A stretch of 64,000 bases of DNA from Nitrososphaerota archaeon (lineage in GTDB: Archaea > Thermoproteota > Nitrososphaeria > Nitrososphaerales > Gagatemarchaeaceae), in contig JAFMAD010000007.1 in NCBI GenBank assembly GCA_029785195.1, positions 1 to 64,000 on the forward strand. Direction: 5' to 3'. Shown in pieces: positions 1 to 64,000 of this stretch (positions are counted from its first letter, which is position 1; every line of letters starts with the position of its first letter). Below the pieces are notes generated by a model that was given only the letters and a program-made list of their open reading frames with translations, did not search any database and was not told where the DNA came from. A program made the position numbers and the translations under genes.

Positions 1-42
1 AAAGCGTTCGACGAAGCTGTTGAGGAAGCGATGAAGTGGTAG
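1..42 (+). CDS. C-terminal tail of an unidentified protein (partial)
   Basis: The first frame reads thirteen residues ending in EEAMKW and then TAG. Only the tail is present, so no function can be given. The acidic helical tail is compatible with a real protein entering the window from the left. Confidence 0.4.
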   Translation, partial: KAFDEAVEEAMKW

Positions 43-612
43 TCTTTGCCGGGCAGAGTGATGGACGATTAATGGGTGGGAAGGAAGCGGTGTTCAAGAC
101 GGTACTACTGACATCCTAGATGGCGTGCTATCAGCGGCTGGGTTCTCTGCTGCCCTGTCAAACACCATGCTTAGACTGTCCAATGGAGAGAACAAGTCAA
201 CTCGCCACCGTCAAACCTCCGTAATCAGCTTGAATAGAGCCTCTTTTACTGAACACAGCTTATTCTGGGCTACTTTCAAAATGGGCCGGAAGGAACCCGA
301 CCGCTTCACATCGCGATATTTCCGGCCCAGACCCTTGGCCTCCCTGACAAGGGTTCGAGTCGGCCCAGATACCAACCCTTGGCCTCTCGTTGGGCATTCT
401 CTCTTGAGTGATATGGTCTGGTCGGTATTTATCCGCCACTGAAACAACCGTGACAGAAACGCACTCCAACGGGTTCGATTCCGACGGGAGTCGCATCCCG
501 GGGCATTCGATACCGGGGCTTTTCCGATACTCCGGCACCCAATGTAGCACACCAGTCTACGAATCGGGATAAAAACACCACGGATGGGCTCTGGCGTCTT
601 GCCGCGGAGCGG
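43..612. other. Intergenic stretch without a convincing gene
   Basis: About 570 bp between the partial first gene and the end of the DUF5131 gene. Several overlapping minus-strand frames are open here, but none shows a recognisable domain or a TATA box at leaderless spacing. It holds an imperfect direct repeat (CGGCCCAGA and ACCCTTGGCCTC, at 323-342 and again at 361-386) and two short T-loop-like strings that do not fold into a tRNA. Confidence 0.5.
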
Positions 613-1404
613 CTACCTTTGAAACTGCCGTGGTAGGCTGGGAGTCTTGTTTCTGACCAGTACCGTGACCGGCTTGCCGCTGTATTGCGGTACATGGTCT
701 GGGTATTCATTCCAGAACCGCCTGTCTAGCCGCCTGCCCCCGGACTTCGGAGTAGCGCCTCCCCATTGCTTGAAGAAGAACGCCACACGCTGCGAGACGC
801 ATTGGTCCCTCAGCTCGCGCACCCATTCTCGGTCAATAGGACGATGGTTCGGACCGCTTTCACCGCCGGTTATTGCCCATGCTATCCCTCGAAGGTTGAC
901 CTTACCGATGGGGCCAAGCAAAGGCTCGAAACTGATGAACCGTATCTTCACGTTCACCTGCCTGAGCAAGTCAATCCTAGGCTTGTACATGGCAAGTTCA
1001 ACGCTGGTCCCCATCCAGATGTGATCAGGGATCCTCCCGTAGCGCTTCACGAACCTCGCCATCCGTTCAGGACGTTTGGTGAGGATCTGGTAAACGTGCC
1101 AATTTGCTTCTTCCATGACATTGAAGCACATGTCCAGGTATTCATCTGGCATGAGTTCGTGAAACAGGTCGCTCATCGAGTTCACGAAGATCTTCCTTGG
1201 CTCCTTCCACCGTAGGGGGAGGTCCATGGCATTGGGCTGGAGTGTGAAATCAAAGCCATTCCTGTACTTGGGGTTCCCCATTGCCTTCAGTCTCTTCGAA
1301 AGGCGCTCAGCGTAGCAGTTCTGGCATCCGGGCGAGACCTTCGAACACCCCGTGGTGGGGTTCCATGAAGCATCCGTCCACTCGATGGGGGACTTGTCTC
1401 CCAA
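613..1404 (-). CDS. DUF5131 (Gp37/Gp68) family protein
   Basis: This is the phage Gp37/Gp68-type family (DUF5131), long noted next to three-Cys-motif partner (TcmP) genes. The start IEWTDASWNPTTGC and the cysteine cluster C-x7-C-x2-C (CSKVSPGCQNC) are diagnostic and resemble a radical-SAM-type cluster motif. Further conserved blocks are VNSMSDLFHE, ILTKRPER, GTSVE and GGESGPNHRP, then FFFKQWGG near the C-terminus. A TTG at 1404 (LGDKSPIEW) begins the conserved domain; upstream sequence in frame is non-conserved in character. The protein is 263 residues, normal for the family. It is divergent from the TcmP gene, a known pairing that suggests a two-protein nucleic-acid-modifying or defence system. 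The reaction is not established. Confidence 0.85.
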   Translation of the reverse strand: MGDKSPIEWTDASWNPTTGCSKVSPGCQNCYAERLSKRLKAMGNPKYRNGFDFTLQPNAMDLPLRWKEPRKIFVNSMSDLFHELMPDEYLDMCFNVMEEANWHVYQILTKRPERMARFVKRYGRIPDHIWMGTSVELAMYKPRIDLLRQVNVKIRFISFEPLLGPIGKVNLRGIAWAITGGESGPNHRPIDREWVRELRDQCVSQRVAFFFKQWGGATPKSGGRRLDRRFWNEYPDHVPQYSGKPVTVLVRNKTPSLPRQFQR

Positions 1405-1499
1405 ACTGGATTCAAACTGGTTAGTTTTGTGCCCTAAAAAAGACTGGCCCCATGAAACGCTTCGGGTCTGACCCCTCGACGAAAGTATGCGGAAATCAG

Positions 1500-1507
1500 G
1501 GATAAAA
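1500..1507 (+). promoter_or_regulatory. TATA box of the TcmP gene
   Basis: GGATAAAAG lies about 27 nt before the ATG at 1531, the spacing expected for a leaderless archaeal transcript. It supports the ATG at 1531 over the GTG at 1525. Confidence 0.5.
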
Positions 1508-1530
1508 GGGGCGGGGCCAAACAGGTGCCA

Positions 1531-2844
1531 ATGGTCGTCGAGTTCCACGACGACGCTATCGTCCTCAGTGGGGAAACCGGGACGAGGTTGAAGTGCGAGA
1601 CGCTGGGAGGATACTACCCGATCTGGTGGGGAATAACTTCAGGAGGCGATGTGAAGGGCCATGAGCTCCCCACCGCCATCGTCGAACTGAACGCAGGTAC
1701 CGGAGAGGACTACATCAAGGAGCGGGATGAAGTGATCCTCGGCTCTTCGGGACACGCTATGCAGCTAAAGACAGGGAACCCCGACGCCAAGAACTTGAAG
1801 GTGATCCTAGTCGAGGAGGACACTGAATGTTACTCGCGCCTGAAGAGGGTGATTGCCAGGCGGTGGCCCTCCGTCAACCTCACTGAGGCAGAAGGCCCAT
1901 CTGGGGCAAACACCACTGGAGTTTACCTCGTTAACAAGAAGCTGCCAGAGGCCCTTAATGGCATCGAGTCCCTGCAGCTGGGTAATTCGCTCTTCTTCTT
2001 TGACCCGCTTCTTTACACCCCCTGGACAGAGATTGAAAGAGTGGCCGGGAAACGGATTAGGACCTATTACCACACCCAGACAGAATTCATAGTATTCCTG
2101 TTCACATCCGACTGGTTCTCGGGACGCAGGGTCCTAGGGTTGGACCCACTCCCAAAGGGCATCTCGGAGGCCAGCTGGAGCGCAGACGAGAAGGGCTCTG
2201 TAGCCAAGATGGACCAGCTCTTCGGGAGCAGTAGTTGGAGGCCCCTTGTCCTCACGGGCGCAAGAGACGAAGAGAGGATCGACGGACTCGTGGAAGCATA
2301 CAGGAGGAGGCTCCATCAGTGGTTCAGGTACGTCCTTCCTTTCCCCTTCCAGCCAAAGGAGAACCAGCTCTATCATCTTTTCATGTGCTCCAACTATGAA
2401 GAAGGGATAGCGATAACCAAGAGGTACTACGCAGACGCCTCGGGCAACGAGCTCCTCAAGATGGACAGCCGATCATACTACTCCATCTTCAAGCGACTTT
2501 ACCCGCAAACGGCAAGGGGGCTGCAAGGGAACGAGCGACCTCTGGTTTGGAAGATGTTATGGGCGACAATACGGAACCATGACGAAGGACTATGCGACAT
2601 CCTCTGCAGAGATTTCAAGAGGATGGAATTTGACAATGGAAAGAGGTCAGCGGCTTTGGCATGGCTGGAAGCGGTGGGGTATTTCCGCAAGGTACCTCAA
2701 ATGACCGATGCCTGGCCGGACCCGCCCCAGCTCTACGCGCTGGACTGGGGAGTGGTCAAGTCAAGACTTGGAGTAGACCCGCCATCAAAGTTCGTTCCAC
2801 TCCGACCGAGGAATCAGCCCGCAGCCCCTACCCGGGCAAGTTAG
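1531..2844 (+). CDS. tcmP: Three-Cys-motif partner protein TcmP-like
   Basis: About 437 residues with the layout of TcmP, a methyltransferase-fold family encoded beside DUF5131 genes. Visible features are the N-terminal KCETLGGYYPIWW segment, AIVELNAGTGEDY (about residues 50-63) in the position of the usual D-x-FAG-x-G motif, a later VILVEEDTECYSRLKRV strand-helix, and the FFFDPL strand end typical of the family. The C-terminal half (FSSW, LYHLFMCSN, SYYSIFKRLYP) is the family's helical extension. GTG at 1525 is an alternative start. It is transcribed away from the DUF5131 gene, as in other genomes. The substrate is unknown; a role in defence is inferred from context. Confidence 0.8.
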   Translation: MVVEFHDDAIVLSGETGTRLKCETLGGYYPIWWGITSGGDVKGHELPTAIVELNAGTGEDYIKERDEVILGSSGHAMQLKTGNPDAKNLKVILVEEDTECYSRLKRVIARRWPSVNLTEAEGPSGANTTGVYLVNKKLPEALNGIESLQLGNSLFFFDPLLYTPWTEIERVAGKRIRTYYHTQTEFIVFLFTSDWFSGRRVLGLDPLPKGISEASWSADEKGSVAKMDQLFGSSSWRPLVLTGARDEERIDGLVEAYRRRLHQWFRYVLPFPFQPKENQLYHLFMCSNYEEGIAITKRYYADASGNELLKMDSRSYYSIFKRLYPQTARGLQGNERPLVWKMLWATIRNHDEGLCDILCRDFKRMEFDNGKRSAALAWLEAVGYFRKVPQMTDAWPDPPQLYALDWGVVKSRLGVDPPSKFVPLRPRNQPAAPTRAS

Positions 2845-2898
2845 ACCTCAGCGGGAATCTGTGGTGGGAATTCCGCCTTTATTACGCCGATACTGGAC

Positions 2899-3660
2899 TT
2901 GGTTCCGCTGACGGTCTGCTTGGAAGGCCCAGAAACCTCACCGAAGGAAGAAGCAAGACCCCGGGGCATCCAACATGTCACCTTCTTCGGACTCTTCTTC
3001 ATATTCAGCTTCGCGCTCTTCGGCTTTCCTTTCTGGTACCTCATGAGAGATGTGCTGCCGCGGACGATATCGCTCGCGAACGAGTCGTCTTGGTTCTCTC
3101 CGCCCATCCTCGGGGTCGCCCGCGTCGACTACGGAGGCTTCGTCATTCCCCTGTTGGTGTCGGTGGCCGCTGTCCTGGTCCTCTTTCTGGAAGGGAGAGG
3201 GGAGTCGCGGAGGCCGACCAACGGCGCCTTGGTCCTGCTCGTACTCCTCCCCGTCTCCTTCCTTGTTTCGCAATACACGGTGCTGGGCATATTCGTGTCG
3301 GTGGGGCTGACCGACCCGGTCCTCCTGGTGGCGTTTAGCGTCTTCCTATACAACTACACGCTCCGCCGGCCGAGGACAAGGGCGCTGCTGCTGGCCTACC
3401 CCCTCGGCTTCCTGCTCGGCTTCATGAGCGACCTCGAGTCCCTCAACTACTTCGGGGGCGTGTTCGGAGGGTACGGCTTCGGGGACGGCGACTTCGTGTT
3501 CCCTCTCTCTTTCGTAGTTGGCACGCTGCTGTTTTCGCTGGCGTGGAAACCGATTCTGGAGAGAACCAGCAGACTAGAAGCCTGGTTTGACCAGAGGATC
3601 AAGAGGAGACGCCAATCGCATCAGCCTATTGTGCGCTGGCGGCGGATTCTACCAAAATAG
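2899..3660 (+). CDS. Polytopic membrane protein of unknown function
   Basis: 253 residues with about seven hydrophobic segments, beginning VTFFGLFFIFSFALFGFPFWYL and including IPLLVSVAAVLVLFL, ALVLLVLLPVSFLVS, LLLAYPLGFLLGFM and FPLSFVVGTLLFSL. The C-terminus is strongly basic (KRRRQSHQ), so probably cytoplasmic. No family is recognised. TTG at 2899 is used; a weaker TTG lies at 2920. A TATA-like TTTATTA lies at 2878-2884. The 3' end overlaps the convergent DUF6527 gene by about 40 nt. It lies between TcmP and the ubiquitin-like operon, but nothing ties it to either. Confidence 0.6.
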   Translation: MVPLTVCLEGPETSPKEEARPRGIQHVTFFGLFFIFSFALFGFPFWYLMRDVLPRTISLANESSWFSPPILGVARVDYGGFVIPLLVSVAAVLVLFLEGRGESRRPTNGALVLLVLLPVSFLVSQYTVLGIFVSVGLTDPVLLVAFSVFLYNYTLRRPRTRALLLAYPLGFLLGFMSDLESLNYFGGVFGGYGFGDGDFVFPLSFVVGTLLFSLAWKPILERTSRLEAWFDQRIKRRRQSHQPIVRWRRILPK

Positions 3661-3989
3661 CGTCCTTTCGCTCGCCTGTCATTTTCACGAGTCGCCTCTA
3701 TCTCCGCGAAGTTCCACTTTCTCGCCCAAATCACCCTATTCTTGATAATCCAATAATGCGACCGACACGGCAGGCTCCAATTGCCGATAGACGGATCCAG
3801 GCTTACCGTCTCCCCATCCCATGCGAGGGTCCAGTCAGTGGGCCTGATGGGCGTCACCACTATTTCGCCGCAGCCGCAGGGACACTTGTGGGTCGCAGTC
3901 GCGAACGGAACCGAGATGTACAGTACGCCTTCCTTCAGCTCGTCGGGCATGAGCTCTACGAACTCAGGCCTGATCGACTTTCGCTTCAT
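3621..3989 (-). CDS. DUF6527 family protein of a ubiquitin-like operon
   Basis: 122 residues with the DUF6527 signature: HKCPCGCGEIVV (a His/Cys-rich knot, about residues 34-45), then TPIRPTDWTL, a SLDPSIGNW strand and PCRSHYWI. The Cys and His residues could bind a metal. The family is found with multiubiquitin and E1-like genes in bacterial and archaeal ubiquitin-like operons, where it is thought to process or remove the modifier; the activity here is inference. The ATG at 3989 overlaps the E1 gene by 26 nt, so the three genes are translationally coupled. The basic C-terminus (RRQRTIG) is unlike the rest. Confidence 0.8.
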   Translation of the reverse strand: MKRKSIRPEFVELMPDELKEGVLYISVPFATATHKCPCGCGEIVVTPIRPTDWTLAWDGETVSLDPSIGNWSLPCRSHYWIIKNRVIWARKWNFAEIEATRENDRRAKGRYFGRIRRQRTIG

Positions 3990-5169
3990 CTTGGGCCTCG
4001 TCGTTCGTCACCGTATTGGTAGAAACGCCATAGACAGTATGATGCTCCTTCCCGAGGTCGATGTAGAAACCCCACAGCTTCTTCCACTTGATGACAGCCA
4101 AGGCGGCGTTCAGCGCGTTCATATCGGCAATCTGGATATTCGTCGAGTACTCGTTGTCCTCACCGTCCGTGAAATGGATTCGTCTCGACACGTGGTCATG
4201 GAACGACGGAGTGCCTGTCGTCACTCGAGCACTGCCTCCCAGAGCGTCCTCTTCAACAAACAGGTCCATACCGACATCAATGAATGGTATGCCGTTCCCG
4301 AGAAGATAGTTCACCACCACCTTCTTCGGCTCGCCCTTGTCGAGACAGAGAAACACGAATTCCATTGGCTTCAATTCGCCAACGTTTGTCTCGTTTACGT
4401 ACTGAGGGTGGGGGATTATCATCCGTCGCATCCTGGAATAGGCCTCTGCGAACCATGCGACCTTGGTTGGCCTCTTTGAAAGGTCGTCAAACGACGGTGC
4501 ACCAGGGGAACGAAAGGCGTTGTGCTGGAAGAAGTGGTCTCCGTCGAAGAGATGGATCTCTGCAACAGGGGTCTTGGCCACGAGGTCGAGGACATACGCC
4601 CCTGTCCCGCCTAATCCGACAATAGCGATCCGTCCTCTCTCGAGCTTCTTGCTTATGGCGGCGATGCCTGCCCGACTCGAGGCGCTGTCCAAGTAGCAGA
4701 ACACCGACTCCGCTTCGGAGAGCGGAATGGGTGGATGCGTGCGAGATGTCGCGGTATGGTCCAAGACGCGAGCTTCGCCTTCGAGTATCCGAGCATATGT
4801 GGTCATCTTCTGGTAGTAGTCGTCATAGTGGTCCGCGGGCTTCGGCTTCTGGGAGAACGAATGCGTGGCGACGAGTCCCTCATTGACTTTCTCATTCCTC
4901 TTAGGGTCGTTCACCAGGTTCACCAGCTGCGAGCCTTTGGAATCACACGGGTAGTCTCCCGCCCAGAGAGCAACGTGGTCCTTGGGCGGCACGGTGGCGT
5001 CGCCGGCAATGTCAAGATGGGAAACCAGTGTTCCAAACGCGACCTGTTTACTTGCGTTCACATAGGGCACATGACTGACTGTGAGGTACCCGTTAACCAC
5101 GTCGATTTCGTAGCCCTCATCACGGAGGCGCTTCAGGTCTGGGCTACGACTTATCAGTGCGAGTGACAT
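3964..5169 (-). CDS. E1-like ThiF/UBA adenylating enzyme with DUF6791-like N-terminus
   Basis: 401 residues. The C-terminal half is a ThiF/HesA/UBA1-type adenylation domain: the Rossmann motif IAIVGLGGTGAYVLDLV (glycines about 185-190), the acidic DGD (about 209-211), an HNAFR block, and FLCLDKGEPKK. The N-terminal ~150 residues (RDEGYEIDVVNGYLTV, HVPYVN, LWAGDYPCDSKGS) match the domain usually preceding E1 in multiubiquitin operons and may act in transfer. It should adenylate the C-terminus of the adjacent ubiquitin-like protein. It overlaps both neighbours by 26 nt. No separate E2 or JAB peptidase gene is visible. Confidence 0.85.
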   Translation of the reverse strand: MSLALISRSPDLKRLRDEGYEIDVVNGYLTVSHVPYVNASKQVAFGTLVSHLDIAGDATVPPKDHVALWAGDYPCDSKGSQLVNLVNDPKRNEKVNEGLVATHSFSQKPKPADHYDDYYQKMTTYARILEGEARVLDHTATSRTHPPIPLSEAESVFCYLDSASSRAGIAAISKKLERGRIAIVGLGGTGAYVLDLVAKTPVAEIHLFDGDHFFQHNAFRSPGAPSFDDLSKRPTKVAWFAEAYSRMRRMIIPHPQYVNETNVGELKPMEFVFLCLDKGEPKKVVVNYLLGNGIPFIDVGMDLFVEEDALGGSARVTTGTPSFHDHVSRRIHFTDGEDNEYSTNIQIADMNALNAALAVIKWKKLWGFYIDLGKEHHTVYGVSTNTVTNDEAQDEAKVDQA

Positions 5170-5416
5170 CGAAGACCATGCCGCTCTTGACGCGTGCCGT
5201 CTGCCCTTCCACTAGAGTTCCCTGAGGGTTCTCCTTCGGGCCACGGCTATACTGGACGGTGAAGATCTCGGTGGGCTTGTGGGGAGGAGGGAAAGCGATG
5301 TCGACGACCTGAGTGTAGCTGATGATGTCCTCGTCCCATGGCTTCCGCTTCGCATTGACGAAGATTTCGTACTTCCTTCTGTCTTCGGACATTCCCGCTT
5401 GCTCCGCCCCTGACAA
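5144..5416 (-). CDS. Multiubiquitin-domain protein (ubiquitin-like modifier)
   Basis: A short protein (90 residues from TTG 5416, 82 from ATG 5392) forming one ubiquitin-like multiubiquitin domain: YEIFVNAKRKPW, the ISYTQVVDIAF helix, FTVQYSRGP, then GTLVEGQTARVKSGM and FDVTRTDKS, the family's standard end. There is no C-terminal Gly-Gly; it ends in Ser, so conjugation through another residue or after trimming is implied. A weak TATA-like stretch at 5441-5452 favours TTG 5416. First gene of the Ubl-E1-DUF6527 operon, so it is the likely substrate of the E1 encoded next. Confidence 0.85.
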   Translation of the reverse strand: MSGAEQAGMSEDRRKYEIFVNAKRKPWDEDIISYTQVVDIAFPPPHKPTEIFTVQYSRGPKENPQGTLVEGQTARVKSGMVFDVTRTDKS

Positions 5417-5725
5417 GGCGTTTGAATCTCCATGAATTGGCTAAGATAAGTATTCCCATGGTCGTTTTTCCGACTCGCCAGTTCGCGAATGTGTTAGACG
5501 ATTCGGCGACTCGAGATATTGAATTGGCATATTTAGCGCCGTTTTTGGTACTAGATTGGCCGCTGGTACTCGATTGGGAATTTACTGCACATGCCGGCGT
5601 TGACTTTCTAAGAACTGGTGACTTTCCTCTTCATCCGCCGGAGGGAAGCGCCACAGAGAAGCCGGGAACATGACGAAGTGCTAAACGCGCTCAAATAGTT
5701 CGGTTGCGTTTGCTCTTCTGGGCAA
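5417..5725. other. Divergent intergenic region with short direct repeats
   Basis: Relatively A/T-rich region between the ubiquitin-like operon and a plus-strand gene. It holds a 13-bp direct repeat, GGTACTAGATTGG at 5547-5559 and GGTACTCGATTGG at 5565-5577, start-to-start 18 bp. A plus-strand frame is open over part of it but has no recognisable content. Confidence 0.4.
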
Positions 5726-6262
5726 ATGTCGGTCGAAGTCGCAGTACTCCTCGGAGAGACGACGTTAAGGGCAGCCGGATGGCTGCGCGAACGCAAGAAG
5801 GGCCCGGAAATCTATCTCTTGGACATGTTCTACGACCCCGGAGTTCTCGTGCCCAGGCGGTGGAAATTCGATGAAACCAGTTTCAAGCAAGGTATGCCAA
5901 TCAAAGTTGTCAATCACTCTAAGAGTACACATTACACAATATCGTTCTTCCAATTCCAGACGGCCTATCGGATAGGGAAAAAACGTGAAATCACCGAACA
6001 TGACCCGGTTCCGGTGGCTGACAAGAGTAACCGCAACCTCTCACCCAGGACTGCAAAGGAATTCGCGTTCCCGTGGAGAGTTGTAGAAACAAGCGCAGAA
6101 CAAGCCCGTGTCCTGCAGACCACCCGTGGCGTCAAAGACTTCGTATTCGCGCTGACCTTCCATGACGATTACGACAACACCGACTATCCCAAGAAACCGA
6201 AACCGCTTTACCCCTTCAGGCTTCGAACCGAAGCCAGTCGCACGCTCGGAAGGATCAGATAA
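5726..6262 (+). CDS. Hypothetical protein, 178 aa
   Basis: Not recognised. The protein is soluble, rich in beta-type sequence (TISFFQFQTAYRIGKK, FVFALTFHDDY) and basic at the C-terminus. ATG at 5726 follows an A/T-rich AAATAGTT box about 28 nt upstream. It is divergent from the ubiquitin-like operon and convergent with the receiver-like gene, within an island of defence genes. Function unknown; possibly an accessory of either neighbour. Confidence 0.55.
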   Translation: MSVEVAVLLGETTLRAAGWLRERKKGPEIYLLDMFYDPGVLVPRRWKFDETSFKQGMPIKVVNHSKSTHYTISFFQFQTAYRIGKKREITEHDPVPVADKSNRNLSPRTAKEFAFPWRVVETSAEQARVLQTTRGVKDFVFALTFHDDYDNTDYPKKPKPLYPFRLRTEASRTLGRIR

Positions 6263-6334
6263 TCAGGGCCCGGATGCGCCAATCCAGGATGCTATCTAGC
6301 AAACCGTACGTTTCCTCATAGGAAAGGAGACACT

Positions 6335-7597
6335 CTACGAAGTTACGCTAGGTGCTCCAAGTCTATACGAATACGAACCATATTTCTGAAGCAAATCCTC
6401 GACGAAAGGCGAGTCGAGCCTCATTAAAGGTGTCCATCCCTTTGAATCGAGTTCCGCTGGCGTCATCGATTGTACAGCTTGCAAGTCAATAACTAATGTC
6501 CTCGAATCGTCTCCTTTGTTATCTTGAAAGTGGTTAAGGGGGTACATCCTCTGTGGGGTTCCCTCTCTCTTGAGATATTTCTGAATAGCAAGGGTTGAAT
6601 TCGTTCCCAGAGATTTGTCCATCTGATAAATCGGATGCTGGAAATTCGTCTGCAAATCACTTTCTGTAACAGCCACACCATAGCAGAACTTGTAGTAAGT
6701 CAATTTCTTTCCTTGCGAAATGTCACAAGCAGGTGTAATCAGAATTGCGTACTGCTGCATTGGGTTCGAAGAATTGGTTAGAAAGATATCTCCGGTCCAG
6801 TGATTTTCCTTCTGGTCGGGGACATAGTACATCCTCCTGTTGTAAATCCATGACTCCGAGGCAGGAGTTGCGGACATAGCTCCTCCTCCGAGCAAGTCCT
6901 CTATGGTCGCTTTGAGTTGAACATACTGGGGAGATGATTCCATGTTTCTTGTCAAAAGCCTAGACAAGAGAACAACGAATTCCCTCGCCACAGACTCCTT
7001 TCCGGTATCATCGATTATTGACTTCAAAAGAGCCTGGACGGCTGCCTCAAACTCTTTGCGAGTCATCTCGCTGAGCACTCGGTCCGTACCTTGATTGAGG
7101 ATGGTCTCGCTCAGCAGAATAACACTGAACAACCGTTGCTCCGATAAGACGGATCGAATCCTGGCTGGGATTTCTGACAACACTTCTTGCGCTTGAGTCT
7201 TGTCAAAGTTGATTCCGAGAACGATTCCGGGAAGGTCCTTGTTCGTAACATCGTGATAAGCTTCCTTGAGCATCTTGACCGAATCTTCTTCGTCAAAATT
7301 AACGGAAACGAACATTACCAGGAAGGGACCTTGAATCTCCTTCAGCTTGGCGGCGAGGTCATCGTAAGATCCCCGCGTAACGGTTTCCAAACCGAGGAGA
7401 TTGATGTCTGTTAGTATCACCCTGACGTTAGTTGTAGACGGCTTAATCCCTGAGGACGGATTCCAGAACACGACTGGCACTCCATTCTTGACCAATTCCA
7501 TAAGGAGAGGGCGGATTGAATCGAATGTGTCATCCAGAACAAGGAGCTTACCTGATATGCTCGGCTGGCTAAGAGAAGTTGTAGCGGCGGTGCTCAT
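6335..7597 (-). CDS. Receiver-like partner of the double-GHKL protein
   Basis: 420 residues. The first ~130 resemble a CheY-like receiver: KLLVLDDTFDSIRPLL gives the acidic pair, RVILTDINLLG a candidate phosphoacceptor Asp (about residue 66), and LVMFVSVNFDEED plus GIVLGINFDKT the later strands. A helical middle (about 150-230) precedes a C-terminal domain with WTGDIFLTNS and AILITPACDISQGK, which I do not recognise. The ATG at 7597 lies one base past the stop of the upstream GHKL gene, so the two are co-expressed. I infer phosphorelay from kinase to this protein, with the C-terminal domain as output. Confidence 0.65.
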   Translation of the reverse strand: MSTAATTSLSQPSISGKLLVLDDTFDSIRPLLMELVKNGVPVVFWNPSSGIKPSTTNVRVILTDINLLGLETVTRGSYDDLAAKLKEIQGPFLVMFVSVNFDEEDSVKMLKEAYHDVTNKDLPGIVLGINFDKTQAQEVLSEIPARIRSVLSEQRLFSVILLSETILNQGTDRVLSEMTRKEFEAAVQALLKSIIDDTGKESVAREFVVLLSRLLTRNMESSPQYVQLKATIEDLLGGGAMSATPASESWIYNRRMYYVPDQKENHWTGDIFLTNSSNPMQQYAILITPACDISQGKKLTYYKFCYGVAVTESDLQTNFQHPIYQMDKSLGTNSTLAIQKYLKREGTPQRMYPLNHFQDNKGDDSRTLVIDLQAVQSMTPAELDSKGWTPLMRLDSPFVEDLLQKYGSYSYRLGAPSVTS

Positions 7598-7598
7598 T

Positions 7599-9791
7599 CT
7601 AAGCGACCTTCGCCTTGGTCAATTGCCTCTTCTGAAGGAAAACAATTCCGATATTAGCTCCACGCAAGAGCCCCGGCAGGTCATTCTGGCTCAACAGAAC
7701 CAACTTCGCATCGTGATTCTCGGCTATTCTCCTAGCTATGAACAGACCCAAGCCAAGCCCCTTGGGTTTCCTTGTGATGAAAGGCAGCGTAATTGTATCA
7801 ATATCCTCCTGTATTCCGGGGCCATCGTCGGAAACGATGATGGCTGGGCTTCCATCAATGTAATCAGTAATCACCTTGATGTGGCGTTCGCCCACAGGGT
7901 TTCGGTCGAGCCAGTAAGTACTATTGTCCAACATGTTTTCGATTACCAGGGCCAATTGCCTACTCGACCCACTGATTTCGAAGGAAATCCTAAGATCCTT
8001 CGAATAATCTATGTTCCTTCTGGTTAGGCGATTCCCGTATAACGTCTCGGCGAACTCTATGGCGCGCAAGGGCGGAAATCGTTCATCATACCCACTCTTT
8101 TGTTGCAGCTTGACCAGGCCGCCAATTATCTTGTCGATTTGATCAAGCAACCTCAATGCTTCCTGTATTGATTCCGCCGCCAGAGATTCGGGATCTTGAT
8201 CTCTGGCTGTTTTGAGAATCTTGGTTACTTCAAGCAATCCTCTTCGAACTTCATGAGTAGGAATAAGCACCGACAAGCCGATGCCAGCAGCCACCAAAAG
8301 GGGTTGTTCGGTCTCTTCGAGGATCGTCTCGAAATCAGACCTCGTCTCAGTGACTAGTTCCTGGAGCTCGAGCCGCCTCTCCGCTGGCAGTTTTTGAAAT
8401 ACTGGCTCGTTAAGTTTCGCCTGGAGCCTGTTCATGCTCCTCGCAAATCTTTCCCTTCGTGCTTCTAGCGTTCTACCCTCTCGTTCCTTGATTTTCTCTC
8501 GGTCTCCAAGGCGCAAATTCTCGAACACTTGGAACGCGTTTAGCACCAGGTTGTAGAAGTCCCTGTATTGATCATTGTCAATTAGTCCTTCCCTGTCCGA
8601 CTTGTCGATTAGCCACGGATTGTCCTCAGTCTTGATATCCACAAATCCAATCACTTGATTTCTGCTCACATGGAGTGCGAACCTGCGGGTTCGTCGCTGG
8701 TCGAGGCCAAGCCAGTCGTTATCCTCGTCACCGTAGGGAAGCACTCGGAATCCATCTCGGTATACCTTAACACCGGTGTTGGGTTCGACAACATCTCGGA
8801 AGAATTTGGCATCCCCAAAGACAAGCCGCTTGTCCTCCGTTGTTAACTCCCATGAATAGAGCGTCAATGCGAAAGGACCACAGCGGGGATTTCTCCTTTC
8901 AGGAAAGTTCTCGGGATCAAGGATGCCTGTTGTCTTGTTCTCGGTCCTTTTCAATTCCGGGTGGTTCGGATGTGAAAACTGGTAAGTGTAAGCGAGTTCG
9001 CCGACGCTTGAGACATTTCCCTTGAAGGAATAGATTGAACTTTTCGCGATTTCAACATAATCGACTAGTTCCTCCTTCTTTAGGTCGAGCTCCTTGAAAT
9101 CAGGGTCGACCCTGAAACCTCGGGTTCCTGATATTGGCGACGAAATTACTTGCGATTTCAAGTAGAGTTCTCTGAGCATATCCGTTGTCCAGGCTCTTTT
9201 GAGCTTGGTTATGATAATCTGAGTTCCGTGGTTCGGCTGCCCCTCATCGTCAACGCCTACGAATACTTCTGGTGAACGTTCGTATAGGTCGACAGGAATC
9301 TGTTCTAAGAACTTCTGAGTATCTTCAAACATTACCCAATCGAGTTTTAACACCACCTCCTTGTCAACAATCTTATCTTCCTCAGACCTGGCTCTGCTGA
9401 CAATCTCAGTCACGAGCCCAAGCTTATGTACAGACAGGCGTCCAAGACCCTTCTCTCCGAGTATGGATCGCTTAAAGATTGGAGAGAGTCTTTGCTTTTC
9501 ACCCGGCGCTCGTGATTTCGATATCGTAGCAATCTCGAGCCATCCTTTCTCGATGGTTTGAAGATCCATCCCGTTTCCCCAGTCAATTATCCTGATTTTG
9601 CCGGTGTCTGGATTGAATGAATTCTCTATGTGCACTTCCACCACCTTAGCGTCAGCGTCGTAGGAGTTCTTTACGAGTTCAGAAACAGCCGCGACTTCGT
9701 CGGTGATTAGCTGGTCACCTAGGAGGGTCATCAGCCTCCCCCTAGCAGCAAAGTGATAGCGTGGATTCTCCTTTCCGGAGTCGGCCAACAC
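7599..9791 (-). CDS. Double-GHKL ATPase: Hsp90/MORC-like domain plus histidine-kinase-like domain
   Basis: 730 residues from GTG 9791, which lies 24.5 nt from the centre of ATTTAA at 9813-9818. The N-terminal part is an Hsp90/MORC-type GHKL ATPase: SELVKNSYDAD (about 37-47), IIDWGNGMD (about 68-76), GEKGLGRLS (about 112-120). A middle domain and a coiled coil rich in Arg/Glu (about 440-530) follow. The C-terminal part is histidine-kinase-like: THEVRRG as possible H-box, ENMLDNS N-box (about 618-624), SDDGPGI (about 654-660) and GLGLGLFIARR (about 678-688). Two ATP lids in one chain are unusual. It is followed at once by a receiver-like gene. Likely a sensor of invading DNA or stress; defence is inferred from context. 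Confidence 0.75.
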   Translation of the reverse strand: MLADSGKENPRYHFAARGRLMTLLGDQLITDEVAAVSELVKNSYDADAKVVEVHIENSFNPDTGKIRIIDWGNGMDLQTIEKGWLEIATISKSRAPGEKQRLSPIFKRSILGEKGLGRLSVHKLGLVTEIVSRARSEEDKIVDKEVVLKLDWVMFEDTQKFLEQIPVDLYERSPEVFVGVDDEGQPNHGTQIIITKLKRAWTTDMLRELYLKSQVISSPISGTRGFRVDPDFKELDLKKEELVDYVEIAKSSIYSFKGNVSSVGELAYTYQFSHPNHPELKRTENKTTGILDPENFPERRNPRCGPFALTLYSWELTTEDKRLVFGDAKFFRDVVEPNTGVKVYRDGFRVLPYGDEDNDWLGLDQRRTRRFALHVSRNQVIGFVDIKTEDNPWLIDKSDREGLIDNDQYRDFYNLVLNAFQVFENLRLGDREKIKEREGRTLEARRERFARSMNRLQAKLNEPVFQKLPAERRLELQELVTETRSDFETILEETEQPLLVAAGIGLSVLIPTHEVRRGLLEVTKILKTARDQDPESLAAESIQEALRLLDQIDKIIGGLVKLQQKSGYDERFPPLRAIEFAETLYGNRLTRRNIDYSKDLRISFEISGSSRQLALVIENMLDNSTYWLDRNPVGERHIKVITDYIDGSPAIIVSDDGPGIQEDIDTITLPFITRKPKGLGLGLFIARRIAENHDAKLVLLSQNDLPGLLRGANIGIVFLQKRQLTKAKVA

Positions 9792-9812
9792 ACCGCCGAC
9801 AAAGCGGGAGAG

Positions 9813-9818
9813 ATTTAA
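9813..9818 (-). promoter_or_regulatory. TATA box of the double-GHKL gene
   Basis: ATTTAA in the context GCCTTAAATC on the gene strand, centred 24.5 nt before GTG 9791. It defines the start and lies just past the end of the methylase gene. Confidence 0.55.
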
Positions 9819-9832
9819 GGCTGAGTAGAATC

Positions 9833-10876
9833 CTAGACTGAAAGGAGTGATGTCGCCGAAATTACCTTTGGTCTGACCCCAATCATGGACGAAAGTCTCC
9901 TCTGGCTGACTTTGATTGCAGCCTCTGAAATGTCGACCCCAATCCAATGCCTCCCAAGAGTGCTGGCTGAAATCAGAGTAGAGCCGGATCCGCAAAAAGG
10001 GTCAAGTACGGTCGATTCCGGTTTAGTAGAAGCTCGGATAATTCTGGACAACAGCGCAGTGGGCTTCTGTGTTGGGTATCGTGGCACCCCTTTTTCCCTC
10101 CGTACTCCGGAATCTACCCATATGTCTTGAAGGGGAAAACCTTGCATCTCATCGAGGTATCGTTTAATCCTCGGAACTCGTCTCTCGGCACTTTGTATGA
10201 TTCTACCGTCTTGCAGTAGTTGCTCCAACCTTTCTCTCGAGTAACGCCAATATCTTTTGACGCCCAAGAACTCAAAGAATGGATTGCCATTTGCATATCC
10301 GCCTGGGGCCGAAAGATCGCCTTGAGCATACCTTCTCCCTGTTCCCGCTTCTACGTATCGGTACGATGTTAGACCCTTCTTGGTATAAGGCAGGTATGTC
10401 GGGTTCCAGATGTATTCCTCTCCCTTGGAATATAATAGAATTGTGTCGTGAACCCTTCCAAAATGCCGGGCGCCTTGCTTTCCGTCGCAATGCGCGTTTT
10501 GTCTCTGCCAGACGATTTCGTTAACGAAATTCTGGTAGCCAAATACCTTGTCCAGGAGCATCTTTAGGTAATGAGAAGCGTGTGGATCCGTGTGGACGTA
10601 TATGGCCCCTGCGCCCTTGAGGACCCGGCGGAATTGCCTCAACCTCGGATAGATCCAATCGAGATACTGTTGAAGCCCTCCCGCCCACCTATCATCGAAG
10701 GCCAGCTCTTCTCCGATTGAAAACCATCGACCAGTGAAAAAAGGTGGGTCTGCGTAGACGAGGTCTATGCTTCCTGATGGAAGACGACGAAGCACATCGA
10801 TGCAATCTCCGAGAACCAGGCTGTCCGTCAACTTCTCTAGTATTGGCTGGCCGGGACTCGCCTCTTGGATGCTCAA
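9833..10876 (-). CDS. Beta-class DNA methyltransferase (N6-adenine or N4-cytosine)
   Basis: 347 residues. The catalytic motif DPPF (YADPPFFTGRW, about residues 40-50) comes first, a target-recognition region fills the middle, and the AdoMet-binding motif DPFCGSGSTLISA follows near the C-terminus after a KPTALL helix. This order is typical of beta-class enzymes such as type III Mod or CcrM-like methylases. The VLGDCIDVLRRLPSGSIDLVYADPPF start is canonical. TTG at 10876 is used because an in-frame stop precedes it. No cognate endonuclease is adjacent; the neighbouring double-GHKL gene has its own promoter. It may be a solitary methylase or the self-marking part of a defence system. Confidence 0.85.
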   Translation of the reverse strand: MSIQEASPGQPILEKLTDSLVLGDCIDVLRRLPSGSIDLVYADPPFFTGRWFSIGEELAFDDRWAGGLQQYLDWIYPRLRQFRRVLKGAGAIYVHTDPHASHYLKMLLDKVFGYQNFVNEIVWQRQNAHCDGKQGARHFGRVHDTILLYSKGEEYIWNPTYLPYTKKGLTSYRYVEAGTGRRYAQGDLSAPGGYANGNPFFEFLGVKRYWRYSRERLEQLLQDGRIIQSAERRVPRIKRYLDEMQGFPLQDIWVDSGVRREKGVPRYPTQKPTALLSRIIRASTKPESTVLDPFCGSGSTLISASTLGRHWIGVDISEAAIKVSQRRLSSMIGVRPKVISATSLLSV

Positions 10877-10991
10877 CGATGCTTCTACACAGCTTCATCG
10901 AACAGTGGGTTTATCCAGGCAAGGGTCAAATCTTCTATACGATTTAGCCAGGCGACGCAAGTCCTGGCAGAAGGTACGCCTCTCCGAGCAA

Positions 10992-12293
10992 TCAGAGGGA
11001 ACTCTTGGCGCCTAGGTCATTTAGAACCTGATTAGAACTAGGCACAAGCGGGGGCAGTGGGGCGTTCTGAAATTCTAATGAATAATCTCCTCCTTTGACT
11101 CTTCCAGCCCGATCTTCAAGTTCGCTCTTGTTCACCTTGGACAGAGTCAGCTCGATTAAACTCCTCTGCAGAAGATAATGGGTATCAGGCAGAAGGATCA
11201 GACCAGCCAGGTTGTCGAGAGCGAACCTTCGGAACAGGTCATCTTTGTGATATTTCCTGATGCTTTCCATTGTGTACCAAGGCACCGACTCGGGACTGAC
11301 GAGGAAATCCAAGGAGAACCTAATCAGGTGAGCGGTGTTGTCCGCACCCTCTCCAGTGAACCCCATCTGCCGATAAGCGCGGTCTTTCAGGCCCAGCACG
11401 CTGAACGCGAGCCTCCTTACTACGCACCCGTAGCACGAACCACAGTGGGGCTCCGCTGAAGAGATGAACATGGTTGAAACGCAGGAAGTTGTCTCAGACA
11501 GGATGTCGGCTTGCGGCGAAGCCCTTGCCGCCTCCGCTTTGGTGAGGTTCTCGCTCGGCTTGATGAGATTTATCCGTTCGCCAGTCATCAACCTGACAAG
11601 CTCTTTCGCTTTCGCAAGCAGGATAGGATCTGTCGTACGTGCGATTTCGTCGAGGAGCGTAAACCTTGGCTGATACATCGTCGGTCCAACCTCGGGGACG
11701 ATGATGTTCCGCGCATGGAACAGCGCAGCGTTCGCGATGTAAAGGATGCCTCTTGTTAGTCTGTTCATGGCGCCGTGCGTAGGTGCCTGTGCTACACCAA
11801 GGCTGATTTCTAGTGGTTCTAGGGTATTATGCTTCAACCTATGCATGGTCGAAGTCAGGTTGGGGAAGTCCGGGTGGAGGGTCATTATTCCTCTGACGGG
11901 GAACCTTTTGCGGGCAACGAGAATCCCAGACGTGCTATCCATTCCGCAAGAGAACAGACTAGTGTATCCATTTGACCACTCGGCCTTGAATTCCGGTTCG
12001 AGACTCTGCGGGGTGGGTCTTGTATCGAAAGTGGGTGAATAGCCGTATAGGAGGGCGAAGAGAGACTCCATCGTGTCCGAGAGGTCCTTCGACAGGCCAT
12101 TCCGGAGTGGCAATCCGATCTTGGTGACCCTCCCAAAGCCTTGAACCATTTCTCTCTCTGCGATGAAGATGGAATTTGCCACCGTGTGTAGGTCGATTAG
12201 TCCGTCATCAAGAGGAGCGGCGTCTCTCGGAAGCCTTGGTAAAGGCTCGTAGATGGAACTACCGTCACTTAGCTGTATCTCTACTCTTGCCAA
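10992..12293 (-). CDS. QueC-like PP-loop ATPase
   Basis: 433 residues with a PP-loop variant, LFSCGMDSTSG (about 113-123, SCGMDS replacing SGGxDS), and a QueC-type zinc site formed by Cys 271, 284, 287 and 290 in the CGSCYGC context followed by VVRRLAF. QueC makes 7-cyano-7-deazaguanine, but this protein is about twice as long, has an extra N-terminal 100 residues, and stands in a defence island rather than a queuosine pathway. That resembles QueC-like enzymes of the Qat and type IV CBASS systems. TTG at 12293 overlaps the upstream gene by 29 nt. I infer it modifies a partner protein or nucleotide. Confidence 0.75.
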   Translation of the reverse strand: MARVEIQLSDGSSIYEPLPRLPRDAAPLDDGLIDLHTVANSIFIAEREMVQGFGRVTKIGLPLRNGLSKDLSDTMESLFALLYGYSPTFDTRPTPQSLEPEFKAEWSNGYTSLFSCGMDSTSGILVARKRFPVRGIMTLHPDFPNLTSTMHRLKHNTLEPLEISLGVAQAPTHGAMNRLTRGILYIANAALFHARNIIVPEVGPTMYQPRFTLLDEIARTTDPILLAKAKELVRLMTGERINLIKPSENLTKAEAARASPQADILSETTSCVSTMFISSAEPHCGSCYGCVVRRLAFSVLGLKDRAYRQMGFTGEGADNTAHLIRFSLDFLVSPESVPWYTMESIRKYHKDDLFRRFALDNLAGLILLPDTHYLLQRSLIELTLSKVNKSELEDRAGRVKGGDYSLEFQNAPLPPLVPSSNQVLNDLGAKSSL

Positions 12294-12570
12294 GTTTCTT
12301 CAGATAATCTCGCACCGTTGCGTCGAAGAAGTCCTGAAACTCCTTCATATCTGGGCTGGCTCCCGGGGCAAGGAGACCTCTTTCCTTCAAGCGACCGACA
12401 AACTCGTTAATCACTTCGCCGGACATCTTTTCAATCTCTTTGTCTATCATGTCCTTGTCTCCCCTCACGAGGAACTTGGCTGAGTATTCCTTTGTTCGAA
12501 GAAGTGTCTGAATCACGTCCTTCGCTGCAGTCCGCATCACGCGCCTAACGTATTCTTCTTGGTTCATCAC
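12265..12570 (-). CDS. Small helical protein in the QueC-like operon
   Basis: 101 residues, all-helical in appearance (YVRRVMRTAAKDVIQTLLRT, MIDKEIEKMSGEVINEFVGRL, FFDATVRDYLKKLGK). No domain is recognised. GTG at 12570 (or ATG 12567) overlaps the stop of the glycine-rich gene, and its end overlaps the QueC-like gene, so it is the middle cistron of a tightly coupled three-gene unit. It may bridge the enzyme and the glycine-rich protein. Confidence 0.65.
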   Translation of the reverse strand: MMNQEEYVRRVMRTAAKDVIQTLLRTKEYSAKFLVRGDKDMIDKEIEKMSGEVINEFVGRLKERGLLAPGASPDMKEFQDFFDATVRDYLKKLGKSRDTAK

Positions 12571-13046
12571 GATATTGCATCACCGATTACCTCGGCCACC
12601 GCCGCCTGGACGAATGTTGTTGCCGTCTTGTCAGCCTTGATTCCCGAAGCCCCAAGAGCGCCGTGCGTCGCCGCCCCGGCGACCGAACTTACACTCGCAT
12701 CAACCACCGCTTTTCCAGTCTGGCGGACTGTCTCCTTTGCCATCGCCTGAACAGCCCTGTCGGAATCTCCTGTTCGCGAGTACTCACTTACCCCTTCCTT
12801 GGCTATGGGGTAGGTGTACTTCGCCACCTGATAGGCCGCGAAGAGTATCCCAACCACAGGGACCGCCTGCGCTGCAGCTGCGAACGCGGCGACTGCCACG
12901 GCCTTGGAACCCTCTTGCTCGAGCTTCTTTCCAACCGACCCACCTCCCCCGCCGGCCCCGCCACCACCGCCTCCGCCCCCGCCTCCTCTACCACCTCTGC
13001 CCTTCCCTAGGAGCTCTTGCTTGGACCCTCCCCTTCTTCCTCCCAT
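12567..13046 (-). CDS. Glycine-rich membrane protein starting MGG, QueC-like operon
   Basis: 159 residues. The N-terminus MGGRRGGSKQELLGKG leads to two runs of glycines (about residues 17-36). Then come hydrophobic helices AVAVAAFAAAAQAVPVVGIL and LFAAYQVAKYTYPI (about 47-80), and an Ala/Val-rich C-terminus with Gly-zipper-like spacing. The Met-Gly-Gly start would expose an N-terminal glycine after methionine removal. In QueC-associated defence systems the N-terminal glycine of a partner is reported or suspected to be conjugated to a deazaguanine, which makes this the candidate substrate; that link is inference. Alternatively it is a pore-forming effector. First gene of the operon. Confidence 0.7.
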   Translation of the reverse strand: MGGRRGGSKQELLGKGRGGRGGGGGGGGGGAGGGGGSVGKKLEQEGSKAVAVAAFAAAAQAVPVVGILFAAYQVAKYTYPIAKEGVSEYSRTGDSDRAVQAMAKETVRQTGKAVVDASVSSVAGAATHGALGASGIKADKTATTFVQAAVAEVIGDAIS

Positions 13047-13091
13047 GTGAAGTTCGATTCCAGAAGATTCTTCTCCTTAAGCGTTGGGATG

Positions 13092-13745
13092 ATGGTGATG
13101 GTAAATCGTTCAACGCGGCATAATCGTCCCGAGCCAGTTCTAATCGGTCCATCCGAATGCGATGGTAAGAGAATCTTGAGGATCGCGGACCTACAAGCGA
13201 TGGTAGGAATCCTCTCTGAAATACTTGTCAGAGACACCCAAATCATATTCGGAGACGTGTACGATCTTCTTAGAGAAGCGATGTCTTGCTACCAGAACGG
13301 GGCATTTCTCGCCGCGTCAATCGTCTGTCGCTCGGCAGTCGAATCTGCGTTGTACGTTGCCGTTTCGAGGACTCTTCAAATCGAGAGGGTTGCCTCAATC
13401 AGCTCGGAGTCCGTGGCAATCGACTACCAACACAGAGACGCACGGAGAAGGAAGATCATGGAACTCGCTAAGGAGAAAGGGCTTCTCAAAGGAAACTTGG
13501 CGGGTCGGGTCCGCTGGGTCTTTGACCTAGGAGACTTTGGGGCCCACTTTGGGCAAAGACTCGACAAGGAAATCTTCGGCTCCAATTTGGAAGATCTGTA
13601 TCCTCATCGGACTTGGGCGACTCGGAAAGAGGCCCTTAAGGCGCTAAAGTACACTGCATTGATTCTGGATGCACTAATGAAGTTGGTGATGGTCAGGGAA
13701 CACCCGTCAACCGAGCACCCAACAGTGGAGGATTTCCTCGCATAG
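13092..13745 (+). CDS. DUF4145/HEPN-like helical protein
   Basis: About 217 residues. The core resembles DUF4145-type HEPN-like helices: VYDLLREAMSCYQNGAFLAASIVCRSAVESALYV, with the CRSAVE stretch where the family has an R-x-ALE motif. A second helical pair (KYTALILDALMKLVMV) closes the protein. It has an RxxxxH-free C-terminus, so ribonuclease activity is doubtful. Starts ATG 13089, 13092 and 13098 are all possible; a CCTTAAG TATA-like stretch at about 13075-13081 fits 13098 best. Divergent from the QueC-like operon, so possibly its regulator or sensor. Confidence 0.6.
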   Translation: MVMVNRSTRHNRPEPVLIGPSECDGKRILRIADLQAMVGILSEILVRDTQIIFGDVYDLLREAMSCYQNGAFLAASIVCRSAVESALYVAVSRTLQIERVASISSESVAIDYQHRDARRRKIMELAKEKGLLKGNLAGRVRWVFDLGDFGAHFGQRLDKEIFGSNLEDLYPHRTWATRKEALKALKYTALILDALMKLVMVREHPSTEHPTVEDFLA

Positions 13746-13754
13746 GCCTGGAGC

Positions 13755-14171
13755 TTACTTCTCCCAGTACACGTTTCTCAGCGCATCCAGTGCCTGCTTC
13801 ATTCGGGCTCGAACCTCGACGGTGCTCTCAGAAGCCAACTCGATGTACAGCCTCCGTCGCAAGTCACACCCCAGTCCATGGTCTACCAAGAGTTTGAACC
13901 CGTTCGTCATTCCCAAGCATTGGTACTTGTCCTCTGGTTCTGAGCGCATGATGTCGACAATCAAGCCAATCGTACGAGGGGTCCCGACCTCACATAGGAG
14001 GTAAGCAACCCGGTTACGCACGCTGAAATCCTGGTCATTCCGTGCAAGCTCATCAATTTTCTCCTGCATACGCGGTTGCAGTTTGGTCCTCTGCCGTTCC
14101 CTCATGCGGTAGTATGTCATAGCGATGAGATTCAGGGCGTTCAATCTGACTTCGTGACTGCTGTCATCCAC
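13755..14171 (-). CDS. HEAT-repeat-like small protein
   Basis: About 138 residues from GTG 14171. The sequence runs as helical pairs of the HEAT type: DSSHEVRLNALNLIAM, then FSVRNRVAYLLCEVGTPRTIGLIVDIM, then STVEVRARMKQALDALRNVY, each with the D/E-xxVR-xxA pattern. Such proteins are protein-protein scaffolds. The start is uncertain: an open frame continues upstream into the methylase gene, and TTG 14144 is an alternative. Convergent with the DUF4145-like gene. No function can be assigned beyond scaffolding. Confidence 0.55.
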   Translation of the reverse strand: MDDSSHEVRLNALNLIAMTYYRMRERQRTKLQPRMQEKIDELARNDQDFSVRNRVAYLLCEVGTPRTIGLIVDIMRSEPEDKYQCLGMTNGFKLLVDHGLGCDLRRRLYIELASESTVEVRARMKQALDALRNVYWEK

Positions 14172-14181
14172 AGGTTGGAGC

Positions 14182-14187
14182 TTAAAA
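14182..14187 (+). promoter_or_regulatory. TATA box of the m4C-type methylase gene
   Basis: TTAAAA in the context GAGCTTAAAAGGCC, centred 24.5 nt before the GTG at 14209. It is a host-style box lacking the CGTT prefix of the backbone promoters. Confidence 0.6.
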
Positions 14188-14208
14188 GGCCCGGAATGGA
14201 TATTACAA

Positions 14209-15264
14209 GTGTTGGACCATGACAAGCAGCCGGACAAGAAAGAAACTGACCAAACCTCAAACTTGGTTCTTGACGCCTCAAGCACTACATATCGAAGAGG
14301 GAAGACAAGTTCCGTTGTCAAGGCTAAAGCGAAAGGACTCAAGCCGGGGGATAAGGCGGGTCAATTCGGTATCTTCGAGGGCGATAGAGGAGTCTACGAC
14401 TCACGGAACGAGCTGAACAACCTCACAGGGAAAGAGTGGGTTCAATTCACTCGGAGCTGGACAATTCACAACCCCCCCTCGCGGTCAAGCAGGGAAGTCC
14501 TGCACCCCGCCAAGTTCCCTGAAACTCTGATAGCCGAATTTATCTCCTTCTTTACCAAGAAGGGAGAGACTGTTCTCGACCCAATGCTAGGAACAGGTTC
14601 AACACTCGTTGCCTGCAAGATGACGGACCGGAGGGGAATCGGTGTCGAACTTTCTAAGAAGTGGGTGGATATCGCAAGGGATCGGGCTGTCCACCTTGAT
14701 ACAGATGAGAAGAACCCAAAGCAAATCATAATCGAAGGGGATTCGCGAAACCTCAAGAAGCTGTTGGCTGATCACCAAGTTGACACCGTTGACTTTTGCA
14801 TAACTTCGCCTCCGTACTGGAATATGCTGAAGAAATCCCGTGGTCATGTCAAGTCGGAGTCCAAGAAGAGAGAGGAGCTTGGGCTAGAGACGTATTACAG
14901 CGAAAGCCCTGAGGATTACGGGAACATCGACGCGTACAACGATTACCTTTCGGCAATGCACGACCTGTTCGCGCAGGTCTACGAAGTCCTGAAGGACCAA
15001 CGGTATCTGGTTGTGATAGTGCAGAATATCCTCACTGGCGATGGACAGATGGTTCCCCTGGCATGGGACCTGGCCAGGAAGCTGAACGGCCTCTACGTGC
15101 TGAAACAGGAGAAGATCTGGATGCAGGACAACAAGATGCTCGGGTCGTGGGGATACCCCTTCGAGTACGTCTCGAACGTGCACCATCACTACTGTCTGGT
15201 GTTCAAGAAGGACATTAGCAAGAGGAGCCTAGCTCAGTCCGCGACCGGCGCCGCTACGAGCTAG
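14209..15264 (+). CDS. DNA methyltransferase of the N4-cytosine type
   Basis: 351 residues. The AdoMet motif LDPMLGTGSTLVA (about 124-136) precedes the catalytic motif TSPPYWN (about 203-209), an order and SPPY form typical of N4-cytosine enzymes. A leading ~80-residue region with NLTGKEWVQFTRSW and the HPAKFPETL block is also usual. GTG at 14209 fits the TATA box at 14182-14187 exactly. The gene converges with and overlaps a candidate PD-(D/E)xK endonuclease gene by 36 nt, so together they probably form a type II restriction-modification system. Confidence 0.85.
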   Translation: MLDHDKQPDKKETDQTSNLVLDASSTTYRRGKTSSVVKAKAKGLKPGDKAGQFGIFEGDRGVYDSRNELNNLTGKEWVQFTRSWTIHNPPSRSSREVLHPAKFPETLIAEFISFFTKKGETVLDPMLGTGSTLVACKMTDRRGIGVELSKKWVDIARDRAVHLDTDEKNPKQIIIEGDSRNLKKLLADHQVDTVDFCITSPPYWNMLKKSRGHVKSESKKREELGLETYYSESPEDYGNIDAYNDYLSAMHDLFAQVYEVLKDQRYLVVIVQNILTGDGQMVPLAWDLARKLNGLYVLKQEKIWMQDNKMLGSWGYPFEYVSNVHHHYCLVFKKDISKRSLAQSATGAATS

Positions 15265-16620
15265 GGAGTCCATAGTCTCCAAGTCCTTGGGAAGGACGTA
15301 GAGTGCCGATTCGTAAAACCCGTAACCGGTGGGATAGTAATGGCATTGTGCTCCTATGACTTGTCCGTCGGGGCGGCGCGCGGACATCATGATTCCCGCA
15401 TTGACCTTTCCCCTACTCACCAAGGAAGAGAACTCTGGCCACGGGATCTTGACTCCTTTGGCCAATGCCTTCTCTCTGCGCCTGTCCAACGCCGCTAGCT
15501 TGTCCATGAACTTCTTTGTGGCGCGGCCCGGCTGATTCACATCTTTCCGGCTTGGCAGGGGAATGAAGTAAGAAGGATACTCTACGAATCTCTGGGTAAA
15601 CACGCCAAAGGGAATGGTTCCCAGCCAGTGGATTCTGTAATCGTCTGGGATTTCTAGGTTTACGAAGCTCTCACCCCCCAATTCCCAAGCGAACTTCTGA
15701 TCATTGAGATTGAGGGCGGGGTTGGTCGGGGTAGTGACGACAGACCTGAAGTTGTTTTTCGCAGACACAACGACTTCATCTACGGAACTCAGCGTGGCTG
15801 GGTGTTCAACCCTGAGACAGCCTATTGAAGAGTACTCCTCGTCCAGCTCAACTCTCTCTCCTGGGCGAAGTTCGAGTCGAAGAGTTTTCTTCTGTTTTCC
15901 ATCCCATTCGCCATAAATCCAGATGTTAACTGCTGAAGCCGAGTCATCAATTCTTGACTGGTTCCTGATGTACGCAAACTTGGGAAAGAATCCCTTTCCT
16001 GCGGCTTCTCTCGCTTTGATAAGGTAAGTATTCGCGAAAAACGTGAATGGCTTCCCGAACGGAGATGCGCACCAAAACCCGCTGTCGTCTTGTGATGGCT
16101 TTCTCTTTCTGAGGTCTTTCTCAGTCATGGCAATACCGAATATGTAGCTGTCCTTGAGCTTGTCGATTGTGAGTTGCGTCATCGCTACCATCACCGGAAA
16201 GAAATTGCGCCATTCGGGACCACGATTATCCCTATGCTTTATTAGAAGTTCAGGCGTAAACAGCTCCCGCGCGTTCCTCTCGTTGTACTCCGAATAAACG
16301 ACCGTAGTCTTGACGTCGTATTTCCGATTGTTAATTTCGAAATCGAAAATATCACTATCGCGATAGCCAGTCCAATCCATCTTGCACGAATGCCCCCGTT
16401 TCTTCAGCTCTCGCTCGAGCATGCTCTGGCCCAGGACTCCGAGAAGGACGTGGAGGAGCCTGTCGTTCGAGCTTCTTTGGGTCTTCGAACCGTAATGCAT
16501 CCGGTCAAACGTCCAAGGAAAGCTGATGGTCGCATATGCTTTGGCCTCGGCTAGGTCGTGAGGAGCTATGCTCGACTTCCATATCTGAGACGGGGAACTA
16601 AGTGTCAACCAGCGTGACAC
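15229..16620 (-). CDS. Candidate type II restriction endonuclease
   Basis: 463 residues of no family I can name. A PD-(D/E)xK-like core is visible at about residues 75-110: ELKKRGHSCKMDW, then DSDIFDFEINNRKYDVKTTV, where an Asp, the E and the D-V-K triad fit a nuclease active site. Later parts have beta-rich character with RPDGQVIGAQCHYYP near the C-terminus. GTG at 16620 starts the frame. It is convergent with and overlaps the N4-cytosine-type methylase, the usual pairing for type II systems. Endonuclease function is inferred from the motif and the neighbour. Confidence 0.6.
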   Translation of the reverse strand: MSRWLTLSSPSQIWKSSIAPHDLAEAKAYATISFPWTFDRMHYGSKTQRSSNDRLLHVLLGVLGQSMLERELKKRGHSCKMDWTGYRDSDIFDFEINNRKYDVKTTVVYSEYNERNARELFTPELLIKHRDNRGPEWRNFFPVMVAMTQLTIDKLKDSYIFGIAMTEKDLRKRKPSQDDSGFWCASPFGKPFTFFANTYLIKAREAAGKGFFPKFAYIRNQSRIDDSASAVNIWIYGEWDGKQKKTLRLELRPGERVELDEEYSSIGCLRVEHPATLSSVDEVVVSAKNNFRSVVTTPTNPALNLNDQKFAWELGGESFVNLEIPDDYRIHWLGTIPFGVFTQRFVEYPSYFIPLPSRKDVNQPGRATKKFMDKLAALDRRREKALAKGVKIPWPEFSSLVSRGKVNAGIMMSARRPDGQVIGAQCHYYPTGYGFYESALYVLPKDLETMDSLARSGAGRGLS

Positions 16621-16723
16621 TCCATTCCGAGAGCAGAGGTAGTGGGCAAGCCATGACAGTTCTGTTTCGAGTCATCGTCCCTGCAGGAGCCGTGAATCGG
16701 TGTACTTGGGAGCGTATCCTGGT

Positions 16724-19444
16724 TCACCGTTTCTTCCTGACGAGCGAGTCGGGACACACCTGGCTTACGTCACAGGCGTTACAGGAGATTTTGCTTGGCG
16801 TCGTATAGGGGCCAGCTAACGCCAGTCTCTTGTATCTTTCATCAGCTAGCTTCACGACCATCTGCGATTTGGCATCGCTGACATCGACCTGAAGTTCCGC
16901 GAGCTTCCCCTTCTGACTCAGGTCATAGAGGATTGCATTATTGACATTCGTTCCATTGCTTCTCAGTCCGAAGGCGTAGGTCCGCAGCTGCCCCTCATAC
17001 CTGTGTTCATACTCCTCGTGCACCGAGAACTTCCAGTCCACAAGGGTAAGTGAACTGCCTGTAGGCTTAGTTGCATCGACAATCCCGCTGACTACCATGT
17101 CGCCCAAACGAAAACTGAATCGATACTCGCTCCTGTCGACGTCCTTCAAAATCCCCGTGGAAATGAGGCGCTTGACCTTTGACTCCACGGACTTGCGCGT
17201 CCTCATTTCATGCTCTGGTTCCCCTAGCGGGAGGTACACCTCCTCCCTGACCACATCGTCGAGGTTGCGAGGGCTCTCTTCTATGACCCTCTGTATGACC
17301 CTGTGGGCAATGTTCCCTGCCCCGAGCTCTTCTCCGACAGGTACATCTGCGCCCATCAAATGGCGAAGATAGAAGTGATACGGGCACTCCAGCAACAGCA
17401 ACAGGTCCGACACCCCGAGATGAAGATAGTACGGCCGGGTGTACCTTTCTATCGTCGAGAGCTGGGCGCTCTTGATTCTGGACGAATCAAGCAGCCCGAC
17501 TGCCTCGCCGTTGAACGCCCCACGGTTGACGAACTGACTCGGCTTTCTGTCTTCTGATCCGCTGAAGATGTATAACCGGTCGCGAGCCCGAGTGACGGCG
17601 ACATACCACAACCTCCTTTCATCCTCAACTGTCGTCCCGTATCGTCCTGCCAGGTCGTCGGAAAACGAGGTTCCGTGGGAGGAACGTCGGGTGGGGAATC
17701 GGTTCTCCCAAGCGAAAGGGATTATGACGACAGGCCATTCAAGTCCCTTTGCAGCATGGACGGTCGAAACAGTCACTGCATCGGAACGCGCGGTTGTCAT
17801 CCCCACTTCGGTCCATCTTTCGAGCTCGTGCTCAAGCTGCCACTTCACATTGTGAGTAAGCACATCGACCGGGGGTCCTCTAATTTGGTACCCGCTCAGG
17901 AACCTCCGACGGTAGGCTTCCTCCACTGCTCTCATGATCTGTGTTATGGCTGAGAATCCCTCTTGGAGGGTCGAGTCATCGGTATCGATCTCCAAGCCCA
18001 CACCTTCGCAGAAGTCGAAAAATTGCTGCCTGAAGTTGTAGCGCTCATTCTTTGGTCTCTTTCCGTCCTTCATGAGTTCTGCATGCCAACCTGTCACTTT
18101 GGCGTGAATCTTTTTGGTGTCCTTTACTTTGCAGTACCGAGAAATCTTGGAGAGGTCCACTTGCACCCTCTCAGTCAGTTCGATTTCTTCTTCCCTGTTG
18201 GCAGGCTCAGGAGGCTGGTCAGCAATCTGGAGCAAATCCAAGACTGAGAGCATGAAATCCTGAACGAATCCGATGCCTGCATTGCGATTAGGCGAGTAAT
18301 ATGGGACGCCAACCCTGTCGAGAGCGTCCATAATGGGCTGTCCGTGGTTCAGGACTGATCTCAAAAGGATAGCAATCTCCCCAGGCTTGACCTTGGACTC
18401 GATTAGCCCTTTTATGCCGTCAACAACAGCTTCTTCGTTTGGCGTCGTTGCATCGTCAAGGACCACCGAAATCGCTTGGTCTCTCCTCTCGGGGCTGACG
18501 TTCATGTCCCTGACTTCGAAGGTCTTTCCGAAGGGCATTTCTCTGGCGACTAGATTCGCGTAGTTCACGATGCCAGTCCTTGACCGGTGATTTACAGTAA
18601 TCTCGTAGACCTGTGAGTCCTTGAAGTCCTTGCCGAAAGACAGCGTCCGGCTGAAATCACTTCCTCTCCACTGATAGATAGACTGCCTTGGGTCGGCTAC
18701 CGCTAGCATTCGCGATTTCGGAGTATTCTCCAACATCGCCTGGAGAAGGCCAACCTGCGCGGGATTCACATCTTGGTACTCGTCAACATAGACATCAAGG
18801 CCCGTTTCTGCCTGTCCAGCCTCCTCTAGACGGCGAGTCGCCTCCCTGATCAACGCCCCAAAGTCCAGAAGCCGCTGACTCTTCATGAAAGTCATGTAAT
18901 TCTCAATGGCAGTTCGGACGTTGTCCGGGACATCCTTGCTGTCCAATTCGAGCGATTCGTTGTAGAAGAGCTCAAGGTCAGCTAGGAAACCATCGATTCT
19001 GTCGAACTGGTTCTTGCCGGCGTAGAGATTTTTCAGTCCGAGAATCGGATAGACACGCTGGACGATTTGCGCCTGCTCAAGCTCATCGACGACCTTGGTG
19101 TTCGCCAACACACCCGTATCTCTCAGGAGGTTGTTGCACCAACCATGAATGGTTCCGATGAAGATTCTGCTGATGATGTCCTTGTGTCCCGCGCCCTCCA
19201 ATGCCGACGATAGTCGGACGACAAGTTCGTTGGCGGCGTTATTCGTAAACGTGAAGACCACGACGTTGTCCTTCGTGGGATCGGTAATCCCTGCCTCAAT
19301 TCTCCTGCTCAGAGCCTCAACAAGAAGCCTCGTCTTTCCAGAGCCCGCGGCGGCGACCACCAGTTGGGCCTGCTTCTTCGACGGCACTATCGCTTGGACC
19401 GTTTTATCGAACTCGTCGGGGACATCCAATGAGAAGTCGCACAA
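16724..19444 (-). CDS. UvrD/AddA-like helicase with C-terminal Cas4/RecB-type nuclease
   Basis: 906 residues. Superfamily 1 helicase motifs: VVAAAGSGKTRLL Walker A (about 29-41), VFTFTNNAANEL (Ia), DVYVDEYQDVNPAQ Walker B, AVADPRQSIYQWRG, VSTVHAAKGLEWPVV (V) and LWYVAVTRARDRLYI (VI). From about residue 690 a RecB/Cas4-type nuclease domain follows: LLECPYHFYLRH, GNIAHRVIQRV, LTLVDWKFS, and a terminal CNACDVSQVCP cluster that with the earlier Cys can hold a 4Fe-4S cluster. This is the AddA/AdnB architecture of end-processing helicase-nucleases. It lies between the restriction system and a HEPN gene, so a role in DNA degradation or defence is likely. Confidence 0.85.
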   Translation of the reverse strand: MCDFSLDVPDEFDKTVQAIVPSKKQAQLVVAAAGSGKTRLLVEALSRRIEAGITDPTKDNVVVFTFTNNAANELVVRLSSALEGAGHKDIISRIFIGTIHGWCNNLLRDTGVLANTKVVDELEQAQIVQRVYPILGLKNLYAGKNQFDRIDGFLADLELFYNESLELDSKDVPDNVRTAIENYMTFMKSQRLLDFGALIREATRRLEEAGQAETGLDVYVDEYQDVNPAQVGLLQAMLENTPKSRMLAVADPRQSIYQWRGSDFSRTLSFGKDFKDSQVYEITVNHRSRTGIVNYANLVAREMPFGKTFEVRDMNVSPERRDQAISVVLDDATTPNEEAVVDGIKGLIESKVKPGEIAILLRSVLNHGQPIMDALDRVGVPYYSPNRNAGIGFVQDFMLSVLDLLQIADQPPEPANREEEIELTERVQVDLSKISRYCKVKDTKKIHAKVTGWHAELMKDGKRPKNERYNFRQQFFDFCEGVGLEIDTDDSTLQEGFSAITQIMRAVEEAYRRRFLSGYQIRGPPVDVLTHNVKWQLEHELERWTEVGMTTARSDAVTVSTVHAAKGLEWPVVIIPFAWENRFPTRRSSHGTSFSDDLAGRYGTTVEDERRLWYVAVTRARDRLYIFSGSEDRKPSQFVNRGAFNGEAVGLLDSSRIKSAQLSTIERYTRPYYLHLGVSDLLLLLECPYHFYLRHLMGADVPVGEELGAGNIAHRVIQRVIEESPRNLDDVVREEVYLPLGEPEHEMRTRKSVESKVKRLISTGILKDVDRSEYRFSFRLGDMVVSGIVDATKPTGSSLTLVDWKFSVHEEYEHRYEGQLRTYAFGLRSNGTNVNNAILYDLSQKGKLAELQVDVSDAKSQMVVKLADERYKRLALAGPYTTPSKISCNACDVSQVCPDSLVRKKR

Positions 19445-19498
19445 GCATGGTTTGATGGTTTTGTTAAGCGTTGAGGCGCGTTCAAAGTGGAAACGCGA

Positions 19499-20376
19499 CT
19501 AATCCTTCGTATCGCCCGACTGAATCAGTTTCTTGATTGACTGACGAACATAATCTCGCAGCAGTGAAGAATCACTACTCGAAACGACCTCGGCGCTTCC
19601 CCCATGCAGGATACGAGACCGCTTTCTGTAAAGCCGCCTAAGGTTTGAATAGACGGAGGCCTGTTCAGCAGAACTACCGCCCATAAGTACAGAGCATTTG
19701 GTCGCGATTTCGCCAGAAATCTCTTTAACGTTCGGTTCATGAAATAGCCCTTCCATCGCGGCCATCAGTGAAGTGAAAGCCTGTCTCTCTGAGTGCGTTG
19801 AGTAGGATTCCTCGAAGTTCTTGAACGCGAATTGAATTGAAGGCTGAAACGACTTCGCGTCTGTCGTCCTTATAAATTCGCTAACCTTCGAAGCGTTGTC
19901 GGCGTCGAGAACGAAAGGAATCCTTGAAACGACAGTATTGGCGGTGGTGCCCTTCAGAATCCGTTTCAATTCTGGCTTGTCGATGACTATTCCGTATGAA
20001 AGCGGCGCCCTGATGTCACCTTCTTGGAAGAGCCTAGCAAGAGAGAGAGCTTCATCAACAGCTTGATACTATCAATAAGCATCTCGGTCATATTTGGCAT
20101 TTCATTCCTCTTCACCACTTCAACCTGATCGGGCGATAGCTTGTACGCCTTTTGAGCTATGAAGAACTTCTTCTCCTTGCGGTTGAGACAGCCGAACTGG
20201 GCCTCTGCCCTCTCGTACGCCATCTCGGCTCCCACGCCCTCCAATCTTGAAATCAGGGCAATTCCGCCCTCTTCTGGCAGTTCACGAATCCGGAAGCCAT
20301 TCCCAAGGAGCAACAAGGTTATGGTGTGGTCAACGTTCGAAAGGAATGCGATGAACTGCACCTGAGGGTCAGGCAA
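19499..20376 (-). pseudogene. HEPN (ApeA-like) protein gene split by a frameshift
   Basis: Two minus-strand frames, 19987-20376 and 19499 to about 20068, make one protein if one base is inserted or lost between 19987 and 20068. The downstream frame stays open above its TTG at 19969 and reads AVDEALSLARLFQEGDI, continuing sensibly from the upstream ...MLIDS. The C-terminal part has a helical bundle (QAFTSLMAAMEGLF) and the RxxxxH motif in KRSRILHGG, the signature of HEPN ribonuclease-type domains. The whole would be about 290 residues, normal for the ApeA-like group. A real inactivation and an assembly error are equally possible. Confidence 0.65.
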
Positions 20377-20447
20377 TTACGCGGGTGTGCCTCCCCAATC
20401 AGATAGAAACGTTTCCGATAAATGACGCCGAACGGAGCCGGGTTTTC

Positions 20448-21080
20448 CTACGCCCCAGCATTAGAACTCCGGACGTCCTCTGCTTGGACCACACTGAGTT
20501 TGAGTTGCAGAGCACCCGTCTCTACCTTACCGACGTCGGATGCAGTTGGCTCGTTGATCCTCAATACGTCGAAGCTAACCTTCTTGGTAGCCACTGCGCT
20601 TTCGATCTTCTTCTGGACCCCGTTCAGCCCCGCCTTCCCCGTCTTGACGTCCAGGAGCACGATCTCGATCGGGTCCTCCGAGTCGTCTCCCTTGCTCATG
20701 TTCCTGAAGATGAGATAGTCGATGGGGGAGCCGATGAACCGGGCATCAGCAGGATTGTACTTCGCAAGGAAGCCAGGCAAAAACGGCGCCATCTGCTCCG
20801 CGATCTTCCCCTTCAGGACCGCCCGCGAGGTGTCCACGGCGTCAGCCCTGTTCTCCTCGATGGCCTGGGCCAGGGTCGTCGCCTTCCACTCCCCCAGCTT
20901 CGCCTCGTACGTCTGCCTGATCGAGGTGTCCAATTGCGACTTCTGGGACTCGAACATCTGAGATGCCATCCTCTGCGCGTTGCCCATCGCCTGGCCCATC
21001 ATCCGGGAATGAAGCACGAGGTACACCAGAAGGGACCCCGCCACCAGGCCGGCCAGCAGCGCGGGGAGTTCGTAGCCCAC
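20448..21080 (-). CDS. Holliday-junction-resolvase-like endonuclease (Endonuc_Holl)
   Basis: 210 residues. An N-terminal membrane helix (ALLAGLVAGSLLVYLVLHS) and a coiled linker precede the nuclease domain of the Endonuc_Holl family: LKGKIAEQMAPFLPGF, NPADARFIGSPIDYLIF and IEIVLLDVKTGKAGLNGVQ, where the Asp and the D-V-K carry the PD-(D/E)xK-type active site. GTG at 21080 lies 26 nt from TTTAA at 21104-21108. The family is common in archaea and their elements; a role in recombination or DNA processing during transfer is inferred. It opens the element backbone region. The extreme C-terminus is not conserved. Confidence 0.8.
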   Translation of the reverse strand: MGYELPALLAGLVAGSLLVYLVLHSRMMGQAMGNAQRMASQMFESQKSQLDTSIRQTYEAKLGEWKATTLAQAIEENRADAVDTSRAVLKGKIAEQMAPFLPGFLAKYNPADARFIGSPIDYLIFRNMSKGDDSEDPIEIVLLDVKTGKAGLNGVQKKIESAVATKKVSFDVLRINEPTASDVGKVETGALQLKLSVVQAEDVRSSNAGA

Positions 21081-21149
21081 GCCCCGTTATCCGGTCGCCC
21101 GCGTTTAAGCCCCACGCTTCGGAAGAAGCGGTATAGAGGTGGCTGAGGG

Positions 21150-21162
21150 TGCAAAAAAGAAG
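21150..21162 (-). terminator. T-rich terminator after the zinc-ribbon regulator gene
   Basis: On the minus strand CTTCTTTTTTGC lies about 30 nt past the stop at 21192, a T-tract of the kind that ends archaeal transcription. Confidence 0.4.
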
Positions 21163-21191
21163 GGGCGGGGCTGTATAACCAAGCCGCAGCT

Positions 21192-21755
21192 CTATACCCG
21201 GTGTTCCTGGTGATAGCCGCAGCTCGTGCAGTATGCCCCTACGGAGACGAATCTGGGCTGGCTGGCGGCACCGCCCTGTTTCTGGGCGTACAGTGGGACG
21301 AGGGTCCTCTTCGACTCCACGGGGCAGATGCCGAGCCACCTGAGTCTCAAGGCTCCGAGGATATCCTCCGTGCGGTCCCCCTGCTTTTCCATTACAATCC
21401 CGCGGCCCTTGAGAAACTCGAGGATGATTGTGACCGCTGTTTTGAAGATGTGACCGGTCTGGGGAGGCTGCTTTCGCCTTAGGCGAGCTACCAGCTCGTT
21501 GAAGTCGAGCGGGCCCTCTTCTAGGGCCTTGACGACTGCCACGGCGAGGGGAGTGACAAGGGGCGAAGAAAGGCGCCCGAGGCTGTAGACCGGGAGGACT
21601 ACGTGGTTCAGGGTGCGGCACTTCTCGCAGGCCCAGAACAGGCCTATCCACCCACGCTTCCCTTCGACGGTCACCCTGGCGTAGAGTGTCCTGTGAGGCG
21701 TGAGCGCGCTGCATCTGGGGCAGAGGCGGTTCTTCAAGCCGCGGACGTTGCCCAT
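21192..21755 (-). CDS. Zinc-ribbon and winged-helix regulator-like protein
   Basis: 187 residues. An N-terminal ribbon has CPRC (about 12-15) and CEKC (about 43-46). A winged-helix-like segment follows (VVKALEEGPLDFNELVARLRR, then FKTAVTIILEFLKGRGIVME). A third CxxC lies near the C-terminus (AYCTSCGYHQ), which with Cys in LGICPV may form a second ribbon. ATG at 21755 is 24 nt from a GTTTTATCC box. Architecture suggests a DNA-binding transcription regulator of the element. No specific family is recognised. Confidence 0.6.
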   Translation of the reverse strand: MGNVRGLKNRLCPRCSALTPHRTLYARVTVEGKRGWIGLFWACEKCRTLNHVVLPVYSLGRLSSPLVTPLAVAVVKALEEGPLDFNELVARLRRKQPPQTGHIFKTAVTIILEFLKGRGIVMEKQGDRTEDILGALRLRWLGICPVESKRTLVPLYAQKQGGAASQPRFVSVGAYCTSCGYHQEHRV

Positions 21756-21798
21756 GAAGCGAGGGTGCGGCCCTGGATAAAACAGGCCGCTAGTCTCC

Positions 21799-22443
21799 CT
21801 ACCGGCTGATGGCGCTGGCCGGGTAGATCAGGTCCAAGACTTTCCTGGCCCGGTCCAGGACGCGCATGCAGAGGGCTCCTACCTCACGGGGAGTGGCAGA
21901 GCGAGCCTGGGTGGCGATGTAGGTCCAGGAGAAGCCGTCGTCGGGTTTCCCATAGATCCTGGCGAGGGTCGCTGCGACGAGCTGGGCGAGGGCTTCCGCC
22001 TCGGGCTCTTGGTTGTGTCTTGTCTTCGGCTCGAACGAGCGGTGTAGAGCGTGGGCGAGTTCGTGGAAGAAGACGGTCCAGTCAGGGGTAGCGAGTGTGA
22101 TGACCTGCTGCTCGTAGTCGGTCATCCCATAGACGCCCGCCGAGAGGCGAAGGTAGTTGACGCGCATCCCGAACCTCTCGGCCACGTCGATGAGAGGAGG
22201 AGGGTCTCTTGGTTTGTAGGCCGGGAGCTCTGCGCCTTCTGTGTCCTCGTACCTGAATACGGGGATGGCCTTGAACCCCACGAGGACGTCGACCTCTTCC
22301 CCGTCGGGTTCGGTGTAGTCGAGCGCCTTCTTTACGAAGACTGGGCCCAAGATGTAGAAGGCTTTCGAGCCCTGTCGGACGTGACGGGCAACGTCCATCC
22401 ACTGGCGATATCCTCGGGCGTCCGATGTCCCTGAAAGGAGCAT
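21799..22443 (-). CDS. ArdC-like antirestriction/metallopeptidase protein, start codon uncertain
   Basis: From ATG 22443 the protein has 214 residues: SGTSDARGYRQWMDVARHV, then a gluzincin site FFHELAHALH (about 143-152) with a downstream Glu-rich EPEAEALAQ helix giving the third zinc ligand. This is the ArdC arrangement of an ssDNA-binding region plus zinc peptidase, common on plasmids. Conserved sequence continues upstream in the same frame for 39 codons (…PSSKWSFGNQIL) to a TAG at 22563-22561, yet this extension holds no ATG, GTG or TTG. Either a CTG-type start is used, or the 5' end is damaged. Likely protects incoming element DNA. Confidence 0.75.
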   Translation of the reverse strand: MLLSGTSDARGYRQWMDVARHVRQGSKAFYILGPVFVKKALDYTEPDGEEVDVLVGFKAIPVFRYEDTEGAELPAYKPRDPPPLIDVAERFGMRVNYLRLSAGVYGMTDYEQQVITLATPDWTVFFHELAHALHRSFEPKTRHNQEPEAEALAQLVAATLARIYGKPDDGFSWTYIATQARSATPREVGALCMRVLDRARKVLDLIYPASAISR

Positions 22444-22657
22444 CAGTATTTGGTTTCCGAAGCTCCACTTCGAGGACGGCCTCTCTGGGGCGTTGATGAG
22501 CGCCTTCGCGCACAGGTCTGGGAGTTGTGTCGTAGAAAAGAGCCGTATGACCTTCTCAAGCTAGTTGCTGGCTCGCTCTCTCCAAGATTGTGTGGTTGTT
22601 CTCTGATCGACAGCTTGCGCTGGGTTTTCTGCTGTTTGCACGAGAACGCACCCGCCC

Positions 22658-23155
22658 CTATGCGTTCACGGGGTAGCGCTTCAGGAACTTCCCGCGAAGG
22701 CGGTACTTGTAGCCCCCGACGACAAGGTCTTCGCCGTTCCCCAGCCTCTCCAGGAACTCCTTCGCAGGCTCCAGCTCTGCCACCGGAGACCCGTCCTGGT
22801 TGACGACGAAGGTCCACTCCCCTTCGCCGCTGGCGTAGGACTTCCAGGGTCTGGATTCGAGGATGGATGAGTCGACTTGGGGAGTGTCATCCATGATGTT
22901 GACGGGTTCGCTGCTTGGAGTTGGTGCTCTTGCTGCGTGGCCGTTCCCGTTGGCCTTCAGCTTCCCAAGGACATAGACGATGTTGCTGGATTGCCTTCCG
23001 AGTGCGTCAGTTTCCCTCTTTTCGACTGCCTTGATCAGGACGAAGCCACTCCCGAGGCATTCGTTCGCCTCGGCGCTGGTCGACGCCTCCCTGATCTCGG
23101 TGATGCGGGCGTACGGAGTGTCCATCTTCCTTCGCCTCCGCTTCCCTGTACCCAT
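22658..23155 (-). CDS. Element-type conserved hypothetical protein, 165 aa
   Basis: An N-terminal domain reads RITEIREASTSAEANECLGSGFVLIKAVEKRE and ends SNIVYVLGKL, a small alpha/beta module seen in many plasmid and integrative-element proteins (sequence pattern SA-EANE-L-GW-L). After a linker, a second short beta domain (WTFVVNQDGSPVAELEPA, YKYRLRGKFLKRY) follows. ATG at 23155 lies 26 nt from the box at 23178-23182. Function unknown. Confidence 0.65.
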   Translation of the reverse strand: MGTGKRRRRKMDTPYARITEIREASTSAEANECLGSGFVLIKAVEKRETDALGRQSSNIVYVLGKLKANGNGHAARAPTPSSEPVNIMDDTPQVDSSILESRPWKSYASGEGEWTFVVNQDGSPVAELEPAKEFLERLGNGEDLVVGGYKYRLRGKFLKRYPVNA

Positions 23156-23161
23156 GCCCTC

Positions 23162-24085
23162 CTAGGAGGGGCCCGCATTTAACGGGCCGGACTCCTTGGA
23201 GACGGTGGCGACGAACTCGCGGACGGTGTACTCCGCGACCCCAGCTATCTGGGCCAGCAGCTTCTGGGTGACGACCCCGGGGGCTGCCTCCCTGGAGGCG
23301 ATGTAGACGGACCCCGCGGCTATGGTCCTGGGGTTGCGCCCCTCGTTCGTGCCTCTGAGGCCCGCCAGGACGGTCTGGGACGCCTGGAAGAGCCTCCTGA
23401 AGAAGGGGCCGGCCTCGACGCCGTTCTTCCTCAGCCTCTTCTGGACGGCTTCGTCCGCCTCAAGGCCGTTCAGGAGGGTCCGCAGGAGGGCGGTGGGGTC
23501 GGTGGGCTTCAGGGGGACGCTCGACCTCAGCCCCATCTGGAGCAGGGCCGATTTCGTCACCTTGTGGCCCATGTCGTTGAAGGCCTCCATGACGGCCCCG
23601 GAGCTGACGTGGTCCATGCCTGCCGCCCTGACGGCTGAGAGGATGGAGTAGGCAGACGCAGCTGCGACGAAGACGCGGCGCCCGCTTCCGCTCCCCTCCG
23701 CCAGCACCTTCGCCGTCAGGGCCATGGCGTTCTGCTTGACGAAGGCGGGGAGGGACAGCCGGTCCGCTACCCTCGTGATCATGGCCTTGCACTTCTGCTC
23801 TGTCCCGTCGACGCCCAGGTTGTCCGAGACGAGCTTGGCGAAGCCGAGTGTGCTGACCCCGTTGAAGTAGGCCTTCGAGTCCTTGTCGGACCGGTCGCCT
23901 ATGTAGGAGCCGAGCCTGGTGTCTGAGAGCTGGCTTGGCGCCTGGATGTGGAACTCGAGGTGGTACTTCTCCTCCTCCACCTTCCTGTCCACCCTCCCGC
24001 ACGTGGTGCAGACGTATTCGTCTCCGGCCCGGACGATGTGGCCGCGGCATTCCCGACATCTTTCGACCTGTTCGAGTCTCTCCAT
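23162..24085 (-). CDS. tfb: Transcription initiation factor B (TFB), full length
   Basis: 307 residues. The N-terminal zinc ribbon has CRECRGHIV and CTTCGRV (Cys pairs about 10-13 and 27-30). Two cyclin repeats follow, with KQNAMALTAKVLAEG and RRVFVAAASAYSIL in the first and NPRTIAAGSVYIASREAA with VTQKLLAQIAGVAEYTVREF in the second. It recruits RNA polymerase to TATA/BRE promoters. A GGAGGT Shine-Dalgarno sequence at about 24093-24098 is 8 nt from ATG 24085 but only 2 nt from ATG 24091, so 24085 is chosen. The presence of a Shine-Dalgarno site implies a leader, perhaps from the box at 24607-24612. A mobile element with its own TFB may use private promoters. Confidence 0.85.
   Translation of the reverse strand: MERLEQVERCRECRGHIVRAGDEYVCTTCGRVDRKVEEEKYHLEFHIQAPSQLSDTRLGSYIGDRSDKDSKAYFNGVSTLGFAKLVSDNLGVDGTEQKCKAMITRVADRLSLPAFVKQNAMALTAKVLAEGSGSGRRVFVAAASAYSILSAVRAAGMDHVSSGAVMEAFNDMGHKVTKSALLQMGLRSSVPLKPTDPTALLRTLLNGLEADEAVQKRLRKNGVEAGPFFRRLFQASQTVLAGLRGTNEGRNPRTIAAGSVYIASREAAPGVVTQKLLAQIAGVAEYTVREFVATVSKESGPLNAGPS
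23170..23188 (-). promoter_or_regulatory. Backbone promoter with GC palindrome around its TATA box
   Basis: GGCCCG-CATTTAA-CGGGCC: a perfect six-base inverted repeat flanks the TATA box that serves the gene starting at 23155. On the gene strand it reads CCCGTTAAATG, a CGTT-type box. It lies across the end of the upstream TFB gene. The palindrome may bind a repressor. Confidence 0.55.
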
Positions 24086-24446
24086 TTGCATCGACCTCCT
24101 TGGTTGGTTTTGCCCTGGGCTGGCCCCGAGAGTTGGGGCCGGCCGACGCCCGCAAGCGGGCCGGAGAACTGGGCCGTGAAGCGGAAGGTGGCGTCCTTCT
24201 CTGCCCTTGCCAGAGGGTCGATGCTCGCCGCTAGGGGTAGCGAAAACACGAGCAGGACGGCCTCTGTTGTTTCTCTGGGTTTGGTCCGGGATATCTATTG
24301 GATCCCAGACGTCAGAGAGCTGGGCGGAGCGACCTCCACCGCCAGAACTTCACGCCGCGGTTCGCCGGCGCCTACGAGTGGTTTTACGTCCCTTGACGGG
24401 CAGTCCAGGAGAGACGGCTAAACGACGGCAGACCCCTGTTGGATGG

Positions 24447-24462
24447 TTTTGTCACGACAAAA
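24447..24462. repeat. Perfect palindrome TTTTGTC-AC-GACAAAA
   Basis: Seven-base perfect arms around a two-base centre. It could be a protein-binding site or a bidirectional T-tract terminator. Confidence 0.6.
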
Positions 24463-24494
24463 AGAGACAGTCGCTGTGAAGTGATATTTCCTGG

Positions 24495-24510
24495 GCACCG
24501 CTGACGGTGC
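24495..24510. repeat. Perfect inverted repeat GCACCG-CTGA-CGGTGC
   Basis: Six-base arms and a four-base loop; a stable hairpin in single-stranded DNA or RNA. Confidence 0.55.
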
Positions 24511-24567
24511 TCTTCCGGCTCGCTCCGTATTGGAACGGGCCTCTGCTTCGTTTGTTAAGGGGGGGTT

Positions 24568-24586
24568 TGCTAAAATGGGTTTAGCA
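24568..24586. repeat. Perfect inverted repeat TGCTAAA-ATGGG-TTTAGCA
   Basis: Seven-base arms with a five-base loop. A minus-strand transcript from the box at 24607-24612 would begin at or next to this hairpin. Confidence 0.6.
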
Positions 24587-24606
24587 GCGTCAAAGTCGTG
24601 GGGCGT

Positions 24607-24612
24607 ATTTAA
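24607..24612 (-). promoter_or_regulatory. Orphan CGTT-type promoter box
   Basis: On the minus strand the context is TGCGTTAAATACGC, the backbone promoter form, itself within a GCGT/ACGC palindrome. The expected start near 24585 coincides with a hairpin, not an initiator codon, so it may drive the TFB leader or a small RNA. Confidence 0.45.
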
Positions 24613-24685
24613 CGCAGGGAGCCCGATTGGAATAAGACATTCCCAGGCCCCTTCCACTGCGCGAAAGCATCGCAATCTGTCAGGT

Positions 24686-24803
24686 GAAGGGCGCCAAACC
24701 CGAGGTCGAAGGACGCCAATCTTCCGGGCCGAAAGGCGCCAGATTCGGGATGAGCGCCAATATCAGGAGGCAAAGACGCCAATCAGAGTCGAAGGACGCC
24801 AAG
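24686..24803 (+). repeat. Iteron-like array of six direct repeats
   Basis: Six copies of GAAGGRCGCCAA with small variations; the core GCCA begins at 24693, 24715, 24738, 24756, 24778 and 24798. Intervals of 22, 23, 18, 22 and 20 bp, about two helical turns, put the sites on one face of the DNA. No spacer similarity, so not CRISPR. Typical of initiator or partition-protein binding arrays. Confidence 0.75.
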
Positions 24804-24822
24804 TTTAGGGGGATTGATGGCA

Positions 24823-27279
24823 TCAGCCCAATCTAGTCTGCGGGCCAGCGTCCCTTGGTGGAGGCTTCCACCCTTCTGCCAACTTGCGACCATCCTGCGT
24901 CAGCGCATACCCTTTCCCCTGCCTGAAGATTAGGCCGAGCTCGCGGAGGTGCTTGAGGAGGCGAGTCATCGTCCTCTCCGAAACATCCAGGTTCCATCCC
25001 AGGGTCTTCATGTTCTGGTATCCCAGCTTCAGCATGAGCGCCAGAAGGTGCAACTCGTCGTCTTCGAGGCCGGACAGCTGGACGGGGTTGTTACCCGCAA
25101 TAGAAATCGGTGGAGAGACGATGTCCTCTTTCTTCGCCTCCCGCTCCTGCTCCAAGTCCCCGGATTCGATTACTTTGTCTAGTTCGGCGTCGGACATCCC
25201 CAAGGCCTCGTGAACGACGTCGAAGGTAAGCCTGTCCTTGTCCTGCAAGAAGTTCCGGACCTGGGAGATCTGGTTCAGGGAGACCACTACGAAGGTGACC
25301 TTCCTGTATCTGGACACGTTCTTCTGCCAGTTGTCCTTTAGCTGGGCGGGGTTCTTCCCAGGGGTTATCTCAATCTCGATGGCGGTCCTGCTTTCCTCGT
25401 CCCACTCGTCAGGCTTGACCCGGGCGTAGACCATCCCCTCCTTCCCTTGCTTGTACTCAACCTTGGGCTCGATGTACAGGATGTCCGGAAATGGGCCTGC
25501 CCTGTCTCCTCGGTCGAAGGCGCACCAGTACCCCTTCTCCCAATACTTCTCGAGGAGCTGGAGCATCGTCTTCACGTGCAGGGGGCCACCGACTCTGCCG
25601 TTCTTCCTCCACTTCGCCGCGTCGAACCTGAAGAAGTCGTCCTGGGCGGCCTGGGTTATCGAGTAGAAGACCTGCCTGGCCTGCATCTTCTCGGCCTCTG
25701 TCTCGGGCTCCTTCCACATCGGCTCCCCTGTGTCGGGATCTTTCCCCATGTAGAGCTGGCCACCTTCTGGCTTCCCACTGACATATCCCCTGTCGGCGAG
25801 GAAGTTCAGGCCAACTTGGAGGACGTTCCTGTCCCAGTGGCACCTCTCTTCGAATATCTTGGCCATGTGGCGGAAGGCAATCTTGGTCCCGATGCGGTGG
25901 AGGTAGGCCAGGGGCATCCAGTAGATAGGTCCCCCGAGGGGGTACTCACCCCGCTGCTTCTTCGCCTCTGCAAGGTCCTTTTCGTACTTGAGGGTGTTGT
26001 CCCCGACGGCGCCGCCGTAGAGGTCTTCCATGTCCACCTTGAGGTATTCCATCGCCTCCGCGAAGCTCGCCAGGAGCTTCAGTTTTGGGAAGGTCACCCT
26101 GAAGGGGGGCTCCGTCGGCTTCCCTCCGACGGGCCTCTTCCTTACCACGGCCGCGTAGTCTTCCAGGCTCGGGATGAGAGAGTCCACAGCCTCGGTCTTC
26201 TGGGGATAGAGGAGCTTGGCCAGCTTCCTGGAGTCGTCCGGGCTGCTCCTGAAGGCGAGGACCGAGCCCACGTTGGACTGGATGGAGCCCATCAGGTCGT
26301 CGGGGATCTCGGAGAGGGTCTGGGCGACCATCCAGAGGTAGAGCCCGTACTTGCGCGACTGGGAGAGGATGGTCCTGAGAATCCTCAGCTGGGCAATGTC
26401 GCGGAACTCGTCGGCGGCGAGTATCACCGGGGTCCTGGCGACCGGCTCCTCCCCCTCCCTCTCCAGCCTCTTGGCGCGCTTCAGGCTGACGAAGTACATC
26501 TTCATCACCACGGCCGACGAGAAGATCCGCCTGAACTCGCTGGGGAGGCTGGAGGGGATCCTGAAGATGGTGAGCATACCAGGTTCCATCCTCTTCTCTA
26601 GGTCGATGGTCGACTCCCTGCTGCAGAAGGTCCTGAAGGTGATGGACGACGGGGGGAGGACGAAGTTGGATATCCTGTTGATGACGGGCATGAAGGCGTC
26701 CTTGGGGAGCTTGGAAATTGCCTCGATGGTCTGGTGGATGACCTCGGGCTCGACGTCCCTCCTCCTCAGCAGGTCGGCGATTTCGCCGGTGCTCTTCTTG
26801 GTGAATTCGAGCAGGAGGTTGTAAAGCTCCCAGAAGGTCGGGTTGTCCGTAAAGGTGTAGAGGTAGTAGAGGGCGCCCTTGAAGACGAACATCAAGCGCG
26901 GGGCGTTCGTAGCGTCGGTGTTGAACACGTCAGAGAGGAGGATGGAGAACTCCTCGACCTGGGTCTGGAGGACCTCGGTCTTCTCCTCCGGGGTCAGCCC
27001 CTTGGGCAAGGAGAGGAGGTTGAAGCCGAAGGAGACGTACTGGGGGTCGAGGATGACGACGCGGTCCTTCCATTTCGACTTCGGGATGGCGCGCAGCAGG
27101 TCGATGGACGCGTCTCCTCCCGGGTCGAAGAGGAACAACGCAGGTTGGGGCTTGCCTTCCTCCTTCTTGTCGTAGAGGAGCTTCAGCATGTGCAGGACGG
27201 CGTTGGTCTTGCCGCTGCCAGTCCCGCCGACGACGAGCATGTGGAAGAGCATGTCTTCGCTGGTGAAGGTCTGGCCCAT
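24823..27279 (-). CDS. VirD4/TraG-like coupling ATPase (C-terminal half of a split T4CP)
   Basis: 818 residues. The protein opens directly with a motor domain: HMLVVGGTGSGKTNAVLHML (Walker A 18-25), LFLFDPGGDASIDL, a Walker B VILAADEFRD (about 300), then LWMVAQTLSEIP and NVGSVLAFRSSPDDSRKLAKL as in HerA/VirD4/TrwB coupling proteins. From about residue 430 comes an extra region with an alpha/beta ITPGKNPAQLKDNWQKNV block, then a C-terminal winged helix (MKTLGWNLDVSERTMTRLLK). The membrane-proximal N-terminal domain is absent and is encoded by the gene just upstream. It should pump DNA into the transfer channel. ATG 27279 is 32 nt from a CGTTAAAT box. Confidence 0.8.
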   Translation of the reverse strand: MGQTFTSEDMLFHMLVVGGTGSGKTNAVLHMLKLLYDKKEEGKPQPALFLFDPGGDASIDLLRAIPKSKWKDRVVILDPQYVSFGFNLLSLPKGLTPEEKTEVLQTQVEEFSILLSDVFNTDATNAPRLMFVFKGALYYLYTFTDNPTFWELYNLLLEFTKKSTGEIADLLRRRDVEPEVIHQTIEAISKLPKDAFMPVINRISNFVLPPSSITFRTFCSRESTIDLEKRMEPGMLTIFRIPSSLPSEFRRIFSSAVVMKMYFVSLKRAKRLEREGEEPVARTPVILAADEFRDIAQLRILRTILSQSRKYGLYLWMVAQTLSEIPDDLMGSIQSNVGSVLAFRSSPDDSRKLAKLLYPQKTEAVDSLIPSLEDYAAVVRKRPVGGKPTEPPFRVTFPKLKLLASFAEAMEYLKVDMEDLYGGAVGDNTLKYEKDLAEAKKQRGEYPLGGPIYWMPLAYLHRIGTKIAFRHMAKIFEERCHWDRNVLQVGLNFLADRGYVSGKPEGGQLYMGKDPDTGEPMWKEPETEAEKMQARQVFYSITQAAQDDFFRFDAAKWRKNGRVGGPLHVKTMLQLLEKYWEKGYWCAFDRGDRAGPFPDILYIEPKVEYKQGKEGMVYARVKPDEWDEESRTAIEIEITPGKNPAQLKDNWQKNVSRYRKVTFVVVSLNQISQVRNFLQDKDRLTFDVVHEALGMSDAELDKVIESGDLEQEREAKKEDIVSPPISIAGNNPVQLSGLEDDELHLLALMLKLGYQNMKTLGWNLDVSERTMTRLLKHLRELGLIFRQGKGYALTQDGRKLAEGWKPPPRDAGPQTRLG

Positions 27280-27308
27280 TCCGAATCGTGAGAAGACAGC
27301 CGGCTGCG

Positions 27309-27314
27309 ATTTAA
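27309..27314 (-). promoter_or_regulatory. CGTT-type promoter overlapping a stop codon
   Basis: CGCGTTAAATCGC on the minus strand lies across the TAA-proximal end of the upstream gene, 32 nt before ATG 27279. The coupling ATPase therefore can be transcribed apart from its partner gene. Confidence 0.45.
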
Positions 27315-28345
27315 CGCGGGCTTAGCCCGACGATGCCAGGTATCTCCTTCAAGTAGGCGGGCGTGTCGGTCGCCTCCACGACGCTGAGGGTGCCGTACAC
27401 CGACTCCATCACCCCGAGGTACTCCTTCAGGTCTCTCTCGGTCTTGGATGAGAGGATAATCTCGGTGCTTCCCCCGGTGAAAACTACTTCGAAGCCCCTC
27501 ACCGTTGTCGAGGGCAGAAGCGCCAGCCTTTCCAGCTTCTCGTCCTTCAGGGGCTCGACTATCTTGGGGACCTCCGCCAACCTCAGGACCATCGCCCGAG
27601 AGGGTTTGTTCTCCGCAGGATGCGAGCCCCCTTCTTCCTCGCCTCCCTCTAATCCTCCGGGTTGGACATCGGGAGAGTACGAGGAGCGTTTCCCGAGGGA
27701 CTCCAGGAAGCCCTGGGTCGAGGCGACCGGGAGGTGGAGGTAGTAGGGGATTTCTTCCTGGGTGATGAGGAACGAGGGGGGCTCGAGGCGGGACCGGGAG
27801 TAGCTCATGAAGTAGGGCGACACGTCCTCGACCATCCTCCTCTTGACAAGCTCGACGAGCATCCAGGGGTTCCTGTAGACGAAGGCCCCGAGCCTGTCGA
27901 GCTCGTCGTAGCAGTCCTTGAAGGGAAGGGCCGAAAGTTGGCGCGGATTGCCCACCCACATCCCCTGGATGGCGAGGAGAACGTGCGGCGCGTTTGCGAT
28001 AGCGTCTATCCTCTTGACCCTCTCCCCTGAGCGCTTGTACCAGTCGCGGTAGAGCTCCGGCCTGTCGTACTCGCTGTCGTCTATGATGCTCCTCTTCGGG
28101 GTCTTAATCTGCTCCGCTGCCACATGCATGGAGTTCTTGAGGGCAACCAGAGTTGGAGAGAGGTTCACCCGCTTGAAGAGGAACTGGACCCAGGCGAATC
28201 TGGGGTTCGCTGCCTCAATAGAGTGGATCAGTTCTCCCATGAGGCGCTGAGGTTGAGGGAACTTCGGCAGGGACATCGGGGTGGCGTTGACGAGGGAGAC
28301 GTTGAAGAAGCGCACCTTTTCTTTCAAAACCTGTCTCTCGCTCAT
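27311..28345 (-). CDS. N-terminal-domain partner of the split coupling protein
   Basis: 344 residues without a Walker motif. It resembles the alpha/beta domain preceding the motor of VirD4/HerA-type conjugation ATPases: RLMGELIHSIEAANPRFAWV, FKRVNLSPTLVALKN, IDAIANAPHVLLAIQ, and FLITQEEIPYYLHLPVA (about residues 193-209), where full-length proteins carry L-x-x-EELA-L-HLP. After an acidic linker (GGLEGGEEEGGSH) a second half with FEVVFTGGSTEIILSS completes it. ATG 28345 overlaps the stop of the membrane protein upstream (ATGA). Together with the next gene it would rebuild a complete coupling protein. Confidence 0.6.
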   Translation of the reverse strand: MSERQVLKEKVRFFNVSLVNATPMSLPKFPQPQRLMGELIHSIEAANPRFAWVQFLFKRVNLSPTLVALKNSMHVAAEQIKTPKRSIIDDSEYDRPELYRDWYKRSGERVKRIDAIANAPHVLLAIQGMWVGNPRQLSALPFKDCYDELDRLGAFVYRNPWMLVELVKRRMVEDVSPYFMSYSRSRLEPPSFLITQEEIPYYLHLPVASTQGFLESLGKRSSYSPDVQPGGLEGGEEEGGSHPAENKPSRAMVLRLAEVPKIVEPLKDEKLERLALLPSTTVRGFEVVFTGGSTEIILSSKTERDLKEYLGVMESVYGTLSVVEATDTPAYLKEIPGIVGLSPR

Positions 28346-28830
28346 TGCGTCCCACCTGTCGTAGAAGCGGCCGACTTGCTCCGAGGGCGGGACTCGTCCT
28401 TCCTATCGCCGAAATCCCGCACCCTAGTCCCCAAGCGAGGGTAAGGCAGAACGTCCCTGTAGGGCTTGAAGGGGAAGGGCCCTGCACGGTTCAGGACGAC
28501 CAGCAAGAAGAGCGGAACAGCCACCGCCGCCTGGATTGCACACAGGTAATACCACGGCAGCGTGAGTGAAGCGTATCCCGAGCCAGCGTAAATCACAAGC
28601 GAGGCGAAAATGAGGACGAGGTTCGAGTCCCCTAGCATGGCCCTCCTGGGAGCCATCACCTTGTCGCCGATCAGTTCCAGACGCTCGCTGACCTGATACC
28701 AGTCCCATGCAGTGGAACCGTCATGGAACGGTCTCAGTAGTCTGCCCAGGTCGTGCCTGTATGCGATGAAGCATATCGCAGCCAGATACGGGATTGGCGT
28801 GTCCAAGAAGAGCCACCGGATATCTGGCAT
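28342..28830 (-). CDS. Small membrane protein of the coupling operon
   Basis: 162 residues with hydrophobic segments at about 8-26 (PYLAAICFIAYRH), 70-90 (LVLIFASLVIYAGSGYASL) and 92-113 (YYLCAIQAAVAVPLFLLVVL). A conserved-looking cytoplasmic loop lies between the first two, and a basic, Ser-rich tail closes it. It could anchor the split coupling ATPase, which lacks membrane helices of its own. ATG 28830 is 25 nt from a CGTTAATA box; the end overlaps the next gene. Confidence 0.65.
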   Translation of the reverse strand: MPDIRWLFLDTPIPYLAAICFIAYRHDLGRLLRPFHDGSTAWDWYQVSERLELIGDKVMAPRRAMLGDSNLVLIFASLVIYAGSGYASLTLPWYYLCAIQAAVAVPLFLLVVLNRAGPFPFKPYRDVLPYPRLGTRVRDFGDRKDESRPRSKSAASTTGGTQ

Positions 28831-28852
28831 CGAACACGGGGGGTCTTCGCCG

Positions 28853-28858
28853 TATTAA
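28853..28858 (-). promoter_or_regulatory. CGTT-type promoter of the coupling operon
   Basis: CCCGTTAATACGG on the minus strand, centred 25.5 nt before ATG 28830. Confidence 0.55.
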
Positions 28859-29199
28859 CGGGGGAGGGGTGCGGCAGGAGCCATCGCCTCCGCTACCCTC
28901 GTGAACGATGAAAGCATCTCAAGGCCTGTGGGTGTCAGCTTGTAGCGCCTCCGCGGCCCGTCGGAGACGACCTTCAGGAATCCGCGTTCTGAGAGGCGGC
29001 CCAGGAAGCTCTGGCAGATTGACCAAGAGAGGTTGGACTTGTACATGACCTGGGTGGGCCTGTCGGCACCATTCCTGACGGCGTCGAGGACGTGTATCAT
29101 CATCTCAATGTGAGACCTCCGCCCTTGGACCTTCGGCCTGGGCCCCCGGACTCTCGCGAAGACGTCAAAGGTTGGTTCCCCACAGCTGTCAGCACTCAA
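28855..29199 (-). CDS. Winged-helix regulator
   Basis: 114 residues from TTG 29199, which lies 27 nt from ATATAA at 29224-29229. The domain HIEMMIHVLDAVRNG, MYKSNLSWSICQSFLGRLSERG, RRRYKLTPTGLEML is the archaeal winged-helix type (HTH_45-like) found in small plasmid regulators. An upstream N-terminal tail carries GPRPKVQGRR. Likely an autoregulated repressor of nearby transfer genes. Confidence 0.7.
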   Translation of the reverse strand: MSADSCGEPTFDVFARVRGPRPKVQGRRSHIEMMIHVLDAVRNGADRPTQVMYKSNLSWSICQSFLGRLSERGFLKVVSDGPRRRYKLTPTGLEMLSSFTRVAEAMAPAAPLPR

Positions 29200-29217
29200 G
29201 TTGACCGAGTTGTCGTG

Positions 29218-29544
29218 CTACGGATATAACGAAGGGCGCTTGCCAAATGCTTCCCTCGCTTTCCGGACCTCTTCCGCAAAGCACAGTTCAGTTCCACTTT
29301 CGTATCGTGCCCCTATCGCACGGTAGAACCTCCCTAGGATGCGCCCCTCGATCACCAGGGCCCCCGTGGGCTGGAACATATCGACCAGGGCGTCGTCGAA
29401 CTCCTGAGGTCTCCTGGCACAGTCAGACAGGCTGGTCCCTGACCTTGCGAGCCACCAAGAAGCGGAGTCCCTCCCTGTTGCTCCCAGGACTTCTGAGAGG
29501 ACCGCTTCACAGACTTCGGTCAGTGCTTCGGCGAAGTCTGGCAT
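29218..29544 (-). CDS. Hypothetical protein, 108 aa
   Basis: Soluble, helical, no family recognised. Conserved-looking segments are FDDALVDMFQPTGALVIEGRILGRFYRAIGARY and CFAEEVRKAREAF. ATG 29544 is 26 nt from a CGTTATTAG box, so it is a real transcription unit in the backbone between the secretion ATPase and the regulator. Possibly an accessory of either. Confidence 0.6.
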   Translation of the reverse strand: MPDFAEALTEVCEAVLSEVLGATGRDSASWWLARSGTSLSDCARRPQEFDDALVDMFQPTGALVIEGRILGRFYRAIGARYESGTELCFAEEVRKAREAFGKRPSLYP

Positions 29545-29566
29545 CGAAGGAAGACAGTCAAGCCGC

Positions 29567-29572
29567 TAATAA
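29567..29572 (-). promoter_or_regulatory. CGTT-type promoter
   Basis: CTCCGTTATTAGCG on the minus strand, about 26 nt before ATG 29544. Confidence 0.5.
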
Positions 29573-29592
29573 CGGAGTACTAGGTATCCCTG

Positions 29593-31146
29593 TCAGCCAG
29601 CCAGACCGTACTTGTTGATGTAGAACTTCCGAATGGAGTCTCCGACGTCGTTCAGCGTGAAGAGCCTGTTCTCCACCATCTTCTCGACGTAGGCCGCTCT
29701 CTCTGCCAGTTCCCCTCCAAGCTGGCTTTCGTCCCATCCGAAGAGCCTCTTGACCTGACCGAGGCGCTGCGTCCCCGTTGCGACCAGTTCCTCCGGAGAA
29801 GACGGGGAGAAGGTGTCTGTGACGACGTCGTAGTTGAACAGCTCTTTGAGGTCAAAGCCTCCCGCCTTTGGGTCGAGCTCCGTGATGGAGAGGACCCTCC
29901 TCACGACCTTTCCGTGCTCCCTCCTCACCCTGTTCATGACCGCGAAGGCCCAGATCAGCATCATGTTTCCGGTGGGCACCAGCATCGGAGGGGCGCTCAT
30001 CCTGATCATGGCGTTGAGGACATTGTCGCTGTGGAAGCTGGTCAGGGCTCCATGCCCGGAGGCGGCCGAGTTCACCAGGGCGGCTATCTCCTCCCCCCTC
30101 ACCTCCCCCACGATGACGAAGTCGGGGGTCAGCCTCAGAGAGTGCTTCACGAGGTCCTGGAGGGTTATCTCCAGGTTGTCCATGCCGATGCTGTAGCTCC
30201 GCCTCGACATGAGCTGGTCCCACACCTCGTGAGGCAGCCTAAGCTCGGGATTGTCCTCGATGGTGCAGACGGCGGAGTTCGGGTTGACCAGGGAGGCGAG
30301 GGTGTTCATGAAGGTGGTCTTCCCGCTCCCGGTTGGGCCGATGATCATCAAGAACCCCCTGGCCTCGATCATCAGCCAGAGGTAGGCGACCATGAGGGGA
30401 GAGACGGTGTTCAGCCTGACGAGGGTGGTTATCGGCATCGGCTCGGCTGGGAACTTGCGAATGGTGAAGGCGGTCCCGGTCATTGACACGTCCGTGGACC
30501 ATCTCACGGCCACCCTGTCATTGGCGGGGGTCCTAGCGTCGACTATCGGCATGGCGTTGGTCGCCAAGGTCCCGCACCTCTGCAGCATCTTCTGGGTGGA
30601 CTCCTCGGCGTCTTCCTCTGTGGGGAAAATGACGTTGGTTCTGATCCACCCCAGCTCGCTGTGGTTCTTGTGGAGGACGACGATGGGCCTTCCGTGGCCG
30701 GTACACTTGATGTCCTCGATGTTGAAGTCGTTCATCAGGACATCAAGCCTCCCGTACCCCTTGAGTTCCCTCTTCACGTAGTATTCGTACTTCTGAAGGG
30801 ATTGGGTCACCTCGTCGAGGAACCCCAGGCTTCTCGCGGCCTCGACCATGTTGGGTATGAGCCTCTTCGAAGGGTCGGTGGCGTCCTCCGGGGAGATGCT
30901 CATGAAGATATGGTCGAGGAGACGGCTCAGCCTCTCCCTTTCACGCTCGGTGAGAGAGGGCTCGGCTACTGTGTATCTCCCGACGCCTCCCTCGTTGGCG
31001 ATGACGACCGACGCGGGGCCGACATCGTATCTCTCGAGTTCCTTTCCCAGGACGGCAACCGAGTCGCCCTGCCTCTGCTCCTCACCAAGCGTGTAGAGGG
31101 AGAAACCGGAGAGCGCCCTGCGGATGGGATCTTCATTGGAGGACAA
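29593..31146 (-). CDS. TadA/ArlI-type secretion ATPase (VirB11/PilT superfamily)
   Basis: 517 residues. After an N-terminal region (KYEYYVKRELKGYGRLDVLMND, about 119-140) come VLHKNH and DRVAVRW strands, Walker A GPTGSGKT (270-277), the Asp box TIEDNPELRLPHE, Walker B with FVIVGEVRGEEI, and the His box SGHGALTSFHSDN. This is the secretion ATPase powering archaeal type IV pili. TTG 31146 lies 25.5 nt from ATAAAA at 31169-31174; the frame is open further up but without a promoter. The cognate platform and pilins are encoded at 33.8-36.7 kb. Confidence 0.9.
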   Translation of the reverse strand: MSSNEDPIRRALSGFSLYTLGEEQRQGDSVAVLGKELERYDVGPASVVIANEGGVGRYTVAEPSLTERERERLSRLLDHIFMSISPEDATDPSKRLIPNMVEAARSLGFLDEVTQSLQKYEYYVKRELKGYGRLDVLMNDFNIEDIKCTGHGRPIVVLHKNHSELGWIRTNVIFPTEEDAEESTQKMLQRCGTLATNAMPIVDARTPANDRVAVRWSTDVSMTGTAFTIRKFPAEPMPITTLVRLNTVSPLMVAYLWLMIEARGFLMIIGPTGSGKTTFMNTLASLVNPNSAVCTIEDNPELRLPHEVWDQLMSRRSYSIGMDNLEITLQDLVKHSLRLTPDFVIVGEVRGEEIAALVNSAASGHGALTSFHSDNVLNAMIRMSAPPMLVPTGNMMLIWAFAVMNRVRREHGKVVRRVLSITELDPKAGGFDLKELFNYDVVTDTFSPSSPEELVATGTQRLGQVKRLFGWDESQLGGELAERAAYVEKMVENRLFTLNDVGDSIRKFYINKYGLAG

Positions 31147-31168
31147 CAGCTCGGAACGGAATAGGTGA

Positions 31169-31174
31169 ATAAAA
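31169..31174 (-). promoter_or_regulatory. TATA box of the secretion ATPase gene
   Basis: TTGTTTTATTCAC on the minus strand, centred 25.5 nt before TTG 31146, which fixes that start. Confidence 0.5.
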
Positions 31175-31242
31175 CAAGCCAGGGGGGTCCGATCAGCCTG
31201 TTCTTGCAACTAGGACTTTATACCTCAGCCGGGGACTTTCAT

Positions 31243-31818
31243 GTGAGTAGGATGAGTAGGCTTCGTAGGGTCGGAAGGAAGAGACTGGTTTTGGTAGCTG
31301 CTATTCTGGCAGCGGCCTCGGTTGCAATCGCAATCGCGGCCTATGCGAGCGTCTCCTCCTGGAGCCCGCCCTGTAATGGACTCGTATGCGGCCCCATCCC
31401 ATACCCGAAGGTCCAGAGCGGGAAGGTTTTCACCGGCACCAACGGCCCAACGATCTGCGAACTGATGACCGACGCTGCCGTCTGTCCCGTGTACTTCAGC
31501 GCTGGGGACAACGGAACGGTTGTAATCGGCGTCAGCGAGATGGACGCAACGCCAGGGACCTATGTGGGAGGGATCCAGGTCCAGTTTCTCGTTTACTCCT
31601 CCGACAGCCAGTACGTGACTTTCACGTCCATGCCCAGTTGCGCCTACACCGTAGCTCCTCCGCTCAACACCGCTGGCTGCACGGTCTCTGGAATCTCCCC
31701 TCAGCCGTTCACGTTCGCCTTCTCTGTCTCCAAGGATTACCCGAGCTACTCTTCTACTTCGGGCCACTGGCCCTCAAGCATCACCGTCAACGTGATCAAG
31801 AGCTGCTGCTGGCCCTGA
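31243..31818 (+). CDS. Membrane-anchored extracellular protein, 191 aa
   Basis: GTG at 31243 is 24 nt past TTTATA (31217-31222). The N-terminus is basic (SRLRRVGRKR) followed by one membrane helix (LVLVAAILAAASVAIAIAAYA), then an exported domain with six cysteines (including SPPCNGLVCG, CELM, AVCP, SCAY, AGCTV) and a terminal SCCWP. The beta-rich pattern with Thr/Ser suggests an immunoglobulin-like fold. Probably a surface or pilus-associated protein. Convergent with the large surface protein. Confidence 0.6.
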   Translation: MSRMSRLRRVGRKRLVLVAAILAAASVAIAIAAYASVSSWSPPCNGLVCGPIPYPKVQSGKVFTGTNGPTICELMTDAAVCPVYFSAGDNGTVVIGVSEMDATPGTYVGGIQVQFLVYSSDSQYVTFTSMPSCAYTVAPPLNTAGCTVSGISPQPFTFAFSVSKDYPSYSSTSGHWPSSITVNVIKSCCWP

Positions 31819-31845
31819 ACAGGACGGCCGAGCGCGTTGTTATGA

Positions 31846-33765
31846 CTATGAAGGAGCAAACCTTCTCCTCAGCCTAAATATGAATAACCCTACAACCGCT
31901 GCTCCAGCCAACGACGCCCCGACAGCGGCGAAAAGGAGGCTGCTATCTGCGCTCCACTGGGCCGTAATGGACCCGGGAGATGTGATGATCGTCGAGCCGC
32001 TCGCCTGGGCCGAAGAGAAACTGCCTGTCCATCCCGAGAACATCTGGTAGACAACCGGGCCGCCAGAAGACCTCTCGTCGATGGAATAGGTGGCCGATGT
32101 CCCGCTCCTGTACCAGCCTGATCCCGTGGTGTTTCCTATCATACTGACTACGCGAAACTGGTAGTACGTCGCATATCTCGCAGTGAAGTTGACTGGGGCC
32201 GAAGCGGTGACATTTATCGCACGCCCCGTCGAGTTCCCCATACTGACTAAGACGTACCTCGTCTGTCCAGACGGCTGGATCTGCTCCGGGACCGAAATAG
32301 TGGTCGCAGTGTCGTTGAAGGCCCCGAAAACGGCGACTCCTGACTGGCCCGTAGCTAGCATGGCGGTCCTTCCGCCGTAGGTGAAGTTGACCGGCACCCC
32401 TGCGAGAGGCCCTGAATCCGACGCGACTCTCAGAGTGTACGTCACGGGAGTGATGACGGGCGCGGAGATGAAAGAAACTGCTGCCGTCGCTGCCCCCGCC
32501 CCATCAAGGACGGCGGTGATGTTCGCTGAATTCGTGCTACTTGATGCGAGTGTTCCGATAACGTATCCGAGGGTGGAAACCTCAACGCTGGAGGGGACGG
32601 TCACGCCAGCATTCGAGGACGAAATGTAGACAGTGGCCGGTCCGTAGGGCACCGGCTGCGTTCCAAGATAGAACCCAACAGAGAAGCTGTAGGCCTCTCC
32701 GACCCTCATTTCTGGAGGAACCGACAACCTCAGGGTCGGCTTGAGCGGCCCGACCACCCTGACCGTAAGAGGAAGAACAACCAGACCAGGTGCTATCGCT
32801 GTAACCTGCGCCGTCCCAGTGGCGTTGGCATAAACTGGGAAGACCGCGCTGTCTTCGGTGCTCAGTACGACCTGACTGTTCAAGGGTTCCACGACGCTTG
32901 AATTGCTCGAGAACAGACTGAGGGTGACGGTCCCCTCAGCCGGGGCGAAAGTAGCATTGAGCAGCGAGACCGAGAGGAACTCGGCGCTTCGAGCTGTAAG
33001 GTTGGCATTAGGAGGGCCCACCATCACCTCCTGAGGGTTAGCCCCCTGTGGCGACAGGCCGACAGCCGCTGTCGCCGATGTGAAGCCAGAGGCGGCCGCA
33101 GTGATCGTCAGATACGGCGTCGTGAGGGAAAGGTTCGAAGGCACAGAGATGCTGAAGTAGGCATCAGATGCGCCCGGCTGCACCTCCACACTCTGCTGTG
33201 GGACGCCCTGAAGGGAAGCTACGACGGAGACTTGAACCACTGCAGGGGTTTCGAAGGGCATGCCTGAAGCAGTCAATCTGACTCGCAGGTGGAGAGTGTC
33301 TCCAGGGGAGACTTGGCTGTTCATTGGATCAAGCTGGAGGGCGAAGTCACTAAAGATCAGGGTGGAGAATTGGACAGAGCCGGATAGGAACCCGTCCGCT
33401 GTGGCAGTGAGCTCCGCCGACCCTTGAATCCCTGCCTCCACATGCGCCTCAGCGTGGGACTTCCCGAAGGGAACGGTCACCTGTTGCACGACGTCTGCGA
33501 CGGCCGGGTCTGACGAATAGAGGCTGACCGTGATGTCCTGCTTCGCGGGAGACGGGTTTCCGTTCACGTCTACCAGCTGGACTATGGCAATCCCGGACCC
33601 ACCGGGCGGCAGCTGACTTGGTATCGTGGTGAGGCTGATTGAGACCGGCGGCAGAAGGGCGCCGGGCGCCGCGGGCTGGGCCGCCTGTGCGGTTTGAATT
33701 TCAGGAAGCGCACATGGCACCAAGAGAAGGCAGATCGCGGCCAGGACCAGCGGGGTTCTCTTCAC
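31846..33765 (-). CDS. Large surface protein with Ig-like repeats
   Basis: 639 residues. A signal peptide (TPLVLAAICLLLVPCALP) precedes several ~90-residue Ig-like beta domains recognisable by repeated G-x-A-x-V/T-AxA endings (AELTATADGF, ITAAASGFTSATA, AQVTAIAPG, ANITAVLDGAG). A C-terminal membrane helix (LFAAVGASLAGAAVVGLFIF) and basic stop (RLRRRFAPS) anchor it. GTG 33765 shares one TATA box with the divergent platform gene. A role in cell-cell contact or as an adhesin is likely. Confidence 0.7.
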   Translation of the reverse strand: MKRTPLVLAAICLLLVPCALPEIQTAQAAQPAAPGALLPPVSISLTTIPSQLPPGGSGIAIVQLVDVNGNPSPAKQDITVSLYSSDPAVADVVQQVTVPFGKSHAEAHVEAGIQGSAELTATADGFLSGSVQFSTLIFSDFALQLDPMNSQVSPGDTLHLRVRLTASGMPFETPAVVQVSVVASLQGVPQQSVEVQPGASDAYFSISVPSNLSLTTPYLTITAAASGFTSATAAVGLSPQGANPQEVMVGPPNANLTARSAEFLSVSLLNATFAPAEGTVTLSLFSSNSSVVEPLNSQVVLSTEDSAVFPVYANATGTAQVTAIAPGLVVLPLTVRVVGPLKPTLRLSVPPEMRVGEAYSFSVGFYLGTQPVPYGPATVYISSSNAGVTVPSSVEVSTLGYVIGTLASSSTNSANITAVLDGAGAATAAVSFISAPVITPVTYTLRVASDSGPLAGVPVNFTYGGRTAMLATGQSGVAVFGAFNDTATTISVPEQIQPSGQTRYVLVSMGNSTGRAINVTASAPVNFTARYATYYQFRVVSMIGNTTGSGWYRSGTSATYSIDERSSGGPVVYQMFSGWTGSFSSAQASGSTIITSPGSITAQWSADSSLLFAAVGASLAGAAVVGLFIFRLRRRFAPS

Positions 33766-33785
33766 ACTGGGAGAGCCTTTGACCG

Positions 33786-33793
33786 GTTTTAAG
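33786..33793. promoter_or_regulatory. Single symmetric TATA box shared by two divergent genes
   Basis: GGTTTTAA with its centre at 33789.5, exactly midway between GTG 33765 (minus) and GTG 33814 (plus), 24.5 nt from each. One box appears to serve both directions. Confidence 0.65.
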
Positions 33794-33813
33794 GCAGGCC
33801 AGGCTTCTTCATC

Positions 33814-35706
33814 GTGGCCAGAGTTTCAGCGGGCAGGCTCTACTTCGGCATTCTCGGGGTCGCGGCTTCACTGGCTCTTTTCTTGGCTCTTCGGAGCGCA
33901 AGTGCCCTGTCCGGGCTCTCCAAGGGACTCGTCCTCGGCTTCGTCCTCTCTGAGGCGATAGTTCTAGTCGCCTTTCCACTTCTGCTCGGCCTGTTCCATG
34001 TCAGCCTCGAGAGCAAGGTTCGGGTGAGCGGCGTCTTGGACGCCTTCCGCAGGGCGGGTCCCGGCGTTCGTGAAGTCAAAGAGGACAGGGCTGTCAGGCT
34101 CACCAGGAGCATCCCCCTCCTGAACAGGCTCGCCGGAAGGGTGGAGCGGAGCATAAGGAGCGACGTCGTCAAGGGCGGGATGCAGCTGGACCCCTACGCC
34201 TTTGCCGCAAGGTACTCGTTCTACTCGGTGGCCCTGGCGGCCCTCTTTGTTCCGCTCTCGCTCGTCCTCTCCGTCCTAGTCAGTCCCACGCTTCTTGCCC
34301 TGATGATGGTGCCCGCGATAATCCTCTACACGCCCTCTCTGAGTGCGAAGAACAGGGTGTCCGAGAGGAAGACGAACGTAAGGGACGAGCTCCCCTTCTT
34401 CGCCCTGCTCTCTTCGGTGATGCAGTCGGCCGGGCGGTCCCTCGTCGACTCGTTCAGGGGGACGCTGGGGAAGCAGATACTTCCCGCGATGGAGGTGGAG
34501 GCGAGGCTCCTGCAGAAGAGCATCGGGTTCGGGAAGGACTTGGTCGGCGCCCTGGATGACCTTGCATCCACCCACCCGGACGACTCCTTCAAGCACTTCC
34601 TCTACGGGTACACGGGGGTCCTGAAGTCCGGCGGGGACGTGGTCCTGTACCTCTCTGACAGGACGAGGGAATACCTCGCCTCCATGAGGTTCCGGTGGCA
34701 GAGCTACGCGGAGAAGGTTGGGACCATCGGGGAGATGCTGATCATAGTCTTCGTCCTCCTCCCCCTTCTGCTGGTCGTCGGGGCGATAACCATGCCGCCC
34801 GACTTGGTCGCCATGATCTCCTACGTGAGCGTGGCAGCCCTTCCAATCATCGCCCTGCTGATGTACTTCATGGTGAAGTCTGTGCAGCCCAGGGTCTACG
34901 ACGTCCTCGGAGGGGACGTTAGGCTTGGCCTAGTCGGGGTGGCTGCGGGGGCGCTCGTTTCTTCGTTCACCGGGCAGGCCTGGCTGATAGTGGCTGTGTC
35001 GGGAGCTGCAGGCGCCGCGCTGTACGGCCTTCCGGTCAGAGCCCAGATCAGGGAGGTCAGGCTGACCGAGGCTGCCCTCCCGGACTTCCTCAGGAACATA
35101 GCGGAGTACAGGAAGATAGGATACAACATGAGGAAGGCGGTGCTGGAGACCGCGGCAAAGACGAAGTTCAACCCCGTCTTCGACTCGATTCTGGAGAGGA
35201 TGGCGGCCCAGATGAGCCTCGGAGTGAGGCTCGGGGAGGTGAAGGTGGCTATGAGGAGTTGGCTGGGGAGGATGACCGTGTACATCTTGGACCAAATCAC
35301 GGAGAGCGGGGGCGGGACCCCTGCGAACATCGAGGACCTCTACAACTTCATTTCAGGGTACAACCGTCTGAAAAAGGAGGCTACCTCGTCGGTGGGGCTC
35401 TACAGGATGCTCGGCTACGCCGTCCCGGTGGCCATCCCTCTCGTCGTGAAGGTCATCAGCGGGGTCATCGGGAGCTTCGGCTCCTCCAGTGCCGGCTTCT
35501 TCGGGGGCGGGACCGCCTCGCTTGCCATCGTGAACGCCACAGTGGACATCGTCACCGTGGTCGCGGCGGGTGCCATAGCCTTCACGATGACCAGGGCCAC
35601 TGATTTCACGGCGAAGAACACCCTGAACATGACGATCCTCTTCGCCCTGGCGGTGGTGGCGGTGGCCCTCACGCAGTACCTTCCGAACTTCTCCCTCGGC
35701 TTCTGA
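33814..35706 (+). CDS. TadC/ArlJ-type platform protein of a type IV pilus
   Basis: 630 residues with two GspF-like domains. Cytoplasmic parts start SAKNRVSERKTNVRDELPFFALLSSVMQS and AQIREVRLTEAALPDFLRNIAEY, the family's typical entry to each domain; membrane helices lie at about 20-60, 130-170, 305-360, 370-400 and 530-625. It is the inner-membrane platform that works with the secretion ATPase encoded at 29.6 kb. GTG 33814 is set by the shared TATA box. Followed by two pilin genes, so part of a pilus cluster. Confidence 0.85.
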   Translation: MARVSAGRLYFGILGVAASLALFLALRSASALSGLSKGLVLGFVLSEAIVLVAFPLLLGLFHVSLESKVRVSGVLDAFRRAGPGVREVKEDRAVRLTRSIPLLNRLAGRVERSIRSDVVKGGMQLDPYAFAARYSFYSVALAALFVPLSLVLSVLVSPTLLALMMVPAIILYTPSLSAKNRVSERKTNVRDELPFFALLSSVMQSAGRSLVDSFRGTLGKQILPAMEVEARLLQKSIGFGKDLVGALDDLASTHPDDSFKHFLYGYTGVLKSGGDVVLYLSDRTREYLASMRFRWQSYAEKVGTIGEMLIIVFVLLPLLLVVGAITMPPDLVAMISYVSVAALPIIALLMYFMVKSVQPRVYDVLGGDVRLGLVGVAAGALVSSFTGQAWLIVAVSGAAGAALYGLPVRAQIREVRLTEAALPDFLRNIAEYRKIGYNMRKAVLETAAKTKFNPVFDSILERMAAQMSLGVRLGEVKVAMRSWLGRMTVYILDQITESGGGTPANIEDLYNFISGYNRLKKEATSSVGLYRMLGYAVPVAIPLVVKVISGVIGSFGSSSAGFFGGGTASLAIVNATVDIVTVVAAGAIAFTMTRATDFTAKNTLNMTILFALAVVAVALTQYLPNFSLGF

Positions 35707-35711
35707 GTTCG

Positions 35712-35717
35712 TTAAAA
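35712..35717 (+). promoter_or_regulatory. CGTT-type promoter of the first pilin gene
   Basis: TTCGTTAAAAGCGG just after the platform gene stop, centred 25.5 nt before ATG 35740. Confidence 0.6.
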
Positions 35718-35739
35718 GCGGACGCCGACCCGGACTTCA

Positions 35740-36195
35740 ATGAAGACTAGTCTTCAGACACGCCGAAGAAAAGCCATCTCTCCAATCATCGCAACCATCC
35801 TAGTCGTCGCCATGACCATAGTCGCCGCGGGGGTCCTCTACACCTACTTCACGACCACGGCCAGCAGAGCCCAGAACACCAACCAGATCCAGGTGAGCGC
35901 CTCCATCGCGGTAGCGAGCGGCTCGGGCACCGGCACGGCCGTCGTCTCAGTGACGGACTCCGGCTCGATAGCGCTGACGGGCCTGACCTTGGGCGGCACA
36001 GTCGTTCCTGGGACCCAGCCAACCTGGAGCCCAGCACCATCGTCGGGCTCGCCGATAGCCCCCGGCGGCGGGACCAGCACCACCTTCTCCACAGCGATAT
36101 CCGTCACTGCAGGAGTGTCCTACACCATCACTGTGGCGGCGAATTTCGCCAACGGCGCAACCCAAACCCAAGTCGTTACTGTAACGGTGCAGTAG
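35740..36195 (+). CDS. Archaeal type IV pilin
   Basis: 151 residues with a class III signal peptide: basic RRRK then AISPIIATILVVAMTIVAAGVLYTYF, the archaeal ISPxxA pilin start (cleavage expected after the basic run). The remainder is a Thr/Ser/Gly-rich beta head (GSGTGTAVVSVTDSG, PGGGTSTTFSTAISV). It would polymerise on the adjacent platform. Follows the platform gene by 33 nt with its own CGTT promoter. Confidence 0.85.
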   Translation: MKTSLQTRRRKAISPIIATILVVAMTIVAAGVLYTYFTTTASRAQNTNQIQVSASIAVASGSGTGTAVVSVTDSGSIALTGLTLGGTVVPGTQPTWSPAPSSGSPIAPGGGTSTTFSTAISVTAGVSYTITVAANFANGATQTQVVTVTVQ

Positions 36196-36264
36196 AAGTC
36201 AAGAACGGGTCTGGGTGAATCCAGGCCCTCCCTCCCTTTTAGCGAGTAAAGCCCTCCTTGTGGG

Positions 36265-36663
36265 ATGAAAATCAAGTCCAGAAGAGCCCAAGCTGAGATT
36301 ATCGGTGCTCTCTTCTTCATAGTCCTCGCGATGATCGTGTTCAGTCTCTTCACAGCTCTCCTGGCTGCCCAGTATTCCATGGCGAGGCAGGCGGCCGAGG
36401 CCCAGTCCGTGGTTGGCGGGAAGGCTGACGAGAGCCTTTCAGTAAGCCTGAGCTCGGGGACTGTGGCTATTCGTAACAACGGCCCAACCACTGCTGCGAT
36501 TTCGTATTACCTGGCTGTCAACGGCGGTGGTCAGCAACAGGTCGTGGCTCTCGCCCAGGTTGTGATGGTCGCCCCGCGAGGGACTATGACGTTTTCGGTC
36601 AACCCCTCCTTTCAGAGCGTTGGAATGGTGACTTCGTACGGAAACGTTTGGTGGAGTTCCTAA
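36265..36663 (+). CDS. Minor pilin-like protein
   Basis: 132 residues: basic KIKSRRAQA, then EIIGALFFIVLAMIVFSLFTALLAA, a class III-type pilin N-terminus with a Glu at the position following the basic run. The head domain is beta-rich (SLSSGTVAIRNNGPTTAAISYYLAV). ATG 36265 is about 26 nt from CTTTTAGC at 36236-36243. Probable minor pilin of the same system. Confidence 0.75.
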   Translation: MKIKSRRAQAEIIGALFFIVLAMIVFSLFTALLAAQYSMARQAAEAQSVVGGKADESLSVSLSSGTVAIRNNGPTTAAISYYLAVNGGGQQQVVALAQVVMVAPRGTMTFSVNPSFQSVGMVTSYGNVWWSS

Positions 36664-36735
36664 CGGAACACTTTCCGTCTCTGCTGTTTGGTTCATAGGA
36701 AAGTACGCATAAGCTGGCCAACGAACCCGCTTCGC

Positions 36736-36834
36736 ATGGGGGTGGAATCCTATTCAGGAGCGCCATCCGCAACTGAAGACGAACAATTGAAGCGACCTGT
36801 TAGGAAGAAATTCAAGGAGTTTCGTTGGGTGTAA
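36736..36834 (+). CDS. Possible 32-aa basic peptide gene
   Basis: ATG 36736 lies 26 nt after a CGCATAAG box, the normal leaderless distance. It encodes MGVESYSGAPSATEDEQ followed by a basic stretch (KRPVRKKFKEFRWV). The stop lies within the palindromic operator at 36829-36844. Evidence is spacing only. Confidence 0.3.
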   Translation: MGVESYSGAPSATEDEQLKRPVRKKFKEFRWV

Positions 36835-36844
36835 CTGTAGTTAC
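36829..36844. promoter_or_regulatory. Palindromic operator, copy 1 (UspA promoter)
   Basis: TGTAACTGTAGTTACT (one mismatch to TGTAACnnnnGTTACA) directly before the TATA-like TTTAATA of the UspA gene. Same palindrome as at 44641 and 46029. Confidence 0.65.
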
Positions 36845-36896
36845 TTTAATACGACCCCTTGTTGGCACCTGCACAATTCCACAAGAGAAGAGAGCC

Positions 36897-37313
36897 TTGG
36901 TCAGCAAATTCTTGGTCGGATACGATGGGTCAGCACAGGCCGAGCGTGCGCTTGATTTCGTCGTTGGCATCGCCTCACAGAACGAAGGCTCCGAGATTCA
37001 CATTGCGTATGTGGTCCAGAAACCAGCGGGAGCCCCCGATCCCATCCCCGACGAATTGCTGGAATCGTTAAGGAAATCAGGGAAAGAAACGCTTGTGAAC
37101 GCTGAGCGAGTGGTCAAGAAGAACCTGATTGACGCTATAATCTATCTTGAAATGGGGAATCCTGGGGAGAAGCTCATGGAACTCGCCAGCAGGTTGAACC
37201 CAGATCTGGTAGTGCTCGGGACCCTCCGGCACTCCGCGTCAGAGAGGCTTTTGGGGACCGTGTCTTCGCATTTCCTGAAGTCCCGGGCCTACCCGGTCCT
37301 TATTGTTCCCTGA
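36897..37313 (+). CDS. Universal stress protein (UspA family)
   Basis: 138 residues from TTG 36897. Family features: FLVGYDGSAQAERALDFVV at the start (ATP-site Asp), IHIAYVV strand, and the C-terminal VVLGTLRHSASERLLGTVSSHFLKSRAYPVLIVP, where the usual G-x2-G-x9-GS is partly altered. It likely binds ATP or senses stress. The promoter carries the palindromic operator shared with the complex-I-like operon and the ribbon-helix-helix operon, placing it in one regulon. The start is uncertain; the open frame begins upstream at 36825. Confidence 0.8.
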   Translation: MVSKFLVGYDGSAQAERALDFVVGIASQNEGSEIHIAYVVQKPAGAPDPIPDELLESLRKSGKETLVNAERVVKKNLIDAIIYLEMGNPGEKLMELASRLNPDLVVLGTLRHSASERLLGTVSSHFLKSRAYPVLIVP

Positions 37314-37319
37314 TTCGGG

Positions 37320-39386
37320 TCAGCCAACAGCGAGTAGGATGTAGATGAGTACGAAGACAAAGGCAGCCATGATGTAAATCAAATAGAGACCGAGCTTTCC
37401 TGGCATTACCTTCTTGCTAGTGTAAGCCGACAACCACAATGCCCACCTGGCGAGGACGTCGTAGAACTTCTTGAAGACATCTAAGACTTCGAGGTCCACG
37501 ACGTACTCTTCTGGCGACCTGATGATTGGGCGCTGAACTCCGCCAACCTGGACCACAGTCTCTTTGGTCCTGAAAAGGAACCTAAGCATTATGCGGATGG
37601 GGGTACTGTAGCCGAAGGAGTTGTAGAGTCCCGTCCCATCGCTGGACTGAGCTGACCCTGCGAACCAACCTTCTGTGCGCCGAACCTTCGGCCCCAAGCC
37701 AAGGGGCCTGATCCTCACGCCCCCGGCGACAAGCAGAACCCCCAGCAGAACGAGAACGAACGCCACGGCCGTGAACGTCGGGGAGAAGCCTCCGAACGGG
37801 CTTCCTGACAGTATCACGAAGGGTGAAGGCACCCCCAGTAGGCCGGTGACGAACATACCGAACGGGTTTGTCCCCAGGGTCCGGGACACAGCATTTGAGG
37901 CGAGTAGGAACACCCCTGGAGCTGCGACACCTGTCGCGATGATTAACGCAGCGAAGTACACAAGGCTGCCCATAATCGAGAGACCCCCGTTGGTGCCATG
38001 TTTCCCACTAGCGGTCGCCAACTTCCGTGGCCACAGTATCCCGAACCCGTAGGCTTTCGTCATTGTAACAACGATTATCCCTGCTGCCAGCGCGACCACC
38101 GCGCCCACCAGGGTCCCGACAATCTGGCTCGTCAGGTCCCCGAACCTGAAGGATTGGAAAAGCGTCTCTAGGATCATCCATTCTGAGACGAACCCCGCAA
38201 GCGGAGGCACGGCGGCCAAGGACAAGGCCGTGAATATGCTTGTGAAACCAAGAGATGGCCTCTCGTCAGGTGGCAATGGATTACTGCTGCCCAGGTCGAA
38301 GCTTCCCCTCAGCTTGCTGACCCACCCGTTGGTGAGGAAAAGCGATGCCTTGGCAATAGAGTGGGCGAAGGCATGGAAAAGGGCGGCAACAAGGGCGAAG
38401 TCCGCGAGCAAGGTCAGGTTGTAGTAGGAGGCGACCATGTACGACCCTATGGCTACGACGATCATCCCGTTGTTTTCTATCGTGCTGTAGGCGGGCAAAC
38501 CTTTCGAGTGTTCCGAGACCGAGCTGAAGAGCGCTCCAAGGAGGGCTGAGACCCCGCCGATGGTCAGGGCCAGCCACCCCCACCAGAGCTCGTACTGTCC
38601 GAGCTGGGACACGACGTCGATGATGCCGTAGACCCCCATCAATGTGAGCGTCGCGGATAGGAGCGCAGAGGCGTTCGACGGGGCGCTAGAGTGGGCGATA
38701 GGGAGCCACTCGCTCATATGGAAGGGAGCCAATCCCATCTTCAGGCCGAATCCGACAAGCGCAGTGACGAAGATCCAAGAGCCCAGTGGTGAGATGATTC
38801 TCGCTACGTCGGGTCCCATGAAGTTGAAGGTGCCTGCTGCTGAGAAGAGTCCGGAGAATGCAAGCATGATGAACACGCTGCTCCCTTCCCCGAAGGCGAG
38901 GAAGAGGTAGGCAGCATTTCTCACACCTTCCCTGTCGCCTTTCCCCTGCAGTATCATGAAGAAGGAGGCGATTGTCATCGACTCCCAACCTATCAGAAAC
39001 GTGATGGCGTCGCCGCTTACCAGCACGAAGACCATCGACAGGATGGTGAGTAGCAGGAGAGACGAGAGCGACTTGGGGTAGTCGTCATCGTACTTTACCG
39101 AGTACAAGCATGTCCCGAGCCAGACAAGTGAGGAGATCAGGAGGAAGTACGAGTTGAATGGGGAGATCTGCAGTTGGGCGAAGCTCGATGATGTGACCTT
39201 CCAAAGGTCGATGGAAGTCGTCCCTCCAGAGATTAGGATGGTGAGCGAGAGTATTGTGCTCAACGCAGAGCCCACAACCCCCAGGAGATATGCCGCCCTC
39301 TTCGAAATCAGCCCGAGGAAGAAACCCGCACCGAAGGTCACCAAAGTCCCAAAGAGGAGTCCTGCCACTACGCCAACCGCGGTCAT
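37320..39386 (-). CDS. hyfB: HyfB/NuoL-type membrane subunit
   Basis: 688 residues, about 16 membrane helices, of the antiporter-like proton_antipo_M family: FLIGWESMTIASFFMILQG, GFGLKMGLAPFHMSEWLPIAHSSAPSNASALLSATL and a lysine/histidine-bearing LFHAFAHSIAKASLFLTNG, all typical of HyfB/MrpA/NuoL. It pumps or channels ions in energy-converting complexes. ATG 39386 overlaps the stop of the ferredoxin/NuoB fusion gene (ATGA). Last gene of the six-gene operon. The far C-terminus is an extra helix (LYLIYIMAAFVFVLIYILLAV). Confidence 0.85.
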   Translation of the reverse strand: MTAVGVVAGLLFGTLVTFGAGFFLGLISKRAAYLLGVVGSALSTILSLTILISGGTTSIDLWKVTSSSFAQLQISPFNSYFLLISSLVWLGTCLYSVKYDDDYPKSLSSLLLLTILSMVFVLVSGDAITFLIGWESMTIASFFMILQGKGDREGVRNAAYLFLAFGEGSSVFIMLAFSGLFSAAGTFNFMGPDVARIISPLGSWIFVTALVGFGLKMGLAPFHMSEWLPIAHSSAPSNASALLSATLTLMGVYGIIDVVSQLGQYELWWGWLALTIGGVSALLGALFSSVSEHSKGLPAYSTIENNGMIVVAIGSYMVASYYNLTLLADFALVAALFHAFAHSIAKASLFLTNGWVSKLRGSFDLGSSNPLPPDERPSLGFTSIFTALSLAAVPPLAGFVSEWMILETLFQSFRFGDLTSQIVGTLVGAVVALAAGIIVVTMTKAYGFGILWPRKLATASGKHGTNGGLSIMGSLVYFAALIIATGVAAPGVFLLASNAVSRTLGTNPFGMFVTGLLGVPSPFVILSGSPFGGFSPTFTAVAFVLVLLGVLLVAGGVRIRPLGLGPKVRRTEGWFAGSAQSSDGTGLYNSFGYSTPIRIMLRFLFRTKETVVQVGGVQRPIIRSPEEYVVDLEVLDVFKKFYDVLARWALWLSAYTSKKVMPGKLGLYLIYIMAAFVFVLIYILLAVG

Positions 39387-40114
39387 GGCGGCGCCTCCTT
39401 CCTCAGCCTCCCAGCGGCCAGAAGCAACCCCTCCAGGATCTGAACAGGAGAAGGTGGGCATCCAGGGACGGTGACATCAACCGGAATTACCTCCCTCACT
39501 GATGAGACAAACCCTTCAGTCCCTCTGAAGATGCCGCCGCTGATGGCACAGGCTCCTACCGAAATGACTAGCTTTGGTTCTGGCATGCTTTCGTACGTCC
39601 TCTTGAGGACATCCACCATCGCTGGATTGAGGGCTCCGACCACCAGCAGGGCGTCGGCATGCTTGGGGGAGTTTGTCAGCGAAATTCCGAGCCTCGTAAG
39701 GTCGTAGTATGGATTGGAAAGGTTCAGCACCTCTAAATTGCAGGCGTTGCACGACCCGACGTCTATCGTTAGGGCTTGGAGCGACCTTCCGAAAATCTGC
39801 TTCGCACTCTTCACATTTTGCAGGGCGACACTTGCCTGGAGGGCTCGGGTCTTGTCGATGTTTCCATCTTCGAATGAGAACCCTGCCGATGAGCAAAGGC
39901 GGCAGTAGATGCACATTCCAAGGTCTATCTTCCTCTCTTGCGAGTTGATTGCGCTCGTTGGACAGCCCTTCTCGCCCCCCGGCCAATCTGCATGTTGAGT
40001 GGCCATGGGTGGCTGAGAGCTTTGAGGAATCTCTTCACTTGTGGGGGGTGTCCTAGGATATCTCGTAGTGAGGACACCTTTCTTCAACCCGCGGAGGACC
40101 CAAATCTTTGGCAT
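39383..40114 (-). CDS. Fusion of ferredoxin-like domain with NuoB/HyfI small subunit
   Basis: 243 residues. The N-terminal third has a reduced HyfH-like region (GCPTSAINSQERKID, GMCIYCRLC), giving Cys residues for one Fe-S cluster. The rest is NuoB/HyfI: VGSCNACNLEVL, SPKHADALLVVGALN, ISVGACAISGG and PGCPPSPVQIL, with all four ligands of the proximal 4Fe-4S cluster. In related operons these are two genes (HyfH and HyfI). Electrons would pass from here to the large subunit, which lacks the NiFe ligands. Starts 9 nt after the large subunit. Confidence 0.8.
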   Translation of the reverse strand: MPKIWVLRGLKKGVLTTRYPRTPPTSEEIPQSSQPPMATQHADWPGGEKGCPTSAINSQERKIDLGMCIYCRLCSSAGFSFEDGNIDKTRALQASVALQNVKSAKQIFGRSLQALTIDVGSCNACNLEVLNLSNPYYDLTRLGISLTNSPKHADALLVVGALNPAMVDVLKRTYESMPEPKLVISVGACAISGGIFRGTEGFVSSVREVIPVDVTVPGCPPSPVQILEGLLLAAGRLRKEAPP

Positions 40115-40123
40115 CTTCGACTC

Positions 40124-41485
40124 TCACCTGTCTGAATCGGCGAATGAAAGGCCGAAGCTTTCGTAAGCGAACTGGAAGTCCGTGAAGACGTTCCCTTGGA
40201 GGCTCTTGGCGAACGGGAGCCAATTCACCAGGGAAGGAGGGCGGATGTGCAGATTGCTTATCCTGCCTCGGTTGTCAACCTGAACCACCTGTATCAAGTC
40301 GCCGCTGGGACTTTCAATCCTGCAGAAGGCGAAATCCTCCGGAAGTCTATCCTGGGAGGACCGTTTAGGACTAGTCCGTGGCCCTGGTCCGTCACCCGGC
40401 ATCCTGTCGAGGAGTTCCCTCAAAGCTATGGTGCTGGATTCGATTTCCTTCACCCTCACCATAGTCCTAGCCATGGTGTCCTCACCCGACTCGGTCTCCA
40501 GGTTGACGTAGATGTCCCTGTACGGCTCGATGGGGTAGGTCAGTCTGTCGTCCCACTGCAGGCCCGACCCGCGAGCTGCGGGGCCGACGGAACCGAGTAC
40601 GATTGCGTCGCCTCTCGAAAGCTTCGCCGTGCCCTGAAGCCTGTCGAGGAAGATCCTCGAGGAAAGGAAGTACTCAACAAGCTTAGAGAACTCTCCTGCA
40701 ACCGTCCTGATTTCACTGACGAGCTGAGTGCGCTCTTCCTTGGCCAGGTCATAGCGCACACCCCCGAGAGTGTTGATTCCGAAAAGATACCTGTGGCCGA
40801 AATACTTGGAATTCGACCGCAGAATCCTCTCTCTTAGGGCGTGCGTCTGTGTCGCGGCCACGTTCTGTGATGCTGCTTCGGCGAGACGACCAAACACATA
40901 CAAGTGATTGTAGATGCGTTCGAGCTCAATGGCCGCTGCCCTAGTCCACCTGGCTTTCGACGGAACCTCGAGGCCCAGGGCACCTTCTACGGCGGTCACG
41001 AAGCAGGTGGAGTACGAAGCCGAGAAGTTGCCTGCCGACCTCTCAATAAGAAGCAATGCGTCCTGGGGTAGCTTGCCTAGCGCCGCCTGTTCGACTCCCC
41101 TCTTCTTGAAATTGATTTGTGGGACAACCTTGAGGACCCGTTCTCCGTAAGTCACCAGTTTGAATCCTCCCGCTTCGGGCACACCTGAACTCACGGGCCC
41201 ATATTGGAACTCGAATACGCCGTACCCCTCTACTTTGCCTCCGGCTTCCAACTCGAGTGGAATCCCCAACTTCGTTTCACTCCCTCTAAGGAGGGCGCCG
41301 AATTCCTCCCCAAGCGTCGGCGGCAGGTCGCTGAGGATGGTCTTGTTGTTCTCTATATCAGAGAGGAGCGCATGCGTCCGATTGCCGGCACGGAAAATCG
41401 ACGAAATCTGCATGTTCTCTCGAAGGCTTTCCACGTTCCGTCGCTCGATACGGGCGGCATCCAGTTCTGACGACGTTCCACTCAT
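40124..41485 (-). CDS. HyfG/NuoD-like large subunit lacking NiFe-binding cysteines
   Basis: 453 residues from ATG 41485, which overlaps the HyfF stop (ATGA). It follows the HyfG/HycE plan: an N-terminal NuoC-like segment, then ERSAGNFSASYS (about 148-159) where hydrogenases have E-R-I-C-G-I-C, then the helical core (RAAAIELERIYNHLYVFGRLAEA), VGPAARGSGLQWD and a C-terminus FAYESFGLSFADSDR where DPCxxC should stand. Neither cysteine pair is present, so no NiFe site can form. It therefore belongs with NuoD/Ehr-type subunits of unknown substrate. Confidence 0.85.
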   Translation of the reverse strand: MSGTSSELDAARIERRNVESLRENMQISSIFRAGNRTHALLSDIENNKTILSDLPPTLGEEFGALLRGSETKLGIPLELEAGGKVEGYGVFEFQYGPVSSGVPEAGGFKLVTYGERVLKVVPQINFKKRGVEQAALGKLPQDALLLIERSAGNFSASYSTCFVTAVEGALGLEVPSKARWTRAAAIELERIYNHLYVFGRLAEAASQNVAATQTHALRERILRSNSKYFGHRYLFGINTLGGVRYDLAKEERTQLVSEIRTVAGEFSKLVEYFLSSRIFLDRLQGTAKLSRGDAIVLGSVGPAARGSGLQWDDRLTYPIEPYRDIYVNLETESGEDTMARTMVRVKEIESSTIALRELLDRMPGDGPGPRTSPKRSSQDRLPEDFAFCRIESPSGDLIQVVQVDNRGRISNLHIRPPSLVNWLPFAKSLQGNVFTDFQFAYESFGLSFADSDR

Positions 41486-42921
41486 GGGACGATCCCCTGA
41501 GCCGCTTGAAGAAGCAACGGGCTCATGTAGACACCAATGCCGAGGGCGACCAAGAGGTTGGCGAGCGGGATGGCTACCGACAACCAATTCTCGCGTGCAG
41601 AGTTTGTTCCTTGTTTCGCTGCTTTATCCTCGAGTGTGCCCCCTCCCGTTGGGCTGACACCGAATACCATTCGTACCGATTGCCTGTTGAGTCCGATGAA
41701 AGTGTAGGTGTAGACAGCCGCCAGGAGGAGGACCAGAGCGAAGTTCCCTGTGCTCATGGCCTGTGCGATTATCATGAATTCGCCCACGAACACCCCGAAC
41801 GGCGGAGCCCCCGTCACCGCGAGACAGGAAAGCGCGAAGAGGTAGCCGCTATACTTCAGCCTCGAGGCCACTCCCTGGACCTCGGCCATGCTCTTGCTTT
41901 CATAGGAGACCAAGATGTTACCGGCCCCGTAGAAGGCCGAAGACTTGGCGAAGGCGTGGGCGACAATCTGTATGACCGCCCCGATTGCCCCGATGCCGCC
42001 TAGGGCGAAACCAACCAAGATAATGCCCATGTTCTCCATGCTGGAGTACGCGAGCATTCGCTTGTAGTTCCGCTGATAGCCGATTATGATAGCTGCGAGC
42101 AGGGCGGTGAAGATTCCGAATCCTATTAGCAAGTTCTGCATCGCGGCGAAGGAGGCAAGACCCTGGAGGAGGTTGAAGGTCCTCACCAAGGCGTAGATCG
42201 AAGTGGGGAGGAGGATGCCTGAGAACATGGCGCTGACAGGGGAAGGCGCTTCGCTGTGCGCGTCGGGAAGCCAGGCGTGCATGGGGGCGATTCCTGCTTT
42301 AGTGCCGTAACCCACCAGTGCGAAGCCGACCGCCAGAGGCATGAGCAATCCGGCCTGTAACGGCCCGGCCGTGAGGTCTGAGATCAGGAGAGTCCCTTGC
42401 GAGAAGTAGACGAAGATTACCGAGAGCAGGGAGGATACGAGTCCCGCGGAGACTATCAGTGTGTAGCGCCACGCCGCTTCGACGCTGGTCCTTTCCCGCT
42501 CGAGCGCCACCAAGAGTGCGCTCGTAACCGTCGTTGCCTCGATTGCGATCCAGACAAAGCCGAGGTCGTTGACCGTGACCGCGAGCAGCATGGTGAACGC
42601 AAAGAGGTCGAGCAGGGAGTAGTACCACCTGAAGCGGATGAGGGGCTCGTTGATCCTCTTCACGTAGAACCATGAATACGCCACCGAGGTGAAGAAGATG
42701 GACGAAATGGTGATTGTAATTATTCTTGTCAGTCCGTCGGAATAGAAGAAGCCGAATGCTCCCGAAGCCCCAGAGGCGAGCAAGAGCAAGGAGACCAGAA
42801 CAGCAGCGGCGGAGGACACGAGAGATGCGAGAATCTCGACCCCGTCCCTAGGGACAAGCGAAATCGCTGCCCCGACTGCAGGTGCCGCGAGCAACCCTAC
42901 GAACAGGATAGACTGGTCCAT
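41482..42921 (-). CDS. hyfF: HyfF-type antiporter-like membrane subunit
   Basis: 479 residues with about 14 membrane helices. Characteristic sequence: DLGFVWIAIEATTVTSALLVALE, GYGTKAGIAPMHAWLPDAHSEAPSPVSAMFSG, YQRNYKRMLAYSSMENMGII and VAHAFAKSSAFYGAG, as in HyfF/NuoN-type subunits. Lysines and a glutamate within helices would carry ions. Second of three antiporter-type or NuoK-type membrane subunits. Starts 7 nt after HyfE; its end overlaps the large subunit gene. Confidence 0.85.
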   Translation of the reverse strand: MDQSILFVGLLAAPAVGAAISLVPRDGVEILASLVSSAAAVLVSLLLLASGASGAFGFFYSDGLTRIITITISSIFFTSVAYSWFYVKRINEPLIRFRWYYSLLDLFAFTMLLAVTVNDLGFVWIAIEATTVTSALLVALERERTSVEAAWRYTLIVSAGLVSSLLSVIFVYFSQGTLLISDLTAGPLQAGLLMPLAVGFALVGYGTKAGIAPMHAWLPDAHSEAPSPVSAMFSGILLPTSIYALVRTFNLLQGLASFAAMQNLLIGFGIFTALLAAIIIGYQRNYKRMLAYSSMENMGIILVGFALGGIGAIGAVIQIVAHAFAKSSAFYGAGNILVSYESKSMAEVQGVASRLKYSGYLFALSCLAVTGAPPFGVFVGEFMIIAQAMSTGNFALVLLLAAVYTYTFIGLNRQSVRMVFGVSPTGGGTLEDKAAKQGTNSARENWLSVAIPLANLLVALGIGVYMSPLLLQAAQGIVP

Positions 42922-42928
42922 TCCCTTA

Positions 42929-43588
42929 TCACCCTGTGAGTTGCTCTAGTTCGGGCTCTTCGAGCGTCCGTAGAACATCCCTTGTAGCGGACAGGATCAC
43001 GCCGACCAGGACAACACCCAGGATATCTAGGACTACGGCGAACTCGATCAGAAGGGGTATGGTCGGCGCGATGAGCGCGCCCGCATAGAGGACAGCGTTC
43101 TCTTCCTCTAGGAATCCCGTCATCTGCGTGAGCGCGTTCCTCCTGGTCACTATGAGGAGAAAGCTGAGGAGCACGAGGACAAAGGGAACCGATGCAGAAG
43201 GGTTTGATAGGGTAGGAAGCAGCGCGGTCTTGAAGAGAGCGTATCCTCCGATTGTCATCAGCACGCCTACAATGACCAATGAGGGCACCCTCTGGCCTGT
43301 CCCGCTCTCCCTCAGGCTGTGCTTGAAGCGTCGGACCTGGTAGAGCATCACGACGGGGATCAGGATTCCTCTGATCCCGGCGGTTATCGCCGCGAGATAC
43401 AGGAGGTCGGCCACTCCCGACTCCAGATAGAGGACTACGAAGAAGCCCGCAAGAAGCAGCGATTGAACGGCCACTGCCCGTATTGTCGGGTCGACAAAGG
43501 TCTGGCTCTGGAGATAGAGAGCTGACAGGATCACCAGTATCCCCAGCAACCCCGCAACCTCGCCTAGGAGCGATGCAGGAATGGTCAT
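42929..43588 (-). CDS. hyfE: HyfE-type (NuoK-like) membrane subunit
   Basis: 219 residues with six or seven membrane helices (LLGEVAGLLGILVILSALYL, VQSLLLAGFFVVLYLESG, LVIVGVLMTIGGYALF, PFVLVLLSFLLIV, TIPLLIEFAVVLDILGVVLVGVIL). HyfE proteins are NuoK extended at the N-terminus, and a Glu in AVLYAGALIAPTIPLLIEFAVV fits. ATG 43588 overlaps the HyfC stop. A charged tail (RTLEEPELEQL) ends it. Confidence 0.75.
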   Translation of the reverse strand: MTIPASLLGEVAGLLGILVILSALYLQSQTFVDPTIRAVAVQSLLLAGFFVVLYLESGVADLLYLAAITAGIRGILIPVVMLYQVRRFKHSLRESGTGQRVPSLVIVGVLMTIGGYALFKTALLPTLSNPSASVPFVLVLLSFLLIVTRRNALTQMTGFLEEENAVLYAGALIAPTIPLLIEFAVVLDILGVVLVGVILSATRDVLRTLEEPELEQLTG

Positions 43589-44556
43589 GGAACTGGCCCG
43601 CCTCCCACCAGAAAAAACGCTATGACCGCGAGAAGCCCGAGGCTGAACGAGATGGCGAGAAAGTCGAGGATCTTGAAGAGGCGCAACTTGGCGAAGGTCT
43701 CTTCAGTTATCACTATCACCGCTGCCAGTCCTAATAGCTTGAGGAACAGGGTGCCGACCGAGTACAGGGCACCTGTGACGGAGACCTGGCTTGACATCCA
43801 CCAGGGAAGCAAGAAGACGTTCAGGAAGACCGACATGAGCATGAACTGCTTCATGTAGCCGCCCCATCTCGAAAGCGCAAGGAGCTTCCCGGAGTGTTCC
43901 ATCACCTTGGCGTCGTCTAGCATTCCGAGCTCCATCAAGCCCGAGCTCTCGACCGGGAGCCGACCTGTTTCGACGAGCAGTAGCATGAAGAACGCACCAA
44001 GCACAAGTATGTGGGTCGCCGAAAGGTACCAAGCGGTCGAGGTCGCCAGGAGGTTGTTGGTTACGTATGGGTTGTTGGTCCCAGTGATCAGGGCGACTCC
44101 GAAGAAGACCATTATCAAAGTGGGCTCAGCCAAGGCGGAAAATGAGGCGCTCCTGCTTGCCCCAAGGGCTGTGTAATTGGTATGGGCGTCGATAGCGGCG
44201 ATGATTCCCACGATTCCAGCGAGGCCGAACATCAGCGCCCCTCCCAGCAGGTCGAGAAGTATGCCGTACGGGAGGGGATAAGGAGTCACAATAGGGATGA
44301 CCAGAGAGATGACGATGTAAGCAGTAAAGGATAGGAAGGGGGCTAGAACGAAGAAGCTGGACGCCCTCTCGGGCACGACCACCTCCTTCCTGAAGAGTTT
44401 CAGGAGGTCATAGTAGGGCTGAAGCAGCGGCGGGCCGTGTTTGGATTCTATTATCGCCTTCAGCCTGTTTATGATTCCAGCTACCAGAGGCGAGAGGAAG
44501 AGAACCGTGCCAACTTGGATGACGTTTATGATCTGAAGTGTGAGCTGGTCTGTCAA
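43585..44556 (-). CDS. hyfC: HyfC/NuoH-type membrane subunit
   Basis: 323 residues, eight membrane helices. The NuoH hallmarks are present: GIINRLKAIIESKHGPPLLQPYYDLLKLFRKE near the N-terminus and LLVETGRLPVESSGLMELGM in the middle, with E and D residues lining the quinone-side cavity in NuoH. It links the soluble electron module to the ion-pumping subunits. First gene of the operon C-E-F-G-(H/I)-B. TTG 44556 leaves a leader of about 55 nt from the TATA box at 44634-44640, which the palindromic operator abuts. Confidence 0.85.
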   Translation of the reverse strand: MTDQLTLQIINVIQVGTVLFLSPLVAGIINRLKAIIESKHGPPLLQPYYDLLKLFRKEVVVPERASSFFVLAPFLSFTAYIVISLVIPIVTPYPLPYGILLDLLGGALMFGLAGIVGIIAAIDAHTNYTALGASRSASFSALAEPTLIMVFFGVALITGTNNPYVTNNLLATSTAWYLSATHILVLGAFFMLLLVETGRLPVESSGLMELGMLDDAKVMEHSGKLLALSRWGGYMKQFMLMSVFLNVFLLPWWMSSQVSVTGALYSVGTLFLKLLGLAAVIVITEETFAKLRLFKILDFLAISFSLGLLAVIAFFLVGGGPVP

Positions 44557-44685
44557 AGTGCTATCATTCCAATAGAGGGTGTTCGAATCTTATGCCTGAT
44601 GCACGGGACTTGCGGTGCCTCTCGGGCGTCCGTAATTAAATGTAACTGTTGTTACATTCCCAAGATGGACGGACCGGCGAGTGGA
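44557..44685 (-). promoter_or_regulatory. Leader and promoter of the complex-I-like operon
   Basis: TATA TTTAATTA at 44634-44641 gives a start near 44612 and a leader of about 55 nt. Only a very short frame (GTG CAT CAG GCA TAA) lies in it. Confidence 0.4.
44641..44656. promoter_or_regulatory. Palindromic operator, copy 2 (complex-I-like operon)
   Basis: TGTAACTGTTGTTACA, perfect six-base arms, immediately upstream of the TATA box of the hyfC-like gene. Confidence 0.75.
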
Positions 44686-45231
44686 TTACTTGTTGATTCC
44701 GAGGGGCTGTGCTTTCTCCGCGAAGCTAGCCAGTGCCTTCTTGCATCTTGACAGAATCTTATCGACCTTGGAAGCGTCCTCACCACGTCCATACCCCTTC
44801 TCTTTCACGTCCTTGTACCACCTTTCGAGTGCTTCGAGGCTTTGTTCGAGTTCATCTGTCTCTTCGTAGGTGGTTTTCTTGTTTGTGAGGTTCTCGCTTA
44901 TCTCATCCAGGAATTCCTGGCATTCTTCGTAGATCTCGTCGTACTGCTTCCGCCTATCCTCTTGGAACAGCTTTGAGAGTATGGCTTCGTCCGGCATTTC
45001 AAGTGCATTGGCAGCCATTATCAGAATCGTTCCATGCTTCTTGAATTCGGATCTGAACTGTCCAATCTCCTTCCTGACCCGAGGTGTGTCAGGCAGGATG
45101 CAGAGAGAAACGGGTGGATAGAGTGCACCAAGCTTCTTGAGGTTCCTCCACGCCCTCACCCTCAACTTCGAGGGTTCGTTCGGAAGGTCGTAGGCAACTA
45201 CAATCCACCTGTCAGCCGACGACCCGCTCAT
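44686..45231 (-). CDS. ChrB-N-like protein
   Basis: 181 residues from ATG 45231, about 29 nt from ATTTAA at 45258-45263. The N-terminal WIVVAYDLPNEPSKLRVRAWRNLKKLGALY and SVLCILP-like strands match the ChrB N-terminal domain, a small alpha/beta module found in stress-response proteins. The remainder is a long acidic/basic helix pair (EEETDELEQSLEALERWY) likely forming a coiled coil. Its stop is 130 nt before the complex-I-like operon. Function unknown; a regulator of metal or redox response is possible. Confidence 0.6.
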   Translation of the reverse strand: MSGSSADRWIVVAYDLPNEPSKLRVRAWRNLKKLGALYPPVSLCILPDTPRVRKEIGQFRSEFKKHGTILIMAANALEMPDEAILSKLFQEDRRKQYDEIYEECQEFLDEISENLTNKKTTYEETDELEQSLEALERWYKDVKEKGYGRGEDASKVDKILSRCKKALASFAEKAQPLGINK

Positions 45232-45286
45232 GAGATGAATCCGAGACCAGCTTGTCGATTTAAGCCTACCATGTGCCGCTGGCCTG

Positions 45287-45985
45287 TTACCTGCCGCCAG
45301 TGCGGAGACCGTTCGCAAGTTGCTCGAAGATGGATCTCTCATCGCCTATGAGGTGTCTCAGCTCCGACACCACGAGTTCAACATCATAGTCCGCCCTTTC
45401 AAGTTGAACTTCCCTTGCGGATGTGTCAAGGACAGCGTAAGACGCCCTAGGGTCTCCATCCTTCGGCATTCCTACGCTCCCTGGGTTAACAATCCATCGA
45501 GCCCCATCCTTGATTTCGTACGGCACGTGCGTGTGCCCCAGCAAGAGCAGATTCACCCCTTCGACTTCAAGACCGGCAGCCTCCTCCTTCGTGATGTACC
45601 TGTAGAGCTCGTCCCCGGGGGCTGCGTGCAGAGCCCTGACCCTCAAGTCTCCGTATGCAAGGTCGAGGGTCTTCTCCGCTCGTCCAAGCATCTGCAAGGC
45701 CCTCCTCGGCGTCCTCTGATAGGTAATCCTTTCCCTGGTTCTTACGGCCGCCTCATGCGTCCTCGGACTGCTCCTGCAGTCCAGACCGAAAGCGGCAGCT
45801 ACGTCGTGATTGCCCACCACTCGCTTCGCCCTCATCCTCTTCAGCCTAGAGTAGACCTCAAACGGCGATGGTCCGTAGTCTACGGCATCGCCCAAGAAAA
45901 TCACGTCGTCGTATCTGGCCCTCTCAAGGACAGCATCTAACGCAGAAAGGTTGGAGTGAATGTCTGAAATGAGAAGGACCTTCAA
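45287..45985 (-). CDS. Metallophosphoesterase (YfcE/MJ0936-like)
   Basis: 232 residues. The calcineurin-like metal motifs are complete: LLISDIHSNLSALDAV (D-x-H), IFLGDAVDYG (GD), VVGNHDVAAA (GNHD), ALHAAPGD and LLLGHTHVPY (GHTH), then WIVNPGSVGMPKDGDPRASY. Such enzymes hydrolyse cyclic phosphodiesters or phosphomonoesters. ATG 45985. Divergent from the ribbon-helix-helix operon, with the palindromic operator at 46029-46044 between them, so it may share that control. Confidence 0.85.
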   Translation of the reverse strand: MKVLLISDIHSNLSALDAVLERARYDDVIFLGDAVDYGPSPFEVYSRLKRMRAKRVVGNHDVAAAFGLDCRSSPRTHEAAVRTRERITYQRTPRRALQMLGRAEKTLDLAYGDLRVRALHAAPGDELYRYITKEEAAGLEVEGVNLLLLGHTHVPYEIKDGARWIVNPGSVGMPKDGDPRASYAVLDTSAREVQLERADYDVELVVSELRHLIGDERSIFEQLANGLRTGGR

Positions 45986-46028
45986 TTTGTCCGGGACCGC
46001 CCCGAAAGCGGCAATTATATATTCCCTA

Positions 46029-46044
46029 TGTAACCACCGTTACA
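46029..46044. promoter_or_regulatory. Palindromic operator, copy 3 (ribbon-helix-helix operon)
   Basis: TGTAACCACCGTTACA lies just downstream of the TATA stretch TTATATAT (46014-46021) and over the expected transcription start, the classical repressor position, in contrast with copies 1 and 2. Confidence 0.75.
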
Positions 46045-46054
46045 GTCGACAGAC

Positions 46055-46372
46055 TTGATTCGAAAGGGAAAGAGGAAAGCGTCAGCCGAAATCGTGGAGT
46101 TTTCGGTCGGCAGTGAGGACTACAAGCGCTTCGAGCAGTTCGCCGTCGCCCACCGCCTCACTCAGGACGACGCACTGCGAGCCGTCCTGATTGACGGAAT
46201 CAATCGATACTGGCCACTACAGCTTGCCTACATGGAGAAAGACTACCCCGAACTGGAGAAGAGGTTCAAAGAATACGGTAGAGACAATGAGGTCCTCAGG
46301 AAGATCTATTCTCAGAACCACGAGCTTGGGAAGCTCTTGGAAGCCGAGAAAAAAGAAGGGAGGGGTAAGTGA
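46055..46372 (+). CDS. Ribbon-helix-helix-like DNA-binding protein
   Basis: 105 residues from TTG 46055. After a basic start (RKGKRKAS) the segment AEIVEFSVGSEDYKRFEQFAVAHRL, then TQDDALRAVLIDGINRYW, has the beta strand plus two helices of a ribbon-helix-helix fold (about residues 10-55). A coiled tail follows. Its promoter carries palindrome copy 3 at a repressor position, so autoregulation, and control of the complex-I-like and UspA genes, is a reasonable inference. First gene of a five- or six-gene plus-strand run. Confidence 0.6.
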   Translation: MIRKGKRKASAEIVEFSVGSEDYKRFEQFAVAHRLTQDDALRAVLIDGINRYWPLQLAYMEKDYPELEKRFKEYGRDNEVLRKIYSQNHELGKLLEAEKKEGRGK

Positions 46373-46861
46373 ATGTTCAATGTGTTCAGTTCCGCCAAGG
46401 GGAAGCAGCACCCTGCAGAGGTCGATACGCACTCCATCATTGAGGTAGGCAACTCAGAGGAGTCGGTCAAGATAACCGCCAGATTCGAGGGAAAGACCTG
46501 GAAGGAGATATCGAGTTTCGCCCGGCAGATGGGATACACCGCGATGAAAGAGTTGCTCCCGATACTCTTCTCCTATGGAGTCACGGATGAGGAAGGCGTC
46601 GACATCGAGAAGCGCCGTTCGGAGATGTTCGCGCTAGGAGGGAGATACGCGGCCATGAAGTTCGAGTCATACCAACTCTTCTCGGACAACAGGGCCTTGT
46701 CCATGGCCCTTTCAACAATGCTACCCGAGAACAAGAAGCTCAGAAAGCTGCTGGCCGAGAAGGGCCTCACCCCGGCAAAGCATGAACAGTGGGATGACTG
46801 GGCGCAGGACGAGATTGACAGTTTCTACAAGAAGTACGTCTTCATCCTCAAGGAAACCTAG
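46373..46861 (+). CDS. Second ribbon-helix-helix-like protein
   Basis: 162 residues. The part ESVKITARFEGKTWKEISSFARQMGYTAMKELLPILFSYGV (about residues 30-70) repeats the strand-helix-helix pattern of the gene before it, so the pair may be paralogues or form a heteromer. A long helical tail follows. A Shine-Dalgarno-like GGAGGGG stands about 8 nt before ATG 46373. Starts right after the preceding stop. Confidence 0.55.
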   Translation: MFNVFSSAKGKQHPAEVDTHSIIEVGNSEESVKITARFEGKTWKEISSFARQMGYTAMKELLPILFSYGVTDEEGVDIEKRRSEMFALGGRYAAMKFESYQLFSDNRALSMALSTMLPENKKLRKLLAEKGLTPAKHEQWDDWAQDEIDSFYKKYVFILKET

Positions 46862-47701
46862 ATGAGTTTGGTTTCGACTTCCCTGGCCGCGAATCTCTGG
46901 GAGCTAGTTTCAAACGCAAAGCACTCGGTGAAGATCGGTATCTCGAGTGAGAGTCAGCTGGATCAGGTCGCGTCCGTTCTCATGAAGGCTTCGAAACCGC
47001 ACGCAAACGTAGAACTCCATGCCAGGTCGTTCGGTCTGAATCCCAGGCGTGTCGATATGTGGGAGAAGCTACTTGCGAATGGGGTTCAGGCAACTTGGGA
47101 CCCGGACCTGGACCTTAGCGCCGTTTCAATAGACCAAACATGCTACCATCTCGATGGAGGGGAGCTCACGCGCGTCGAAGCAAAGAATCTCAGGTTCGGA
47201 AAAGTAGGATTTCTCGGAGTTCTCAAGGGGAGACTTGAAAGCGGCCAGAGACTCGCGGGCAAAGGTGGCTTTTCGTTTCTCTTGGTCGTCGAACGGGACG
47301 GAAAACGCTACCCATTGTTTGCGGGAAAGGACATCACCACATTGGACTTGAGGACCGGCGACACTCTTAGGGTAGCCTATCTGTCCATAGCCGGTGACAG
47401 CACCTACAGCGGAAGGACTGCACCAACAGAGGTATTCCTAGAGGCGCTGTCGGTAGAGGTGTCAAAGCAGCATCCCGACAAGCAGTCTGTGCTTTGGCTG
47501 ACGACCAGAGATGAAATCGAAAGGCTCCTTGAGGACTTTCCGGTCCCTTCTTTCACGACCAGGAAGAAGGAGGCGTGGGTGGAAACGGCGAGAGCCCGGA
47601 TAGCCCTTAGTCTGAAGAAACGAATGTTCTACGTAGACGGTGACGACGAGCGGTATCTCTATGCTAGGATTCGAGGAAAGGTATTGTCTGGTTCCCCATG
47701 A
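46862..47701 (+). CDS. Hypothetical protein with possible OB-like region, 279 aa
   Basis: Not recognised. The N-terminal 100 residues are helix/strand (LWELVSNAKHSVKIGISSESQ), somewhat PLD/receiver-like. The middle GKGGFSFLLVVERDGKRYPLFAG with a TGDTLRVAYLSI strand looks like an OB or S1-type beta barrel. Its stop overlaps the Nudix gene start. Same operon as the ribbon-helix-helix genes. Confidence 0.6.
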   Translation: MSLVSTSLAANLWELVSNAKHSVKIGISSESQLDQVASVLMKASKPHANVELHARSFGLNPRRVDMWEKLLANGVQATWDPDLDLSAVSIDQTCYHLDGGELTRVEAKNLRFGKVGFLGVLKGRLESGQRLAGKGGFSFLLVVERDGKRYPLFAGKDITTLDLRTGDTLRVAYLSIAGDSTYSGRTAPTEVFLEALSVEVSKQHPDKQSVLWLTTRDEIERLLEDFPVPSFTTRKKEAWVETARARIALSLKKRMFYVDGDDERYLYARIRGKVLSGSP

Positions 47702-48144
47702 TGAGAGTCGAGCAGCTCGACGAAAGCATTCGTGTCATCGCGTCGGTAGCTATCGGAAAGGACCGGAAAATCCTGCTCATCAACGAGCGGGAGGAGCCCT
47801 ACCACGGCAGATGGGTACTACCACAGGGATACGTCAAGACCGGCGAACAAGTTCCTGACGCCGCACGAAGGGAGGTTAAAGAGGAGCTTCGCGTGGAAGT
47901 CGAACTCCAGGGATTAGTGGGCGTCTACGACGATTTCATCTCAGAAGATACGGGGAATACCCACTACCTCTTCGTCTGCTATAGCGGGAAACTGGTGGGA
48001 GCGGTAAACCCTCGCCCGACACCAGAGGCTGTGGATATGGTGTGGGTTGACCCGGCCCGAGGCTCATTTGACAGCCCAGACGTCGCAAGACGGATGCTGA
48101 CGGATGCGTCGAAACTAGGGAGGAGGCGGTTCAGGTATCGTTGA
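47698..48144 (+). CDS. Nudix hydrolase
   Basis: 148 residues with the Nudix box GYVKTGEQVPDAARREVKEE (about 45-64): G-x5-E-x7-REVKEEL, intact Glu ligands, the usual G after EE replaced by R. It would hydrolyse a nucleoside diphosphate linked to another moiety; the substrate is unknown. ATG 47698 overlaps the preceding stop by four bases. Confidence 0.85.
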   Translation: MMRVEQLDESIRVIASVAIGKDRKILLINEREEPYHGRWVLPQGYVKTGEQVPDAARREVKEELRVEVELQGLVGVYDDFISEDTGNTHYLFVCYSGKLVGAVNPRPTPEAVDMVWVDPARGSFDSPDVARRMLTDASKLGRRRFRYR

Positions 48145-48806
48145 CAGAAACATCGGTGAAGGCTAGGCCCGACGACTCTGACGGAAGTGCCGGGGATTCT
48201 GAACTTGAAAGAACCTTTCGAAATCGAGCGAATCAGATTTTCGGCTCGAAGCGAAGGTCACTCGAGACAGCCAACGAGGAGGCACTGGAGTTGTGGCTAG
48301 CCTGGCGTGGCGACCCTGCCTATCTCATCGCAGAAGTTGGGAAAAGGCCAGATAGAGAACTTGCGTGGCGCGTGGCGAAATTCACGCAAATCTCAGACCT
48401 TGCTGCGAAGTACGACGATGTCAGTGCTAGGAGCATTGGCGGGTCCTTTCCAGACCATATCCTGGCTTTCTTTGTGCGCTTCCTTTCCGCGGAGTTGAGT
48501 CGTTCTCGCGGTGCCGAACTCACGTCAGAAAGTTCAGTTAATCCGTCTTCAGAGGTTCAACCTGAGAGTATCAGGTCTGACGAGGTCTTTGGTAGACTGA
48601 AGAAAGGCGCGACGGTTACGGCAAGGTGGCCTAGCACGACGGCCCCTTCACTCTCTCGCAAGGTGATTGTTCTCTCAACCGACCGGATTATGTGCTCAGA
48701 GTACCCGGCGCTAGATGTCGAGCGCCGAAAAAACGTCGGGCTCATGAGGTTTCTTGAGAGGTCAGAGAAGAAAAACCGAGCGAGGTGGGTTTCGTCCCGT
48801 GGGTGA
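48141..48806 (+). CDS. Hypothetical protein, 221 aa
   Basis: Not recognised. Acidic, Ser-rich start, a helical central part (ALELWLAWRGDPAYLIAEVGKR), a low-complexity Ser/Glu linker, then a basic C-terminus with a strand pattern (ATVTARWPSTTAP, KVIVLSTDRIM). TTG 48141 overlaps the Nudix stop. Operon member of the cargo island. Confidence 0.55.
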   Translation: MTETSVKARPDDSDGSAGDSELERTFRNRANQIFGSKRRSLETANEEALELWLAWRGDPAYLIAEVGKRPDRELAWRVAKFTQISDLAAKYDDVSARSIGGSFPDHILAFFVRFLSAELSRSRGAELTSESSVNPSSEVQPESIRSDEVFGRLKKGATVTARWPSTTAPSLSRKVIVLSTDRIMCSEYPALDVERRKNVGLMRFLERSEKKNRARWVSSRG

Positions 48807-50022
48807 GGGCTCAGCTCGGGAAACGACGAATCCCCACAAGACTCCCTGGCTCAACAGAACTATCGCGGGAGTCAGCCTGACCAGTCTCTTCTCAGACATG
48901 AGCCATGAGACTGCCACGGCCATGCTCCCCCTCCTCGTGGCGACCCTGGTGGGCGGCCCGATTGCGGCGGCGGCGCCCATAGGGCTGATTGAAGGCGCCT
49001 CGGACGGCGCGTCTAGCGCAATCAAGTCGTACTCTGGCTATTGGACCGACAAGACGGGAAAGAGGACATTTGTAATGTACCTCGGTTACGCCCTTACCGG
49101 GTTTCTCTTCCCAGCCATTGGGTTCGCCACGTCGTGGCTCCAGATTCTCTCCCTGCGGGTAGCCGGATGGATGGGTCGCGGGGCTCGCGGCCCTCCAAGA
49201 GATGCCCTGATGTCCGAGTCAGTAGCCCCCGAAACCCGGGGCAAGGCTTTCGGCTTTCAGCGCGCCTTCGATACCATCGGAGCGACTATCGGGATCGCAT
49301 TGGCATACCTGCTCGTCCCCCGTCTCGCAATCCCACCGATCTATTTCCTCACATTGATTCCGGGGATAGCTTCAGTCGTTGTAGTGGTCGCCCTGGTCAG
49401 GAGCAAGGCCCGGGTCCCCCATCCGAATCATCCGAGTTTCTTGCATGCCGTAAGGGTGCTCCCAACAAGGTTCAGGCTGTTCCTTGTAGGCGTGGGTCTC
49501 TTCGGGTTGGTAAATTTCTCGAACACCATATTCAATCTCCGGGCTCTTCAGATTCTCGCGCCTTCACAAGGACAGACAGGCGCCGCGGACGTCGCCGTCC
49601 TGCTCCTCCTTGTCCTCAACGTCGTATATGCAGCCAGCTCGTATCCCGCCGGCTTCTTGGCAGATAGGGTATCCAAGAGATTTCTCCTCGCTGGCGGATA
49701 TGGCTTATTCGGGCTGGCCTGCCTGGCATCTGTCTTTGAGATTCCTTCGATTCCAATACTTCTCACCGTATTCATACTCGCCGGGTTGAGCACCGGTGTT
49801 GTAGATGCAGTCGAGGGCGCCTACACGGCAGACTTCCTGGACTCGTCGCAGAGGGGTGTGGGTTATGGTGTGCTTCAAACTGTCAATGGCGTAGGGGACT
49901 TCGTCTCAAGCGCTCTGATTGGAGTGCTGATTACTCTTGTGTCCCCAGCATCAGGATTTGCTCTTTTCGCCGGGTTGTCGTTCGCGGCTGGGGCTTTGCT
50001 AGTCACTCTTACAGGAAAGTGA
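48799..50022 (+). CDS. MFS transporter
   Basis: About 407 residues with 11-12 membrane helices. The family's conserved loop is visible: GYWTDKTGKRTFVMYLGYALTG (G-x3-D-x2-G-R/K-R) after helix 2 and RGARGPPRDALMSE after helix 4; the later half has AGFLADRVSKRFLLAGGYG. The first helices carry HETATAMLPLLVATLVGG. GTG 48799 is preferred; TTG 48754 is possible. Substrate unknown; such MFS proteins with RGARGPPRDAL belong to a drug/metal-efflux-like group. Last gene of the cargo run. Confidence 0.8.
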   Translation: MGEGSARETTNPHKTPWLNRTIAGVSLTSLFSDMSHETATAMLPLLVATLVGGPIAAAAPIGLIEGASDGASSAIKSYSGYWTDKTGKRTFVMYLGYALTGFLFPAIGFATSWLQILSLRVAGWMGRGARGPPRDALMSESVAPETRGKAFGFQRAFDTIGATIGIALAYLLVPRLAIPPIYFLTLIPGIASVVVVVALVRSKARVPHPNHPSFLHAVRVLPTRFRLFLVGVGLFGLVNFSNTIFNLRALQILAPSQGQTGAADVAVLLLLVLNVVYAASSYPAGFLADRVSKRFLLAGGYGLFGLACLASVFEIPSIPILLTVFILAGLSTGVVDAVEGAYTADFLDSSQRGVGYGVLQTVNGVGDFVSSALIGVLITLVSPASGFALFAGLSFAAGALLVTLTGK

Positions 50023-50090
50023 ATTCACGGCGTCTGAATCTCGATAGAAAATGTCGCTCTAGGGGACTAAGCACCATGCTCATAGCGGCA

Positions 50091-50107
50091 GACGCCCCTT
50101 TGGCGTC
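50091..50107. terminator. Hairpin between convergent genes
   Basis: GACGCC-CCTTT-GGCGTC in the 100-bp gap between the MFS gene and the convergent cysteine-repeat gene. Possible bidirectional terminator, though archaeal terminators usually rely on T-tracts. Confidence 0.3.
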
Positions 50108-50122
50108 GACAGCGCTTCTTCC

Positions 50123-51604
50123 TCATCCGCCAATCAGCCAAGCGTTCCCCAAGGTCGAGAGAGTTTCGTAGCTGACCGTGGTTACGACGGGGACCGTTTC
50201 AGTGATCCAGTAGGTGTAGGAGCTGTAGACCGCCGAGCAGGAGTACTGCGAACCGGACGGGCAGTAGCTCATCTGGCCAAGGCTGATCGTGTAAGGCTGG
50301 TAGACTGGCGAGCAGGAGTACTGAGAACCCGACGGACAGTACGACATCTGCCCAAGGCTGGTCGTGAGTGACTGGTAAACGGGAGAGCATGAATACTGCG
50401 TAGTCGAACTTCCCGACGGGCAGTAGCTCATCTGGCCTAGGTTGGTCGTGGTCGTCTGCTGGTGGTAGACCGGCGAGCAGGAGTAGTAGGTCCTGGTGTA
50501 GGAGTTCGGCATCGGGCAGTAAGAGAGCTGGCCGAGCGATTCGCTCTGGTAGGTCGTCCGAGTGGTGTACACCGGGTAGCAGGTTATCCCGAGCTGGTAG
50601 GCGTAGGAGGGGCAGCTGGACGAGAAGCCCTCGTACTGGGTCGTGTAGTAGGTGTTCACCGCGGCCGACGCGTAGGTCGTCACCGTCTCGGTCCTGTAGA
50701 TGGGCACCAGGTAGGTGTACATGATGACCTTGGGGAAGGTGACCAGAGACAGCAGCTCGTTGCCGCATATGAAGAAGAGCGGGAAGTAGCAATAGTGCGC
50801 CCAGTACTGCTCTCCGACAAGGACGGTCTTGGTCGTCGTCAGGCTGCAGAGGCCGTCCTGGTAGTTGGTCCACCCGGAGGGACATGTGTAGGTGGTGTGG
50901 GCCACGGTCATGTACAGATTGTAGCCTGAGAGAACCTGAGTGGTCACTGGGTAATGAGCGGTCACGTCGTAGCCGGCGAGCACGGTCGAGGTGGCGGTCT
51001 GTGTCACGTCATAGCCCGTAAGGGTCCTCGTAGTTTCGGACACGTCGTATCCTGCGAGGGCGGTGGTGGTCTCGGAGACATCGTATCCAGCCAGGCGCTG
51101 TCCTGTCTCCTGGACCTGCTCCTGCTGGTAGGTGGTGACCTGCTTGGTCTGCTGAACCGTCTGGACCTGGGAGGTGATGTAGAGGCCCCTGCTGGTTACT
51201 AGGGTGACGCTTGACAGGCTTGGCAGCGTGCCCCCGGTTATCGACTCGGCCAGCGAAGTGATGTTGATCGTGGTGGCCTGCCCCGCAGAAACCACATAGT
51301 TGACTGGCGAAGAGATGGTCTGGCCGCTGCTCTCCTGCAGGAGCGCGTACACGATCGAGGTCTGGACTCCCGAGCTCTGGGCCAGCTGGATTGTACCACC
51401 TGTCGATGGTGAAGCGGAGAGGCCTGAGAGCTCCTGCTGCCTTAGCGCCATCGCGCTTTCAACGCTAATCTGTTCGCTTGAGAAACCCGACTGCCCGGAC
51501 GCAAGAGAGCCCACGCCCACGAGAGCGGAGACCACGAGGGCCACAAAGAAGATGGATACTGGAAGGGAGGCGATACCCTTCCTCTTGTAGCAGGAGGTCT
51601 TCAT
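50123..51604 (-). CDS. Cysteine- and tyrosine-rich repeat protein with pilin-like N-terminus
   Basis: 493 residues. The N-terminus KRKGIASLPVSIFFVALVVSALVGVGSL is pilin-like. Residues about 171-232 hold five degenerate GYDV repeats (LAGYDVSETT, LTGYDVTQT and so on). Residues 357-460 hold four repeats of the form LGQMSYCPSGSQYSCSPVYQ, each with two cysteines, after an earlier variant at about 330-345; a cysteine/aromatic region (HYCYFPLFFICGNEL) lies between. The repeats show as DNA repeats at 50225-50536 and 50909-51094. The cysteines would be oxidised outside the cell, giving a rigid disulphide-braced stalk. ATG 51604 has a CGTT box 25.5 nt upstream. Confidence 0.75.
   Translation of the reverse strand: MKTSCYKRKGIASLPVSIFFVALVVSALVGVGSLASGQSGFSSEQISVESAMALRQQELSGLSASPSTGGTIQLAQSSGVQTSIVYALLQESSGQTISSPVNYVVSAGQATTINITSLAESITGGTLPSLSSVTLVTSRGLYITSQVQTVQQTKQVTTYQQEQVQETGQRLAGYDVSETTTALAGYDVSETTRTLTGYDVTQTATSTVLAGYDVTAHYPVTTQVLSGYNLYMTVAHTTYTCPSGWTNYQDGLCSLTTTKTVLVGEQYWAHYCYFPLFFICGNELLSLVTFPKVIMYTYLVPIYRTETVTTYASAAVNTYYTTQYEGFSSSCPSYAYQLGITCYPVYTTRTTYQSESLGQLSYCPMPNSYTRTYYSCSPVYHQQTTTTNLGQMSYCPSGSSTTQYSCSPVYQSLTTSLGQMSYCPSGSQYSCSPVYQPYTISLGQMSYCPSGSQYSCSAVYSSYTYWITETVPVVTTVSYETLSTLGNAWLIGG
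50225..50536 (-). repeat. Four tandem coding repeats (SYCPSG…YSCSPVY)
   Basis: Units of about 72-96 bp encode LGQMSYCPSG…YSCSPVY modules. The middle two are nearly identical in DNA, so recent duplication or recombination between them is likely. Confidence 0.7.
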
Positions 51605-51621
51605 TGCTTATGAAAGCGGGG

Positions 51622-51638
51622 CCCGCTTTTAACGCGGG
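51622..51638 (-). promoter_or_regulatory. CGTT-type promoter with flanking GC palindrome
   Basis: CCCGC-TTTTAA-C-GCGGG: inverted repeats flank the TATA box that lies 25.5 nt before ATG 51604; gene-strand form GCGTTAAAAG. Confidence 0.5.
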
Positions 51639-52115
51639 TCAGCCGGACAGCTGGAACTCGAAGTTCTTCCCGATGCTGTCCATGATCTCCACGTAGAACG
51701 AAGACGGGATGCTGCCGAAGGTGAGGGTCAGCTTCGCGAGCTTCTGGGTCTGTATCGTGCTGATGGCTCCCCCCGAGGAGGCGTCGGTGAGCGCGAAGCT
51801 CTGGGCGGTCTGCTGAGAGCCTGAGGCGACGAGGAAGGCCTGTTGCGGCGGGTTGAGCGTAATCGGCTGGAGGCCATAGTTGTAGAGGTAGAGGGTGACG
51901 GTGCTCCCCTGCACCTGGTAGCTCACGAGGCTCATCAGTTCGCCAGTCGCCTTGGCGGAGTCCTGGATCCCCTTCGCCACGCTCCCTCCGGACGAGTTCA
52001 GGCCGCTGACGTAGTAGGTGTAGAAGACGCCGAAGACCCCAACGGTTATGGAAAGCAGCAGGAGGGCAGCAACGACTTCGCTGACCCCGCGCCTACCGGA
52101 AGAAGCGACCCGCAT
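51639..52115 (-). CDS. Archaeal type IV pilin
   Basis: 158 residues: SGRRG then VSEVVAALLLLSITVGVFGVFYTYYV, the class III pilin start with Glu at the third mature position. The head has a beta region (VTLYLYNYGLQPITLNPP, KLTLTFGSIPSSFYVEI). ATG 52115 is 25.5 nt after GTTTTATC. Pairs with the pilin gene at 52.1-52.6 kb. Confidence 0.8.
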   Translation of the reverse strand: MRVASSGRRGVSEVVAALLLLSITVGVFGVFYTYYVSGLNSSGGSVAKGIQDSAKATGELMSLVSYQVQGSTVTLYLYNYGLQPITLNPPQQAFLVASGSQQTAQSFALTDASSGGAISTIQTQKLAKLTLTFGSIPSSFYVEIMDSIGKNFEFQLSG

Positions 52116-52137
52116 CTCTGACGAACAGAGCTTGGAG

Positions 52138-52143
52138 ATAAAA
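52138..52143 (-). promoter_or_regulatory. CGTT-type promoter of the pilin gene
   Basis: GACGTTTTATCTCC on the minus strand, centred 25.5 nt before ATG 52115; it overlaps the end of the next pilin gene. Confidence 0.55.
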
Positions 52144-52145
52144 CG

Positions 52146-52616
52146 TCACGGAGATGCGACTACGCTGAAGGCCTGGCTGTAGGTCGCTCCGTTGCTCAGA
52201 GTGCCATCGACCACCACGACATAGGAATCCCCCACGGAAGCCGCGAGATTTCCCGATACTGCCGTGTTCTGGGTAGCAGCGGAGTAGGGGCCTCCTGAAA
52301 CGCCCCTGACGGCGACCGTTGCCGATCCTCCACCTGCTGATAGAGCCGAGGAGTATGTGATCTGGAGCTGGGACGAACTCCCGGCGACAGAGATTGTGAG
52401 AGATGTGAAAGGAATCCCGCCTGTGTTTGTAATCTGAGCGCTGACGACGGTGAATCCGGACGCTCCGACGCTTATCGTGACCTCGGGTGAGAGTCCTGCC
52501 TGAGGCCTCATGTAGGATGTCACTGCGACGTAGTATACGGCGGAGCCCGCAATTGCTAGGGAGATGGTGAGGATCGTACCGATGATGACGCTTACCCCTC
52601 TTCTGCGCGAAGCCAA
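52146..52616 (-). CDS. Archaeal type IV pilin
   Basis: 156 residues from TTG 52616: ASRRRG then VSVIIGTILTISLAIAGSAVYYVAVTSY, class III pilin type. The head is Gly/Ser/Thr-rich (VSAQITNTGGIPFTSLTISVAG). The box CCCGTTTTAGC lies about 28 nt upstream. It could form the conjugative or adhesive pilus with the neighbouring pilin. Confidence 0.8.
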   Translation of the reverse strand: MASRRRGVSVIIGTILTISLAIAGSAVYYVAVTSYMRPQAGLSPEVTISVGASGFTVVSAQITNTGGIPFTSLTISVAGSSSQLQITYSSALSAGGGSATVAVRGVSGGPYSAATQNTAVSGNLAASVGDSYVVVVDGTLSNGATYSQAFSVVASP

Positions 52617-52745
52617 GTCGCATGGGAAAGCTGCGTGGGGCTAAAACGGGAGGTCCACTTTCAGTGATCCTCCCCCTTTGGGACAAGTCTGGGGCGACCG
52701 GGGGTATTATAGCCGGAAAAACTGCTTGATGAGTAGAACCTGAAG
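52617..52745. promoter_or_regulatory. Divergent promoter region of pilin and small acidic protein
   Basis: Contains the CGTTTTAG box of the minus-strand pilin (52642-52647) and a TATTATAG box at about 52705-52711, 38 nt before ATG 52746 on the plus strand. A GGAGG/CCTCC hairpin lies between. Confidence 0.45.
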
Positions 52746-52931
52746 ATGGCGGAAGAGGTGGGAAGGTACGACCCGGAGGTGGAGTTGATAGAAGTCAGCG
52801 TCAATCTGTTCCTCGCTTCTGCGGCTCTCGAAGAGGACCAGAAGGGGCCTTACCTCGACTACCTTAGAAGGGCCCAGGCGCACCTTACCGGCCTGATCTT
52901 GGACGCCGAAGAGCACGCCACAGTAGGCTAG
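52746..52931 (+). CDS. Small acidic helical protein, 61 aa
   Basis: ATG 52746. The sequence is one acidic helical bundle (VSVNLFLASAALEEDQKG, YLDYLRRAQAHLTGLILDAEEHA). No family recognised. It is the only plus-strand gene between pilins and VirB4 and ends 4 nt before the convergent VirB4 gene end. Reality rests on coding-like composition and a TATA-like stretch. Confidence 0.5.
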   Translation: MAEEVGRYDPEVELIEVSVNLFLASAALEEDQKGPYLDYLRRAQAHLTGLILDAEEHATVG

Positions 52932-52935
52932 CGGT

Positions 52936-54876
52936 TCAAGGGACGGACGGCTTCCCCACTTCCTCTGGCTTCGTGGTGAAGTACGAATACTCCATGTCGG
53001 TCAGCTTGTTGTAGAAGGGCACCCTCCCCTGTTCGGTGAAGAGAACCCCGAACCCCCTGTCCGCCCTCTCGATGAAGGCCCGTTCCTGGTCGCTAAGGCC
53101 GAAGATCTGCTGGGCGAGGTTCGACCCTCCTCCCTGCCCAGCAGCGTCTTGGTGAAGCAGGACCTTCGTGGCGCACGATTCGAAGACCGTCTTCCCCTGC
53201 CCGTTCATCAGGTCCTTCCCGTACTGCGTCGCCAGGACGAGTGCTATGTTGTAGTGCCTGCCGGTCCTCGCCATCTCAGAGACGATGTCCATGGCCTCCG
53301 AGAAGTAGAGTCTCCCTCTGTCGTCGGTGGCCAGAAAGGCCCAGGCCTCGTCGATAAGGAGGATCTTCTTCTGCGGAATGGGGAGCGACTTCAGGGCCGC
53401 CATCGCAAGCGCACTGGCCAGCACCACGGCCGAACCCCTGAGCTCCTCGTCGTTGGGAAGGTCGTCCAGGACGAATATGGTCCTGCGGTAGGGCTGCTGG
53501 GGCTCTCCTTCGAACATGAAGCTGAGGGGCTTAAGGTTCCCGTTGACTCTCTTCCTCAGCTCCTCCGACATCTTCGCCTCGAAGATGTCCTGCGTCGTGG
53601 AGGTGCTCCCCGACTGCGCGATTTCGTTCAATTCGGCTCTCAGGGTCCTCTCGTCGATTCCGATACCGGCCATCTTAGCGAACAGTGATGCCGCCTGCCG
53701 CCTGCCGAAGAAACGGAACGGGTCGAGTCCCATCGGTTGAGAGGGGTTGAACCGCACAACTTTCGCCCCGGTGACGCCCGCGAAGCTGTGCTCGTAGGAC
53801 CCGTCGGCCCCTCTGCCGTATTCGCTCTGGTTGACGCTGTCGAAGGCCATGAACGCGAGGTCGGGATAGGTGATGGCCATCCTCGAAACCCAGCTCTTCA
53901 GAAGCATCGATTTGCCTCCTCCCGACTTGCCGACGACGATCGCGTGGGGGTTCGACTTCCTGTACAGGTCATAGATTATCGGCCCTTTGGTCTGGAGGTT
54001 GGTCCCGAGGAATATGCCGTCGTGCTCGATAACGTCGAGGCCGGCGAAGGGGAAGAAGGCCAGGACACTGTCGGTGGGCATGAACAGGTTCGCGCCCCTG
54101 AGGTGCCTTGGTCCCTTTCCGGCGACCATGATGTGCTGTATCCCCTTCGGCGAGTCGAGTTCGGTGACCATCCCCATGATCACGTCGTAGAAGGAATCCG
54201 CCTTCTTCCTCAGCCCGTCGAGGTTCTTCTCTCTCAGGACGAGGACGCACGAGACCCGAAAGAGCTTCTGGGCTCCGGATATCACCGTCTGGGCGGCTTC
54301 TTCGGCCATCAGCGCCTGCTGGGAAAGCTCTCTGTCCCTCCCTCCCGCTATTTCGACGAGGGTGAGCTTTGCTTGGAGGGTGTCGGCGTGGAGCCTGATG
54401 AGGCCTTTGGACTCGTCTCTGCTCAGAGGCTCGATTCTGATTCTGACCTCGTCGGTCATATCGATCACGCTGCCCTCCCCCATGTCCTTCGCGAGGAAGG
54501 CGATATCCAGGTCTGACGAAACCCCAGTTATCGTGTAGGCCTTCGCAACGTCGCCGTTGTCGAGGACCACATACCGGGGCAGGTTGCTGGCGACGCTGAA
54601 GGCGGGCTTATCCATCAACCTGACGTACTTCTCCTGAAGGCCCATCGTTGCAAGCATGCCCTCTAGGGACTGGTCGCTCTCGAGGAAGTACCGCCTGTAG
54701 TTCACACTATAGAGCTCGTTTCCGACGACTACGCTCATTGAGTCGAGCCTGACGTGGAAGACTACGGCTGAACTGAGCTGCTGCAGGGCCGACAGAAAGC
54801 TCGAAAGTACGGCGTTCCGCTCGGGCTCGCTGAGGTTGAAGTAGTTGATTGGGCCCACTTCGTAAATGAAGGACAA
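52936..54876 (-). CDS. VirB4/TraC-like conjugation ATPase
   Basis: 646 residues. Walker A VVGKSGGGKSMLLKSWV (316-323 core), an MAFDSVNQSEYGRG strand, a Walker B KKILLIDEAWAFLA (about 500), followed by SEMARTGRHYNIALVLATQYGKDLMN and the typical VLLHQDAA, FGLSDQERAFI, GVLFTEQGRVPF end. The N-terminal ~290 residues (NYFNLSEPERNAVL, VIEHDGIFLG) form the VirB4 N-domain. It energises assembly of the transfer channel, or DNA transport as in CedB. TTG 54876 is about 26 nt from ATTTAA at 54900-54905. Confidence 0.9.
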   Translation of the reverse strand: MSFIYEVGPINYFNLSEPERNAVLSSFLSALQQLSSAVVFHVRLDSMSVVVGNELYSVNYRRYFLESDQSLEGMLATMGLQEKYVRLMDKPAFSVASNLPRYVVLDNGDVAKAYTITGVSSDLDIAFLAKDMGEGSVIDMTDEVRIRIEPLSRDESKGLIRLHADTLQAKLTLVEIAGGRDRELSQQALMAEEAAQTVISGAQKLFRVSCVLVLREKNLDGLRKKADSFYDVIMGMVTELDSPKGIQHIMVAGKGPRHLRGANLFMPTDSVLAFFPFAGLDVIEHDGIFLGTNLQTKGPIIYDLYRKSNPHAIVVGKSGGGKSMLLKSWVSRMAITYPDLAFMAFDSVNQSEYGRGADGSYEHSFAGVTGAKVVRFNPSQPMGLDPFRFFGRRQAASLFAKMAGIGIDERTLRAELNEIAQSGSTSTTQDIFEAKMSEELRKRVNGNLKPLSFMFEGEPQQPYRRTIFVLDDLPNDEELRGSAVVLASALAMAALKSLPIPQKKILLIDEAWAFLATDDRGRLYFSEAMDIVSEMARTGRHYNIALVLATQYGKDLMNGQGKTVFESCATKVLLHQDAAGQGGGSNLAQQIFGLSDQERAFIERADRGFGVLFTEQGRVPFYNKLTDMEYSYFTTKPEEVGKPSVP

Positions 54877-54921
54877 GTGAAGAATGTGATGTCGTTTTGA
54901 TTTAACACGACGGTCGGGGAG

Positions 54922-55572
54922 TCAGTCGACCTTCTTCATCTCCAGCGATCGTGCTCCCTTCACTCTGACCTCTACCTTCTTGCTGTAGATGGGTTTCTCC
55001 TCGCCTTCGATTCGAACCTCCAGTTCGCGCACTCCGATGTCGGCAGCCGTGGGAAGGAAGACAATGGTGTAGCCGCTCTCCGATTCGCTGACCGGTATTG
55101 CCAGCGCTTCCGCACCTGCCCTGGGAACTCCGTCAACGTAGAGCGAGACCTTCCTGGGCAGCTTCGTCCTCCTCCATCTCCCTGTGATGGAGAGGGGGGC
55201 GAACGACTCGGCGCTGTCGGCCTCGATCTCGAACGCGGCCTCCTCTGGCTTTTCTGGTACAGCGGTACGTTTGGCTTGGCCCTTGTCTCGCTGCTGTGAG
55301 ACTCCGGTCAGACCGCTTATCCTCGCCATAATCAACTGCTCTGGAGTCAGCATCTTCACCTTCCAAAATGCAACGATTGTTCCGGCCAGGAGAAACCCGC
55401 CTACTGGAACGAGTTTCAGGGTGGCAGATGGTATCGGCGTTCCTGCCATGAGACCCGCAAGCACCGAGAAGAGAAGTATCGAGAGCTGCCGGGGGCTGAC
55501 CCAGACCACCCTGAGCGGTATCCCTCTCCTAGACCAGCGAGTAGTCTCCTTAAACCAGAGTATTTGGACCAC
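54922..55572 (-). CDS. VirB3/PrgI-like membrane protein with extracytoplasmic domain
   Basis: 216 residues. Two closely spaced membrane segments (LSILLFSVLAGLMAGTPIP, VGGFLLAGTIVAFWKV; about 29-67) stand near the N-terminus, as in VirB3/PrgI-family proteins encoded next to VirB4. The C-terminal half is a beta domain (TKLPRKVSLYVDGVP, GYTIVFLPTAADIGVRELEVRIEGE). It sits directly upstream of VirB4, the usual position. GTG-like start 55572 is 25.5 nt from TTTTAA (55595-55600) in a CGTTAAAAT box. Confidence 0.6.
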   Translation of the reverse strand: MVQILWFKETTRWSRRGIPLRVVWVSPRQLSILLFSVLAGLMAGTPIPSATLKLVPVGGFLLAGTIVAFWKVKMLTPEQLIMARISGLTGVSQQRDKGQAKRTAVPEKPEEAAFEIEADSAESFAPLSITGRWRRTKLPRKVSLYVDGVPRAGAEALAIPVSESESGYTIVFLPTAADIGVRELEVRIEGEEKPIYSKKVEVRVKGARSLEMKKVD

Positions 55573-55594
55573 ATCATTGAGAACAGCTTCGGGA

Positions 55595-55600
55595 TTTTAA
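55595..55600 (-). promoter_or_regulatory. CGTT-type promoter of the VirB3-like gene
   Basis: GTTCGTTAAAATCCC on the minus strand, centred 25.5 nt before 55572. Confidence 0.6.
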
Positions 55601-55695
55601 CGAACTCTAGTAGGGCCGCACCAATCCCGCTGTTGGCTGCTGCGGCGTGGCGGTTATATGTCGATTCCATGAAGTAATTTCAAGAGGCGCGGGCC

Positions 55696-56454
55696 ATGCC
55701 AGAGTCAAAGGTGAAGGTCGACGGGGAGGAAGGGGTTCTCCACATCACCGATCAATCAGTCATGTTCGAGACCGGTGGCAAGGTCACCGGATTCGAAAGA
55801 AGCGCAATCAGGATGGTGAAGCCGGACGGTGACGCCATGATCATAGCCTACTCCGCTGGCTCCAAAGTCGAGTCAATCAGGGTGGAACCGATGGCCGCCG
55901 CGTCATCCCTGCTGGTTCCCGGGCCAAGTTCCGCCACAATGCAGGCCCCCGCGGCGGGGCTGGACGATGCTCTCCAGCGGCTGTATCTGGACGCACGGAA
56001 AGAGCTTGAGGAGAGGCTAGATAGAATCAACAAGGAACCGGAGAATACAGGCCTCAGGCTAACTGACGAGGAATTTCAGAAGCTCGTGAAAATCCGCGAC
56101 CAGATGTACGATGTCATTGGCGCAAAGCACCATTTCGACCCTTACAGTCCTGGTAACTCCATTGGGTTCGTCGGCTTGGACAATCAGCCGTCCGAGAGAC
56201 AGCTGGACGAGTTGAAATCGTTGTACGTCAATTTTCTGCTCTATCTGGCGGATAAGAAAGCGGAGTCCAATGATGTACTCTACAAAACAGCTGATGTGTG
56301 GCCGGAAGAATGGGATGTCATTCTCCCCAGGTTCGGACTGTCAGCCGCCGCGCCACTTCCCACCGATCGATGGAAGGATTACCTTGCGTATCTACGGCCT
56401 AAATGGACGCGCTTCCAGAAAGGGAACAAGACCCCCGCATTCGCCCGTCCATGA
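55696..56454 (+). CDS. Hypothetical protein with PH/GRAM-like N-terminus
   Basis: 252 residues. The first 75 (VKVDGEEGVLHITDQSVMFETGGKVTGFERSAIRMVKPDG) resemble a small PH/GRAM-like beta barrel. The remainder is helical (DDALQRLYLDARKELEERLDRI, FQKLVKIRDQMYDVIG, VNFLLYLADKKAE). It is the only sizable plus-strand gene inside the transfer cluster and converges with the VirB6-like gene. A membrane-peripheral or regulatory role is a guess. Confidence 0.55.
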   Translation: MPESKVKVDGEEGVLHITDQSVMFETGGKVTGFERSAIRMVKPDGDAMIIAYSAGSKVESIRVEPMAAASSLLVPGPSSATMQAPAAGLDDALQRLYLDARKELEERLDRINKEPENTGLRLTDEEFQKLVKIRDQMYDVIGAKHHFDPYSPGNSIGFVGLDNQPSERQLDELKSLYVNFLLYLADKKAESNDVLYKTADVWPEEWDVILPRFGLSAAAPLPTDRWKDYLAYLRPKWTRFQKGNKTPAFARP

Positions 56455-56465
56455 ATTTCGGTAGC

Positions 56466-58328
56466 TTACCTTCCAGCGTGCGAAGCGATTAGTTGATCCA
56501 TTTCCGTCCTGAACTGACCAAGGTCTATTCCAACACGGTCAAACGTCGACCTGATTGTCTCGTGTGGTACCCCCACCGAGAACGCCCTGTTGAACAGATT
56601 GTTCCATCCCTTCACGGGGAGAGGGCCGCCCCGCTCGTGTAGCTGGAACTCCTTCGTCAGAACCTCCGCCCTGTGCTTCTGGATCGACTGGGTGGTCTCC
56701 TCGGGCATCTTCAGCTCGATGGCCCTGTTGATGGCTGACGCCGACCTGCTGGCTCCGAGGCCTCCCAGCGTCCCCACGGTCCCCATCAGAGCCATGTTCT
56801 GAAGCATATGGGGCACAGACCGAGAGAAGCCGCTTCCGAATCCGCCCAAGGCGGCGCCCGCCTTCTCGCTGAACCCGGCGGCAGGGTTGTTCATCGCGAG
56901 TCCTCCGAGCGACTGCCCCGCCATGGCCAGTCCGCCCTTCAGTCCAGCTCCCGCAGGCCCGGTAGCTCCCGCTCCTATTGCGAAGGCCGTCCCTGTGGCG
57001 GCCATCCCAACTTGGCTCATTGTCTGGAAGAAGAAGCCCGTCATGGGGGCGAAGACCGTCGGCGCCAGGATGGCCCCAAAGAGGGCCGCGAGGGCAACCC
57101 AAGTCTGGTCGACGGACGCAGCCTGAAAGATAGATCCGCTCCAGTGATTGAGAATGTAGGCGGCGAGGCCGATGAACAGTGCACTGATGACGCTGGCAAA
57201 AATCAAGCCATAGAATGTGTCCTCGACAACGCCTGCGAACCTGGCCGTGAACCTGACGTTCCTGAGGACCAGAACGATCGGCATGGCGACGGTCACGGCG
57301 CCGATGAGGAAGAGCCGAGCGCTCCCGAGGAGCCACGACATCGCCCAGGCCATTATGCTCGCGATTGCCCCGATGAAGTCGGTGAGGAGGTTACCCCCGG
57401 TGGGGAGGGTGTTCCAGATGAGCTGGCTGTTGGCTAGGTATTGGGTGTAAGGATTCCCGGGCCCGGCGATTATCTGCTGGTCTAGGATATTGACGAACCC
57501 GGCGACGGCGTTGTAGGCGTAGGGGAGAAGGAGGATCAGCAGGAGGGTGACGAGGACGTTGCTGATCCCGGCCAGCGTCCCGCCCGTCCCTCCCTTCTGC
57601 TGCTCAGAGGCGCCGGTCAGGTACATGATGACGTTGATCAACCCGGCGCCGATGAGAAGGATGACGGCGACCTCGGCCACCAGCATGTAGAAGTCGCCGA
57701 GGGGGAGCTGGTCGAAGGTCGAGAAGAGGGTGGCGAAGTCAGGGTTGCTACTTGAGATGCCCAGGGCCGGGACCTGGAAGAGGGGGATCTCCATGGTGAG
57801 GATGAAGAGGTTCCCCTCGGAAGAGGAGCCCTGCTGGCTGGGGAAGGAGACCGGCGCTGAGGCGGAAGCAGTCGCGTACACCGTCGAGGGGTTGTTCGGA
57901 TCGTATGCCTGGACGTACATGGTGGAACGGCTCACGCTCAGGTAGCTGACGTAGCTGGCGCTGGCGTTGACGACGGCGGTCCCGGGGCCGTTGACCGTGC
58001 TGCCTGGAGAGAAGCTGAGAGAAGCCGAGTAAGTGTAGCTGGAGTAGTTTCTGTAGCTCTCGACGTAAGTGACATTCCCCCTGAGCGCGACCCTGCTGAG
58101 CTGGCTGGTCACGCCGATGGTCCCGTGGCAGGTGTAGCCTACCCCTCCCCTGCTGGCTGACGTGGCCGGGCAGCCGGCGTTCGAGATGGTCAGCTGTACC
58201 TGGGTGGATTGTGCGAAGACCCCGGTAATCGTGCCCAGTAGCCCCGCGACGGCTAGGGTGAGGAAGAAGAAGCGAGCGACGCGGACATAAGCTCCTGAAA
58301 CGTGGTACACGTCCTGTCTGACGTTCAT
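56466..58328 (-). CDS. VirB6/CedA-like polytopic channel protein
   Basis: 620 residues. A signal peptide (FFFLTLAVAGLLGTITGVFA) and an exported ~170-residue domain with Cys in NAGCPATS and GYTCHG precede at least six membrane helices: FYMLVAEVAVILLIGAGLINVI, NVLVTLLLILLLPYAYNAV, WAMSWLLGSARLFLIGAVTV, FYGLIFASVISALFIGLAAY, LAALFGAILAPTVFAP. The cytoplasmic tail carries Gly/Ala-rich and helical parts. Size, topology and position between VirB4 and a VirB2-like gene match VirB6/CedA. ATG 58328 has a short leader after the box at 58367-58371. Confidence 0.75.
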   Translation of the reverse strand: MNVRQDVYHVSGAYVRVARFFFLTLAVAGLLGTITGVFAQSTQVQLTISNAGCPATSASRGGVGYTCHGTIGVTSQLSRVALRGNVTYVESYRNYSSYTYSASLSFSPGSTVNGPGTAVVNASASYVSYLSVSRSTMYVQAYDPNNPSTVYATASASAPVSFPSQQGSSSEGNLFILTMEIPLFQVPALGISSSNPDFATLFSTFDQLPLGDFYMLVAEVAVILLIGAGLINVIMYLTGASEQQKGGTGGTLAGISNVLVTLLLILLLPYAYNAVAGFVNILDQQIIAGPGNPYTQYLANSQLIWNTLPTGGNLLTDFIGAIASIMAWAMSWLLGSARLFLIGAVTVAMPIVLVLRNVRFTARFAGVVEDTFYGLIFASVISALFIGLAAYILNHWSGSIFQAASVDQTWVALAALFGAILAPTVFAPMTGFFFQTMSQVGMAATGTAFAIGAGATGPAGAGLKGGLAMAGQSLGGLAMNNPAAGFSEKAGAALGGFGSGFSRSVPHMLQNMALMGTVGTLGGLGASRSASAINRAIELKMPEETTQSIQKHRAEVLTKEFQLHERGGPLPVKGWNNLFNRAFSVGVPHETIRSTFDRVGIDLGQFRTEMDQLIASHAGR

Positions 58329-58366
58329 TTCCCGAGGGCACCCAAACCAGAAGCAGGGATGGCGGC

Positions 58367-58371
58367 TAAAA
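58367..58371 (-). promoter_or_regulatory. CGTT-type promoter of the VirB6-like gene
   Basis: CCTCGTTTTAGCC on the minus strand. At 41 nt from ATG 58328 it implies a leader of about 15 nt, unlike its leaderless neighbours. Confidence 0.5.
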
Positions 58372-58376
58372 CGAGG

Positions 58377-58706
58377 TCAGACCCCGGCCCTGCCTGACCC
58401 GCCGTGGGCGCCCACATATTCGATCGCCCCCCATATCCCGAAGATGGAAGCGAAGATGATCAGGATGCCCGTGAGGAGGGTGATGACCAGGTTCGCGGTG
58501 CTAACGAGTATCTGTGGGAGCGTGATGATGTTGCCGGACACGGTCCCGACCTGGCAGACCCCGCTCCCCGCGGCGGTGCATGGGATGAGAAAGGAGGACG
58601 AAGCGCCGCCAGAGACGAGATAGGTGACAATGAACGGGAAAGCGATTCCGATGACGACAGCTATCACCGCGGACTCGATCTTCTGCATCGCGGTTCCTAG
58701 CGCCAT
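58377..58706 (-). CDS. VirB2/TedC-like small two-helix protein
   Basis: 109 residues with two hydrophobic helices (AVIAVVIGIAFPFIVTYLVSG, about 14-34; ILVSTANLVITLLTGILIIFASIFGIW, about 66-92) joined by a loop containing two Cys (IPCTAAGSGVCQ) and a Gly-rich tail. VirB2 and the archaeal CedA1/TedC proteins have this plan and sit beside VirB6/CedA, as here. It likely forms the conjugative pilus or a channel part. ATG 58706 is 24.5 nt from TTATAA. Confidence 0.65.
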   Translation of the reverse strand: MALGTAMQKIESAVIAVVIGIAFPFIVTYLVSGGASSSFLIPCTAAGSGVCQVGTVSGNIITLPQILVSTANLVITLLTGILIIFASIFGIWGAIEYVGAHGGSGRAGV

Positions 58707-58727
58707 GCCAGAACAGGCGGTGACTGG

Positions 58728-58733
58728 TTATAA
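58728..58733 (-). promoter_or_regulatory. CGTT-type promoter of the VirB2-like gene
   Basis: CTCGTTATAACC on the minus strand, centred 24.5 nt before ATG 58706. Confidence 0.6.
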
Positions 58734-58741
58734 CGAGTGGA

Positions 58742-60652
58742 TTACTGGTGAATGCTTGGTTTCCGCGTCTTCAGAACCCCGCTCGCAATCAGCCAGACGA
58801 CTCCGGCTATGGCGAAGGCTGCCACCGTTGTCTCCGGAATGAGAGTTGCCAAGGGAGCCGGAGCCGTAGCGACACCTAGGTCGACCGTGGTCTTCGCCCC
58901 CCAGACGTTTGCGAAGACAGCCCTCACGTCCTGGCCGGTGGCGGGGTACGTGATAGAGAAGAAACCGGTGAGCCCCTGAGGCAGAGGTGACGGATAAGCC
59001 GCCGAGTCCAATGTTGACTCGTTCTCTATCGCACCACTACCCTGAGTCACGTGGACGCTCGATATCCCGCCGCTCCATGGCTCCACGTAGAACGACGCCT
59101 GGTACTCGCTCGGACTAATCTTCTGCACTCCCAGGAGGTTCACTCCCCCGCCCTGCAGGTTCACATACACTGTGAGGTTCCCTCCCATGGGCCAGAACCC
59201 GTATTCCTGCGAAGCGAACGCCGACGGCGTTTGGGGCTCGGTGGTGTTCCCCGCGACCCACCCGGACTGGCCATCGTTCACCAGCTCCAAGAATGCCGTA
59301 GGATGATCGATTGTAGTAAAGATCGGGAGATAGGCCAGGTTGCCCTGTATCATGTTGTACGACCAGAGCGGGATCGTGGCGTTCGCGTAGAAGACGGTGC
59401 CGTTCAGCGAGTTCGGGACGGACATGATTGCGCTGTCCACGAGGGTCGGGGTGAAGTCGAAGGTGCCGGTCGAAATGGTGCTCCCCGCCGTCAGGGAGAT
59501 CTGGGGAGGGACAAGGCTGGTCTGGTTCAGGACCAGGCTCAATACGCCCGTACCGGTGAAGGTCATGGACTGGTTGGTGGAGTAGAGGTCCTCACTGAAA
59601 GCACGGAGCGCCGCGGGGTCGCTGCCGAAGACCTGCTGGAAGTTGCTGGTCAGCCAATCGTCGAGCGGATACGGGTTTTGGATTGTGAGCGATATGGGCG
59701 TGCTCGGCACCGGGTTGCCGCTCGAATCCACCGAGACTACGTTCAGCCTTCCGCTCCAGAGGAACGGCACCAGCCAGTAGGGCTGCTTCAGGTCGCATGC
59801 GCCCTCCTGCTGCCAGCACCCGACCATCGTGACGTTCTGATAGACGAATCCCTGAGCCAGCAGGGAAGAGAGGCTCGAGGGAGTGGCCTGGAAAACGTAT
59901 TTCTCTATTCGGTTGCCGTGGTAGAGCGGGGCGGAGTCTCCCCGGTTGAGCCAGTCATACTGCGCCGTCCCCGTGCTGTTGATCGCGTGGAAGTCGAGCA
60001 CGCCGCCGATCGTGGAGGACTGGTAACTGAAGGTCGTGAAGCGGAAGCTGTCGAAATAGGCCCTCTCCGCCAGCGTCCTGCTGCCGTTGAAGGCGGCTGT
60101 GTTCCCGTCCCCGGCGAAAGAGTATCCCGGGAGGTTCCCGTCGTATCTGACCAGCAGCACCCAGGGCCTCTGCAGGCTGCTGGAAGCGGTGCTGTTGCCG
60201 TAGAGCATGTAGGCGTATGCGGTGAACTGGGGGTCGTACCTGACCACCGCGACCTCCTGGCTTGTCGAGAGGGTGGAGTTGAATAGCTCCGTACTGTTAC
60301 CTACGGTCACGGACCCCACAAAAGTCGCTGAGGCTGTGACCGAGTAAACCCCTATTGCGCTTCCCGAAACATTGAACGAGTCTCCTGTCCTTCGGAACTC
60401 TGATTGGTCATACGACCAAGAGAGGGAATGACTGGTGGTGTTCGGGCCGGTGGTAATGGAGACCGAGATTTGGAAGCTGTCCCCGAGATAGAGCGTGTGG
60501 TCCGGGTTGGCGCGGATATAGCTGATCGAGCTCGAGACGCAGTCGCCGTAGGAGTCGCAGGGATCCTGTGGCGCCTGGTGCGGAACGCCGACCAAGTACA
60601 TCGAAGTCGACAAGATGATGGGCACCAGAAGAATCGGAAGTAATCTCAACAA
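58742..60652 (-). CDS. Large exported surface protein with C-terminal anchor
   Basis: 636 residues from TTG 60652. A signal segment (LLPILLVPIILSTSMYLVGV), a Cys pair (PCDSYGDC) and beta-rich domains with Ser/Thr (DHTLYLGDSFQISVSITTGP) follow; two more Cys lie mid-protein (GCWQQEGACDL). A C-terminal helix (TTVAAFAIAGVVWLIASGVL) and TRKPSIHQ tail anchor it. It is next to VirB2/VirB6 genes, so a mating-contact role is plausible. The TTG is 23 nt from TTTTA at 60673-60677. Confidence 0.7.
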   Translation of the reverse strand: MLRLLPILLVPIILSTSMYLVGVPHQAPQDPCDSYGDCVSSSISYIRANPDHTLYLGDSFQISVSITTGPNTTSHSLSWSYDQSEFRRTGDSFNVSGSAIGVYSVTASATFVGSVTVGNSTELFNSTLSTSQEVAVVRYDPQFTAYAYMLYGNSTASSSLQRPWVLLVRYDGNLPGYSFAGDGNTAAFNGSRTLAERAYFDSFRFTTFSYQSSTIGGVLDFHAINSTGTAQYDWLNRGDSAPLYHGNRIEKYVFQATPSSLSSLLAQGFVYQNVTMVGCWQQEGACDLKQPYWLVPFLWSGRLNVVSVDSSGNPVPSTPISLTIQNPYPLDDWLTSNFQQVFGSDPAALRAFSEDLYSTNQSMTFTGTGVLSLVLNQTSLVPPQISLTAGSTISTGTFDFTPTLVDSAIMSVPNSLNGTVFYANATIPLWSYNMIQGNLAYLPIFTTIDHPTAFLELVNDGQSGWVAGNTTEPQTPSAFASQEYGFWPMGGNLTVYVNLQGGGVNLLGVQKISPSEYQASFYVEPWSGGISSVHVTQGSGAIENESTLDSAAYPSPLPQGLTGFFSITYPATGQDVRAVFANVWGAKTTVDLGVATAPAPLATLIPETTVAAFAIAGVVWLIASGVLKTRKPSIHQ

Positions 60653-60672
60653 CTAGCCGGGAGGGTTGCCGC

Positions 60673-60677
60673 TAAAA
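60673..60677 (-). promoter_or_regulatory. CGTT-type promoter of the surface protein gene
   Basis: GCGCGTTTTAGCGG on the minus strand, centred 23 nt before TTG 60652; this supports the TTG start. Confidence 0.6.
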
Positions 60678-60705
60678 CGCGCCGAAGGGCGGAAGTCAGA
60701 GGCGC

Positions 60706-60789
60706 CTATTCTTCGGTTTCGTCGTCGCCCCAGCCTTCTTCGTCTTCGTCCTTGTCGTCCTCTTCCAGCTCCTCGTCTTCCTGGGACAT
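60706..60789 (-). CDS. 27-aa highly acidic peptide
   Basis: ATG 60789 to TAG encodes MSQEDEELEEDDKDEDEEG and WGDDETEE, with 19 of 27 residues Asp or Glu. It has its own CGTTAATACT box about 30 nt upstream at 60817-60822. DNA-mimic or chaperone-like acidic peptides of this size occur on mobile elements, but the function here is unknown. Too short for routine gene finding. Confidence 0.5.
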   Translation of the reverse strand: MSQEDEELEEDDKDEDEEGWGDDETEE

Positions 60790-60808
60790 TCGCGCCGCCC
60801 CGAACCTC

Positions 60809-61411
60809 TCATGAAGTATTAACGCGTCCGGAGGCCCAAGCCAGGCTAGAACGGATCGCATGAGACAGGTTCCTGACCGACGCTTCCGTCACCCCCGCGG
60901 CATCTCCTATGCTCTTCTGGGTCTGCTGGCCCTCCTCTCGTATGGGGTGCAGCTCCGAGTATGCCACGTAGAGCGAGGCCGCCGCGAAGACTGTTGGAGC
61001 TCTCCCGGCGAATGCCCTAGCTTCTCTCAGTGTCGAAAGGATCTCGACGGCACGGCGCTCGACCGTCGGCTCCAAATCCGCTTTGCGTGCTATGTCGGGG
61101 ACGAAAGCGATGGGATCCGGTGGGCGGACCCTGAGGTCCTCGTCGAGGAGCATCCTCCTGTATTCTCTGGCGATGTCGCCGGCCCTGACCCCCGTCGCAG
61201 CCGACACGTCCTTGAGCGTCTTCGGGACCCCGAGCAGTCGGCATGAAGCGTAGACAGCCGCGGCCCTGAGCACATCGAATGGGCGTCCTGGGCGCTCTTT
61301 CGCCTTGAAGTAAAGCTGGACAGCGGCCCACTCGAGCCTCGGGCTGTTCACCCCAAGCGCCCCCGCGATGCTGCGGATCTCTCCGGGCGGTTCGTTCGGC
61401 ACAGGTCGCAT
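60809..61411 (-). CDS. TFB core-like protein without zinc ribbon
   Basis: 200 residues comprising two cyclin repeats only: RLEWAAVQLYFKAKERPGRPFDVLRAAAVYASCRLLG (first) and RAPTVFAAASLYVAYSELH with QQTQKSIGDAAGVTEASVRNLSHAI (second). The N-terminal zinc ribbon and B-finger, which contact RNA polymerase, are absent. It could compete with TFB at promoters or partner a separate ribbon. ATG 61411 is about 24 nt from a CGTTATTATC box. Second TFB-related gene on the element. Confidence 0.75.
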   Translation of the reverse strand: MRPVPNEPPGEIRSIAGALGVNSPRLEWAAVQLYFKAKERPGRPFDVLRAAAVYASCRLLGVPKTLKDVSAATGVRAGDIAREYRRMLLDEDLRVRPPDPIAFVPDIARKADLEPTVERRAVEILSTLREARAFAGRAPTVFAAASLYVAYSELHPIREEGQQTQKSIGDAAGVTEASVRNLSHAIRSSLAWASGRVNTS

Positions 61412-61431
61412 GAGGAAGTGGTGGGCGCGTG

Positions 61432-61438
61432 ATAATAA
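61432..61438 (-). promoter_or_regulatory. CGTT-type promoter of the TFB-core gene
   Basis: CCGTTATTATCACG on the minus strand, about 24 nt before ATG 61411. Confidence 0.55.
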
Positions 61439-61451
61439 CGGGGTGGACGCG

Positions 61452-61742
61452 TCAGCGCTGCTTCCTACTGCCCTGCAGAGACGCTCTGAAGATTAGCCGC
61501 GGGTCTGTCAGGCGGGCAAAGGGCTGCTCGGTCCGGTATGCGTCCCTGAGCTGCCACACCAGCCTCACGAGGAGGGCGGGGTCTTTCGACGATTCGGGCT
61601 TGTACGCGATTGCCATCTGGATGGCCCTCTGTACGGTGAGATTCCTGGGCCTCATCGAGCAGATGAATTCGTGCGAAGCCAGCTTCTCCGTGTAGTAGGA
61701 AGCGCCGCAGAAGAAGCACTTGGAGGTTGGCCCGAGGGACAT
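61452..61742 (-). CDS. Small zinc-finger protein, 96 aa
   Basis: Residues 9-28 read CFFCGASYYTEKLASHEFIC: a CxxC and H-x4-C that could bind one zinc, like archaeal C2H2/C2HC fingers of viruses and plasmids. The rest is a helical basic region (TVQRAIQMAIAYKPESS, LLVRLVWQLRDAYR). ATG 61742 is 24 nt from a TTTAATC box. Likely DNA-binding regulator. Confidence 0.65.
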   Translation of the reverse strand: MSLGPTSKCFFCGASYYTEKLASHEFICSMRPRNLTVQRAIQMAIAYKPESSKDPALLVRLVWQLRDAYRTEQPFARLTDPRLIFRASLQGSRKQR

Positions 61743-61887
61743 GCCTGGAGACGCCCGCGGCTGATTAAAGCCCGCTGTAGCATGGCAGAACCTTGATCAC
61801 GACAGCACTTTCGGGACTCTCCCTGCCCTACCATCCCCCGAACTTTCGCCCCCGTCTTATATCCCAACAACCAAAGTTGCACCTTTC

Positions 61888-62013
61888 ATGAAGTGGAGGG
61901 TCACAGCCGGGGAACTGGCGGAGATCACAGGGGTCAGCGAGAACACAATCAGAAGGCTCGCGGGTGAGCTTTGGGAGATGTTAAGAGAGGTCGAGATCGA
62001 GCTTGAGCAATGA
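61888..62013 (+). CDS. 41-aa helix-turn-helix peptide
   Basis: ATG 61888 reads MKWRVTAGELAEITGVSENT then IRRLAGELWEMLREVE. LAEITGVSENTIRRLA is a clean helix-turn-helix, so this is a minimal DNA-binding protein. A TTATAT box at 61857-61862 lies 28 nt upstream. Overlaps the next small gene. Confidence 0.55.
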   Translation: MKWRVTAGELAEITGVSENTIRRLAGELWEMLREVEIELEQ

Positions 62014-62146
62014 CGACGGCTATCCTTACGCCGGAGAGGACGACGAATATGAGTACTATGTCATCCATGACGGGCTGGGGATCTCGCACTTCCTGAGGCA
62101 GAAGAAAGGCGTGCATCCGTCGATCAAGTGCGACAACTGCGAGTAG
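62003..62146 (+). CDS. 47-aa acidic/cysteine peptide
   Basis: TTG 62003 lies inside the end of the helix-turn-helix gene and reads SNDDGYPYAGEDDEYEYYV, IHDGLGISHFLRQKKG, then IKCDNCE and TAG. The terminal CDNC could bind a metal with a partner. Coding-like composition and overlap with the gene before support it. Its stop meets the convergent DeoR-type gene. Confidence 0.45.
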   Translation: MSNDDGYPYAGEDDEYEYYVIHDGLGISHFLRQKKGVHPSIKCDNCE

Positions 62147-62575
62147 CTAGGTCCATGCTATCCAAGGCTTCTCCTTCAGGAGGGTCCCAGAGGGGTCGGC
62201 AATGTATCCCCCATAGGGCTGGTGGATTATCCTCCCTTCCCTTCGCAGCGCGTCCAGGTCCCGCCTGATCGTGCGCTCAGAGACGCCCAGCAAGGAAGCG
62301 AAACGCCTCATCCCCTGCCATCCCTCCTTCTTAACGAGCCGCACGAGCTTCTCTCTCCTCGACGTGGGATCTTCCCGCCTCCGGGCGCAGTGCCAGACTG
62401 TCCGGATTGCGCCATTTTCTGTTGCCGTGTGCTTGTAGTAGAAACTGAAATGATTTCCCTTCCCTACTCTTCTACGGTAAGGCCCCGTACACCCTCCTCC
62501 GCACCTCGGGCACACCTTCTCTACAGGACTTGCCGAATCGGAGCGCTCCGCCTCTGGTATCTGATTTGGCAACAT
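62147..62575 (-). CDS. DeoR-type winged-helix regulator with zinc ribbon
   Basis: 142 residues from ATG 62575. A single zinc-ribbon half site (EKVCPRCGGGCTG) and a Trp/Cys-bearing strand (IRTVWHCARRRE) may form a ribbon near residues 20-60. The C-terminal GWQGMRRFASLLGVSERTIRRDLDALRREGRI is a DeoR-type helix-turn-helix. The frame is open upstream into the ParB-like gene, without domain content. Likely regulates partition or transfer genes. Confidence 0.65.
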   Translation of the reverse strand: MLPNQIPEAERSDSASPVEKVCPRCGGGCTGPYRRRVGKGNHFSFYYKHTATENGAIRTVWHCARRREDPTSRREKLVRLVKKEGWQGMRRFASLLGVSERTIRRDLDALRREGRIIHQPYGGYIADPSGTLLKEKPWIAWT

Positions 62576-62589
62576 TGAAAGTTTCCATT

Positions 62590-63954
62590 TCAGATACTGG
62601 CGAACTTCTTGTCCTCGCCGTAGAGGAACTCCTTCCCGTTCTCCTTCTTCTTCACCACCCAGGACTTCCTCTCGCCACTCCAGCTCACCGAGCCCACCTC
62701 TGGCTTCTCCTTCGGCAGGCTGAACCAATCTTCCTCGCTGCCCTTCTTCCTCGATTCGGCCATCGCCTCACCCTCGACCGTCGCCACCCAGAGCCAGAAC
62801 TCCTCCCCGCACTCCAGGTTGAAGCACTTGCGCATCGCCCGGTACGACCCCTCGGGCGCGACCGCCTCCTTCTCCGGCACGGCCGCCCCCCTGAACCTGA
62901 TCAGGGTCAGCTCCGAGTCCTCCTTCAGCTCGAAGGGGGTCATGGCCCCGCAGTAGGGACACGCAGCGAAGTGTAGGCTCTCTTTGTAGGGGACTCCCGC
63001 GGGGGGCTGAGAGGCTGCATTCGATTCCGTCTTTGTAGTAGAAATCGATTCGACTTGCGCGCGTGTAGTAGTAGAGGCGGCGTCCTTTGCTCCCTGTGAA
63101 GAATGGGTTGGCGCGTCAGGCTGGGTCGTCTCCTTGGGGTTCACTGGGGCTATCACTACGTGCTGCACCACGTTCATGTCCGTCGGAAGGCTCGGTTTCT
63201 TCTCTTTCCCCACGTACTCCGGGAAAAGATCCCCGAACCATTCCGGGAGGCCTGAGACCATCTTGTCGATCGACTTGTTCTTCAGGGAGTTTTGGAACTC
63301 CTTCACGTTGAACCCTGCGTTGGCAGCGCCAGCCGCGAACTCATAGAGCTCCTTCTCATCGTTAATCTTCGACAGGACATCCAGGTGCCCCAGCTGGAAG
63401 GAGAAGCCGGCCCGCCCCCTTCTCTCGACCTCGTACAGCCTCCCTAGCTTGTCGCCGAGGATCCTTGCCAGCTCTATCCTCTTCCTCACCATCGACGGTT
63501 CCTCACCTATCTTGGCTGACGCCGCGACGATCTCGTCCTCGTCGGCCTTCTGCGAAGCGAGATAGAACGACCTCACCTCTTCCAGCATTGAGAGGTTCCT
63601 CCGCTTCAGGTTCTCCGACATCGAGCGCGAGAAGAGCTCGACGAACGGGAGCCCCTCGTCTAGCAGAGCGTAGTAGCTCTTGGGCTCGCCGTCACCTTCG
63701 AAGAGTTGCTTGACCGCAAGAAGTCTCCCTATCCCCATGTAGACGTAGTAGCCCGTGCCGTCCGGCCTCTCGACCGCCCTCCCTGGTTGCAACTGCCCGT
63801 GGACCTTGATGTCCTCAGCGAGGGCGTCCACCTGATCGTACTTCAGACGGGTCTGCAGGTCCGGGTGGGGCTCGCACAGCTTCACTGGGAGAGCGACAAG
63901 CCTCCCCTCGCTCTTCGGCCCCGAGGCTTTCGGTTTGTCTCTGAGGAGCTTCAA
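62590..63954 (-). CDS. ParB-like partition protein
   Basis: 454 residues from TTG 63954. An N-terminal ParB/Spo0J nuclease-like domain: VALPVKLCEPHPDLQTRLKYDQVDALAEDI, HGQLQPGRAVER, YYVYMGIGRLLAVK (GxGR in place of GERR), then SMSENLKRRNLSMLEEVRSF and a helix-turn-helix-like KIGEEPSMVRKRIELARIL. A low-complexity Thr/Ser linker leads to a zinc-binding-looking module (CPYCGAMTPF and CFNLECGEEFW) and a basic end. It would bind a partition site, possibly the iteron array. It overlaps the upstream partial gene by 3 bases. Confidence 0.75.
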   Translation of the reverse strand: MKLLRDKPKASGPKSEGRLVALPVKLCEPHPDLQTRLKYDQVDALAEDIKVHGQLQPGRAVERPDGTGYYVYMGIGRLLAVKQLFEGDGEPKSYYALLDEGLPFVELFSRSMSENLKRRNLSMLEEVRSFYLASQKADEDEIVAASAKIGEEPSMVRKRIELARILGDKLGRLYEVERRGRAGFSFQLGHLDVLSKINDEKELYEFAAGAANAGFNVKEFQNSLKNKSIDKMVSGLPEWFGDLFPEYVGKEKKPSLPTDMNVVQHVVIAPVNPKETTQPDAPTHSSQGAKDAASTTTRAQVESISTTKTESNAASQPPAGVPYKESLHFAACPYCGAMTPFELKEDSELTLIRFRGAAVPEKEAVAPEGSYRAMRKCFNLECGEEFWLWVATVEGEAMAESRKKGSEEDWFSLPKEKPEVGSVSWSGERKSWVVKKKENGKEFLYGEDKKFASI

Positions 63955-64000
63955 CTCACCACGCCTCCGATCCGCCTAAGGTCCACCTTCTGGACGACAC
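63951..64000 (-). CDS. C-terminal tail of the gene upstream of ParB (partial)
   Basis: The minus strand reads VVQKVDLRRIGGVVS and TGA; the TGA overlaps the TTG of the ParB-like gene (TTGA). A ParA-type ATPase would be expected here, but only the tail is in the window. Confidence 0.4.
   Translation of the reverse strand, partial: VVQKVDLRRIGGVVS

Follow-up and report, generated by a model that had tools for sequence, protein, structure and literature searches.

Genes and promoters of the locus

The stretch of DNA analyzed here (64,000 nucleotides, hereafter the window) carries a cassette that combines a universal stress protein gene (Usp, UspA), a six-gene complex-I-like operon, a phosphoesterase-chrB operon and a divergent operon headed by the two ribbon-helix-helix (RHH)-like proteins RHH1 and RHH2 (Table 1). 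The mechanically predicted Usp reading frame starts at 36825 and would overlap the operator; judged from homologues, the TTG at 36897 is the likely start. In the complex-I-like operon, the product of the last gene matches the hydrogenase-4 subunit B family below the cut-off, and the HyfG-like large subunit contains only two cysteines. As the latter lacks the CxxC nickel ligands, a NiFe hydrogenase or formate hydrogenlyase was ruled out, and the complex is therefore of the Ehr type (energy-converting hydrogenase-related complexes). Within the RHH operon, p221 has relatives that recur alongside palindromes in other modules, and the MFS transporter is 41% identical to that of a bacterial ChrB-CrcB-ClC island.

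Table 1. Coordinates of genes and promoter elements in the window; operator assignments are putative.
Feature	Position	Strand	Basis
Palindrome copy 1, TGTAACTGTAGTTACT, one mismatch; putative operator of UspA gene	36830..36845	+	pattern search
TATA-like box of UspA (ttaatac), directly after copy 1	36846..36852	+	sequence, register
Universal stress protein (Usp)	36897..37313	+	PF00582, E 5e-19
HyfB-like proton-conducting subunit, last gene of Ehr-like operon	37320..39386	-	PF00361
HyfI/NuoB-like subunit	39383..40114	-	PF01058
HyfG/NuoCD-like large subunit	40124..41485	-	PF00346
HyfF-like proton-conducting subunit	41482..42921	-	PF00361
HyfE-like subunit	42929..43588	-	operon position, conserved in modules
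HyfC/NuoH-like subunit, first gene of Ehr-like operon	43585..44556	-	PF00146
TATA box (TTTAATTA) of Ehr-like operon	44633..44640	-	sequence, register
Palindrome copy 2, TGTAACTGTTGTTACA, exact; putative Ehr-like operator, abuts TATA box and overlies BRE position	44641..44656	.	pattern search, register
ChrB_N-only protein, 181 aa, proposed repressor	44686..45231	-	PF20229, E 4e-30
YfcE-like metallophosphoesterase, same operon as chrB	45287..45985	-	PF12850
TATA box (TTATATATT) of RHH operon, 5 nt upstream of copy 3	46015..46023	+	
Palindrome copy 3, TGTAACCACCGTTACA, exact; putative operator common to RHH and divergent phosphoesterase-chrB operons	46029..46044	.	pattern search
RHH1, ribbon-helix-helix-like, regulon member	46055..46372	+	model pLDDT 84, RHH neighbors
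RHH2, second RHH-like protein, regulon member	46373..46861	+	
P279, conserved protein of RHH operon, no family match	46862..47701	+	
NUDIX hydrolase	47698..48144	+	PF00293, E 5e-18
p221, conserved protein	48141..48806	+	
MFS transporter	48754..50022	+	

The promoters of these genes share a 16-bp palindrome with the consensus TGTAAC-N4-GTTACA. The three copies reported in an earlier note on this DNA were all recovered by pattern search, with the first shifted by one position (36830–36845, not 36829–36844). When up to two mismatches were allowed, the window contained 5 matches compared with 0.62 expected, and not one dinucleotide shuffle out of 100 gave as many. The source genome, a metagenome-assembled genome of 1.6 Mb and 78% completeness, holds 9 exact and 6 one-mismatch palindromes, while a reversed-pattern control returned a single match, none exact; these genome-wide counts rule out chance. 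Three one-mismatch copies, on contigs C8, C10 and C19, look like chance occurrences. Exact palindromes are also present in relatives that lack chrB (G048, G074, G046 and G095), and were taken as background.

All nine exact copies lie at cassette promoters on three contigs, C33, C68 (the window) and C69. The genome-wide search thus yields no accumulation of exact copies inside genes that would speak against a regulon, and the promoter-bound copies support the earlier proposal that the palindrome marks one regulon under one transcription factor. Each of these contigs holds a paralogous copy of the cassette, made up of RHH1-RHH2, the phosphoesterase, the ChrB_N-like gene, the six-gene complex-I-like operon and UspA; the C33 copy has no phosphoesterase. 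On C69, palindromes are additionally found at the promoters of a dynamin-like GTPase, a DUF4129-DUF58-MoxR operon, a MutS-like pair, a second phosphoesterase and an Lrp/AsnC ligand-domain protein; an enolase gene is located on C69 as well.

The palindrome takes two positions relative to the core promoter, and the arrangement described in the earlier note was borne out at all three sites. At UspA and at the complex-I-like operon it sits directly against the upstream edge of the TATA box. The copy at the RHH operon lies 5 nt downstream of TTATATATT and covers the expected start site. The reverse strand of TTATATATT likely serves as the TATA box of the divergent phosphoesterase-chrB operon. In a register alignment of 54 site-gene pairs from 19 genomes, the A/T run corresponding to the TATA box begins 1–2 nt past the palindrome (a spacing of 0–1 nt) at 37 of the 54 sites, and the ten distinct RHH1 promoters instead show the order TATA, 4–6 nt, palindrome.

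RHH-like and ChrB-like proteins as candidate regulators

The regulator had been sought in the RHH-like proteins encoded at 46055 and 46373, one or both of which would bind the palindrome, with ChrB as merely another target. An RHH-like fold, as proposed, is likely for them. RHH1 has no Pfam match, its model (pLDDT 84) comprises two helices and no strand as a monomer, and its best structural neighbors are MatP, ParD, CopG and AmrZ; most of the top PDB neighbors are RHH proteins, though with E ~0.5. A viral origin was rejected, since no viral contig contained a relative of RHH2. The assignment of the palindrome to these proteins draws on their likely fold, on the position of RHH1-RHH2 beside the palindrome in nearly all cassettes of the genus, on the correlation of RHH2 presence with the motif (p 3e-6), and on the palindrome over the RHH1 start, which looks autoregulatory. 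It was not borne out, however, by the distribution across relatives. The palindrome is present without a detectable RHH pair in G043, G053 and G069, at the chrB loci of other families and classes, and in bacteria; conversely, no palindrome accompanies the RHH pairs of G023 (two copies) and G006, where a fluoride riboswitch is found instead. RHH1 also drifts to only 22–32% identity between cassette types that have the same 16-mer, the motif being unchanged. On the strength of this co-occurrence pattern and of the riboswitch in the palindrome's place, the RHH proteins were rejected as owners of the palindrome, and we regard such a role as very improbable.

A far better candidate, to judge by its family and distribution, is the ChrB-like protein encoded at 44686–45231, which had been overlooked. 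It passes the curated cut-off of PF20229 (ChrB_N) with 105 bits versus 23 (E 4e-30), and in tblastn is 26–32% identical to annotated bacterial ChrB over >90% of the length. Among members of the genus, the ChrB-like proteins are 59–97% identical. The window protein has in common with the ChrB of Ochrobactrum tritici TnOtChr and of Cupriavidus pMOL28 the PF20229 domain, the W-R and P motifs, and an operator near its own promoter. It departs from this two-domain chromate type in consisting of the N-terminal domain only (181 aa), with no ChrB_C domain and no chrA among the module genes. The ChrB proteins of TnOtChr and pMOL28 are known repressors and dimers, whereas for the window protein we infer both properties. 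O. tritici ChrB is a chromate-responsive, DNA-binding repressor that is mostly dimeric and requires Arg18 and Arg23 in its N-terminal half; in vitro, it still bound DNA in which the inverted repeat had been mutated (PMC3817168). The W-R segment is conserved in the proteins studied here, with R29 found in 35 of 35 aligned sequences and R24 being R or K; R24/R29 are tentatively equated with R18/R23 of O. tritici by the five-residue spacing and the position after W. Archaeal and bacterial standalone ChrB proteins share Tyr38, Cys44, Cys104, Glu110, Glu124, Trp138 and Cys163, all absent or replaced in chromate-type ChrB, which makes them candidate sensing residues. There is no recognizable helix-turn-helix in ChrB_N, and a Foldseek structure search with ChrB gave no significant neighbor; its weak Cas2-like and PaaX matches were set aside.

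In the archaeal genomes examined, the palindrome follows chrB. Among 101 relatives, the ChrB profile matches 15 genomes, 14 of them strongly, and the RHH2 profile 13; in 14 of the 14 strong ChrB genomes the palindrome is located on the chrB-bearing contig (Fisher p 1.6e-8 for co-occurrence; 1.4e-7 within the genus). Three genomes (G043, G053 and G069) have ChrB and the palindrome without RHH2, while G023 has two RHH pairs but neither ChrB, nor an Ehr operon of the window type, nor the palindrome. The carriers are metagenome-assembled genomes labeled Nitrososphaerales or Nitrososphaerota. In an out-of-sample test with ChrB as the only bait, the search was widened to 400 genomes from the class and 398 from the phylum. 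At 14 intact ChrB loci from other families, orders and classes, an exact palindrome was found within 1.5 kb in 12 cases and a palindrome with at most one mismatch in all 14, compared with a total of 0.0038 exact palindromes expected. None of these 14 loci has an RHH1 or RHH2 match, and one has the Ehr operon. In G113, chrB is interrupted by stops and the nearby palindrome has decayed to two mismatches; no palindrome was present at the truncated chrB of G442 or at a ChrB homologue in G312 that is 26% identical.

The association extends to bacteria. When 220 bp upstream of bacterial plasmid genes annotated as ChrB were examined, a palindrome with up to two mismatches was present in 12 of 17, including three exact and eight one-mismatch sites, located mostly 18–67 bp before the chrB start codon and in many cases ending 14–15 bp before it; most of the standalone chrB genes in bacteria have it there. 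The five genes without a close match in these 220 bp include two of the two-domain chromate type, and a Burkholderia chrB that has an exact palindrome 247 bp upstream. The operators of the chromate systems differ from that of the window: the two-domain chrB of pMOL28 has its own upstream palindrome, TGTAGAGATCTCTACA, instead, and O. tritici uses GTAGAT...ATCTAC. The operator is not confined to fluoride loci, as near-palindromes are present at the Rhodococcus opacus chrB, which lies beside chrA. In the bacterial plasmid islands examined, the palindrome occurs only at the chrB promoter region, not at crcB or the Ehr operon; the broad regulon is thus seen only in archaea, and bacterial ChrB may control a smaller unit. 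Because the palindrome tracks chrB across archaeal classes and bacterial plasmids, it very probably serves standalone ChrB_N proteins as their operator in both Archaea and Bacteria.

CRP/NtcA-type sites have the geometry TGT-N10-ACA, which the 16-bp palindrome resembles, and binding by an unlinked regulator, e.g. a CRP/FNR-like protein, could be envisaged on this basis. This would require every gain and loss of such a protein to coincide with that of chrB in several classes and two domains, with its site kept beside chrB each time, which renders this explanation extremely improbable compared with control by ChrB itself.

Riboswitch replacement and a probable link to fluoride

Targets of the fluoride (crcB) riboswitch include mutS, formate hydrogen lyase and ion transport genes (PMC2864571), as well as enolase, phosphatases, exporters and Na/H antiporters (PMC11139923). 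The content of the palindrome modules matches this set, with an Ehr/formate-hydrogenlyase-like operon, a MutS pair, Usp, enolase, a phosphatase and a NUDIX hydrolase, and with crcB in other genomes. The riboswitch family RF01734 gave no match at the window, C33 or C69 loci. A search of 38 genomes showed that in the congener G023 RF01734 directly precedes both RHH1-RHH2 operons, and that in G006 it precedes the only cassette RHH operon without a palindrome. These three riboswitches score 24–28 bits, below the Rfam cut-off of 34, and keep both stems and the 7-bp pseudoknot complement AGAAGCT/AGCTTCT. One of the G023 operons is orthologous to that of the window (MFS 81%, p221 72% and RHH2 59% identical); crcB, which points away from this operon, is driven by another riboswitch. 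A 42-bit riboswitch lies inside the module of G103, in front of two small genes, one of which is RHH-like in sequence. In other relatives the riboswitch is mostly found before crcB-DUF190; in G305, crcB-DUF190 adjoins chrB, and crcB is preceded by an exact palindrome and a TATA box.

Riboswitches scoring 40–57 bits precede bacterial orthologues of the Ehr operon (HyfC 38–42%), the MutS pair (~41–51%) and Usp; the plasmids concerned come from Burkholderia cenocepacia, Caballeronia and Mycobacterium branderi. In 5 of the 8 bacterial plasmids examined, no more than 8 kb separate standalone chrB from crcB, and one plasmid carries ClC, crcB, MFS and Ehr operon genes together with chrB. That riboswitch and palindrome alternate on the same operons speaks most strongly for a fluoride regulon behind the palindrome, which, given gene content and riboswitch swaps, appears to be the best reading. 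The predicted fluoride genes of the window also set its regulon apart from that of TnOtChr, which is chromate-responsive. Within the genus, chrB and crcB appear to exclude each other, only G015, with a frameshifted chrB, having both; the pattern is suggestive, and the anticorrelation is not significant (p 0.31).

Alternatively, ChrB could regulate these genes in response to another signal, such as chromate, another metal, low pH, or general envelope or ion stress. The founding ChrB senses chromate (PMC3817168), and acid or metal stress would fit Usp, NhaA, MFS, metal transporters and phosphatases; HF stress, moreover, overlaps acid stress. Some bacterial chrB neighborhoods have no crcB, and the palindrome-like sites of R. 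opacus lie at chrB-chrA. On the other hand, other genomes place these operons under fluoride riboswitches, the residues shared by standalone ChrB proteins differ from those of the chromate type, and the archaeal modules showed no chrA chromate pump, on which ground chromate was rejected as the signal. A signal other than fluoride therefore seems quite improbable. What ChrB senses may be something that fluoride stress brings about instead of fluoride itself.

Compared with the RF01734 regulon, the targets are the same (formate-hydrogenlyase/Ehr-like operon, mutS pair, usp, enolase, phosphatases and crcB), but control in the window would be exerted through a DNA palindrome and a putative protein, with no riboswitch. 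A 2024 review puts the share of exporters controlled by riboswitches at only ~15% for Fluc and 30% for CLC-F, and states that other, unknown mechanisms regulating fluoride genes exist (PMC11139923). The present finding names a candidate protein, operator and regulon for such non-riboswitch control. In the open-access subset of the literature we found no work linking ChrB to fluoride regulation; ChrB together with CrcB and fluoride appeared in one paper, on a different subject.

Proposed mode of regulation

Taken together, we infer DNA binding by the ChrB-like protein, fluoride as its ligand, and repression rather than activation. The ChrB_N-only protein would bind TGTAAC-N4-GTTACA as a dimer. 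At most targets it would sit directly upstream of the TATA box, overlying the BRE, and block TFB/TBP, and at the RHH operon it would lie downstream of the TATA box, ahead of the start site. Release of ChrB from DNA by fluoride, or by a complex of fluoride with a metal, would then turn on the resistance genes. The predicted targets in the window are the Ehr pump, Usp, the phosphoesterase, the RHH pair, the NUDIX hydrolase, the MFS transporter and chrB itself; on C69 they would include the MutS pair, the dynamin-like GTPase and the MoxR operon, and in other genomes crcB. We assign a probability of about 0.8 to this model as a whole, i.e., a ChrB_N-only repressor, this operator and a fluoride-released regulon.

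Repression would be the most economical mode of action, as bacterial ChrB represses and many bacterial sites lie at the chrB start. SurR and TrmBL1 are archaeal activators with upstream sites, and the fixed spacing of 0–1 nt to the TATA box at 37 of 54 sites resembles such sites. ChrB could accordingly be imagined to activate from upstream of the BRE/TATA by aiding TFB or TBP at weak promoters, and to repress the RHH operon. We consider activation unlikely, since ChrB acts as a repressor in bacteria (PMC3817168), the palindrome in many bacteria ends 14–15 bp before the start codon, a BRE-covering site is also a classic repressor position, and the site at the RHH operon can only block.

We lean slightly toward the broader view that standalone ChrB_N proteins are widespread protein sensors of fluoride, a counterpart of the riboswitch with one operator conserved from Archaea to Bacteria and a metal-fluoride site formed by Cys44, Cys104 and Cys163 together with Glu110, Glu124 and Glu127. 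If true, this would provide a function for many genes that now bear the label 'chromate resistance protein ChrB', RNA and protein switches would stand in for one another at the same operons, and archaeal fluoride stress would be linked to the complex-I-like Ehr pump and to the MutS-like pair. As in known Ehr complexes, the window operon encodes six Hyf/Nuo-like subunits, the large one without NiFe cysteines; it differs from them in being tied to fluoride resistance by its predicted regulation. With SurR and TrmBL1, which show a dual position relative to TATA/BRE, the proposed system shares the use of one palindrome at two positions, presumably with different effects, whereas ChrB comes from an unrelated protein family.

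Candidate exporter and a cluster with two switches

The MFS transporter of the window was found again in many archaeal modules, that is, in the palindrome-bearing gene sets proposed to form a fluoride-resistance regulon, and it also recurs in one bacterial ChrB-CrcB-ClC island. This recurrence, together with the finding that crcB was undetectable in 10 of the 11 chrB genomes of the genus, makes the transporter a candidate fluoride exporter. Within the ChrB-palindrome module of a relative (G103), we located a fluoride riboswitch preceding two small genes, one of which is RHH-like in sequence; this cluster combines both switches, riboswitch and palindrome.

Putative further regulon members

The module of another relative (G043) includes a gene for a paralogue of transcription factor B (TFB). 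Because this gene sits in the module and has an exact palindrome inside its promoter, its sequence context hints that the regulon may have an initiation factor dedicated to it. In stretches L184-L187 and L163, which come from outside the class or order, chrB is separated by the palindrome from conserved neighbouring genes of unknown function; these neighbours may be new regulon members.

Coordinates of the features discussed
Feature	Location	Remark
MFS transporter	window 48754-50022	
Fluoride riboswitch (G103)	L162:16022-16097	42 bits
TFB paralogue (G043)	L072:9114-10091	
Exact palindrome (G043)	L072:9044-9059	
Conserved genes across the palindrome from chrB		examples: orf320 of L186, orf344 of L187, CPxC-type proteins
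Near-identical stretch of contig C69	L016:16355-20000 and L017:1-11515	DNA comparison
Perfect palindrome (pMOL28)	L200:1414-1429	54 bp upstream of chrB

Cassette copies within and between genomes

The assembled source genome holds three cassettes, on contigs C33, C68 and C69, with mutual DNA identity of about 76-77% and RHH pairs of two divergent types. Approximately 15 kb of contig C69 is 99-100% identical to DNA of contig C4 of G015 and of contigs of G029, genomes that represent other species of the same genus; the identity would reflect either recent module transfer or cross-binning.

Plasmid-borne chrB loci

On plasmid pEC2380 (L194), a standalone ChrB gene adjoins mcr-5.2 inside the mcr-5.2 transposon; no close palindrome match was found in the 220 bp examined upstream of it. 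The perfect palindrome upstream of the two-domain chrB of pMOL28, TGTAGAGATCTCTACA, is possibly the chromate-type operator.
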